Notes: generated by a model from the letters alone, not told the origin. 35,727 nt of DNA from a virus (IMGVR_UViG_3300037507_002122:1-35727), one strand, 5' to 3'. Positions 1-35,727 are shown, numbered from the stretch's first letter. Translations and numbers: made by a program.

Positions 1-11
1 GGGGGGGGGGG
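1..11. repeat. Run of eleven G inside the repressor gene
   Basis: Eleven consecutive G on the + strand (C on the coding strand) lie near the 3' end of the leftward repressor gene and encode its proline run. Homopolymers of this length are prone to slippage. A change of one base would alter only the last 12 or so residues, after the helix-turn-helix and the predicted oligomerisation region. The contig begins exactly at this run. Confidence 0.85.
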
Positions 12-127
12 TGAGTCGTCTATAAGCGCACGACCCAGGCGCAGCCATGTGGCTGCTTGGTCGGCGGTCATGGTGCGGTACAGCTGCAGCACGGCTTCTT
101 CATCTTCATTCAGCGGATGCACTGCGT
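1..127. repeat. Terminal direct repeat, left copy (circular-assembly overlap)
   Basis: Bases 1-127 are identical to 35601-35727. An exact overlap of 127 at both contig ends is what a de Bruijn assembler with a k-mer of 127 leaves when it closes a circle. The overlap lies inside the repressor gene, which reads through without a break once the ends are joined. I therefore treat it as evidence of a circular or circularly permuted molecule of 35,600 bp, not as a biological terminal repeat. Confidence 0.9.
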
Positions 128-332
128 GTTCTCCTGTCCCATAAATAATCCAGCGGGCAGTGGAGCGCAGTCCCTTGCAAAGTCCGGCCAGAGTATCGCC
201 GGCCGGTGCGTCTGTAACCCCAGTCTCTAGGTCGGACAGGGTGCCTTGTTTGATGCCGGCAAGTTTAGCAAGTTCGACCTGAGTCAATCCCAGTTCCTTG
301 CGCCGCCGACGAATCCGAGAGCCGATAGACAT
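1..332 (-). CDS. CI-like prophage repressor, N-terminal part (continues at 35561-35600 across the origin)
   Basis: This gene starts at the ATG at 332 and reads leftward through base 1 into 35600-35561, giving 123 residues. Residues 5-60 form an XRE-type helix-turn-helix (LTQVELAKLAGIKQGTLSDLE), the fold that binds phage operators. Residues 75-105 are a helical segment likely used for dimerisation. The C-terminus is a proline run encoded by the G11 tract, then a short tail. The protein is far shorter than lambda CI and has no S24/LexA-type peptidase domain, so RecA-stimulated self-cleavage is not expected. It faces a divergent cro gene across a 73-bp region with operators and lies upstream of the co-directional left operon, as cI does in lambda. 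It probably represses the promoters at 372-399 and 35473-35501. The Shine-Dalgarno is weak, consistent with a P_RM-type transcript. Confidence 0.85.
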   Translation of the reverse strand, partial: MSIGSRIRRRRKELGLTQVELAKLAGIKQGTLSDLETGVTDAPAGDTLAGLCKGLRSTARWIIYGTGEHAVHPLNEDEEAVLQLYRTMTADQAATWLRLGRALIDDSPPP

Positions 333-353
333 TCCCCGAGGGTGCAGCAAAGT

Positions 354-399
354 GCTATCGGTGGGGCCGTATTGACAAATATCGGCGTTGCGATATTCT
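354..399 (+). promoter_or_regulatory. P_R promoter with two operators (O_R)
   Basis: TTGACA (372-377) and TATTCT (394-399) are separated by 16 bp and form a good sigma-70 promoter pointing at cro. A palindrome with 7-bp arms, AATATCG-N6-CGATATT (378-397), fills the spacer and -10. A second related copy at 354-373 (GCTATCGG...CCGTATT) matches it at about 14 of 20 positions. The same motif recurs in the left promoter. The predicted start of transcription falls at or next to the cro ATG at 406, so the cro message would be leaderless. On the other strand TTGTCA (378-373) could be the -35 of a weak repressor promoter. Confidence 0.75.
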
Positions 400-405
400 G
401 TCGGT

Positions 406-618
406 ATGAAGCCACTTGAAGCCATTTCCTTCTTCGGGACACAGGCAAAGCTTGCGGAACGGTTGTGCATTGCTCAACCCACGGTAGCTGGTTGGGTAAA
501 GGCCGGCTGGATTCCGTGGCCACGCCAGTTCCAAATCCAGCATGCCAGCGAAGGCGCACTCAAGGCCGATGCGGAAGATCCGGCGCCGAAGTTCAAACGG
601 TCAACGGAGGCCGCATGA
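406..618 (+). CDS. Cro-like DNA-binding protein
   Basis: A 70-residue protein divergent from the repressor. Residues 8-35 form a helix-turn-helix (GTQAKLAERLCIAQPTVAGW) of the Cro/YdaS type found in small phage Cro proteins. The first rightward gene after the operators is cro in lambdoid phages, where it lowers repressor synthesis at the start of lytic growth. I chose ATG 406 rather than the in-frame TTG at 388, because the -10 element at 394-399 would lie inside the longer version. There is no Shine-Dalgarno, as expected if the mRNA begins at the ATG. The end overlaps the next gene by ATGA. Confidence 0.8.
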   Translation: MKPLEAISFFGTQAKLAERLCIAQPTVAGWVKAGWIPWPRQFQIQHASEGALKADAEDPAPKFKRSTEAA

Positions 619-803
619 ACCTCACCGGCAATCGCTGCCAATGCGCAGCCTGCGGACGTTACTTCTCCCGCACTAGCGTCTTTGACAAGCACCGCACGGG
701 TGACTTTGGCAAGGATCGGCGCTGCATGACGGACGACGAGATGCAGCACAAGGGGCTGCGCATCGTCGGCGGTCTGTGGCGCGGTAAGCCGAGGGCTGAA
801 TAG
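615..803 (+). CDS. Small zinc-finger-like phage protein
   Basis: A 62-residue protein with CxxxC-type pairs near the start (CQCAACGRYF), then FDKHRTG and a downstream RRC. Spaced Cys and His residues suggest one bound zinc ion. The pattern of an aromatic residue, then FxxHRxG, then RRC and an EM, is one I recognise from small early proteins of many temperate phages of Gram-negative bacteria. No function is established. It overlaps cro by ATGA and is therefore co-transcribed with it from P_R. Confidence 0.75.
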   Translation: MNLTGNRCQCAACGRYFSRTSVFDKHRTGDFGKDRRCMTDDEMQHKGLRIVGGLWRGKPRAE

Positions 804-1013
804 ATGCTCCCCGCCGACGTCTCGCGCTGCCAGGGCATTGACGCCGAGAAGTTGCCGTGCGACATCCGGCACAAGTGCGAGCGTTATCTGTCGCTTTTGG
901 ATGCCGTTGCCGCAGATCACTACACGCCGAGCGCGCGGTGTCTGTGCGAGCACGAGGCCGAAGGCACAGAGCCTTACCCGTTTTTCATTCCCGCCGAAGA
1001 GGGCGCGGAATGA
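804..1013 (+). CDS. Small cysteine-rich early protein
   Basis: A 69-residue protein that begins immediately after the TAG of the previous gene. It contains Cys at residues 9, 19, 25, 46 and 48 in a CQG...PCDIRHKC...CLC arrangement, suggesting a metal-binding site. The tail is acidic. I do not recognise a named family with certainty, though similar short Cys-rich proteins occur in early operons of related phages. It is the last gene before the tR1-like terminator. Confidence 0.65.
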   Translation: MLPADVSRCQGIDAEKLPCDIRHKCERYLSLLDAVAADHYTPSARCLCEHEAEGTEPYPFFIPAEEGAE

Positions 1014-1040
1014 CGCCAGTGTGTTGCTCGTCTCCCTCGT

Positions 1041-1056
1041 CCGCCATCCGTGGCGG
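1041..1056 (+). promoter_or_regulatory. Short GC hairpin just before the early terminator
   Basis: CCGCCA-TCCG-TGGCGG is a perfect 6-bp stem with a 4-base loop, five bases upstream of the terminator stem. In lambda the nutR boxB hairpin lies between cro and tR1, so the position fits an antitermination site. The loop is one base shorter than a lambda boxB loop and no N protein was recognised, so the role is only a suggestion. Confidence 0.35.
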
Positions 1057-1060
1057 TTGC

Positions 1061-1092
1061 GCCTCGCCCAGCAATGGGCGGGGCTCTTTTTT
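1061..1092 (+). terminator. tR1-like intrinsic terminator
   Basis: GCCTCGCCCA (1061-1070), a GCAA tetraloop (1071-1074) and TGGCGGGGC-type arm TGGGCGGGGC (1075-1084) form a 10-bp stem with one G-T wobble, followed by TCTTTTTT (1085-1092). This is a textbook Rho-independent terminator. It lies between the cro cluster and the CII-like gene, where lambda has tR1, so it should limit expression of the replication genes unless transcription is antiterminated or leaks through. Confidence 0.85.
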
Positions 1093-1107
1093 GGGTGGTG
1101 AGTAGTC

Positions 1108-1422
1108 ATGTCCGCATCCTACGTCGCAGCCAGCGATGCCGCCCGCAAGACAAAGTCCGCTCTCTTGCGCGGGCTTGCGTCAGTCGGGCAAGCGAACGTG
1201 GCGAACGCGCTCGGCGTGTCCGAAACGATGGTCTCCCGCTGGAAGTCGGACGGCGAGATAGACCGGATTGCGGCACTTCTTGATCTGCTGGAACTGAAGG
1301 CGACGCCGAAGGCACACAGGTGCTATCCGCCCGAATACGTGGATTGGCTGGTGCTCGGCAACAACATCGCGGGGCGGATGGTGCGCAGCGTCGAGGATGT
1401 GCCGGAGGAAGACATAGAGTGA
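1108..1422 (+). CDS. CII-like transcriptional activator
   Basis: A 104-residue protein whose first 65 residues resemble lambda CII: a KTKSALLRGLASVGQANVA stretch, then a helix-turn-helix ending in VSETMVSRWK, which aligns with the QISRWK region of CII. CII-type proteins act as tetramers that switch on repressor and integrase transcription at the lysis-lysogeny decision. The position downstream of cro and the terminator supports this. I found no clear TTGC-N6-TTGC CII site antisense to cro, so the target sequence may differ. The last residues are acidic. It overlaps the next gene by GTGA. Confidence 0.7.
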   Translation: MSASYVAASDAARKTKSALLRGLASVGQANVANALGVSETMVSRWKSDGEIDRIAALLDLLELKATPKAHRCYPPEYVDWLVLGNNIAGRMVRSVEDVPEEDIE

Positions 1423-1529
1423 CCCGCGACCAACAACTAGAAACCGCAATCCACGAGCTCACCGTGCTGCAGGCCGTCGCGAATCTGGCGCAGGCATGCA
1501 AGGGCGAACGGGATCTTTTCGCGGCATGA
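1419..1529 (+). CDS. Small protein, paralogue of the gene at 1732
   Basis: A 36-residue protein starting at a GTG that overlaps the upstream stop (GTGA). Its start, MTRDQQLETAIHELTVLQ, is nearly the same as that of the 59-residue gene two cistrons later (MTRDEQLETTLHELTKLQ), and the DNA is alike too. After that the two diverge and this copy ends early. It looks like a duplicate in which the C-terminal part was lost or replaced. Both ends use stop/start overlaps, which supports translation. Function unknown. Confidence 0.5.
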   Translation: MTRDQQLETAIHELTVLQAVANLAQACKGERDLFAA

Positions 1530-1735
1530 CCCGCGCCGACTATCTCGCCTGTCCGCATCTGTACTGCCGCCGCGGCAACGATCTGCCGCATGCCCGGCTA
1601 ACTCCGGATCTTGTGCGCGAGATCCGCCGCACCGCTAGCAGCCGGACTGCGCGGCAGTGGGCCGAATCGCTCGGCCTGCACGTTCGCACTATCGAGGGCG
1701 TGCGCTCGTTTCGGACGTGGAGGCATGTGCGATGA
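1526..1735 (+). CDS. Probable DNA-binding protein with HTH region
   Basis: A 69-residue, Arg-rich protein. Residues 26-66 (LTPDLVREIRR ... ARQWAESLGLHVRTIEGV ... W) follow the pattern of small helix-turn-helix modules in phage proteins and homing-endonuclease accessory domains, with LT at the start and a Trp near the end. A CPHLYC pair near the N-terminus is notable. It is tied to both neighbours by ATGA overlaps. It may regulate or aid replication, but nothing in the sequence decides this. Confidence 0.6.
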   Translation: MTRADYLACPHLYCRRGNDLPHARLTPDLVREIRRTASSRTARQWAESLGLHVRTIEGVRSFRTWRHVR

Positions 1736-1911
1736 CCCGCGACGAACAACTCGAAACGACGCTCCACGAACTGACGAAACTGCAGATCGTGTGCGGCGAG
1801 TACGGCGACCAGGAAACCGCCCGCATCGCTATGGAGGCAGCGCGGCAATTGCATAAGCAGCGGACACCGCAGGAAGTCATGAGGCAGGAATTAAAGCGGG
1901 GGATCGCGTGA
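1732..1911 (+). CDS. Small helical protein, paralogue of the gene at 1419
   Basis: A 59-residue, mostly helical and charged protein. The N-terminal 18 residues repeat those of the gene at 1419. The rest (QETARIAMEAARQLHKQ...) looks like an amphipathic helix. It overlaps the upstream gene by ATGA and the replication gene by GTGA. No family recognised. Confidence 0.6.
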   Translation: MTRDEQLETTLHELTKLQIVCGEYGDQETARIAMEAARQLHKQRTPQEVMRQELKRGIA

Positions 1912-2594
1912 ACTGGTTCAAGCTTTATATCGGCGACTATCAGCGCGACACAGCGCACCTGTCCATCGTTGAGCATGGCGCCTATCTGCTGATGCTCCAG
2001 CATTACTACGCGACCGAGCAGCCACTGCCGACTGGCAAGGCACTGCACCGCATGCTGCGCGCACAAGACAAGGCCGAGCGCGACGCTATCGACACGGTTG
2101 CAGCACGCTTCTGGACACAAACCGAAGCAGGACTCGTGAACCGCAGGGCCGACGAAGAAATCACGAAGGCAAACACACAGGCGGACACGAATCGTGCAAT
2201 CGCCGTGGAACGAGAAAAGCGACGAAGAGAAGCACGAAACGATGCACGAACGGACCACGAATCGTGCTCTGATCGTGACACGAAAGCCGAACCTAACCAG
2301 ACACCAGACACCAGAGAGAGAATAAACACCGTCTCAAGAGGAGACAGTGCGCGCCGGGGGGCGCGCCTAGACCCTGGGTGGGTTCCGTCCGAAATCGACG
2401 CGGCTTGGGCTAGGGCGAAACGTCCGGACCTGGACATCCCGGAGACCATCGAACGCTTCCGCGACTACTGGACCGCAAAAGCCGGCGCAGACGCAACAAA
2501 GCTTGATTGGTCAGCGACTTGGCGCAACTGGGTGCGCAACGAAAAGGCACCGCCGAGAGTGCCGCCGCGCCCGGATTCGGGGGCTTTCGTATGA
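1908..2594 (+). CDS. DUF1376 (YdaU-type) replication initiation protein
   Basis: A 228-residue protein that opens with MNWFKLYIGDYQRDTAHLS and EHGAYLLMLQHYY, the signature of DUF1376, found in phage and prophage proteins at the position of lambda O. The middle (about residues 85-150) is a charged, low-complexity linker. The C-terminus has the pattern W...AKAG...LDW..TWRNWVRNE, common to phage helicase-loader and initiator proteins. It precedes the helicase gene by one cistron, so it probably binds the phage origin and recruits helicase. An origin inside the A-rich linker region (about 2160-2350, with repeated GCACGAA/ACGAATCGTG motifs) is possible by analogy with lambda O. The start is GTG in a GTGA overlap. 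Confidence 0.75.
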   Translation: MNWFKLYIGDYQRDTAHLSIVEHGAYLLMLQHYYATEQPLPTGKALHRMLRAQDKAERDAIDTVAARFWTQTEAGLVNRRADEEITKANTQADTNRAIAVEREKRRREARNDARTDHESCSDRDTKAEPNQTPDTRERINTVSRGDSARRGARLDPGWVPSEIDAAWARAKRPDLDIPETIERFRDYWTAKAGADATKLDWSATWRNWVRNEKAPPRVPPRPDSGAFV

Positions 2595-2941
2595 CCCACT
2601 CCGCCGAGAAATTCGACCTGTGGACCATGGCGCAAGGGCACATCGTGACCATCGGCATGCACTCTGCCGAAGCCCTGCAAGCCCTCGACGTTGACCCTGC
2701 GGACATGTCGATTCCGCCTCTGCGGCGGGCCGTCGAGTACGTGCTGACGCATCCCGAGGACGACTTCGACGAGGTGCGCGCAGCCCTCGGAGATGCGGAC
2801 TTTGCCGAGGTTTGCCGCGCCATCATCGGGTCGGTCGGCTCGCTGAAAAACTCGAAGAACTGGGCGCGAATCCTGCGCCGATCTGCCGAAAAATTCCGCG
2901 CCGAATCCGCCGCGCGCCGACGCCTGGAGCGACGCGCATGA
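2591..2941 (+). CDS. Hypothetical protein between replication initiator and helicase
   Basis: A 116-residue helical protein. The first part is acidic and the C-terminal 35 residues are strongly basic (Arg-rich, RILRRSAEKFRAESAARRR). It is linked by ATGA to the initiator upstream and the helicase downstream, so it is likely a replication accessory protein, possibly a helicase-loading partner. No family is recognised. Confidence 0.65.
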   Translation: MTHSAEKFDLWTMAQGHIVTIGMHSAEALQALDVDPADMSIPPLRRAVEYVLTHPEDDFDEVRAALGDADFAEVCRAIIGSVGSLKNSKNWARILRRSAEKFRAESAARRRLERRA

Positions 2942-3855
2942 AGGTCCAAAAAGCCGCGTGGTTTACCAAGCCGCTCCTCGACCTGTACGCCCGCGGACTG
3001 TCGGCCGGCGCCTCGACCGGGTGGGATTGCATCGACCGTCTGTGGACCATCGCCCCCGCCCAGGTGACGGTCGTGACCGGCATCCCGGGCCACGGGAAAT
3101 CGTCCTGGGTCGATGCCGTCGCGGTCAACCTGCTGACCATGCGCCACGAAAAGCCGTGGCGGTTTCTCTTCTGCTCGCCCGAGTACGAACCAACCCAACT
3201 GCACCTTGCCGAGATGCTGGAGCGGCGCTTGGGCCATCGGTTCCGCGAAGGCGGCGGACGGCGCATGACGAAGGCGCAGATCGATCACGAGATGAACCAC
3301 GCCGAGGGCATCGGCGCCCGCGTCGAGTTTGCGGAGTTCGAGGACGACGACGACTTTATCGACCTGATAACCGTCGCCCGTGACTTCGCCATGCGGTGCG
3401 CCGACGGCAACACGCAGCCGGGCGTCATCTTCGATCCGTGGAACCGTCTGGAGCATCGCCGGCCGCAGCACATGAGCGAGACGGAATACATCTCCGAATG
3501 CCTCTCGATGGCGGTCACGCTCACCCGCAGAACCGGGGCGCATCTCTTCATCGTCGCGCATCCCGCGAAGCTTCAGGCCGACCGGCAAACCGGGGAGCGG
3601 CCCGTGCCGACGCCCTACGACATCGCCGGCTCTGCGCACTTCTTCAACAAGCCGGACAACTGCATCACCGTCTGGCGCGATACCAAAGCCGCGCAGGACG
3701 GTCGGCCGTCCGAAACCCGCGTCTACGTGCAGAAGGTCAAGTTCCGCCACCTGGGCCGCATCGGCATGGCTTCCCTGCGTTACGACTCCGTGACGGGGCG
3801 ATACGTCGATGCCGACATCCCGGGCTATCCGGTCGAGTACGGGGACGACGAATGA
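2938..3855 (+). CDS. DnaB/Twinkle-like replicative helicase (RecA-fold ATPase)
   Basis: A 305-residue protein with a RecA-type ATPase core: Walker A GIPGHGKSS (residues 48-56), Walker B VIFDPWN (163-169), a LFIVAHP motif (203-209) and a DIAGSAHFFNKPDN region (228-241) typical of DnaB-family hexameric helicases. It lacks the primase domain of T7 gp4 and the long N-terminal domain of DnaB, so it is a minimal helicase that would use the host primase. It sits with the initiator and its accessory gene in an overlapping operon. Start chosen at ATG 2938, which overlaps the upstream stop; an upstream in-frame ATG at 2812 would run far into the previous gene. Confidence 0.85.
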   Translation: MKVQKAAWFTKPLLDLYARGLSAGASTGWDCIDRLWTIAPAQVTVVTGIPGHGKSSWVDAVAVNLLTMRHEKPWRFLFCSPEYEPTQLHLAEMLERRLGHRFREGGGRRMTKAQIDHEMNHAEGIGARVEFAEFEDDDDFIDLITVARDFAMRCADGNTQPGVIFDPWNRLEHRRPQHMSETEYISECLSMAVTLTRRTGAHLFIVAHPAKLQADRQTGERPVPTPYDIAGSAHFFNKPDNCITVWRDTKAAQDGRPSETRVYVQKVKFRHLGRIGMASLRYDSVTGRYVDADIPGYPVEYGDDE

Positions 3856-4103
3856 GCGACGCCGTAGAAATCGAAATCATCTCCCCGACCGGATCGCGGA
3901 TGGCCCGCGTCCGCGTTGTGGCGGGCATGGTGACGTTTAAACCAACCGGGAGCATGGAGGGTAGCCTGCGCGTCCCTGCGCCGCTCCTAGGGCCTGGCGC
4001 GGCCCTTTACGTCGATGGCGCCGAATCGAATCCGGGATGCGTGTCCGTCGTCCCGGTTATTGCTGACGAACCGCCGAGGAAGGCGAGGAGGAAACAAGCA
4101 TGA
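3852..4103 (+). CDS. Hypothetical protein
   Basis: An 83-residue protein, beta-rich by appearance (VEIEIISPTGSRMARVRVV) with a short basic end (PRKARRKQA). It is coupled by ATGA overlaps to the helicase gene and the next gene. I do not recognise it. Confidence 0.6.
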   Translation: MSDAVEIEIISPTGSRMARVRVVAGMVTFKPTGSMEGSLRVPAPLLGPGAALYVDGAESNPGCVSVVPVIADEPPRKARRKQA

Positions 4104-4552
4104 CAACCGTTGCGATTACCCGGAAACACTCCCTCGCGCTGTGGCGCTGCCTGCCGAAGCTTGACTGGTGGCAGACGGGGCAACTCGTCACGCGGCACGA
4201 GGTCGAGGGTGTCTGTGAAGAGGCGACAACGCAGCAGGTCAAAAACTGGCTGCGGCACATGTGCAAGGGCGGCTTTGCCGAAGTCGCGTTTACGAAAGAA
4301 ACCCCATTCGGCCCGATGTACGTCTACCGGCGCACGGAGCAGAAGCACGAGTTCCGCGACGAAGCGCCCGAACCGGCCGCACCGCGCAAGCTCTCCAGTC
4401 CGAAGCAACGGCGGGTGCTGCTGGCGCTTTACAAACCGGGCGAGCGCATCAGCACTGGCCTGCCTCTCGTTGATTTGTGGGGGCCGCATACGGTGCCGTC
4501 CTGGCCCGTGCGCTCAACGATTGAATACGCGCCGGGATGGGTGAACGAATGA
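4100..4552 (+). CDS. Hypothetical protein, possible winged-helix
   Basis: A 150-residue protein. Residues 10-75 (HSLALWRCLPKLDWWQTGQLVTR ... QQVKNWLRHMCKGGFAEVAF ... MYVYRR) read like a winged-helix DNA-binding domain, with two helices and a wing. The C-terminal part (KQRRVLLALYKPGERIS) may be a second, shorter helical module. The location among replication genes would fit a DNA-binding role. No family is assigned. Confidence 0.6.
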   Translation: MTTVAITRKHSLALWRCLPKLDWWQTGQLVTRHEVEGVCEEATTQQVKNWLRHMCKGGFAEVAFTKETPFGPMYVYRRTEQKHEFRDEAPEPAAPRKLSSPKQRRVLLALYKPGERISTGLPLVDLWGPHTVPSWPVRSTIEYAPGWVNE

Positions 4553-4704
4553 ACAAGCGAGAGCCGTACACGTCCGACTACCTGCGCGAGATCGAGCGGG
4601 TTAAGCGGGAGCAGGACGAGGCTGTGCAACGCACGCTGCTCGAGATGGATTTGTCGCTTAAGCGGAAGCTGGAGCAGCTAAGGGAGAAGGAGCAGGGGAA
4701 ATGA
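4549..4704 (+). CDS. Small coiled-coil protein
   Basis: A 51-residue, highly charged protein (YLREIERVKREQDEAVQ ... LKRKLEQLREKEQGK) predicted as one long helix or coiled coil. It starts at an ATGA overlap and its final codons GAGAAGGAGCAGGGG supply the Shine-Dalgarno for the next gene. Function unknown. Confidence 0.6.
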   Translation: MNKREPYTSDYLREIERVKREQDEAVQRTLLEMDLSLKRKLEQLREKEQGK

Positions 4705-4871
4705 GCGCGCTATGGTGGTGGATAGCATTCCTCGTGTGGGCGGTCGCCTCATGGGGCACGCATCTGTACACGTGCTTCGTGCACGGGTCGTGGGGCTTTC
4801 TCATCGCTGGCGCGATCATGTTCCCAATCGCTTGGGTGCATGGCACCGGCGTCTGGTTTGGGTGGTGGTGA
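4701..4871 (+). CDS. Small two-helix membrane protein
   Basis: A 56-residue protein rich in Trp and hydrophobic residues with two membrane segments, about 3-20 (LWWWIAFLVWAVASWG) and 30-50 (WGFLIAGAIMFPIAWVHG). I recognise the FLIAGAIxFPIxxVHGxGVW pattern from small membrane proteins in early regions of other temperate phages. The role is unknown. It is made early, so it is unlikely to be the holin. Confidence 0.65.
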   Translation: MSALWWWIAFLVWAVASWGTHLYTCFVHGSWGFLIAGAIMFPIAWVHGTGVWFGWW

Positions 4872-4872
4872 C

Positions 4873-5139
4873 ATGAGCGATATCAAGGCGGGGGATGTGG
4901 TGATGGTGGTCAAGCCGACTCCGTGCTGTGGATCAAAAAACAAGATCGGTTTTGCGTTTCGCGTCGTGTCAGTTATTCGTCTGGCTGACGGGCAATGCTG
5001 GGGCTGCGGGAAACGCTTTAGCGCCACTATTGCAGACGTTGAGGGCGGCGGGTTCGGGCCGCAACTTTCCCGCCTTATCCGCATTGACCCGCCCGCACTG
5101 CCCGAGAGCGTCGAGACTGAACGCGAGGTGACGGTATGA
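4873..5139 (+). CDS. Zinc-ribbon-like early protein
   Basis: An 88-residue protein with a PTPCCG knuckle near residue 18 and a CWGCGK knuckle near residue 46, separated by a beta-rich stretch (VGFAFRVVSVI-like). Two CxxC-like knuckles suggest a zinc ribbon. Similar proteins with the opening MSDIKxGDxVxVV and a CCG motif occur in early regions of other phages. It starts just after the stop of the membrane protein. Function unknown. Confidence 0.65.
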   Translation: MSDIKAGDVVMVVKPTPCCGSKNKIGFAFRVVSVIRLADGQCWGCGKRFSATIADVEGGGFGPQLSRLIRIDPPALPESVETEREVTV

Positions 5140-5336
5140 GCGCAACCGAGTGGGGCTTCGTGTTCGGCCTCTGGACCGGGCTTGTAGTGGGCTGCGTGGC
5201 TGCGCTGCTGTGGGCAAGGTCGAGGGAGCGGATTGCCAGGCACAAGCGCAAGGTCGCTGCGGCTGCACGGGCTGCGAGGTCTTCGGCGCGGGTTGATGAC
5301 GCGCAGTTGAATCGGTGGCTGAAGGGGGAATTGTGA
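5136..5336 (+). CDS. Small membrane protein with basic tail
   Basis: A 66-residue protein with one membrane segment (about residues 6-27, WGFVFGLWTGLVVGCVAALLW), followed by an Arg/Lys/Ala-rich cytoplasmic helix. The positive-inside rule puts the C-terminus in the cytoplasm. It overlaps its neighbours by ATGA and TGATG. No family recognised. Confidence 0.6.
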   Translation: MSATEWGFVFGLWTGLVVGCVAALLWARSRERIARHKRKVAAAARAARSSARVDDAQLNRWLKGEL

Positions 5337-5758
5337 TGGGTGCCATGCAACGCAACAAAGGCGCAGCAGCGGAGCGGGAACTGTTCAACTTGCTGTCTGA
5401 GCATCTCGGCTTCGTGGTTCGCCGAAACGTGGATCAGGCGCGCAAGGGCGGGGCAGATGGCATTGAAATCCCCGGCTGGGCGATTGAGTGCAAGCGGCAC
5501 GAAACCGGGTTCAGGTCGGAATGGTGGGAGCAGGCGAAGGCGCAGGGCAATCATGACGGACGGATGCCGGCGCTGTGTTACCGGGCCTCTCGCCAGCCGT
5601 GGCGGGTTAGGGTGCTGCTGCAGGATGTTTCCGTATGCCTAAGCAGCATGGCCAGCATGACGAACTCCTATGGGGGCGCGTGGGTCGAGATGGACTTGCT
5701 CACGTTTGCCATGATCGTGCGGGAGTCGTTGCCGGTAGCGAAACGGGAGGCGGCTTGA
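5336..5758 (+). CDS. PDDEXK endonuclease, Holliday-junction-resolvase-like
   Basis: A 140-residue protein with the opening pattern RNKGAAAERELFNLL, then R-N-VDQARKGGADGIEIPGWAIECKR. The Glu in AERE, the Asp in GGADG and the ExK in IECKR are the catalytic set of the PDDEXK fold as used by Hjc-type resolvases and related phage nucleases. It would cut branched DNA during late replication or before packaging. The start at ATG 5336 shares one base with the upstream TGA; an upstream in-frame ATG at 5315 lies within the previous gene. Confidence 0.75.
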   Translation: MGAMQRNKGAAAERELFNLLSEHLGFVVRRNVDQARKGGADGIEIPGWAIECKRHETGFRSEWWEQAKAQGNHDGRMPALCYRASRQPWRVRVLLQDVSVCLSSMASMTNSYGGAWVEMDLLTFAMIVRESLPVAKREAA

Positions 5759-5958
5759 ACTGGCCAACCCTCATCACTGAACTCCTACGCCTACGTCATC
5801 CCGACGGGCGCATGGTGTGGAACTGCGCCAGCATCGCACGGCACTGCGGCTGCACTCGCGCACGCATCGGGCAGTTGCGGCAACCGGGAACTGAACCGTC
5901 CTGGCATGTCGGCGAACGGCTCCGACAACTTCATGCTGCAAATGTAAAACACATTTGA
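5755..5958 (+). CDS. Small HTH DNA-binding protein at the early/late boundary
   Basis: A 67-residue protein starting at TTG in a TTGA overlap with the nuclease gene. Residues 24-50 (CASIARHCGCTRARIGQLRQPG) form a helix-turn-helix of the Cro/YdaS type. It is the last early gene, directly before dyad sequences and the late cluster, where lambdoid phages place Q. It is too small for Q, but it could control late transcription. This is inference from position only. Confidence 0.6.
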   Translation: MNWPTLITELLRLRHPDGRMVWNCASIARHCGCTRARIGQLRQPGTEPSWHVGERLRQLHAANVKHI

Positions 5959-6000
5959 CGCAGCATTCCGTATAAGGACTTTATCCCGTGGGATAGGTCC
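5940..6000 (+). promoter_or_regulatory. Two dyads between early and late genes
   Basis: AAATGT-N5-ACATTT (5940-5956) covers the stop codon of the HTH gene. GGAC-TTTATCCC-GT-GGGATA-GGTCC (5976-6000) forms a stem of about ten pairs with one bulge, just before the late cluster. A TATAAG (5971-5976) between them resembles a -10 box, but no -35 stands at a usual distance. No T-run follows, so this is not a clear terminator. It may be an operator plus a regulated late promoter or a leader structure. Confidence 0.4.
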
Positions 6001-6004
6001 GTCT

Positions 6005-6211
6005 ATGGCTACGTTTGACGAAGTGCGCAGTTCCCTGGATTCGCTCGAATCCGTGCGCACTCGGGCCGAAGATATCGTTACCCAAATCAGGGCGCTCGAA
6101 GCGCAGATAGACCGGCTCAATGCCGACCTCGATGCTCTGCGCCCGGCTGTCGTTTCGGCTGAACAGGCGTTCAGGACGAAGGCGGCGGCTTTGGACATTA
6201 CGAAGTCGTGA
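6005..6211 (+). CDS. Small coiled-coil protein before terminase
   Basis: A 68-residue protein that is almost entirely a heptad-like helix (VRSSLDSLESVRTRAEDIV ... LEAQIDRLNADLDALRP). A small coiled coil directly before terS could be a packaging accessory or late regulator. No family is recognised. Shine-Dalgarno weak. Confidence 0.6.
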   Translation: MATFDEVRSSLDSLESVRTRAEDIVTQIRALEAQIDRLNADLDALRPAVVSAEQAFRTKAAALDITKS

Positions 6212-6507
6212 CGATGTCGCAAGACTTTAATAGCGAAAAAAAGTCTCGTATGGGGCGGCCGCCTGGCGCTCCGAACAAGACGACTGCGTTAGCTCGCGAG
6301 GCTATTGCTCGCTTCGTCGATGGCAATGCCGACAAGTTGCAGGGCTGGCTTGAAGAGATTGCCCGTGAAGAGGGCGCCAAGACGGCGTTTAACTGCTTCA
6401 TGGACGTAGTCGAGTACCACGTGCCCAAGCTTCAGCGCACCGAACTGACGGGCAAGGACGGCGGCGCTATCGAGGTGAAGGCCACGCAGCAGGACGAGAA
6501 GCTGTGA
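6208..6507 (+). CDS. terS: Terminase small subunit
   Basis: A 99-residue protein directly before the large terminase and overlapping it by GTGA. It opens with a basic RMGRPPGAPNKTT segment typical of small terminase-like phage proteins, followed by a helical region. Small terminases recognise the packaging site on concatemeric DNA and pass it to the large subunit. The GTG at 6208 overlaps the upstream stop; the ATG at 6214, two codons in, is an equal alternative. The identification rests mainly on position and the N-terminal motif. Confidence 0.7.
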   Translation: MTMSQDFNSEKKSRMGRPPGAPNKTTALAREAIARFVDGNADKLQGWLEEIAREEGAKTAFNCFMDVVEYHVPKLQRTELTGKDGGAIEVKATQQDEKL

Positions 6508-7868
6508 CGTTCGCCCTTACTCAGAAGCAACTACGCGCGCAAGAGGTCCTGACAGGGCCTGCCACGCATCTGATGCTCTTCGGCGGCTCTCGCAGTGGCA
6601 AGACGTTCCTGCTCGTGCGTAACGTCGTTATGCGGGCTCTCAAGGCGGCTAAGTCTCGGCATGCCATCTTCCGTTTCGCCTTCGCGCACTGCAAAGCCAG
6701 CATTGTGCAGGAGACGTTCCCGAAGGTCATGGAACTGGCGTTCCCGGCTGTGCGGTATGAACTCAACCGCACCGACTGGATTGCGACGTTTCCGAACGGC
6801 TCGGAAATCTGGTTCGGCGGACTGGATGACAAAGAGCGCACCGAGAAGATTCTCGGCAAAGAGTTCGCCACGATCTACCTGAACGAGTGCTCGCAGATTC
6901 CGCAGTCCTCGCGCGATCTAGCCGTGACGCGCCTAGCGCAGTCTGTCACGCAGCGATTCGACGGGCGCGAAGCTCCCCTGCAGCCGCGCATGTATTACGA
7001 CTGCAACCCGCCTAGCAAAGCGCATTGGACCTATCGGCTGTTCGTCGAGAAACGCGACCCGGACAGCAAGCTGACACTGCAGCGGCCGGCAGACTACGAC
7101 TACTTTCAGATCAATCCGCAGGACAACGCGCAGAACCTGCCGGCTGGGTATTTGGAGACGCTGCAAGGGCTGTCGCCGCGACTGCAGAAGCGGTTCCTGC
7201 GTGGCGAGTTCGCAGACGCCACGCCGAATGCGCTGTTCTCCGATGAGGTCATCGACAAATGGCGGATTCTGGATGCCAAACTGCCCGACATGGTGCGTGT
7301 CGTCGTGGCGGTCGATCCCTCGGGCTCGGGTGACGTAGACAACGCGGATAACGATGCTATCGGGATTGCAGTCGTCGGGCTCGGCACCGATGGCAATGCG
7401 TACGTGCTTGAGGACTGCACCGTGAAAGCCGGTCCCGAAACCTGGGGCAAGGTATCCACAAGCGCATTCGAGCGGCATGACGCGGACGTAGTCGTGGGCG
7501 AGACGAACTACGGCGGCGACATGGTGCGCATGGTCGTGCAGGCTGCGCGCCCGCGCACGCCGTTCAAGAAGGTCACGGCATCCCGCGGCAAGGTCGTGCG
7601 CGCCGAGCCTATCTCGTCGCTGTATGAGCAGGGCAAGGTCCGCCACGTCGGCTACTTTCCCGAACTCGAGGACGAACTGTGCGCGTTCTCGACCGTGGGC
7701 TATCTCGGCGACAAGTCTCCGAACCGTGCTGACGCGGTCATCTGGGGCCTTACCGAACTGTTCCCGGGCGTGTTGAAGGGCGCGAAGGTCGAGAAGGCGA
7801 AGGAACTCGACGAGTACGGCAACCCGGTGGGCAAGAACTACATCGCGCCGATGGGGTGGATGGCATGA
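6504..7868 (+). CDS. terL: Terminase large subunit
   Basis: A 454-residue packaging ATPase-nuclease. Walker A is GGSRSGKT (residues 27-34) and Walker B is ATIYLNE with Glu128 as catalytic carboxylate. The C-terminal RNase H-like nuclease domain starts with VVVAVDPSGSG (Asp271 as a metal ligand) and ends with NRADAVIWGLTEL. This is the full length of the family. It pumps DNA into the prohead through the portal and cuts it. P22-like neighbours imply headful packaging, which fits the circular map. The start is GTG in a GTGA overlap. Confidence 0.93.
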   Translation: MTFALTQKQLRAQEVLTGPATHLMLFGGSRSGKTFLLVRNVVMRALKAAKSRHAIFRFAFAHCKASIVQETFPKVMELAFPAVRYELNRTDWIATFPNGSEIWFGGLDDKERTEKILGKEFATIYLNECSQIPQSSRDLAVTRLAQSVTQRFDGREAPLQPRMYYDCNPPSKAHWTYRLFVEKRDPDSKLTLQRPADYDYFQINPQDNAQNLPAGYLETLQGLSPRLQKRFLRGEFADATPNALFSDEVIDKWRILDAKLPDMVRVVVAVDPSGSGDVDNADNDAIGIAVVGLGTDGNAYVLEDCTVKAGPETWGKVSTSAFERHDADVVVGETNYGGDMVRMVVQAARPRTPFKKVTASRGKVVRAEPISSLYEQGKVRHVGYFPELEDELCAFSTVGYLGDKSPNRADAVIWGLTELFPGVLKGAKVEKAKELDEYGNPVGKNYIAPMGWMA

Positions 7869-8185
7869 CGCCGCGCAACCTGACTCTCGGCCCTGCCTCC
7901 TGTTACGTCGGGCACGCGGACATCGGCCTGCGTGCCGATCTGGCGGACAGTCTTCGCGAAGTCACTAGCGTGCATGTGCCGGAGTCCGAGCGGCGCAAGG
8001 GTTGGGGCACGGCGCTGATGCACTACTTGACGAGCGCAGCCGATCAGCATGCGGTGGCGCTGCTCGTGGAGGTCAAGTCCGAAGGCGAGATGACGAGCGA
8101 CCAGCTCGAAGCGTTCTACGCGCGTCATGGCTTCGTGCGCTTTCAGGCCGAGCCGGAAGTGCTGATGGTTCGGGTGCCGCAATGA
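7865..8185 (+). CDS. GNAT-family acetyltransferase
   Basis: A 106-residue protein with the acetyl-CoA binding pattern VPESERRKGWGTALMHYL (R-x-G-x-G/A loop followed by helix alpha-3) and a C-terminal FYARHGFVRF strand, standard in GNAT enzymes. It joins terL and portal by ATGA overlaps. An acetyltransferase between terminase and portal is seen in some podophages, but the substrate is not known. It is about two thirds of normal GNAT length, so it may be a compact form. Confidence 0.8.
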   Translation: MTPRNLTLGPASCYVGHADIGLRADLADSLREVTSVHVPESERRKGWGTALMHYLTSAADQHAVALLVEVKSEGEMTSDQLEAFYARHGFVRFQAEPEVLMVRVPQ

Positions 8186-10272
8186 ACGACGACACCATCG
8201 ACGCGGACGACGGCAAGCTCGCATACGACAAGGACGGAATCCTTGCCGAATTGCGCAAGCGCGTGCAGTGGGCGGTGGACTTCGATGCCGATACTCGTTC
8301 CGAAGCCTTGGAGGATTTGCGCTTCGTGGCCGGGCAGCAGTGGCCCGATGCGTGGCGACGCACGCGGGAGTTGGAAGCACGGCCGTGCCTCACGATTAAC
8401 AAACTGCCTGCGTTTATCCACCAGATCACGAACGATCAGCGGCAGAACAAGCCGTCGATAAAGATTCATCCCGTCGATGACAACGCGGACGTTGAGACTG
8501 CGCAGATCATCCAGGGCTTGATCCGGCATATCGAGTACAGCAGCAATGCCGATTTTTGCTATGACAGCGCAACGGCGAACGCTGTGCAGATCGGCTTCGG
8601 GTACTTCCGGCTCGTCACGGAATACTGCGACGAAACTTCCTTTGACCAGGACATCAAGTTCAAGAGGATTCGCAACCCGTTTACGGTCTACTGCGGGCCG
8701 CATCTGGAGCCCGACGGCTCCGACATGCTCTGGTGTGTCATCAGCGAAGAAGTGCCGCGCGACGAGTTCAAGCGCGAATACCCGAAGGCGAACGCATCCG
8801 ACTCGGCGAACTGGCCGACTGGTCCCGGCGATGCAAACGTGCAATGGCTGTCCGTCGATTCCGTGCGCGTGGCCGAGTACTACCGGATCGAACTGAAGCC
8901 GGCCACGCTGTGCCTGATGGCTGACGGTACGACGGGCTACAAAGACGAGATGCCGAACTATGACCCGGCTTTCTGCGTCAAGGAACGTCCGACGCATAAG
9001 CGCGTGGTTATGTGGCGCAAGTGCACGGGTTACGACGTGCTCGAAGAGCGCGAGATCCCGGGCCGCTTCATCCCCGTTTTCCCGGTCTACGGCGATGAGA
9101 TTGACCTAGACGGCAAGGTTATCCGTAGCGGCGTTGTGCGGTTCGCGAAGGACCCGCAGAGGGCCTATAACTACTGGCTCACGTCGGCCACGGAAGAGGT
9201 TGCACTGCGCCCGAAGACGCCGTTCATCATGGCCGAAGGGCAGGCAGAGGATTACGAGGATCAGTGGTCGCAGGCTAACAATCGGTCCTTCGCTTATCTG
9301 ACGTACAAGCCCACGACGGTTGACGGCATCCTCGTTCCGCCTCCGCAGCGTTCACAGCCGGCCGACATTCCGAGCGGCATGCTCGCAATGGCGATGCACG
9401 CTAACGACAACATCAAGGCGACAACCGGCATTTTCGATGCGTCGCTCGGTGCGCGTGGCAATGAGACTAGCGGGCGCGCGATTCTTGCGAGACAGCGGGA
9501 AGGCGATGTCGCGAACTATCACTACGTGGACAACCTGTCGCGCGCCATTCGGCATGCCGGGCGCGTCATCGTCTCGTGGATTCCGAAGATTTACGACACA
9601 CAGCGTGTCGTGCGGATCATGGGCGAAGACGAATCGCTAAAGTTCGAGACGGTAAACAAGGTCGAGATGAAGCACGAACTCGACGAGTTCACGCAACAAA
9701 TCCAGACCATTGAAAACGTGCTGAACGATGTTCGCGTCGGCACGTATGACGTTACGGTAACGACTGGCCCGGCCTACTCGACGATGCGGCAGGAAGCGGC
9801 CCAGGCCATGGTGGAATTCGGGCAGTCCTGGCCGAAGCTCATGGACATTGCCGGCGACAAGGTCGTCAAGGCAATGGACTGGCCCGGCGCCGAGGAGATT
9901 GCCGAGCGGATCAAGAAAACCATTCCGCCCGAACTCACGCGCGAGAAGGACGAAGAAGAAGAGGACCTGCCTCCGCAGGTTGTACAGCAGATCGAGCAGG
10001 CGACGCAATACATCGAGGTCCTGCAGCGCGAGAACCAGATGCTGAAAGCCGAAGCGACGCAGAAGGCCGAGGATCGCAGGCTGGAGAAGTACAAGATTGA
10101 CGTAGACGCGACCACGAAGGTCGTCGTCGAGGAAATGAAGGCACAAATGCAGCCGCTCCAAGACTTGGGCGGTCGCATCCAGCAAATCGAAGCGGCGCTC
10201 GGTCAACTCGCCGATGCGCTTGTTCCCGCTCCCGTGATGGGAACCGGATTTGAACAAGGACCGATGCAATGA
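8182..10272 (+). CDS. Portal protein (P22 gp1 type)
   Basis: A 696-residue protein, the size of P22 gp1 (about 725). The N-terminal region (ALEDLRFVAGQQWPD, INKLPAFIHQITNDQRQNKPSIKIHP) carries the hallmarks of the P22-like portal family. Residues from about 585 on are Glu-rich and coiled (KDEEEEDLPPQVVQQIEQ ... ENQMLKAEATQKAEDRRLEKY), like the C-terminal barrel. Twelve copies form the ring through which DNA enters and leaves the head. It overlaps the GNAT gene and the next gene by ATGA. Start ATG 8182 chosen over an in-frame upstream ATG at 8002 inside the GNAT gene. Confidence 0.9.
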   Translation: MNDDTIDADDGKLAYDKDGILAELRKRVQWAVDFDADTRSEALEDLRFVAGQQWPDAWRRTRELEARPCLTINKLPAFIHQITNDQRQNKPSIKIHPVDDNADVETAQIIQGLIRHIEYSSNADFCYDSATANAVQIGFGYFRLVTEYCDETSFDQDIKFKRIRNPFTVYCGPHLEPDGSDMLWCVISEEVPRDEFKREYPKANASDSANWPTGPGDANVQWLSVDSVRVAEYYRIELKPATLCLMADGTTGYKDEMPNYDPAFCVKERPTHKRVVMWRKCTGYDVLEEREIPGRFIPVFPVYGDEIDLDGKVIRSGVVRFAKDPQRAYNYWLTSATEEVALRPKTPFIMAEGQAEDYEDQWSQANNRSFAYLTYKPTTVDGILVPPPQRSQPADIPSGMLAMAMHANDNIKATTGIFDASLGARGNETSGRAILARQREGDVANYHYVDNLSRAIRHAGRVIVSWIPKIYDTQRVVRIMGEDESLKFETVNKVEMKHELDEFTQQIQTIENVLNDVRVGTYDVTVTTGPAYSTMRQEAAQAMVEFGQSWPKLMDIAGDKVVKAMDWPGAEEIAERIKKTIPPELTREKDEEEEDLPPQVVQQIEQATQYIEVLQRENQMLKAEATQKAEDRRLEKYKIDVDATTKVVVEEMKAQMQPLQDLGGRIQQIEAALGQLADALVPAPVMGTGFEQGPMQ

Positions 10273-12245
10273 CCGTCAGACTTTTGCGCCCGTTTAACGG
10301 GTTCCCCGCCAATGCCGTCGTAGAACTGGACCGAGCGACAGAGGCGGCGCTTGTCTCGCAATTGGCGGCTTCGTCTAATTTGACAAACGGGAGCACTTAT
10401 ATCCCGAATGCGCCGTTTTCTGTGGAATCGGCGCCAGCAAAAACACTTGCTGCGGAACTGTTAGGGGCAAATCCGGCAAGTGGGGCCGCGCAAAATAGCA
10501 ATGCTATTCAGTCCGCACTAAACGCCAATGCAATGGTGTCTTTGTACACGCCGGGTGTGTACGAAATACAAGGGGACACGTTTACAACGCGGCCCGATGC
10601 GATGTTGTTGCTAGGGCCTAACGTCTACTTTTCAGTAAACGGACAAATCACAAGACTTAACAGCCTGGGCGCGGCGGTCGTGTATGCGGCTGACATCGAT
10701 GACAAATGGCGCCCAAGAGCAGAGGATGCGCTGCAGCGGCCTATCTCAATGAACGACATTTACTTCGAGGGAATGCCGTTTGATCTGCTGAATATTCCAA
10801 GTCCGTACTTTGATGGTACGGATGAGTCTCGATCGGTCGTGCATCCGAGCACAGTCGTCATTCCGAACAAACTAAACGGATACAAATACTGGCTTGCACT
10901 CACGCCTTATCCGTCTTCGGATTCTGCCCGCGAAAATCCATGCGTATTCTGTAGCAATGATCTAGATTCGTGGATTGTCCCGCCCGGCGCTGTAAATCCA
11001 ATTGTGGACAAGCCAACAACTGGCCCGACGGACTACAACGCTGATGTTCATTTGTATTGGCACACGGATGGGTACTTGTATCTAATGTATCGCAGGCGCT
11101 TGACTTCTAGTTCTACCAATCAACTTATGTGTATGCGATCCAACGATGGAAAAACGTGGAGCGCGCCTGCCGTCTTGCTTACTGGCAGTACAGCAAGTCA
11201 AGATTTTGGCAGTCCCAGTTTTTGGTTTAACGGAACGCAGTGGGTAATCATTACGCACAATCTGGACGGGGTCGGGTTCCCGGTTCAACGATGGGCAAAG
11301 GCGGGCGATCTTATTACAAGTTGGAGCGCGGTGGTCCCGACAACGGTTACTCCAACGCACCCGGATTCCCTGACGTGGTGGCATTCGTCTTTGCATCGTC
11401 TTGAAGGCGGAAGAGTGCTTGCAATCGTTCAAGACAACAATTCGGGCGGCGGGTCGTTGTGGATGTGGCAAAGCGACACGGACGGAGCAAGCTTTAGCAT
11501 TCGTCGCCTAAACAGGAGCAATCGAAACTATCGATCCTCGTTGATTGTTGAGCAGAATAAAGCCTGGGCTTACATTGGTTACATATCAAACAAGGGGGCG
11601 CCTAACTGGAGAATTGCGTTGCAGTCTCTGCAGATGAACAGAAAAGAGACGCTTCGGACAGATGCTATTGCAATTGCGCAAAGTCAGTTCTCGGTCAGCG
11701 CGCAAGATAGGCCGTCTGTTGTTGCACACGCGGACCCGTTCACGGGTGGTGCTGCAGCGCTCACGTCGCCTTGGACACAAGTGGATGCAAACACGATCAA
11801 CCGTGATGGTTCGGGCTCCGCTACCAATCTAAACACGAACAACTGTCGGGCGTGGGTAGAAGTGGGCGCCAGTGATATGTGCGTTCAAGTGCGCATGGCT
11901 GCGCTTCCGGCCAGCGGGCAAGGCTGGCTAATGTTTAGGTTTGTGGACGCAAACAATTATTGGCGCGTTGGGATGAACGCGCTAACTAGCGTTCTGTTTC
12001 AAAACATTGTAAGCGGCAGCGTGGTGGTTAATCAGACAATTTCGTTTTTGCCATCGCCGGCAACGCTGCCGCAATGGTTGCGCGTGGAATGTGACGGCCA
12101 AAACATCGATGTGTATTGGCGCGGGATGCTGATTCATTCCGTCCAATCAAGCACGCATATTGGCGGAACTAAGGCCGGATTGCAGGCGTCATCTGCGCTT
12201 GGTGTTTTGTTTGATGACTTTGTTGCATATGGGTTGAACAGTTAA
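10269..12245 (+). CDS. Inserted beta-propeller/lectin protein with a capsid-module N-terminus
   Basis: A 658-residue protein placed between portal and scaffold, where P22-like phages usually have nothing. Residues 1-38 (MTVRLLRPFNGFPA ... TEAALVSQ) resemble the first 38 residues of the small decoration-type protein at 14448. Residues of about 150-480 look like a beta-propeller of the sialidase/GH43 kind, with repeated Asp-box-like turns (SNDLDSW near 228, SNDGKTW near 289, SDTDGASF near 400). Residues from about 495 on read as a jelly-roll lectin-like domain ending LGVLFDDFVAYGL. Base use is unlike its neighbours: 11101-11160 has 24 G/C of 60, against 40 of 60 at 9781-9840 in portal. This suggests recent acquisition of a glycan-binding or glycan-cutting module. 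Catalytic residues cannot be assigned with confidence. A tailspike carried in an odd place is the alternative. Confidence 0.65.
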   Translation: MTVRLLRPFNGFPANAVVELDRATEAALVSQLAASSNLTNGSTYIPNAPFSVESAPAKTLAAELLGANPASGAAQNSNAIQSALNANAMVSLYTPGVYEIQGDTFTTRPDAMLLLGPNVYFSVNGQITRLNSLGAAVVYAADIDDKWRPRAEDALQRPISMNDIYFEGMPFDLLNIPSPYFDGTDESRSVVHPSTVVIPNKLNGYKYWLALTPYPSSDSARENPCVFCSNDLDSWIVPPGAVNPIVDKPTTGPTDYNADVHLYWHTDGYLYLMYRRRLTSSSTNQLMCMRSNDGKTWSAPAVLLTGSTASQDFGSPSFWFNGTQWVIITHNLDGVGFPVQRWAKAGDLITSWSAVVPTTVTPTHPDSLTWWHSSLHRLEGGRVLAIVQDNNSGGGSLWMWQSDTDGASFSIRRLNRSNRNYRSSLIVEQNKAWAYIGYISNKGAPNWRIALQSLQMNRKETLRTDAIAIAQSQFSVSAQDRPSVVAHADPFTGGAAALTSPWTQVDANTINRDGSGSATNLNTNNCRAWVEVGASDMCVQVRMAALPASGQGWLMFRFVDANNYWRVGMNALTSVLFQNIVSGSVVVNQTISFLPSPATLPQWLRVECDGQNIDVYWRGMLIHSVQSSTHIGGTKAGLQASSALGVLFDDFVAYGLNS

Positions 12246-12347
12246 CGCAGTAAGGCTGTTTATACGGCGCAAGCACCGTCGAGATGACGGAGCATCCCCG
12301 AAACGCGACCCGCGAGATGCGGACTCGCTGTCGATGGAGGCAGGACC

Positions 12348-13175
12348 ATGGAAGAAACCAGCTTAGGCGGCGTGGTTGCGGAAGAACCGCATCCGCTCGC
12401 CGAACTGATGGAGCAGCAACCCGCGGCCGAGCCTGAACAGGCAGAGGAAGCGGAGCAGGAAGAGAAGGAAGAGAAGCCGGCGAAGGTCTACTCGCAGGAG
12501 GAGGTGGATCGCATTGTGCGAAAGTCCAAGCGCAATGCGGCGTATCTCGCGAGGAAAGAGGCCGAAGCGGAACTCTACAAGCGTATGTCGGAAGAACGCG
12601 CTGCACCCGTGCAGAAGGCGGAGCCGACAGACGCCGCACCGCAGCGCGATGCATTCGAGACGTATGAGGAATACATCGAAGCGCGTGCGGAATGGAAGGC
12701 GGAACAGAAGCTCGAAAAGCGGCTCGCCGAGTTTGAAACGAGGCGCAGTCAAGACTTGCAGCAAGCAAGCGTTCGGGAACAGGCGGAGCGGTTTGAGAAG
12801 ACCGCTCACGAACTGGCGGCCACGGTGCCGGACATTGTCCCGACGATTGAAGAGTTCTTAGTAGAAGCACCTTTGTCGCAAGTGATGCGGCAAATGATCC
12901 TAGAAAGTGAAAGCGGTGCGTTGCTCACGTACCACCTAGCTAAAAACCCTGCGGAAGCAAGTCGTATCAGTCAGCTATCCCCGGTGCAGCAAGTGCGCGC
13001 ACTGGTGCGGATTGAAGCCGATCTGGCGACGACTAAGGCGCCGCGCGTGAGCAAGGCACCGGACCCAATCAAGCCTATTGGCAGCGGCTCCTCTACGTCT
13101 CCTGATCCCGCGAAGATGTCTATGCAGGATTACACGGAGTGGCGTCGCAAGCAAAGGCCGAACTGGGCCCGGTAA
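12348..13175 (+). CDS. Scaffolding protein
   Basis: A 275-residue, very acidic and Glu/Lys-rich helical protein directly before the coat gene, as P22 gp8 is. It has long coiled segments (EEAEQEEKEEKPAKVYSQEE; YEEYIEARAEWKAEQKLEK) and a basic C-terminus (YTEWRRKQRPNWAR), the region that binds coat in P22 scaffold. It directs prohead assembly and then leaves. GGAGG lies eight bases upstream of ATG 12348. The 102 bases before it (12246-12347) hold only this leader and a small GCGAG...CTCGC dyad. Confidence 0.85.
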   Translation: MEETSLGGVVAEEPHPLAELMEQQPAAEPEQAEEAEQEEKEEKPAKVYSQEEVDRIVRKSKRNAAYLARKEAEAELYKRMSEERAAPVQKAEPTDAAPQRDAFETYEEYIEARAEWKAEQKLEKRLAEFETRRSQDLQQASVREQAERFEKTAHELAATVPDIVPTIEEFLVEAPLSQVMRQMILESESGALLTYHLAKNPAEASRISQLSPVQQVRALVRIEADLATTKAPRVSKAPDPIKPIGSGSSTSPDPAKMSMQDYTEWRRKQRPNWAR

Positions 13176-13205
13176 GGAATCAACCCGTTTTAAAGGGTAC
13201 TTGCC

Positions 13206-14435
13206 GTGTCTAATTCATTCGCAACTACCAGTGTAGTCGCTAAGGAATCCCTTGCGATCCTGGAGAACATGCTCACTTTTGCCAAGGGCGTGAACCGCTC
13301 TTGGGAAAGTGAATTCACTTCGAACATGGCCCGCGGTTATGCGCCTGGGCAGACTATCAACATCAAGCGGCCGCCTCGGTATACGTGGCGCGCGGGTCGC
13401 GTGGCAGTTCCGCAGGCGACCATTCAAACCACTGTGCCTTTGACGCTGACGCAGGGCGGCACGGACCTGAACTTCAACTCTCAGGAACGCACTCTCAGCA
13501 TTGCGCAGATGGAACCCATGCTCATGGGTGCCATGGCGACTGTTGCTAACGAAATCGACCGGCAAGGGCTCGACCTTGCGCGCACGGCTTCGTATAACGC
13601 GATTCTGTCGCCGGCCGGTACTGGCGCGGTTCCGACCACGCAAGCGCAAGCGCTGCAGTTCTTCACGAACGTGGGCCAGCGTCTCGACGAGATGGCGGCG
13701 CCTCGTGATCGGCAGCGGTCCTTTGTCATGAATCCGGCGCTTAACGCGGGCATGATTCAAGGTCTCGCCGGGCTGTTCAACTCGCAGTCCAAGGTCACGG
13801 AACAGTATGGCAGCGGCATGGTCGTCGATGCTCTCGGCTTTAACGTGAGCATGGATCAGAACGTCGTGAACCATACGCCGGGCACGCAGCCGGCGACGGC
13901 GGCTAACGCGGTGAACGGTGCCGGGCAATCCGGTTCCACCATCACTGTGAACGGTGCGGCGATCACGGGCACGATCACCCGTGGCAGCAAGATCACCTTC
14001 GCCAACGTGTTTGCGGTTAACCCGCAGTCTCGCCAGTCCACCGGCGTGCTTGCGCAGTTCACCGTGACGGCGGACGTGGCTGCCGCGGCTACGTCGATTC
14101 CTATCGCGCCCGCTCTGACGCCTTCCGGCGCCTTCCAGAACGTGACGGCTTCTCCGGCCAACAACGCCGCGCTAAACGTGTTCCAAGGCAACCTGGCTGC
14201 GTACGCTTGTAACGTCGCCTATCACCGTGATGCCTTCACGCTGGCAACTGTGCCGCTCTACGCGCCGCCTTCGGGCAAGGGCGTCATCGGCGTGGCGCAA
14301 GAGTCGCACCGCGGCATCAATATGAAGGTCACCGAGTTTTACGACGGTGTAAACGACAACTACATCATGCGTTTTGACATCTTGTTCGGATGGGCGGCAA
14401 CGTACCCCGAACTCGCTGTCATCGCTGCGGTGTAA
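13206..14435 (+). CDS. Major capsid (coat) protein, P22 gp5-like
   Basis: A 409-residue protein, close to the 430 of P22 coat. The opening (LAILENMLTFAKGVNRSWESEF ... GQTINIKRPPRYTWRAG) is characteristic of the P22-like coat family with the HK97 fold. Residues 225-325 (AANAVNGAGQSGSTITVNG ... TRGSKITFANVFAVNPQS) correspond to the inserted I-domain of P22 coat. It follows scaffold by 30 bp. The start is GTG 13206 after AAGGG; a short ACCC...GGGT dyad lies just upstream. Confidence 0.92.
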   Translation: MSNSFATTSVVAKESLAILENMLTFAKGVNRSWESEFTSNMARGYAPGQTINIKRPPRYTWRAGRVAVPQATIQTTVPLTLTQGGTDLNFNSQERTLSIAQMEPMLMGAMATVANEIDRQGLDLARTASYNAILSPAGTGAVPTTQAQALQFFTNVGQRLDEMAAPRDRQRSFVMNPALNAGMIQGLAGLFNSQSKVTEQYGSGMVVDALGFNVSMDQNVVNHTPGTQPATAANAVNGAGQSGSTITVNGAAITGTITRGSKITFANVFAVNPQSRQSTGVLAQFTVTADVAAAATSIPIAPALTPSGAFQNVTASPANNAALNVFQGNLAAYACNVAYHRDAFTLATVPLYAPPSGKGVIGVAQESHRGINMKVTEFYDGVNDNYIMRFDILFGWAATYPELAVIAAV

Positions 14436-14447
14436 GGAGGCACGAAC

Positions 14448-14840
14448 ATGACTGTTCTTCTCAACCAGGCATATTCGGGCTACCCGGCAGGGCAGATTTG
14501 CGAGTTTCCGGCGTCTACGGAAGCGGCAATGATCGCCCAAGGTATCGCGGTCAACAGCACGGCGGTACCGACTACGGGTGCGGCCACTGCGAACGCAATG
14601 AAGGGCTCCTGCGCTATCGCGGCCGGCGCGTCGTCTGTCGTCATCACCAATCCGTACGTCACCGCAAGTAGCTTCGTAATGGCCGTCGTGGCGCAGACCA
14701 CGGCGGACACCACCTTGCTGCGTGTGGAGCGTGTTGTGCCTGCTGCGGGATCGTTCACGATCTACGGCACGGCCAACGCGACTGCGACCACGCGGATTGA
14801 CTGGTGCGTTATCAATAACTCGCCCACTACGCCGGACTAA
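14448..14840 (+). CDS. Small head decoration/fibre-type protein
   Basis: A 130-residue protein with a strong ribosome site (AAGGAGG) right after the coat gene, implying high expression. Residues 1-38 (MTVLLNQAYSGYPA ... TEAAMIAQ) resemble the N-terminus of the 658-residue protein at 10269, with about 14 identities in 34. Residues of about 45-130 are Ala/Thr/Val-rich and beta-type, like a small decoration domain. Genes of this kind after the coat gene are common in phages and are thought to bind the capsid. I infer that the first 38 residues are a capsid-binding module. Confidence 0.65.
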   Translation: MTVLLNQAYSGYPAGQICEFPASTEAAMIAQGIAVNSTAVPTTGAATANAMKGSCAIAAGASSVVITNPYVTASSFVMAVVAQTTADTTLLRVERVVPAAGSFTIYGTANATATTRIDWCVINNSPTTPD

Positions 14841-14849
14841 TGGCGTTAT

Positions 14850-14877
14850 GCCGGGGAGGGCGCAAGCCTTCTCCGGC
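14850..14877 (+). terminator. Stable GCAA-loop hairpin after the coat/decoration genes
   Basis: GCCGGGGAGGGC-GCAA-GCCTTCTCCGGC is a 12-bp stem with two G-T wobbles and a GNRA tetraloop. There is no T-run, so it is at most a partial terminator. It lies just after the two most highly expressed head genes and before the next Shine-Dalgarno, where it could protect the upstream mRNA from 3' decay or lower expression of downstream tail genes. Confidence 0.5.
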
Positions 14878-14891
14878 AACTAGGAGCGCAA

Positions 14892-15065
14892 ATGTTCCTC
14901 GAGTACCCAAAGATGATTTACGGCCCGAACGGCGAGGAAGTCGTCGTTGAGGACGAGGCCGGAGAACTGGCGCAGCTTGCCGAATGGGCGGGCGATGTGC
15001 CGGAAGAAGCGAACGAGCCGGCGGTCATCCGTCGCGGCCCGGGTCGCCCGCGCAAGGTGGCGTAA
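14892..15065 (+). CDS. Small head-region protein with AT-hook-like tail
   Basis: A 57-residue acidic protein that ends in RRGPGRPRKVA, close to the AT-hook core GRP flanked by basic residues, which binds the minor groove of DNA. The body is short and acidic (EEVVVEDEAGELAQLAEW). It starts after a good TAGGAG site and shares TAATG with the next gene. Short proteins with this kind of tail occur beside phage coat genes; whether it is packaged or touches the DNA is unknown. Confidence 0.65.
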   Translation: MFLEYPKMIYGPNGEEVVVEDEAGELAQLAEWAGDVPEEANEPAVIRRGPGRPRKVA

Positions 15066-15772
15066 TGGCATACAACACGGTCGGCGATCTGATCCGAGCG
15101 GCGCTCGGCAAGCTTGTCGTGATCGGCACGCAAGAGACGCTGACCGATGCCGACATGCAGAGCGGGCTTGATGCTATCAACGGTCTGCTCGATTCGTGGT
15201 GGACTCAGTCGCTCGCGGTCTACACGATTGAACAGCAAAGCTACGCCGCAACGGCGGGTGTTGGAACGTACGCAATCGGCACGGGGCAGACGTGGAACGC
15301 TACGCGCCCGGTCAAGATCGTGAACGCTTTCGCGAGATACCAAAACGTCGATTACCCGATCCGGCCTATTGATCGGGTGCAGTTCGATGGCATCCCGTAC
15401 AAGACGGTGGGCGGCATTCCGATGGTGCTGTTCTATGACCGCGAGTATCCGGTCGGGAACGTCACGCTGTACCCGATCCCGAGCGTGGCGATGGATATCT
15501 ATCTCGACACGTTCGCCCAGGTGCAGTCGTTCGCCACCTATAACGACGCGATCAACCTGCCTCCGGGCTACGCGCGGGCGCTCATCTTCAATCTGGCTGT
15601 CGAGATTGCCGACGACTACGGCAAGCCGGTAACCCCGAACATTCAGCGGCAGGCGGACTTGTCGCTCGGCAATCTGAAGCGGCTCAATCGGCAGGATCAA
15701 CTCCTGAAGTATGACTATGCGCTGCTGTACAACTCGCTCGCTTACAACGTCTATTCGGACACGTACCGATGA
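15065..15772 (+). CDS. Tail accessory factor, P22 gp4-like head-tail connector
   Basis: A 235-residue protein. The N-terminal pattern (TVGDLIRAALGKLVVIGTQETL ... ALDAINGLLDSWW-like, LAVYTI) is the hallmark of the P22 gp4-like adaptor family, which forms a ring under the portal after packaging. P22 gp4 is 166 residues and also has a muralytic activity; this version is longer and I see no clear lysozyme motif. It lies between coat and gp10-like genes, as in P22, with TAATG and ATGA overlaps. Confidence 0.8.
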   Translation: MAYNTVGDLIRAALGKLVVIGTQETLTDADMQSGLDAINGLLDSWWTQSLAVYTIEQQSYAATAGVGTYAIGTGQTWNATRPVKIVNAFARYQNVDYPIRPIDRVQFDGIPYKTVGGIPMVLFYDREYPVGNVTLYPIPSVAMDIYLDTFAQVQSFATYNDAINLPPGYARALIFNLAVEIADDYGKPVTPNIQRQADLSLGNLKRLNRQDQLLKYDYALLYNSLAYNVYSDTYR

Positions 15773-17172
15773 CGCAGCCAATTCAACTGTTCGGACTCGG
15801 CGTGCAGGGCAAGTCACCGAACGTGACTGCACAGCGGCGCGTGAACTTGTACGCCGAAATCCAGTTCGAGCAGGACAAGACGCGCGTGGCGTACTTCCCG
15901 ACTCCGGGCCTGGCGCCGTTTGTGTCGCTGGGCGCAACGCCGATCCGCGGCATGCATACCGTGTCTGTGTCCGATCTGCTGTATGCGGCGCAGTTCGATA
16001 AGTTCTACAGCATCAACGCCGCGTCAGGGATTACGGAACTCGGGACGTTTGGCACCTCGAGCGGCCGCGTGAACATGGCCGACGACGGCACGCGCATCCT
16101 GATGGTGGACGGGACGGCGGGGTATTACTACAACGTCAACACGAACGTTTTCAGCACGATTGCGGATGCGGACTTTCCGAACGGGGCCACTACGTGCTGT
16201 TTCCTGTCCGGCCGAATGATTGTCGAGGTCCCGGGCACTGGGCAGATTGCATGGTCTGACTTGTACGCCGACACATGGCCGAGCCTCAACCGGGCGACGG
16301 CAGAGGCTAACCCGGACAAACTCATTGCGGTGTACGCACAGAACGGCAATCTGCTGCTGTTCGGCGAGACGACTGTGGAATTCTGGGCGACCACGGCGGA
16401 CGCGGCGCAGCCGTATGCCTGGGTGGGTTCGGCGGCGGCGCAGTGGGGCCTTGCGGCTCGTCAGTCCATTGCGCGGCTTGGGCAGACGTGTGCGTTCCTC
16501 GGGCGCAATCAGCAGGGGCAAGTGCAAGTGTGCCGGCTGGATGGTTATCAGGTGGTGCCAATCTCGATTCCGGAGATGGACTATTTGATAAACGACTATC
16601 CGGCGACGGAAAACGCGACGGCGTATTCGTACATGCTCGGCGGGCATCCGATGTACGAAATTAGCTTCCCGAGCGCGGGCAAGTCCTGGCTGTATGACGC
16701 TGCCTCGCAAGCGTGGTCCGAACTGGAGTCGGCAGACGGTGGCATGCACATCGGTGAGATTGCGGTCAACTACCGCAATGCGATGTATGTCTCCGACCGC
16801 TCGAGCGGCGCGCTGTATCGGCAGGACCCGTACATCTACACCGAGAACGGGCAGGCGGTGCAGCGGCAGATTGTGGGTCGGCACATCTTCCGCGGAGATC
16901 CCATGAGCGTGTCGGAAATGTGGATCGACATGGAGATGGGCGTCGGGACGGTCACGGGTGCGGGCGAGAACCCGCAATTGCGGCTTCGCACCAGCAAGGA
17001 CGGTGGACACACTTGGTCTAACGAACTGTGGCGCCCGATTGGTTCGGAGGGCGTCTACCAGCAGCGTGCCGTGTTCCGGCGCCTCGGCTGGGCGCGGGAT
17101 TGGCTGTTTGAAGTGTCCCTGACTGACCCGGTCAAGGCTGTGTTTATCGGTGCGTTTATGGAGGCGGCGTGA
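15769..17172 (+). CDS. Packaged DNA stabilization protein, P22 gp10-like
   Basis: A 467-residue protein, near the 472 of P22 gp10. It opens with the family pattern GLGVQGKSPNVTAQRRVNLYAE (quoted here only in part: GVQGKSPNVTAQRRVNLY) and continues as a beta-rich protein. Several copies form the tail hub that closes the portal channel and holds the tail needle and spikes. Order after the gp4-like gene matches P22. It overlaps its neighbours by ATGA and GTGA. Confidence 0.85.
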   Translation: MTQPIQLFGLGVQGKSPNVTAQRRVNLYAEIQFEQDKTRVAYFPTPGLAPFVSLGATPIRGMHTVSVSDLLYAAQFDKFYSINAASGITELGTFGTSSGRVNMADDGTRILMVDGTAGYYYNVNTNVFSTIADADFPNGATTCCFLSGRMIVEVPGTGQIAWSDLYADTWPSLNRATAEANPDKLIAVYAQNGNLLLFGETTVEFWATTADAAQPYAWVGSAAAQWGLAARQSIARLGQTCAFLGRNQQGQVQVCRLDGYQVVPISIPEMDYLINDYPATENATAYSYMLGGHPMYEISFPSAGKSWLYDAASQAWSELESADGGMHIGEIAVNYRNAMYVSDRSSGALYRQDPYIYTENGQAVQRQIVGRHIFRGDPMSVSEMWIDMEMGVGTVTGAGENPQLRLRTSKDGGHTWSNELWRPIGSEGVYQQRAVFRRLGWARDWLFEVSLTDPVKAVFIGAFMEAA

Positions 17173-17957
17173 GCGTCTATCTTCCGACTCAGACGCAGCC
17201 TATCGGGACTTCCTCCGGCCAATGGGATCGGGCTTGGTACGAATGGGCGTGGCGCCTGACTAACGCAGTCAATGCCGGTGGCGGCGGTGGCGGTGGAGCG
17301 CCGACGGGCGCTTCGTATGTCGTGCTCGGGCTTGATGCCGGTCTGACTGCCGAACGAGTGCTGACGGCGGGCTCTGGCATCAGCATTACGGACGGTGGCC
17401 CGGGCACAACCGTGACGATAGCCTCTACGGTCACGCCTGGCGCCCCGAGCGGCGCGCAATACGTCACGCTGGCACTAGATGGCGGGCTGTCGGCAGAGCG
17501 CGTCCTAACGGCTGGCAACGCCATCAGCATTACCGACGGCGGCGCTAATGGGCCGGTCACGCTAGATGCCACGCTGTTTACTTCGGCCGATGACGGCATC
17601 GTGCCGGCCAGCGGTGGCGGAACGGCGAACTTTTTGCGAGCCGATGGCACATGGGCGGCGCCTCCTGGGGGCGGCGGAATTGCCAGCGGCACGGCAACTA
17701 TCGACTTCGGCGGATCGCCGACAAGCGAGACGGACGTGGCGAGTGTGTCTGTTGCGGATGCTGGCATCGGCGCGGCGTCGGAGGTGACGGTTTCGCTGCA
17801 ATACGCGGCGACGGCGGATCACTCGGCGGACGAGGCGCTAATCAGCAATGTGCAACTTCTCCCGGGCGCTATTACGGCAGGCGTCGGGTTTGAGATCCGC
17901 GGTTACTGCCCCGATCAGACTTGGGGGCAATACGCCGTTCACTGGGTGCGCAACTAA
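17169..17957 (+). CDS. Tail fibre/needle-type protein with tandem repeats
   Basis: A 262-residue protein. Residues 1-36 are a conserved-looking head (QWDRAWYEWAWRLTNAV), followed by a Gly7 run at 37-43. Two 43-residue repeats, at about 44-86 and 92-134, share the pattern APxGAxYVxLxLDxGLxAERVLTAG and ISITDGG, typical of trimeric beta-structured phage fibres. The C-terminal 80 residues form a beta domain ending YAVHWVRN. In P22 the needle gp26 follows gp10, so this may play that role or form a fibre. The gp26 sequence is largely coiled coil, which this is not. The start is GTG in a GTGA overlap. Confidence 0.65.
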   Translation: MSVYLPTQTQPIGTSSGQWDRAWYEWAWRLTNAVNAGGGGGGGAPTGASYVVLGLDAGLTAERVLTAGSGISITDGGPGTTVTIASTVTPGAPSGAQYVTLALDGGLSAERVLTAGNAISITDGGANGPVTLDATLFTSADDGIVPASGGGTANFLRADGTWAAPPGGGGIASGTATIDFGGSPTSETDVASVSVADAGIGAASEVTVSLQYAATADHSADEALISNVQLLPGAITAGVGFEIRGYCPDQTWGQYAVHWVRN

Positions 17958-19402
17958 TGTCTATCACGATCGGGGCGCCGCTAGACGCAAACGGTAATCT
18001 TGAGGTCAATCTCCCGCTGATCGCCTCGCAGGCTGGAAACGTCGCGATCCATAGCGAAAACGACTCTGGAACGTATACCGGGGTTCGCACGCTGAAAGCG
18101 CCGGAAACTTCGATTGACTTCCGGCTTCGCGTTGGCATTGACACGGTGCTGTTCACCGATTCGTTCAATGCGGCGGCGCAAAATACGGCGCTGTGGTCGT
18201 ACACGTTCAACACGTTGACAGCGGCACAGCCTGGCGCGGGTACGGTTAACTTCTCGGTTGTGCAGGGAACGACGAACGCGCATGGCGCATTCATGCGGAC
18301 GTTCCAATACTTCCCGTTGATCGGGACGGCGCCTCTGTCGGTCGAGTTCACCTTCGGGCAGTTCACGGCGGCGCTCGTCACCAACGAAGTGTGGCTGATG
18401 GGCCTCGGGCTTCCGACGGCAGCGACGACGGAACCGACCGACGGCGTATGGCTTCGACTGACTACCGCGGGCTTGATTGGCGAACTGCGCTTCAACGGCG
18501 TGACGACGCAAACGGGCGTGCTGCGGACGCTGGCTCAGATCACGACTAGCGACCTGTACAAAGCTGTAATTGTCATCGGTGAGCAGTCGGTCGAATACTG
18601 GCTAGATGATGGGCTGTTGGGTACGCAGATCATGCCGGCTTCGAACGGGGCGCCGTTCATTACGGGATCATTGCCAGCGTACATGATGAAGTACAACACG
18701 GGCGCGGTGGCCAATACGAACACCATGCGCGTGTCGGATGTGACGGTGTCTCTGCTTGATCTGCATACGTCTAAGCCGTGGTCGTATCAGATGGCTACGC
18801 AAGGGCTGATGGCGTATCAGGGCCAGAACGGCGGCACGATGGGTACGACGGCGCTTTATCCGAACGCTGCGGCGGCGACGGTCGTTACAGGTGCGGCGCT
18901 GTCACAGACCGCAGCCATTGCCACGGGCCTCGGCGGGCAGGCTGGCATTGTGGCCGCGGTGGCTGGCATCGATGGCCTCATCACGGCGTTTCAGAACCCC
19001 ACGGGCGGCATCAACCAGTCGCCGCGGAATCTAGTCATCACGGGCGTGCGCATTGACGCCGTGAACATCGGCGCGGCGGTCGCGACGACGGCAAGCATTC
19101 TTTCATGGTCGCTGGCATTCGGTGCCACGGGCGCGACTATTCCATCACTGGCACAAGGCGAGTCTGCATCGTTTGCGACCGGCACCGCGAAGGCGTGGAG
19201 GCGTATCCCGCTCGGGCTGCATTCGTGGCTTGTGGGCGCGGCGATTGGCGCGCCGGCAGAGGCAATTGATATCGACTTTGACGCACCCGTGGTCGTACAT
19301 CCCGGGCAGTGGGTGGCCAGCGTTGCAAAGTTCATCGTCGGCACTGCGACGGCTTCGCAGGTTATCTGGTGCAGCATAAATTTTCGTGCTTACTACGAAT
19401 GA
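17957..19402 (+). CDS. Structural protein, likely tail fibre or receptor-binding
   Basis: A 481-residue, beta-rich protein with low charge and many Thr/Ala/Gly residues, the usual look of virion surface proteins. Residues 55-245 resemble a jelly-roll (FTDSFNAAAQN ... LSVEFTFGQF ... SVEYWLDDGLLG), and the C-terminal 150 residues are another beta domain. It shares one base of its ATG with the upstream stop. It probably forms part of the tail with the preceding fibre-like protein. No named family is assigned. Confidence 0.65.
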   Translation: MSITIGAPLDANGNLEVNLPLIASQAGNVAIHSENDSGTYTGVRTLKAPETSIDFRLRVGIDTVLFTDSFNAAAQNTALWSYTFNTLTAAQPGAGTVNFSVVQGTTNAHGAFMRTFQYFPLIGTAPLSVEFTFGQFTAALVTNEVWLMGLGLPTAATTEPTDGVWLRLTTAGLIGELRFNGVTTQTGVLRTLAQITTSDLYKAVIVIGEQSVEYWLDDGLLGTQIMPASNGAPFITGSLPAYMMKYNTGAVANTNTMRVSDVTVSLLDLHTSKPWSYQMATQGLMAYQGQNGGTMGTTALYPNAAAATVVTGAALSQTAAIATGLGGQAGIVAAVAGIDGLITAFQNPTGGINQSPRNLVITGVRIDAVNIGAAVATTASILSWSLAFGATGATIPSLAQGESASFATGTAKAWRRIPLGLHSWLVGAAIGAPAEAIDIDFDAPVVVHPGQWVASVAKFIVGTATASQVIWCSINFRAYYE

Positions 19403-19766
19403 ACGCCACGAAGCATTGCAGGCCGCCTGGGAGTCCTGCCGCGACCGATGGCCGATTGGCTATGACGAGTTCGCCCAAGCGATGCAGGGCTGGAGCGTGG
19501 AGCCTGTGCGGGTCGATGGGCGGATTGTGGGAGCGGTGCTGATGCGTGGCGCTGAAGTGCATGCCTGCATCCGTCCCGAGGGCTTCGGGCGCTGGCTCTC
19601 GCGGCGTGTGCTGCGTTCCACGCTCGCGCGGGTAGTGGCAGAGCATGGGCGGGCGGAAACGACTGTAACGACCGGAAACGAAGCCGGAGAAGCATTTGTG
19701 CGGCGCCTGGGATTCGTCGAGTCCGGGCGCGCTAACGGAGTAACGAGGTACACCTATGGGCATTGA
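19386..19766 (+). CDS. GNAT-like acetyltransferase in the tail/ejection cluster
   Basis: A 126-residue protein with GNAT C-terminal features: a TTVTTGNEAGEAFVRRLGF helix-strand unit followed by a GVTRYTYG strand. The usual acetyl-CoA loop is poorly conserved (RRVLRSTLARVV), as in the phage DUF2824-type proteins found near tail genes in podophages. The role in the virion or host is unknown. The start is GTG 19386, overlapping the previous gene by 17 bases. The 3' end overlaps the next gene by 11 bases. Confidence 0.65.
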   Translation: MLTTNERHEALQAAWESCRDRWPIGYDEFAQAMQGWSVEPVRVDGRIVGAVLMRGAEVHACIRPEGFGRWLSRRVLRSTLARVVAEHGRAETTVTTGNEAGEAFVRRLGFVESGRANGVTRYTYGH

Positions 19767-20487
19767 AACGGCACTTATTGGCGGCGGCACGATGTTGGCC
19801 GGCGGACTGTTGCAAGCCAATGCAGCAGACAAGGCGGCGGATACGCAGCTAGAAGGCACCTATGCGGGCATTGCCGAGAATCGCAGGCAGTTCGAACTCG
19901 GGCGCGAAGATATGGCGCCCTACCGCAAGGCCGGGTACGGGGCGCTCGATAAGCTTTCCTCGCTCATCTCGTCCTATCAACCATTCGACGGCACGGAACT
20001 GGTTAACGATCCTGGCTATCAGTTTGGACTGCGCGAGGGTCGGGCGAATATGGAGCAGGGCGCAGCGGCGCGAGGCAATCTGTTCTCAACCAAGACGATG
20101 CGCGACTTGATCCAGTTCGGCAACGACTACGGCAGCACGAAGTTCAACGAGCGCGGCATGTTCCGATTGGGCGAGCAGGCGCAACGCTACAACCAGTTGG
20201 CAGGCGTGGCAGGCACAGGGCAGACGGCAGCAATGGGCGGCGCACAACTCGGCGCACAGTCTGCCGGCACGATTGCGGATCTGCTCACGCAGGGCGGAAA
20301 TGCGCGAGCGGCGGGCATGGTGGGCGGGGCGAATGCGCTAGGGAATGCCTTCAGCAACGTGGGCAACATGTATATGCAGCAGTCCATGCTTGACCGTTTG
20401 GGCGTCGGCAACCGCGGCGTGTCTTTGCGAAACGTTCCAAACGCGCCCACGTCAGGGCCGTTCTCGGCGCCCGGACTTAATCTCTAG
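19756..20487 (+). CDS. DNA ejection protein, P22 gp7-type
   Basis: A 243-residue protein with a hydrophobic, Gly-rich N-terminus (ALIGGGTMLAGGLLQANAAD) and a conserved-looking YRKAGYGALDKL ... DPGYQFGLREGRANMEQGAAARG block that I recognise from phage DNA-transfer proteins. In P22, gp7, gp20 and gp16 are packed in the head and ejected to span the cell envelope. This gene comes first in a three-gene set as gp7 does in P22. The Gly/Ala-rich end could insert in membrane. Confidence 0.75.
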   Translation: MGIETALIGGGTMLAGGLLQANAADKAADTQLEGTYAGIAENRRQFELGREDMAPYRKAGYGALDKLSSLISSYQPFDGTELVNDPGYQFGLREGRANMEQGAAARGNLFSTKTMRDLIQFGNDYGSTKFNERGMFRLGEQAQRYNQLAGVAGTGQTAAMGGAQLGAQSAGTIADLLTQGGNARAAGMVGGANALGNAFSNVGNMYMQQSMLDRLGVGNRGVSLRNVPNAPTSGPFSAPGLNL

Positions 20488-20496
20488 GAGAGGACG

Positions 20497-21954
20497 ATGC
20501 CTATCGATCCGTCAATCGTCCTCAATCTCCAGCCGCAGAAGCCGGTTGACTACTTCGGCGCCTACGGCAATGCGCTAACGCTGAAGAACCTGATTGGGCA
20601 AGGCCAGATGCAGGAGATGCAACTGGCTCAGGCGCAGCGCGAGCAGCAGAAGCAGATGCGCCTTGCGGACCTTGTGCGCACGTCAGGCGGCGACATGGGC
20701 AAGTTCATCTCCGGGATGATGGAGATTGACCCGCTAGGCGCGCACGAACTCGGCATGAAGCAGCGGCGCGCGGATGCGGAGATTGCCAAACTAGGTTCCG
20801 AGGGTCGCAAGCTGGCTCTGGAGTCCGCCGACAAGTTCAAGCCGTTGTACCTGCAGGCTGCGCAGTTTGTGCAGGCAAACGGCTACACGCCGGAGTCTGT
20901 GCAGCAAGCGAAGGGCTTTCTTAGCAAGTCTGGCGTGCCGGCGGACATGCTTGCCGCAATCCCCGACAACCCGGGGCAGCAATACATTGACAGCTATATC
21001 GCTTCGAACATGTCGTTTGGCGATCAACTGGCGCGGAACAAAGAGGACTTCGAGCGGCGTTATCCCGGAGAACTCGGAAAACTGATAGCGGCGCAGGAAC
21101 AATGGCGGCTCTCGCAGAAGCAGGCGGAAGAGTCTGAAAACACCATTGGCGATAGCGTTGGCGGGTCAACTCCGGACCAAGTTAGGGCGCCCGCAGTCAT
21201 CCTTCGCAATGTTCCGTCCCCGTATGACTCTTCCATTGCAAGGCTGCGTTTTGGGGATGAGAACAAGCCATTCGGGCGAACTGAGCGCGGGCTCGTCGTA
21301 GAAAACCCGAAGGTGCAAGAGTACGAAAAGGCGCGGGCTGCGGCGGGGGCGAGCAAGAACGTTTTAAACGTCAACACTCGCGAGCAAGACGAGTCTGCCA
21401 AGGTCATCGGCAAAGGGATGGGCGAGAAGTACGTCGAGATTGTTAACTCGGAGTTCAACTCGCGCCGTCGTGTAGACCGTGTGTCGCGGCTGCAGAACCT
21501 GCTCAAAGACGTAGACACTGGCAAGCTAACGCCACTCGGGACGCAACTGGCCGGCTATGCCAAATCCCTCGGTTTTGACATTGACCCCAAGCTAGGCAAC
21601 AAGGAAGCGGCGATTGCGCTAGAAAACGAGATTGCACTTGAATTGCGCAACCCGAGCGGCGGCGCGGGCATGCCTGGCGCCATGTCGGACGCGGATCGAA
21701 AGTTCCTGCAGAACATGGCGGCGTTTACGGACAAGACGCCGAAGGGGCGCACGCTCATGGTCGAGACGCTGAAGCGCATTGCGGACCGTGACGCACAGGT
21801 AGCCAAGATGGCGCGCGAGTACCGCAAGCGTAACGGCGGCGTGTTCGATGACGGATTCATTGCCGAACTGTCGGAATGGTCTGCGACTAATCCCTTGTTC
21901 CCGTCGCAGGCGGACATTGACGCAGAACTGCAGCGTAGGGGAGGGCGGAGGTAA
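20497..21954 (+). CDS. DNA ejection protein, P22 gp20-like position
   Basis: A 485-residue protein that is Gln/Ala-rich and largely helical (LIGQGQMQEMQLAQAQREQ), near the 471 residues of P22 gp20. It follows the gp7-type gene with a good AGGAGAGG ribosome site and precedes a large third protein. The identification as an ejection protein rests on order, size and composition. No enzymatic motif was seen. Confidence 0.65.
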   Translation: MPIDPSIVLNLQPQKPVDYFGAYGNALTLKNLIGQGQMQEMQLAQAQREQQKQMRLADLVRTSGGDMGKFISGMMEIDPLGAHELGMKQRRADAEIAKLGSEGRKLALESADKFKPLYLQAAQFVQANGYTPESVQQAKGFLSKSGVPADMLAAIPDNPGQQYIDSYIASNMSFGDQLARNKEDFERRYPGELGKLIAAQEQWRLSQKQAEESENTIGDSVGGSTPDQVRAPAVILRNVPSPYDSSIARLRFGDENKPFGRTERGLVVENPKVQEYEKARAAAGASKNVLNVNTREQDESAKVIGKGMGEKYVEIVNSEFNSRRRVDRVSRLQNLLKDVDTGKLTPLGTQLAGYAKSLGFDIDPKLGNKEAAIALENEIALELRNPSGGAGMPGAMSDADRKFLQNMAAFTDKTPKGRTLMVETLKRIADRDAQVAKMAREYRKRNGGVFDDGFIAELSEWSATNPLFPSQADIDAELQRRGGRR

Positions 21955-24125
21955 TGGACGTTAAACAGATGAGCACGGAAGAACTAATGGCGCTGAAACA
22001 GGCGATGAAAGGCTCTGTGATGAGTCCATCCGTGCAGCCGTTGCAGGGCGACCGTTCCAAGGTGCGAGAGGCAAACATCGGATATTTTCCGCCTGCCATT
22101 GCTACTGACCTGTTCGTGGCTAAGACGTTCAAGGGCGACGATGACGATGCCGTGGCTAACGTGTTGGCCAAGTCGCTGAACACGGAAGTGCTGTATGACA
22201 TGAACCCCGAGACGGGCATGCTGGTGCCTTATGTCATGTATCAGGGGCAACCGTACTACATCAACCGCCCCGGCTTCAGCCTCGGCGATGCTGAGAACCT
22301 AGTCGGCAACATGATCGGCATGGCGCCTGCCGGGCGGCTTGCGATGGGCGGCAAGACTCTCGCCGGGCAGGCTGTGCGGGCAGGCGCGGGCGCGGGCGCC
22401 ACAAGCATTGCCGGGGATATGGCCGTTGACAGAATGGGCGGTGGCACTGGCGTTGATCTGCCGAAGGCGGCAACGAATGCCGTTATGGCGCCGATTGCAC
22501 AGGTTGTCGGGTCGAAACTGTTTCCGATGCTTAACAACCGGCCACTTATCGATACGTTCGGCAATCTGACGCCGGACGGCATCAAGGCAATGCAGAAGGC
22601 TGGCCTTGACCCGAACATGTTTACGCGCGAAGGACTGGCGCGGATTAACGAGTTCTACAAAAAGTTGGGGCCGGGCTTCGAAGGCGATGCCGTGAAGGCG
22701 CTCGCCGCTAAGGCGCAGGCAGAGCAATTCGACATTCCGACTACGCTAGGACAGCAGACTGGAGATGTGCGACAGATTGCGCGCGAGCAGGCAATGCGCA
22801 ACTACGCGCGCGGACAGGGCGCAGGCGATCGCATGGCGGCGTTTGACGCACAGCAACGCACGGCGGTGCAGGAGGCTGCACAGCGCGAGACAGGGCGCCT
22901 TTCGGGCTCTACGGCTCCAGCGTTCGCCACCGAGTACGAAGGCGGCGCGGCAATGATGCAAAACATCAGGCGCGCGGCTAACGAACTTGATACGCAGATT
23001 GGTAGCGCATACGACGAAGTCCGCAAGCGTTCCCTAGAGTTCAAAGGCGTATCCATCAACGACCTTAAGTCGCAGGTCGAATCCGCGGTAAACGCGGCGG
23101 ATATCCCGCTGAAGGCCGAATTGACGCCGGCCACTATCGCGGCCATTGAGAAGGTTCAAGGGATCAAGAACGCTGTGAAGCAGTCAGGCACAACGCCAGG
23201 CCTGCCGAAGTGGAGCAAGACAGTCTTCGAAGATGTGGACTTCCGAGACTTGGACACGGCGCGGCGACAGTTGAATCAGTTGCTCAACACGTCCAAGAAC
23301 CCGACGGACAAGCGCGGCGTGAAAGTGGCGATACAGGCGCTCGATTCGTGGATAGATGACGCTGTGCAACGTGGTCTAGCACAAGGCGACGTTGACGCGG
23401 TCAAGGCGCTGCGAGAGGCGCGCGCACTGCGTACAAAGTACGGCAATCAGTTCGAAGAGCGTTCATGGGATGCAGACGCCGGGCGCGTCATGGACCGCAT
23501 CATTAACACGGACGTAACGCCGAACGAAGTTGCAAACCTGCTCATCGGGCATTCGGATGCCGGACAGGCGCCCGTTTCCACGCGGCTTGCGGTGCGCCTT
23601 AAGCAAGTGTTCGGCTCGGATTCGCCCGAATGGAATCAGGTGCGAGAACTGGCGTTTATGCGGATCGTCAACGGCCCGAAAGGCTCGCCCGGTGGGCCGC
23701 AAGCAATGGTGACGCGGTTCAACAACGCACTGCAGGGCAAGGGCGATAGCTTCATGCGGGAAGTGTTCTCCCCGTCCGAACTGCAGCGGATGCGACAGTT
23801 CCGCGACGCAGTTGAGAAGCTTGTGCCGCCACGCGGAGCGACAAACCCAAGCGGCACGGGTTACGAAGTCTCCCGGATGTTCGAGGACTTCGCGGCCAAA
23901 TTGCTTGGCGTCAAGGCAATGACTTCCGCCGACCCGGCTGCGGCAGCGGGTGCGATGGGTGCAAAGGCGGGGCGTGCCGTGCTGAACAGTGCAGCCGCAA
24001 GCAAAGCGGCAGCGGGTATGCCTACTCCTCCGGGTCGAGGGTACGCGGTGGCTCCTGGCGTTGCGGCCGCTGCAGGAGACGAGTCAAGGCGGCGGCTTCG
24101 CGAGCAACAATCCGATCAGAGATGA
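21954..24125 (+). CDS. Large DNA ejection protein, P22 gp16-like position
   Basis: A 723-residue protein, third of the ejection set (P22 gp16 is about 609). The N-terminal region (ANIGYFPPAIATDLFVAKTF, YYINRPGFSLGDAEN) precedes an amphipathic Gly/Ala-rich stretch at about 115-160 (GMAPAGRLAMGGKTLAGQAVRAGAGAGATS) that could insert into membrane (quoted in part: GMAPAGRLAMGG). The rest is helical and charged. No peptidoglycan hydrolase motif was recognised. The last 104 bases overlap an antisense membrane-protein gene. It shares TAATG with the gene upstream. Confidence 0.65.
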   Translation: MDVKQMSTEELMALKQAMKGSVMSPSVQPLQGDRSKVREANIGYFPPAIATDLFVAKTFKGDDDDAVANVLAKSLNTEVLYDMNPETGMLVPYVMYQGQPYYINRPGFSLGDAENLVGNMIGMAPAGRLAMGGKTLAGQAVRAGAGAGATSIAGDMAVDRMGGGTGVDLPKAATNAVMAPIAQVVGSKLFPMLNNRPLIDTFGNLTPDGIKAMQKAGLDPNMFTREGLARINEFYKKLGPGFEGDAVKALAAKAQAEQFDIPTTLGQQTGDVRQIAREQAMRNYARGQGAGDRMAAFDAQQRTAVQEAAQRETGRLSGSTAPAFATEYEGGAAMMQNIRRAANELDTQIGSAYDEVRKRSLEFKGVSINDLKSQVESAVNAADIPLKAELTPATIAAIEKVQGIKNAVKQSGTTPGLPKWSKTVFEDVDFRDLDTARRQLNQLLNTSKNPTDKRGVKVAIQALDSWIDDAVQRGLAQGDVDAVKALREARALRTKYGNQFEERSWDADAGRVMDRIINTDVTPNEVANLLIGHSDAGQAPVSTRLAVRLKQVFGSDSPEWNQVRELAFMRIVNGPKGSPGGPQAMVTRFNNALQGKGDSFMREVFSPSELQRMRQFRDAVEKLVPPRGATNPSGTGYEVSRMFEDFAAKLLGVKAMTSADPAAAAGAMGAKAGRAVLNSAAASKAAAGMPTPPGRGYAVAPGVAAAAGDESRRRLREQQSDQR

Positions 24126-24249
24126 TCCAGACAGCGGCCATGATGACCAAGCCTATCGGGATAGCCCAAAGGCCAAGCACTCGGGCCAAAAACATCATGA
24201 CGGCCCAGCTTCCGCCGTATGCGACCACGCGGGCCACTTTTGGACTCAT
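24022..24249 (-). CDS. Small two-helix membrane protein on the opposite strand (sieA-position candidate)
   Basis: A 75-residue protein read leftward, in the only antisense gene within the late cluster. It has two predicted membrane helices, about 8-24 (VVAYGGSWAVMMFLARV) and 27-44 (LWAIPIGLVIMAAVWIIS), then a charged cytoplasmic tail. It fills the 136-base gap between ejection genes and tailspike and overlaps the ejection gene by 104 bases. In P22 the inner-membrane superinfection-exclusion gene sieA lies in the same gap, between 16 and 9. I infer a similar role, expressed from the prophage. No promoter or strong ribosome site is obvious, which lowers confidence. Confidence 0.5.
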   Translation of the reverse strand: MSPKVARVVAYGGSWAVMMFLARVLGLWAIPIGLVIMAAVWIISDRIVAREAAALTRLLQRPQRQEPPRTLDPEE

Positions 24250-24261
24250 TGAGGATTCCCG

Positions 24262-25983
24262 ATGCCTTTCTATCCGTTAATTACCGAAAAGCAAACATTT
24301 TTCGACGCCAACAGCAACGAACTGAGCGGCGGTAAGCTTTTCATCTACCAAGCCAACACGACGACGAAAGTTACGACGTTCGCCGAGACGGATGGACTAG
24401 CAGCCAATTCTAACCCCATTGTCCTGAACAGCCGGGGCGAGGTGCCGAATGGGCTCTATGTAGCGGGCGGCATTCAATACAAACTTGTCCTTGCGCCTAG
24501 CACGGACACGGACCCGCCGACTTCCCCGATCTGGACGAGAGACGACCTAAACCCGTTGGGCTACGTCTCCCCGACGGCGCTCTCAGAGTGGCAGAGCAGC
24601 GGCAGCACGGCAACGCAGACGGGCGTTAACACGTTCACTGTCTCGGGCGATGCTCGAGGCGTGTTCCAGGTCGGCCGGCGCGTGCGGGCTGTCATCACGG
24701 CTGCGCCCCAGCTCACCTATGGAACCATCTCGGTTTCCTCGTTCGGTGCGGGCGTGACGACGGTCACGCTGTCGCCGCTGAGCACGAACCTTGACGCAGG
24801 GCTTACCGGCACGATTCCGGATGTGGGGCTGCTGTCGGCGACCGAGCCTAGCGTGCCGGTGCTGACTGATGCAGTCTGGCAGCTTGCCGACAACCTGGAC
24901 CGGACGAAAAAGTATCAGAAAGAACTGTCCACGATCACGACCGGGCAGACTCGCACGCGCACGGCGTACGACAAGAATGGCTATGAGACGGTGGCGAATG
25001 ATATCTGGGGCCTGCATAACGTCGCGCTAGGCGCGAGCGTCGCAGGCAACAACCTGACGCTATCTCTGCTGACGAATGCCGGCGCGACGCCATCGGCCAG
25101 CGATCCGGCGTTCGTCGGGTTCCGCAGTGCGACCAGCACGAGCGGGGCGCCTAGCATCATCGCGGTAACTGGTGCGACTACGTTCACGGTCACGGCGGGC
25201 TCAACTCTCGGCTTTGCCAACGGCGAAGCGGGGCGCATCTGGGTGTGCGCGATCAACAACGCCGGCACTGTGGAACTCGCGGCGTTTCGCGCGTGGCAAA
25301 GAATTGCCGGGCCACCAGAACAAACCGGATGGTATGCCTTTAACGAACAGATTCTTTCAACGACGGCAGAGGGCACGGGCACTGCGGACTCGGCGCAGGT
25401 GCTGTACTCGGCCAGTGCGCGCGTAGGCGTGGCAATGCGTTATCTTGGCTATGTGGAGATTGTCTACGGTACGGCGGCGTGGTCTAACGCGCCCACGTTC
25501 GTGCAGACCAATCACAGCCGGATGCCGTTGCCGGGGGGCATCGTGCAGCGTCAGTATTTGTCGGATGGTGCGTATGCCACGGCTGTGGCGTCTATTCCGA
25601 ACGATGATTCAATCCCGCAAAGTGGCGAAGGTAGTACGTATTTAACTCTCGCCATCACGCCAACGTCAGCCTTAAACGTCATTGCTGCCGAAGCGCGCGG
25701 ACTGTTCACAACGAACGCGGCGGGCGAGTATCTGACGATGGCGCTGTTCAACGGCGGAACAGATGCGCTTGCCGCTTCTGTGTCGTCGCAAAACGGCGCG
25801 GACCCGCAGATGCAAACTCTGTACAACCAGAGGCAAGGCGGCACGGTTAGCCCGATCACGTACACAGTGCGCGCAGGTACGGCGAGCGTGGCGAACGCCA
25901 CCTATTTTAACGGTTGGGGCGCAGCACGACAGCGCGGCGGCGTGATGAACTCTTACATCCGGCTGGATGAAATCTTCGTATGA
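24262..25983 (+). CDS. Tailspike/tail fibre protein
   Basis: A 573-residue protein. Residues 1-95 (YPLITEKQTFFDAN, GGKLFIYQANT, IVLNSRGEVPNGLYV) form a head-binding domain of the kind that attaches podophage spikes to the tail hub. The remainder is beta-rich with Thr/Gly repeats and ends in a domain with a QNGADPQMQTLYN loop. No pectate-lyase or other catalytic pattern is obvious, so it may bind rather than cut surface sugars. Its location after the ejection genes matches P22 gene 9. Confidence 0.75.
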   Translation: MPFYPLITEKQTFFDANSNELSGGKLFIYQANTTTKVTTFAETDGLAANSNPIVLNSRGEVPNGLYVAGGIQYKLVLAPSTDTDPPTSPIWTRDDLNPLGYVSPTALSEWQSSGSTATQTGVNTFTVSGDARGVFQVGRRVRAVITAAPQLTYGTISVSSFGAGVTTVTLSPLSTNLDAGLTGTIPDVGLLSATEPSVPVLTDAVWQLADNLDRTKKYQKELSTITTGQTRTRTAYDKNGYETVANDIWGLHNVALGASVAGNNLTLSLLTNAGATPSASDPAFVGFRSATSTSGAPSIIAVTGATTFTVTAGSTLGFANGEAGRIWVCAINNAGTVELAAFRAWQRIAGPPEQTGWYAFNEQILSTTAEGTGTADSAQVLYSASARVGVAMRYLGYVEIVYGTAAWSNAPTFVQTNHSRMPLPGGIVQRQYLSDGAYATAVASIPNDDSIPQSGEGSTYLTLAITPTSALNVIAAEARGLFTTNAAGEYLTMALFNGGTDALAASVSSQNGADPQMQTLYNQRQGGTVSPITYTVRAGTASVANATYFNGWGAARQRGGVMNSYIRLDEIFV

Positions 25984-26333
25984 CTGCCGAACAGACTCGG
26001 ACCACGATCACGCAGCCGCTCATCCTTGAACTAATCAAGACGATTAGCCAAAACACGGATGAACTGCACAAGCTCCGCAGTGAGGTCGAGCAGTTGGCGA
26101 AAGAGAAGCGCGCACTTATCCGCGACGTGGCGTGTATGAGTCGCGGCGTGGAGGAGTTCAAGACGAAGTTCGAGCCGTATCTATCGCGAGCGATTGAAGA
26201 AGAGAAAGTGTGGCAGGAACGGCGACGCAGCATCACGACGGCGGTCATCAAATGGGGCTTGTTCGGCATGCTGTCGTTCGTCGTCTGGTCCTCGTGGGAA
26301 TCGTTCGTTGACGTTCTACGGCATCGCAGATGA
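25980..26333 (+). CDS. Membrane-anchored coiled-coil protein
   Basis: A 117-residue protein. Residues 15-80 form a coiled coil (ELHKLRSEVEQLAKEKRAL), and residues 92-107 are a membrane segment (WGLFGMLSFVVWSSW) near the C-terminus. It overlaps the tailspike gene by ATGA and the next mini-gene by ATGATG. Proteins of this design occur near phage lysis genes, so it may be a holin-like or envelope-active protein. No family assigned. Confidence 0.6.
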   Translation: MTAEQTRTTITQPLILELIKTISQNTDELHKLRSEVEQLAKEKRALIRDVACMSRGVEEFKTKFEPYLSRAIEEEKVWQERRRSITTAVIKWGLFGMLSFVVWSSWESFVDVLRHRR

Positions 26334-26407
26334 TGACCCTGGCGCTATCGCTAATCGTTCCGATAGCGGTTGCGCTAGTGATGCTCTGGTGGATTGATCG
26401 ATGGTAA
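26330..26407 (+). CDS. 25-residue membrane peptide
   Basis: ATG ATG at 26330 opens a 25-codon frame: residues 3-21 are a hydrophobic helix (TLALSLIVPIAVALVMLWW), followed by IDRW. Its start overlaps the upstream stop and its stop overlaps the ATG of the next gene, the same stop/start coupling used by nearly all genes here. It is too short for standard gene callers. A single helix with a short charged end suits a small membrane effector or holin partner. The coupling is what makes me list it. Confidence 0.5.
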   Translation: MMTLALSLIVPIAVALVMLWWIDRW

Positions 26408-26676
26408 GCGAGCGAGTTCGCAAAGCACTTGCCGAGATTGCCAGGGATGCGGACAGCAACGGGGAGCCGCTTGTGCATGCTTGGAACGATCTGCGGATCG
26501 GGTACGACGATGCGTGCGGTTTGTGCGACTGCATCGAAGTGTATGACGTGATAGACGCGCTGTGCGAGCGATACGGCGACAGGGCGCCCCATGTGATCCG
26601 AAACTTTGTGCGCTTGCTTGCCGTGCCGGCAACGGTCGAGACGCTGCAGATGATGGCGCAGAAGGAGGAAGCGTAA
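26401..26676 (+). CDS. Hypothetical protein
   Basis: A 91-residue acidic, helical protein with a CGLCDC cluster at about residues 39-44 and one more Cys at 55. It lies between the membrane mini-gene and the ParB-domain gene. Its last codons (CAGAAGGAGGAAGCG) supply the Shine-Dalgarno for the gene that follows at once. No family recognised. Confidence 0.6.
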   Translation: MVSERVRKALAEIARDADSNGEPLVHAWNDLRIGYDDACGLCDCIEVYDVIDALCERYGDRAPHVIRNFVRLLAVPATVETLQMMAQKEEA

Positions 26677-27534
26677 ATGGCTACGCTGATGGACTTGGTT
26701 GTACCGCAGCAGAAACCCAAGGGCACGCAGATGCTGCGTGATCTGGTGCGCGGGTACAACCGAGAGGCAGTGTCCGGGATGCTCGGCGCTCCTGTGGACA
26801 TGGCAAACACTCTTGTTAATTTGCTGATTGCAGGCGGCGGCTTTGCAGCGCACAAAGCCGGATTGATCGACCAGCCTCCGGAACTGATCGACAACGCGCG
26901 GGCGGTCGGCTCTAGCGACTGGATATACAACCGGCTGCCGAATCAACCGCAGATGACGGGCAGCAAGAGCGAATACGCCGGCCGTCTTGCGGGTGCGCTC
27001 ATGTCCCCCCCCGCCATGATGAAGGTTGCACCGCAGACGCTGGCGTCTTTGCTGAGGACGGCGCAACAAAAAGCCCCCGGAATGTTGGATGATTACGTCG
27101 CCGCGATTGGCGGTAAAACAAACATCATTCCGAAGGGGAACGCCATGAATGCAGACGAAACGCTGGACCCGCGTCGTATTGTTGAAATTCACAGCGTGCA
27201 GGATAAGAACAAGTTTGAGCGCATTACGAAAAGCATGAGCGCCGAAGGATGGAAGGGCGATCCTTTGCTGGTTTGGGAAGATGGGAGCGGCGGCGTTTGG
27301 GCGCTGAACGGGTCTCACAGAATTGCAGCGGCCAGAAAAGCGGGGATCGATGTGCCGGTGAAGTACGTTGATCCGACTGCAATGGAAAACGGTTTAGCTG
27401 CAAAGAATATGAGTTTTGACGAACTCATCGGAAGCGGGGATGACCGAGTCGCAGACTTTTTCAAGGAAGCCGGCGACAAGGCATCCGCTGAACTGCTTGA
27501 ACGCGAAGTTAGCCGGAACATTAAACGCGAATGA
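26677..27534 (+). CDS. Ejection-like N-terminus fused to a ParB-like domain
   Basis: A 285-residue two-part protein. Residues 1-125 (GMLGAPVDMANTLVNLLIAG, IDNARAVGSSDWIYNRL) resemble the start of internal virion proteins of other podophages. Residues 160-235 read as a ParB/sulfiredoxin-fold domain: VEIHSVQDKNKFERITKSM, then GSHRIAAARKAGI, the nucleotide-binding GxxR signature. Base use changes between the halves: 26881-26940 has 38 G/C of 60, while 27181-27240 has 26 of 60. This suggests that the C-terminal domain was swapped in. ParB-fold domains can bind CTP or DNA, or act as nucleases or transferases; which one applies is unknown. It overlaps the endolysin gene by ATGA. Confidence 0.65.
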   Translation: MATLMDLVVPQQKPKGTQMLRDLVRGYNREAVSGMLGAPVDMANTLVNLLIAGGGFAAHKAGLIDQPPELIDNARAVGSSDWIYNRLPNQPQMTGSKSEYAGRLAGALMSPPAMMKVAPQTLASLLRTAQQKAPGMLDDYVAAIGGKTNIIPKGNAMNADETLDPRRIVEIHSVQDKNKFERITKSMSAEGWKGDPLLVWEDGSGGVWALNGSHRIAAARKAGIDVPVKYVDPTAMENGLAAKNMSFDELIGSGDDRVADFFKEAGDKASAELLEREVSRNIKRE

Positions 27535-28163
27535 TCCGCCCCTGGGACGCCCGCGAGATTGCCATCATCGCGCCACGGTGCACGGATGATGAGTATTGGG
27601 CAAAGATGCTTGCGCAGACGATGCCGATATACGAAGTCAACGACAGCGAGCATCGGATGTGCATGTGGACAGCGACGCTGCTTCACGAGTCTTTCGACTT
27701 CACGCGCCTCGAGGAATCGCTCAACTACACCGCCGAGCGGCTTTGCCAAGTGTGGCCGAGACGATTCCCTAGCATCGCATCAGCAGCACCGTTTGCCCGT
27801 AACCCGGAGCGGCTTGCGGAGCGTGTCTACGGCGGCAGGATGGGTAACGGCCCGGAGGGTAGCGGGGATGCCTGGCGGTACAGGGGAAGAGGTCTGATAC
27901 AGATCACGGGGCGCAGCATGTACGGGCGCTGTGGGATCGGCCTAGCGCAGCCGCTTGAGGAACGGCCCGACATGCTGCTCGACCCGGAACTAGCTGCCTT
28001 GTCTGCCGGCTGGTATTGGGCGCAGGCGGGCTGCAATGCGTTGGCGGACGCTAACGACTTCGACGGCGCGACGCGGGCGGTCAACGGCGGAACGATTGGC
28101 ATGACGGAGCGAGTTGCGGCGCTCAGGAAATGCAGGTTAGTGCTTGGGAGGCGGGTGCGATGA
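27531..28163 (+). CDS. Endolysin, GH19 chitinase-like lysozyme
   Basis: A 210-residue peptidoglycan hydrolase of glycoside hydrolase family 19. The LLHESFDF segment carries the first catalytic Glu (residue 53), [12 protein letters not shown] the second acidic site (about 61-62), and [13 protein letters not shown] (117-128) is the family signature, followed by a Tyr. It cuts cell-wall glycan after the holin opens the membrane. There is no signal peptide, so it depends on the holin. It overlaps the holin gene by ATGA. Confidence 0.9.
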
Positions 28164-28354
28164 ATCTCGAAACCTGCGGCGGTCGGCGGTTTCTGCTCAC
28201 GCTCGGATGCGGGGCGGTTACGTCCCTGCTGCAATACACGGGCAAGCTCGACGCGGCAGGCAGCACGTATGCACTGGTGGTCGTGGGCACCGTGGGCGCG
28301 TACATCGCCGGCAACACGACTCAGAAGGTCAAGGCGCCGAAGGTGGAAGGGTGA
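28160..28354 (+). CDS. Holin
   Basis: A 64-residue protein with two hydrophobic segments ([37 protein letters not shown]) and a basic end ([11 protein letters not shown]), the layout of a small two-helix holin. The [10 protein letters not shown] and [10 protein letters not shown] patterns are familiar from phage holins next to GH19 endolysins. It forms the membrane lesion that times lysis. It overlaps the endolysin gene by ATGA and is followed by a non-coding, structured stretch. Confidence 0.8.
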
Positions 28355-28510
28355 CGGGCCGGGCGCTACTCCGGCTTTCCTTTCCAACGGTGGCAAGCCG
28401 TCGCACCCCCATACGTGCCAATAGTATGGAGGCCATGCTCTCGGAACCGGAAACCCCTTGGCTGCTTAGCTTTTTAGGGGCACGGGTGCATTCCGTGCTG
28501 CCGTCACGCC
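28355..28510 (+). ncRNA. Structured non-coding region between holin and spanin (candidate RNA)
   Basis: This 156-base stretch breaks the tight gene packing. It holds several perfect stems: GCCGG/CCGGC (28358-28375), CCATAC/GTATGG (28409-28429), CCCCT/AGGGG (28454-28480) and GCACGG/CCGTGC (28480-28498). The Rz GTG at 28511 follows with no Shine-Dalgarno. A GTG frame at 28351-28527 crosses it, but the product resembles nothing and its third-position G/C is lower than in neighbours, so I prefer an RNA element. It could be a leader controlling spanin translation or an independent small RNA. No known RNA family is claimed. Confidence 0.4.
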
Positions 28511-28972
28511 GTGATTCTACCAACTAACGCCGCATTGTGGCGCATCGGCGCGGCGGTAACCCTTGCCGCTGCGCTCTGGTGGCACGGCTACAGCAAGGGC
28601 AGAGAAGGGCCGCTCCGCGAACTAGCAGCCGTGCAGGCTGTGGCAACTGCTACGGACGCGCGGTATCGGCAACTAGAAACGGAGGTGGCAAGTGCGCAAC
28701 AGGCATACGTGGATAACTGGCGCCGTACTCGCGATGCTTCTGAGTCTGCCTGGGTGCGCCTCCGCTCCGAAAGCCGTAGCCGAGTGCCCGCGGTTTGTCC
28801 CGAGCTCGGAAGCCCTAGCGCCGATCCAGGGCACGGGCTGGAAGCCTCTAGCGGAGCGGGTGATCGAGACTTACTCCCGGCCGTCGTCGGAGCGTTAGAA
28901 ACCGCGGAAAGAATTGAGCAGACCTTGGCGCTGTGTCAGGCCGAGTTGCGACAGTGTGCCGGTATTCGGTAG
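28511..28972 (+). CDS. Rz: Rz, inner-membrane spanin subunit
   Basis: A 153-residue protein with an N-terminal membrane anchor (residues 8-25, LWRIGAAVTLAAALWWHG), then a periplasmic helix (AVATATDARYRQLETEVASAQQ) and a C-terminus with ERIEQTLALCQAEL, the standard i-spanin plan. With Rz1 it fuses the inner and outer membranes in the last step of lysis. A separate Rz1 frame lies inside it. No ribosome site precedes GTG 28511. The last 78 bases overlap the leftward gene ending at 28895. Confidence 0.8.
   Translation: MILPTNAALWRIGAAVTLAAALWWHGYSKGREGPLRELAAVQAVATATDARYRQLETEVASAQQAYVDNWRRTRDASESAWVRLRSESRSRVPAVCPELGSPSADPGHGLEASSGAGDRDLLPAVVGALETAERIEQTLALCQAELRQCAGIR
28692..28898 (+). CDS. 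Rz1: Rz1, outer-membrane lipoprotein spanin (nested in Rz)
   Basis: A 68-residue lipoprotein read in a different frame wholly within Rz. It has a signal sequence (WITGAVLAMLLSL) and lipobox LPGC with the lipidated Cys at residue 22, then a Pro-containing mature part. GGAGG six bases before GTG 28692 supports translation. Full nesting of Rz1 in Rz is known from lambda. It pairs with Rz to complete lysis. Confidence 0.85.
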   Translation: MRNRHTWITGAVLAMLLSLPGCASAPKAVAECPRFVPSSEALAPIQGTGWKPLAERVIETYSRPSSER

Positions 28973-29194
28973 CCGGTGGCCGTTTCGCATTGCGTTCATG
29001 ACGTTAATAACCGCCTGCTCTGCGGTCGGGTAGTGCATCTGTCCTTTTACCGGCGCAAACTCTCGCCGAGCAGCGTCTGCCATCTGCCGTATTTCTTGCA
29101 AGGCTTCGTTCGCCAGTCGGTCTATCTTCTCGTCGATGCTCTCAACGCGCAGGATGTCGGCAGGCGAAAGCGGGAAGGCATAGATATCCATCAT
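28895..29194 (-). CDS. Last gene of the left operon, hypothetical
   Basis: A 99-residue helical protein (EKIDRLANEALQEIRQMADAA; TAEQAVINVMNAMRNG) read leftward. It has an AAGGAG site and an ATGA overlap with the gene before it. Its 3' end overlaps the 3' end of Rz by 78 bases on the opposite strand, so the two operons meet tail to tail with no space for a terminator. No family recognised. Confidence 0.65.
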   Translation of the reverse strand: MMDIYAFPLSPADILRVESIDEKIDRLANEALQEIRQMADAARREFAPVKGQMHYPTAEQAVINVMNAMRNGHRLPNTGTLSQLGLTQRQGLLNSFRGF

Positions 29195-29448
29195 GGCTCC
29201 TTGTCAGGCGGAACTGAGGCAGTGCGCGGCGCTTCGGTAGACCATTGCTCATTTTCCGTTTCCAGCTTCAGCCTGGTCGGCTTGTCGTCTGTATTTCCAT
29301 ACGACGCACCCATATCGCGCTCGCGTAGCCATTGAATCAACTCATTCTCCGACGCGCGCCACGTCCAGCCGTCTCCAAATGATTTAGCGACTAAAATCTG
29401 TTCGCCGCTTTCAGTGTCTTTGAGATAAAGCCGATTGTTTGCCATCAT
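29191..29448 (-). CDS. Hypothetical protein downstream of attP
   Basis: An 85-residue protein with a beta-type start (NRLYLKDTESGEQILVAKSF) and a WTWRASENELIQWLRERD helix. GGAGG lies just before ATG ATG (29448/29445), which sets the start; a longer frame to 29523 has no such site. It overlaps the following gene by ATGA. Being beyond the integrase and candidate attP, in a prophage it would sit at the opposite end from int and might be expressed in lysogens. Confidence 0.65.
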   Translation of the reverse strand: MMANNRLYLKDTESGEQILVAKSFGDGWTWRASENELIQWLRERDMGASYGNTDDKPTRLKLETENEQWSTEAPRTASVPPDKEP

Positions 29449-29523
29449 TCCTCCGTTGAGGCAGTGCGCGGGGATGCGGTAGCGTCTATCGGCAATTCTG
29501 CCTATCCGCTCGTTCCACTTCAA

Positions 29524-29688
29524 AACAGCCGAAACGTCTTAGACGCAATTCCCTGAATTGCCTTGTCGCATCAATCGATTGCGGCGCAAACAACTCATGA
29601 TGCTGCATCAAAGGTGTGTGCTGTAACCCGTTGATGTGAAGGGCGCTCGCGTCTAGTGTCTAAGATCGGCGAGAAGCAATCTTAGACA
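29524..29688. other. Candidate attP region
   Basis: The stretch downstream of int is rich in dyads and repeats. TGTCTAAGAT-N12-ATCTTAGACA (29657-29688) is a 10-bp perfect inverted repeat over the int stop codon. GCAATTC-CCT-GAATTGC (29545-29561) is another, and TCTTAGAC also occurs at 29537-29544. Tyrosine integrases bind inverted core-type sites and repeated arm sites next to int, so attP is expected here. I cannot identify the core crossover sequence, and no tRNA 3' end is evident. Confidence 0.5.
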
Positions 29689-30622
29689 AGTCCGGCCCGG
29701 ACACTTCCGGAACCTCCTTGCTCCGCAGGTATCGGGCTGTCATTGCCTCGGACGTATGCCCGGCCAGTGCCGTGGCGTTCAAGCCCTGTGCCTTGGCATG
29801 CGTGAGGCTCATCGCTCGCAGGTCGTGCAGATGGGCATCCTCCACGCCAGCGGCAGCGCAAGCGGCTTCCCACTGGTCACGGATCGTCCGATAGTGCGGA
29901 GCGCCACCGAAGCGGCTACGGAACAGCGTAAGCGGCGCTACGGCACCGTGCAGGGCCTTCGCCCGTTCGATCACTTCGGCAAGCCCAGGCGAGCGCACAA
30001 GCAGCCTGGCGCCCGTTTTCTGCTGCACGAACTCGATGCCACCGTCCCGCAACTGCGAGCGGCGGATGGATAGCACGTCCGTGATTCTCTGCCCAGTCAG
30101 GTAGCACAGGTCCATGATGCACTGGAGGCGGGGCGCTGCGTGGGCGTAGATAGCGCGATACTCCTGCGGGCTCAGTAGCCGCGGGCGCTTCGTCTCGCGA
30201 AAGCGGGGCAGGCCGATGACGGGGTTAGCGTCGATCATCTGCCGCTCGAGTGCGTAGTCCATGACCAGCCGCAGGACAGACAAGCAGCGATTTGCCATGT
30301 TCGGCACGTCGGCCAGCGTCTGCCGGAACTCGGCTACGTGCCGCGGCAGGATCTCGTGCGGCTCGAACATTTGCAGGCCGTGCACGATGTGCCGGGCGGC
30401 AGTCTCATACTGTTTCCGTGTCGACGAGCGCAAGCGCGGGCGCGCGGCGATTGCGTCGCGCACTAGCTGCTCCAGTGCGTTCGCTGCCGGGCGCATCTTC
30501 TGTGCGTACAGGCGGTAGGCTTCTGCTCGGTCTGGACTCAGATACTCCCACTTGTTTTTGCGCACGAGGTAATACGCGCCGTGCTTCAGGTGCATGCACT
30601 TCGGCAAGTCTCGTTTCGGCAT
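29660..30622 (-). CDS. int: Tyrosine-recombinase integrase
   Basis: A 320-residue integrase. The catalytic set is in place: Arg179 in LTGQRITDVL, Lys202 in QQKTG, His266 and Arg269 in HLHDLR, His289 in LAGH, and Tyr298 in TARYL. The N-terminal part (HLKHGAYYLVRKNKWEYL) is a compact arm-type DNA-binding domain, then comes a core-binding SAM-like domain. It recombines attP with the host attB for lysogeny. I chose ATG 30622; an ATG at 30655 would add 11 residues. Neither has a strong ribosome site. It overlaps the DUF4224 frame by 218 bases if that frame is used to its stop. Confidence 0.9.
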   Translation of the reverse strand: MPKRDLPKCMHLKHGAYYLVRKNKWEYLSPDRAEAYRLYAQKMRPAANALEQLVRDAIAARPRLRSSTRKQYETAARHIVHGLQMFEPHEILPRHVAEFRQTLADVPNMANRCLSVLRLVMDYALERQMIDANPVIGLPRFRETKRPRLLSPQEYRAIYAHAAPRLQCIMDLCYLTGQRITDVLSIRRSQLRDGGIEFVQQKTGARLLVRSPGLAEVIERAKALHGAVAPLTLFRSRFGGAPHYRTIRDQWEAACAAAGVEDAHLHDLRAMSLTHAKAQGLNATALAGHTSEAMTARYLRSKEVPEVSGPDLSKIASRRS

Positions 30623-30773
30623 GGCAATCTGCTCGATAGACGACAATCGTTCCATCCGGTCGGACAGTGTAGCGGACTCCGAGCGCGGTCAAGACGCGCG
30701 CCTGTGCGGACGGTCGCTTGCGCCCGGTCAGTGCCTGCAACTCGTCAGGCAGGAGGCAGGGCGGAAGGGTCAC
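30405..30773 (-). CDS. DUF4224 protein upstream of integrase
   Basis: The first 50 residues (LLPDELQALTGRKRPSAQARVL ... RYTVRPDGTIVVYRAD, shown in part: LPDELQALTGRKRPSAQARV) match the DUF4224 pattern, a small domain nearly always encoded just before phage integrases and possibly acting as an excision or regulatory factor. Most such proteins end at the int start, but this frame stays open for 122 codons and overlaps int by 218 bases. The latter half is Arg/Pro/Ser-rich and may be an extended tail. The start is GTG in a GTGA overlap with the gene before it. Confidence 0.7.
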   Translation of the reverse strand: MTLPPCLLPDELQALTGRKRPSAQARVLTALGVRYTVRPDGTIVVYRADCHAETRLAEVHAPEARRVLPRAQKQVGVSESRPSRSLPPVRTEDAPGSERTGAASARRNRRAPALALVDTETV

Positions 30774-31000
30774 TCTTCCCCCCTACACAGCGCCACCGCG
30801 TGCTCGATAGCATCCCTAAGCCCTGGCCATTCGTCCGGGCTGATCTGAATCTTCCCGAGGTCGGTATGCCCGTGCTGAGAGACTTCGACGAACTCGCCCG
30901 CAGCCTCGGTGACAATCTCAATGACAGTCTGCATCTCGGAATAAAGCGGCTCGCTTGATGGGCCGTATGCCCAGGCGGTGACGCGGAGGGAGTAGGTCAT
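30770..31000 (-). CDS. Hypothetical protein
   Basis: A 76-residue acidic protein (SLRVTAWAYGPSSEPLYSEM, then EFVEVSQHGHTDLGKIQISPDEWPGL). The PDEWPGL...I..A.ALCRG end is familiar from small phage proteins but is not a named family to me. It overlaps both neighbours by ATGA or GTGA. Confidence 0.6.
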   Translation of the reverse strand: MTYSLRVTAWAYGPSSEPLYSEMQTVIEIVTEAAGEFVEVSQHGHTDLGKIQISPDEWPGLRDAIEHAVALCRGEE

Positions 31001-31221
31001 TTCTCCCGCTCCACGCGCGCAAAGTAAACGCAGTCGGTCGGGAGTTCCTGGCGCCGATTGATAAACCCGCCGCTAGGCTGTGGCTTGTTAATGAACATCA
31101 TCGACGCCGGCAATTTCGGCGGCTTCCAGTCCCACATACACTTTCCGTCGCCGCTCGGATGAAGCGCGCCCGACTTCGTGCGCAGCCATGCTGCATGTTT
31201 GCAGTGCGTGCAGTCTTTCAT
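30997..31221 (-). CDS. Small zinc-finger-like protein
   Basis: A 74-residue protein beginning MKDCTHCKHAAW, with a further Cys in DGKCMW and one in TDCVYF, so four Cys that could hold a zinc ion. ATGA overlaps tie it to both neighbours. Small CxxCKHA-type proteins are common in phage left operons. Function unknown. Confidence 0.65.
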   Translation of the reverse strand: MKDCTHCKHAAWLRTKSGALHPSGDGKCMWDWKPPKLPASMMFINKPQPSGGFINRRQELPTDCVYFARVEREK

Positions 31222-31280
31222 TTCCCCTCTCCGCTAGGCGGTTCGCTCGCCGGAGTACATTGATAGCGCATCTCGCTCAT
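31218..31280 (-). CDS. 20-residue mini-gene in the left operon
   Basis: A 20-codon frame (MSEMRYQCTPASEPPSGEGK) whose ATG overlaps the upstream stop and whose TGA overlaps the ATG of the next gene. It carries the ribosome site for the next gene in its own 3' end (GGAGAGGGGAA). Without it there would be a 55-base gap in an otherwise unbroken chain of overlaps. It may be translated mainly to keep ribosomes coupled. Peptide function unknown. Confidence 0.45.
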   Translation of the reverse strand: MSEMRYQCTPASEPPSGEGK

Positions 31281-31465
31281 CCCTTCCCCTCCCCTGCCGC
31301 TCTTACTCCGACCGAAGCAATGCCCATAAGGTAAGCGCAGTCGGACTTGTACTCTCGGAACGCAAAGCCAGACTTGCAGCAGTTCTCGAATGCTTCCTTT
31401 TCTTCTCGGGTCAGCATGCCAACGTGAATGCCGCACAGGCTGGTAACGGTTTCTTCGTCGCTCAT
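31277..31465 (-). CDS. Small cysteine-containing protein
   Basis: A 62-residue protein with Cys at about residues 10, 28, 29 and 42 (SLCGIHVG, ENCCKSG, SDCAYLMG). The middle (MLTREEKEAFENCCKSGFAFREY) is helical. The start at ATG 31465 overlaps the upstream stop; a longer frame to 31567 lies inside the previous gene. No family recognised. Confidence 0.6.
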   Translation of the reverse strand: MSDEETVTSLCGIHVGMLTREEKEAFENCCKSGFAFREYKSDCAYLMGIASVGVRAAGEGKG

Positions 31466-32238
31466 TCTTCCCCCCCTGCCGCGCGCAGGACGGCGCGTAG
31501 TTCCGCGATCTTGTGCTGGTCGTTGTGCCATGTGTTTACCAGCGTTGACGCTTTTGCTGCGTTCCAAAGTGAGACCAGAGTGTCATCGCTCAACTCTGCC
31601 GACTCTGCCGACTCGCGGCGGGGCTCTCTAAACACTAACTGCCTCACTGTGTGTCCACACTCACGAGCCGCACTCGCCTCTTTTCTGTCGGCTGTGACTA
31701 GTGCCCCAATGTTGTCGCAGATATGCCACGCCACCGGCTCCGATTCGGACTCGCGGCGGGGCGGGTGGAGGTAGAGGGGCATCTTGCACGCGGTGCCGCC
31801 AATCCTTTTCACTTCAAGATCAAGCAAGGCGCAGTCGCCATACTCATAGAGTGAATACGGAGTTTTGCCGTCATAACTAATGGCCCACGCCACCGGCTCC
31901 GCATCTTCCTGCGCCTCATTCCTGCCGCGGTCGATCAGGGCTTGGGCGTCGGACGAAACTTGCGGATCTAGGGCGATAGCCACTTCCCACGAAAGCAGAT
32001 CGTGCAAAGCTTTGGCAGGGTCGTTCTCGTGCTCCGCCTTGTAGATGTGCGAGATGACAAGTTTCTCGATCACTTCGTCTTTCCACGGGTTGGGGGTAGG
32101 CGTGTCCGCCACGGCCAGCGCGGCGCGGAGGGCTTCCATCTCGGGCCATCGAGTTACGCGCCTCCCTATCGATTCAAGATCAGCGACGTTGCTGTCGTGA
32201 TCGTTCAACAGCGACCGTGCAGCTTCCTCTAGGCTCAT
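31462..32238 (-). CDS. Ea22-like protein with repeated EPVAW modules
   Basis: A 258-residue protein built like the Ea22-type proteins of lambdoid left operons. Residues 50-110 (VISHIYKAEHENDPAKALHDLLSWEVAIALDP, in part: NDPAKALHDLLSWEVAIALD) form a helical domain seen in many phage proteins. Two modules starting EPVAW follow (about 118 and 170); the first ends PLYLHPPRRES and the second FREPRRES. The C-terminal 50 residues are helical (WNAAKASTLVNTWHNDQHK). Function is unknown; Ea22 itself is dispensable in lambda. ATGA overlaps on both sides. Confidence 0.7.
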   Translation of the reverse strand: MSLEEAARSLLNDHDSNVADLESIGRRVTRWPEMEALRAALAVADTPTPNPWKDEVIEKLVISHIYKAEHENDPAKALHDLLSWEVAIALDPQVSSDAQALIDRGRNEAQEDAEPVAWAISYDGKTPYSLYEYGDCALLDLEVKRIGGTACKMPLYLHPPRRESESEPVAWHICDNIGALVTADRKEASAARECGHTVRQLVFREPRRESAESAELSDDTLVSLWNAAKASTLVNTWHNDQHKIAELRAVLRAAGGEE

Positions 32239-32543
32239 CGTCCGGCTCCCGTGGCAGTTCCATACGGCCCGCATAGTGCATACACCATCATCTGCACTAG
32301 GGCATCCGGATCAAAGTCTGTAAGCTCACCGCGCATCGTTGCGCCTCGAATCGCGTAGCGCGCGGCTGCGACTATCTGCTCGCGTAGAGCGTGAGTCAGA
32401 ATCGGGCGCGGGCACTCGGCGTACTCGTCTCGCTCGTTGTCCCACTCACCATGCGGCGCGAACAGCCAGTGATTTTGCGGCAAAGGCAGCGACCCAACAG
32501 AAAACGCACTGCCGTCCGGTAAAACAAAGGTATCTTCGCTCAT
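32235..32543 (-). CDS. Hypothetical protein
   Basis: A 102-residue acidic protein (FVLPDGSAFSVGSLPLPQNHW start; helical LREQIVAAARYAIRGATM end). Overlaps both neighbours by ATGA, and its last codons GGAGCCGGACG contain the next gene's ribosome site. No family recognised. Confidence 0.6.
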   Translation of the reverse strand: MSEDTFVLPDGSAFSVGSLPLPQNHWLFAPHGEWDNERDEYAECPRPILTHALREQIVAAARYAIRGATMRGELTDFDPDALVQMMVYALCGPYGTATGAGR

Positions 32544-32776
32544 CGTCCGGCCTCCTCATCCCACCATCGTTGCATCGCATCGCGCAGTGGTTTCGGAAAC
32601 TCTATGCACATTGCTGCCTCCGAGGCTTCAACAACCTTCATGGCACGTTCAAGCCGTGCATTAACGGCGGCAAGCTCTTTCTTGCACTCGCACAGTTCGC
32701 ACTGCTTGGCCAGCGTGCCGTGCTCGCAGTCGCGAGGTATGTCGCGGTCGTCTAGGAATTCTGAATCGGTGAGCAT
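32540..32776 (-). CDS. Hypothetical helical protein with CxxCxC motif
   Basis: A 78-residue protein with an N-terminal CEHG...KQCELCEC cluster, then a helix (KKELAAVNARLERAMKVVEA) and a C-terminal AMQRWWDEEAGR. I chose ATG 32776 because AGGAG stands five bases before it. An in-frame GTG at 32866 would overlap a 26-codon frame by GTGA and add 30 residues; the operon style favours it, the ribosome site does not. Function unknown; a zinc site followed by a coiled coil is likely. Confidence 0.65.
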   Translation of the reverse strand: MLTDSEFLDDRDIPRDCEHGTLAKQCELCECKKELAAVNARLERAMKVVEASEAAMCIEFPKPLRDAMQRWWDEEAGR

Positions 32777-32862
32777 GTCTGCTCCTGTTGGGTGGACGGG
32801 GCCGGGCTTGATACCGGCTATCGGAGAGTGCGCGAGCTTGTTCAGAGCCTGAGCCGTGTCCG

Positions 32863-32943
32863 TCACGCTGTACCCGGTTTCCCGGTATGGGTGCCGCTCG
32901 CATTTCGCGTGTCCTTCCACGCCGCCCGTCCGTTGATCGTCAC
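32863..32943 (-). CDS. Possible 26-residue mini-gene
   Basis: A 26-codon frame starting at a GTG that overlaps the RecT-like gene's stop (GCGTGACG) and ending at another GCGTGACG, where a GTG in frame with the gene at 32540 begins. The repeated GTGA pattern matches the operon, but the peptide (MTINGRAAWKDTRNASG...) has no recognisable feature and no ribosome site. Listed because it would close the only gap in this part of the operon. Confidence 0.25.
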   Translation of the reverse strand: MTINGRAAWKDTRNASGTHTGKPGTA

Positions 32944-33653
32944 GCCTCTGCAGGCGCGTCTTGCGGCTCTTCTGCCGCGGCCCTGATTGCATCGGCCTGC
33001 GCCTTCGCTTCGGCAAGCGCGACTTTCTTGTCGTCTCCCTCCAGCTTGCGGATCTCCGGGCGCAGCAGTTCGAGGGCATCCAGCGACTTGCACGCGCGGA
33101 TAGCTGCGACAACTTCATCCAGCGACGGCACGACGACTGCCTCGCCCATGTCCTTGACTTCGACCACGGGCGGCGCCTCCTGCCCCATGTCCTGCCGCTC
33201 CTCTGGCGAGTACATGCCACCCGTTGCCATCGGGCAGACAGTTCGCACGCCTTCGGAGACGCAGCGGGCGCGCAGCATGTTGCGCGGGTACTTCTTCCAC
33301 ATGTCTTTCCCGCCCAGGCCGGCAGTCGCGGCGCGCCTCATATCCCAGTCAATGCGGACGGCGCCTCCCTGCGGGTGCGAGAACGTCGCCGCGGCTTCCG
33401 TGTCGCTCAGTGCGTGCCATTTCACGGAACCGCCACTGGCGAGGAAGTCGCGCAGCATGGCCTCCGACTTCTTGCACGCGCGGCCTTGGATAATGTCGTA
33501 ATCACGCGCGGCGCTCGCCGGGTGCAAGCCCTCGGCCTGGGCGACGAGCATCAGCGCCATGGCTTGTTCGGGAGTCTTGGCGCCGAACAAACCGGATTTG
33601 GCGATGGCAAGGGACATGGATTGAATGTCCGAAACTGGGATGATGTTGCTCAC
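32940..33653 (-). CDS. RecT-like single-strand annealing protein
   Basis: A 237-residue protein next to a YqaJ-type exonuclease. The central part (WKKYPRNMLRARCVSEGVRTV then GGMYSPEE, in part: KKYPRNMLRARCVSEG) has the pattern W..YP..ML..R..SE..R...P....G.Y..EE common to RecT/Bet-family annealing proteins. The N-terminus (AKSGLFGAKTPEQAMALMLVAQAEGLHPA, in part: KTPEQAMALMLVAQAEGLHP) also fits. The C-terminal 40 residues are a charged Ala-rich tail. It anneals single strands made by the exonuclease during recombination. The start is GTG in a GTGA overlap. Confidence 0.8.
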   Translation of the reverse strand: MSNIIPVSDIQSMSLAIAKSGLFGAKTPEQAMALMLVAQAEGLHPASAARDYDIIQGRACKKSEAMLRDFLASGGSVKWHALSDTEAAATFSHPQGGAVRIDWDMRRAATAGLGGKDMWKKYPRNMLRARCVSEGVRTVCPMATGGMYSPEERQDMGQEAPPVVEVKDMGEAVVVPSLDEVVAAIRACKSLDALELLRPEIRKLEGDDKKVALAEAKAQADAIRAAAEEPQDAPAEA

Positions 33654-34279
33654 TGTGCGGCCCTCTTTTGTAGTGATACGGTCATTGCATCGACTTCGGC
33701 AAGGAATGTCCGCGCCTCGCGGTCGATGCGTTCGATAAACTCGGCATCCTTGGCGATGCGCTCAACGTACAGGCGCAGCGTCTCCGGCATGCGTGGGTCG
33801 TAACTCACGAAGTCGCACCAGTCGCGGCCCGTGATCCATAGCTGAAACTGCACCTGCGGCATATGCTCAGACGGCATGCCGTGCAGCCACGTTTCTACAT
33901 GCACGGCGCTAGACCATGGGCACTTGATTTCAATGAGTCCATCCCAGTCGATGAGTCCGTCCGGGCTGCAGCCTGCGGCGAGCGTGTCGTGGGCCACGAA
34001 CCCGACTTCATCGACATGCACGCGGCGCACGTTCGCGTAGGTGTTCCGGGCGCTGTATTCCTGCTCCGTGCCCCACTGCATCGCGGCGGTTGTAAAGCGG
34101 TCAGTTGCGCGGCCGGTCAAGCGTTCCGTGACAAGCTCCAGTGCATAGCCTGCGCGGGCTTCAGACGGCTTGCCATCCTTGCGAACGGCGAGCATGTCCC
34201 TAGCGCGCGAGGCGGTCAGCATGCCGACGCGGGCTTGTAGCCATTGCGCGTCGCGTTGGGATTCGGTGACGGTAATCAA
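33650..34279 (-). CDS. YqaJ-like viral recombinase (lambda-type exonuclease)
   Basis: A 209-residue PDDEXK nuclease of the YqaJ/lambda Exo family. Motifs: ARVGMLTASRA (residues 16-26), QWGTEQEYSA (68-77, catalytic Glu), GCSPDGLID (103-111, Asp107), IEIKCPWS (116-123, Glu117 and Lys119) and PQVQFQLWITG (141-151). It resects double-strand ends 5' to 3' to load the RecT-like protein encoded next. The start is TTG 34279 in a TTGA overlap with a small membrane gene. Confidence 0.88.
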   Translation of the reverse strand: MITVTESQRDAQWLQARVGMLTASRARDMLAVRKDGKPSEARAGYALELVTERLTGRATDRFTTAAMQWGTEQEYSARNTYANVRRVHVDEVGFVAHDTLAAGCSPDGLIDWDGLIEIKCPWSSAVHVETWLHGMPSEHMPQVQFQLWITGRDWCDFVSYDPRMPETLRLYVERIAKDAEFIERIDREARTFLAEVDAMTVSLQKRAAQ

Positions 34280-34380
34280 AGCATCCTCGCTATGAGATAC
34301 AGCGCACCGACTGCGACAGCCGCACGCCAGTGCAAGCCGAAGTAGTACGAATTCTCGGAGCGCCAGCGTTCGGCAAGCAT
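34276..34380 (-). CDS. 34-residue membrane peptide
   Basis: A 34-codon frame: MLAERWRSENSYYFG, then a hydrophobic segment (WRAAVAVGALYLIARML). The ATG shares one base with the upstream TGA, and the TGA overlaps the TTG of the exonuclease gene. Coupling on both sides supports translation. A single-helix early membrane peptide; function unknown. Confidence 0.5.
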   Translation of the reverse strand: MLAERWRSENSYYFGLHWRAAVAVGALYLIARML

Positions 34381-34589
34381 CAGTCGGCGCATGACGATTC
34401 CCTTACCTGCTTGCGCCACCGATCCCATGCGTGTTGCTCCTCGAGTTCCCGGGCCGTAGCACGCGCCAGGCGCTCACGGTTGCGGCGGGCGTAGTAGTGA
34501 GCGCACTCAATCGATTCGAGCGCGTCACGGGCCTGCCAGCGGTAGTAGTGGCAGCGGGCGAGGTGGAGTAGCCAGCGCAGGGCGTTCAT
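34380..34589 (-). CDS. Small basic helical protein
   Basis: A 69-residue protein rich in Arg, His, Trp and Tyr (LHLARCHYYRWQARDALE; YYARRNRERLARATARELEEQ). It is probably helical and may bind nucleic acid. Overlaps its neighbours by ATGA and TGATG. No family recognised. Confidence 0.6.
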   Translation of the reverse strand: MNALRWLLHLARCHYYRWQARDALESIECAHYYARRNRERLARATARELEEQHAWDRWRKQVRESSCAD

Positions 34590-34705
34590 AGCAAGTTCCT
34601 CTCACACTGATTCGGATCAAACTTCGGCGGCTTGTTCGTCACTAGCACGCCGTTGCGTACAGACTGGCGAAACGGCCAGAAGCGGGGCGGGGGGATGGGG
34701 GTCAT
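34586..34705 (-). CDS. 39-residue hypothetical protein
   Basis: A 39-codon frame (MTPIPPPRFWPFRQSVRNG ... FDPNQCERNLL) linked by ATGA overlaps to the genes on both sides. It is Pro/Arg-rich near its start. The paired overlaps are the main support; the product matches no family I know. Confidence 0.5.
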   Translation of the reverse strand: MTPIPPPRFWPFRQSVRNGVLVTNKPPKFDPNQCERNLL

Positions 34706-34902
34706 GCGTAGTCCCTCCTATCGACGAAGCGTGAGTACGGCTCCCCGTCGTGGTTGCATACGTGACTGCCGGCCGGCAGGAACTCGGGCGCATCCAGGCT
34801 GCCGCGGGTGTAGATGTTCATCATCCAAGCGTGCAGGTCGCGGTTGTCCTCGGCGCACTGGCAGAACGTGGTACGGAAGTCGTATTGGGTGAAAGTGTTC
34901 AC
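34702..34902 (-). CDS. Hypothetical protein
   Basis: A 66-residue protein (MNTFTQYDFRTTFCQCAED, SHVCNHDGEPYSRFVDRRDYA) with a CxC and one further Cys. It starts at GTG in a GTGA overlap and ends in ATGA with the next gene. No family recognised. Confidence 0.6.
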   Translation of the reverse strand: MNTFTQYDFRTTFCQCAEDNRDLHAWMMNIYTRGSLDAPEFLPAGSHVCNHDGEPYSRFVDRRDYA

Positions 34903-35219
34903 ATGTCCTCCCGATCCAGCTTGCGTTCCGCCACGATCATCAGCGGCTCAACAATCGCCGCTTCCAGTCCGCGGGCGAACGTAATCAACTGATCCACGTT
35001 GGCGCTGCGGGAGTCCGTGATGCTCGGGATGCACTGCAGGATCGCCACCAGCATTTCGGTAGCGCGCGGAGTCTCGAGCAGCGCTTCCTCGACTTGTTCG
35101 GGATCGTTCAACAGTTCCTCGAGGATGTCGCCGAACCGCTCGCCGCGTTCGTAGGCGCGGTCGATGCGGGTTTGGGCGCTGTCGAGGTAGGCGTGTTCGG
35201 CGCGGGTGAAGGCGGTCAT
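34899..35219 (-). CDS. Hypothetical helical protein
   Basis: A 106-residue, strongly acidic, helical protein (RAEHAYLDSAQTRIDRAYERGERF; ILEELLNDPEQVEEALLE). The ATG overlaps the stop of the first left-operon gene (ATGA). Acidic helical early proteins in phages are sometimes host-inhibitory, but nothing here shows a target. Confidence 0.65.
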   Translation of the reverse strand: MTAFTRAEHAYLDSAQTRIDRAYERGERFGDILEELLNDPEQVEEALLETPRATEMLVAILQCIPSITDSRSANVDQLITFARGLEAAIVEPLMIVAERKLDREDM

Positions 35220-35425
35220 TGCGCGGACTCCTGCATAACTTGCGTGAAGGTCCACACGCGGCCGCAGCCGTTGTCGCTCACCACGTAACCGCGGTCCGGA
35301 TTGGCCCAAGGCATTTCGCCTGCGCCCGGCAACGCTTGCACACCGATCACTTCGATGCCGCGCTTCGCAAGTGCGCGCAGAGTCTTGGCGGAGAAATCAC
35401 GGCGGGCGATTTGTGCTGCAGACAT
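35216..35425 (-). CDS. First gene of the left operon, hypothetical
   Basis: A 69-residue protein with a basic N-terminal helix (AAQIARRDFSAKTLRALAKRG) and a conserved-looking end (VVSDNGCGRVWTFTQVM) that I have seen in small proteins of other temperate phages. It has a strong GGGAGG ribosome site. It takes the place of lambda N, first after P_L, but it lacks a clear arginine-rich RNA-binding motif, so I do not call it N. Confidence 0.65.
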   Translation of the reverse strand: MSAAQIARRDFSAKTLRALAKRGIEVIGVQALPGAGEMPWANPDRGYVVSDNGCGRVWTFTQVMQESAQ

Positions 35426-35446
35426 TTGGAACCTCCCTCGGGTTGG

Positions 35447-35463
35447 GCCGCGTTGGGTGCGGC
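35447..35463 (-). promoter_or_regulatory. Hairpin in the P_L leader
   Basis: GCCGC-N7-GCGGC lies between the predicted transcription start (near 35466) and the first ribosome site of the left operon. The position corresponds to nutL in lambda. GGGAGG of the ribosome site could also pair with CCTCCC at 35471-35466, but most of that segment would lie upstream of the predicted start. Function unproven. Confidence 0.35.
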
Positions 35464-35472
35464 ATGGGAGGG

Positions 35473-35501
35473 AGTATCGGCCAACCGATACTAAAGCGCA
35501 A
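35473..35501 (-). promoter_or_regulatory. P_L promoter with operator (O_L)
   Basis: On the minus strand TTGCGC (35501-35496) and GATACT (35478-35473) are 17 bp apart and point into the left operon. The perfect palindrome AGTATCGG-CCAA-CCGATACT (35473-35492) overlaps the spacer and -10, just as the O_R palindrome does. The two share the core TATCGGC...CGATA. A further half-site CCGATAT at 35510-35516 is adjacent. The repressor and Cro probably both bind here. Confidence 0.75.
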
Positions 35502-35560
35502 TAGGCCGGCCGATATGTTTTTGCGAAGTCAGGAGAAAGTCCCGAATGTCGCAAAAAAAA

Positions 35561-35727
35561 CTAGGAAGGCGTCCGGGTCAAATCAGGGAAAAATTCCCCT
35601 GGGGGGGGGGGTGAGTCGTCTATAAGCGCACGACCCAGGCGCAGCCATGTGGCTGCTTGGTCGGCGGTCATGGTGCGGTACAGCTGCAGCACGGCTTCTT
35701 CATCTTCATTCAGCGGATGCACTGCGT
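35561..35727 (-). CDS. CI-like repressor, C-terminal part (continues from base 1)
   Basis: This is the 3' portion of the repressor gene that starts at 332. Bases 35601-35727 duplicate 1-127, and the gene ends at the TAG at 35563-35561. The unique tail encoded here, after the proline run, is GEFFPDLTRTPS. A run of eight T follows the stop on the coding strand, but the nearest hairpin (CAGGG...CCCTG over 35599-35582) is about 20 bases upstream of it, so a terminator is uncertain. Confidence 0.8.
   Translation of the reverse strand, partial: AVHPLNEDEEAVLQLYRTMTADQAATWLRLGRALIDDSPPPPGEFFPDLTRTPS
35601..35727. repeat. Terminal direct repeat, right copy
   Basis: Identical to bases 1-127. It should be removed when the sequence is treated as a circle of 35,600 bp. 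See the left copy. Confidence 0.9.

Follow-up and report, generated by a model that had tools for sequence, protein, structure and literature searches.

A candidate capsid-display module common to a post-coat protein and a deacetylase-type propeller protein in a phage with a P22-type head

It is established that decoration proteins can bind host glycans (PMC7602432), and head fibres or adhesive decoration proteins have been described in phi29 (gp8.5), T4 (Hoc), T5 (pb10) and SPP1 (gp12) (PMC7602432, PMC11476376). These accessory capsid proteins combine a capsid-binding part with an exposed glycan- or host-binding part, and they bear Ig-like, helical or collagen-like parts. Tailspikes of the P22/Sf6/Pam1 type likewise combine a modular anchor with an exchangeable glycan-active body. 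Here we describe P0001, a phage protein of 658 residues that resembles both groups, its capsid binding being the part that we infer. Unlike gp8.5, Hoc, pb10 and gp12, P0001 and its relatives carry enzyme-type propellers, SGNH esterases or beta-helices on one short module, which they have in common with a constant post-coat protein. Compared with the tailspikes, the anchor is a different one, and the Pam1-type anchor of the same phage resides on another protein (positions 24262-25983). Our searches of the open-access literature brought up no description of a small constant module common to a post-coat protein and to exchangeable enzyme-type cargo.

The stretch of DNA analysed, hereafter the window, is the 35,727-nt viral record IMGVR_UViG_3300037507_002122:1-35727. 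It holds a head block of P22 type and, further downstream, a separate tailspike or fibre gene:

6504 to 7868: terminase of the P22-type head block
8182 to 10272, plus strand: P22-type portal (P22_portal, E 4e-193)
10269 to 12245, plus strand: P0001, 658 residues, ATG start; module, cap, propeller and LamG-like domain
12348 to 13175, plus strand: scaffolding protein (phrog_8865, E 2e-43)
13206 to 14435, plus strand: P22-type coat (P22_CoatProtein, E 3e-37)
14448 to 14840, plus strand: P0002, post-coat protein of 130 residues; anchor module and a domain of the K1-lyase C-terminal type
24262 to 25983, plus strand: separate tailspike or fibre, 573 residues, with a Pam1-type head-binding domain at residues 15-82 (PDB 7eeq, E 1.4e-4)

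The P0001 start shares 4 bases with the end of the portal gene, stop codon included, the P0002 gene lies directly 3′ of the coat gene, and the gp4-like and gp10-like connector genes come after P0002. Rhodoferax phage P26218 has overlapping portal and scaffold genes, with no gene in between, and two Manatee Spring phages pass from the portal to the scaffold/coat region without a large intervening gene, so that the P0001 gene is to be read as an insertion. The initial annotation had claimed that P0001 interrupts the portal-scaffold order, and both the profile matches of the flanking portal, scaffold and coat and the three comparison phages bear this out. Two short acetyltransferase-like ORFs (GNAT-type by eye) also lie inside the structural block of the window, one just upstream of the portal (7856-8185) and one upstream of the DNA-ejection gene (19386-19766). 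In four relatives, long and highly repetitive proteins are encoded by the gene or genes before the scaffold (L036:5189-6814, L022:5193-6329, L015:387-1391, L013:5876-6541), with repeats such as 'GALTGQGS' or 'GAAAAYSLTGNAGTL' and charged, partly similar C-terminal tails such as 'DFDIAYIAALMAVL'.

The gene had also been described as far more AT-rich than its neighbours. The two 60-base counts behind that statement (24/60 and 40/60 G/C) are exact but come from hand-picked windows, and gene-wide GC and GC3 were used here instead of this selective comparison. P0001 has a gene-wide GC of 52.1% against 58.8-61.7% in the adjoining genes, and a GC3 of 0.53-0.57 in its cargo against 0.66-0.78 in the neighbours. 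Both measures agree with the described AT-richness; this base composition suggests that the gene was recently acquired, and its acquisition from elsewhere is supported as probable.

The two module-bearing proteins of the window were divided as follows:

10269 to 10379, plus strand: N-terminal anchor module of P0001, residues 1-37 (E 1e-9 against a profile made solely of post-coat proteins; AF2 pLDDT about 90)
10440 to 10643, plus strand: putative capping segment of P0001, residues about 58-125, like the beginning of a beta-helix tailspike
10746 to 11636, plus strand: beta-propeller of the FpGalNAc-deacetylase family in P0001, residues about 160-456 (sequence, profile and fold matches)
11721 to 12233, plus strand: putative LamG/CBM-like beta-sandwich of P0001, residues about 485-655 (named from AF2 strands)
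14448 to 14561, plus strand: anchor module of P0002, residues 1-38 (homology to the P0001 start; AlphaFold model)
14595 to 14813, plus strand: tailspike C-terminal or K1-lyase_C-like domain of P0002, residues 50-122 (a weak match; resembles the C-termini of Sf6, Pam1 and K1 lyase)

The likeness between the first 38 residues of P0001 and P0002, on which the head-fibre idea had been founded, proved genuine. The two segments are 37% identical without gaps, and their local BLOSUM62 score is 71, while the maximum among 2000 shuffles was 43. A profile was then made from 25 post-coat proteins belonging to other phages; to avoid circularity, neither the window's own protein nor its near twin was included. 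Among the 705 six-frame ORFs in the window, this profile found exactly two, P0002 (E 1e-19) and P0001 (E 1e-9), the next ORF scoring 0.58. The predicted secondary structure of the segment matches as well, with a strand at 2-5, another at 17-18/19 and a helix at 22-30 in both AlphaFold models, which are not fully independent of each other since the P0001 alignment holds some module rows from post-coat proteins. The module shared by P0001 and the post-coat protein is therefore a case of real homology. Being short, it yields no resolvable tree. Neither the module nor P0001 as a whole receives a name from Pfam, PHROGs or NCBIfam, and comparison with solved capsid-binding domains detected no credible relative. 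A PDB match of the module to thermonuclease was judged to be chance, and a tblastn search of cultured phages with the 44-aa module returned only matches at E 8, too weak to count; one of these is a small protein directly after the major capsid gene of a Microcystis phage.

Relatives of P0002 that keep the module were found right behind a P22-type coat in some 30 independent contigs, even where the second domain has been exchanged. This domain is either K1-lyase_C-like or DUF4082-like, the latter in L073, L096, L098 and L099, where the assignment was made on Pfam scores below threshold or on resemblance by eye. A PDB match of P0002 to GAPDH was set aside as chance. When genome contigs were searched, the cargo-type module gave no match and the post-coat family gave one close relative (L165:6678-7049). 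Its contig is binned with a Gallionella MAG, a hint that this phage group may infect freshwater betaproteobacteria.

The module also heads proteins other than the post-coat one. The initial annotation had proposed a search of phage genomes for the module fused to other domains, and such fusions are numerous in related phages: 14 non-post-coat carriers occur in 12 genomes (the window, L009, L074, L093/L094, L014, L015, L022 twice, L027, L096, L098 twice, L099 and L121). Almost all relatives are metagenomic contigs, several of them duplicates that were merged in these counts, and the L027 carrier is cut by the contig end. The cargo is beta-helix-like by eye in L009 and L022, an SGNH hydrolase with CBM5/12 in L096 (Pfam E 5e-11 and 1e-5), SGNH-like by motif in L015, a body ending in a P0002-type domain in L074, and propeller plus LamG in the window and L121. 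All carriers sit between the portal and the gp10-like gene or, as in L121, in the scaffold/coat/connector block. The closest independent relative is L009, whose portal, coat and post-coat proteins are 95%, 93% and 93% identical to those of the window. The first 119 residues of its portal-scaffold gene product match P0001 at 48%, and the remainder is different and beta-helix-like; the same module and cap are thus followed by another body, and cargo has been exchanged in place. Two further candidates were not counted, namely a suggestive module-like start in L120 (E 1) and a match in L039 (ORF 5226-6620, residue 319) that follows an internal start after out-of-frame sequence. Between the gp4- and gp10-like genes of L014, the gene of a module protein is directly followed by one for a glycoside-hydrolase-like protein (8922-10220; TIM-barrel type, by eye). 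Another N-terminal segment of about 75 aa ('AGQSI...GPY..GA.V.L') is common to L041:9839-10468, where it heads a P0002-like C-terminal domain, and L118:1407-3428, where it heads a propeller-LamG protein; it is possibly another anchor family.

What P0001 carries behind the module begins with the capping segment ('GANP...NAIQSALNA...VSLYTPGVYEI'), which is bordered by low-confidence linkers on either side, contains an AF2 helix at 73-85 and has similar regions in L074 and L009. By sequence and by fold, the propeller belongs to the FpGalNAc-deacetylase-like family: it matches PDB 6n1a, the Flavonifractor plautii GalNAc deacetylase, with E 4e-10 as a single sequence and with E 1e-34 over 271 profile positions, and its best fold matches are 6n1b/6n1a (Foldseek E 1e-16). 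Residues H192, E222, D259, W371-H372 and Y421-R422 are invariant over six phage relatives, and the H, E, D, WH and YR positions are as in the F. plautii enzyme. The two proteins differ in their N- and C-terminal domains, and the HNCD of 6n1a, with its His three residues upstream of the conserved Asp, reads YNAD in P0001, with Tyr256 in place of the His. Active-site residues of the F. plautii enzyme are H97, D100 and H252; assuming a numbering offset of 20 residues, D100 and H252 would correspond to D259 and H372, and H97 to Tyr256. This alignment of the catalytic His97 with a Tyr may mean that activity has been lost or changed. Deacetylation of an amino sugar is plausible for this propeller, and binding alone is also possible. 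The C-terminal sandwich has homologues in L113-L121, L129 and L136 and recurs alongside the propeller in other phages. As to the sugar-binding or sugar-cutting domain initially proposed, the propeller and lectin-like domains are there, but given its membership of the F. plautii GalNAc-deacetylase family, the propeller would more likely deacetylate or bind amino-sugar glycans than act as a glycosidase.

The propeller is present at 56 viral loci, including a few copies of the window's own. On a tree built from 42 propellers, P0001 groups within a clade (SH-aLRT 96) of which nine of the ten members lie in a head or portal block, next to genes whose products were identified as portal, scaffold, major head or terminase proteins from several families unrelated to one another; the coat encoded in L116 is of P22 type and 61% identical to that of the window. 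With labels given by the analyst according to the adjacent genes, and 'other' entered for any locus that had not been looked at closely, the head-block label changes 3 times on this tree against 9.1 in shuffles, none of 500 shuffles being as low. In L114 and L115 the cargo is 85% identical over 506 aa and the first 40-50 residues are unrelated; the portals are of different families (phrog_12082 and phrog_332) and both genes occupy comparable portal-adjacent slots. This is the pattern expected of an anchor-plus-cargo design: constant cargo, changing N-terminus and constant position. The same propeller, 30-39% identical, also occurs in minor tail proteins of Microbacterium and Arthrobacter phages and in one protein of a Vibrio phage. 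These proteins have different N-termini and genes in tail blocks; P0001 belongs to another clade, made up mostly of head-block members.

Where, then, would the module place its cargo? Judging from gene order and homology, we think it rather likely that it is an anchor displaying exchangeable glycan-active cargo on the capsid. Both genes have the head-block position of a head fibre or decoration protein, P0002 behind the coat and P0001 between portal and scaffold. Position as sole proof of capsid display is ruled out by L010, where a protein of tailspike-like architecture is encoded between the post-coat gene and gp4. Also counting against capsid display, our searches turned up neither virion proteomics nor a structure for any module carrier, papers on the sole cultured relative found included, and the module resembled none of the solved capsid-binding domains. 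The case for docking on the coat rather than the neck is indirect and is drawn from the constant post-coat position in P22-type phages, the separate tailspike with its own anchor and the occurrence of several module proteins per genome.

Docking on the neck or collar, at the portal, gp4-like or gp10-like rings, would turn P0001 and its relatives into collar fibres, and this would suit the module carriers that adjoin the portal or lie between the gp4- and gp10-like genes (L014, L015, L022, L096 and L098), as well as the cargo-clade members next to portals of several unrelated families. We nevertheless regard it as unlikely: the commonest module carrier is encoded directly behind the coat, and the module proteins of one genome, up to three in L098, would compete for few sites; a coat lattice of hundreds of copies would accommodate them more readily than a neck ring. 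That P0001 is a tail spike or fibre on a second type of tail anchor is quite improbable. Elsewhere, related propellers carry the annotation of minor tail proteins, and P0002 has a C-terminal domain similar to those of tailspikes, but the Actinophage, Vibrio and Bacillus-type relatives carry other N-termini, and no known tail-anchor or P22-type tailspike head-binding (tail-hub) domain was found in P0001. The tailspike anchor sits instead on the 24262-25983 product, which is the probable tailspike of this phage although its remainder gave no database matches; the tail anchor of the phage thus differs from that of P0001. Highly improbable is an intracellular or secreted accessory (moron) whose N-terminal match reflects shared ancestry only. 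The base composition, suggestive of recent acquisition, and the proteomics search that found nothing would suit this reading. Against it, 14 proteins encoded in virion gene blocks have kept the module although their cargoes are unrelated, and no signal peptide is apparent on inspection of P0001.

On the capsid-display reading, the 38-residue module, also present on P0002, would dock P0001 on the particle, probably by binding the coat lattice, and the rest of P0001 would be imported cargo made of the cap, the propeller related to the F. plautii deacetylase and the LamG-like lectin domain. P0002 would then serve as the common decoration protein or short head fibre, with P0001 as a rarer substitute taking some of its sites; we propose this difference in abundance because the ribosome-binding site of P0001 is weaker than the strong one of P0002 and its start overlaps the portal stop. 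Particle-borne P0001 would bind amino-sugar polysaccharide on the host or in the biofilm and possibly N-deacetylate it. Virions would thereby be concentrated near cells, and the irreversible step would be left to the dedicated tailspike. A broader version, in which podophages generally swap lectins, esterases, deacetylase-like propellers and beta-helix domains on one coat-binding module that stays constant on the post-coat decoration protein, in parallel to the tailspike, is a tentative proposal to which we give slightly less than even weight. If true, phages would alter adhesion and matrix-penetrating activity via the capsid, independently of the receptor-binding tailspike, and the short module would be a predictive marker of capsid-displayed enzymes that are now annotated as hypothetical proteins.
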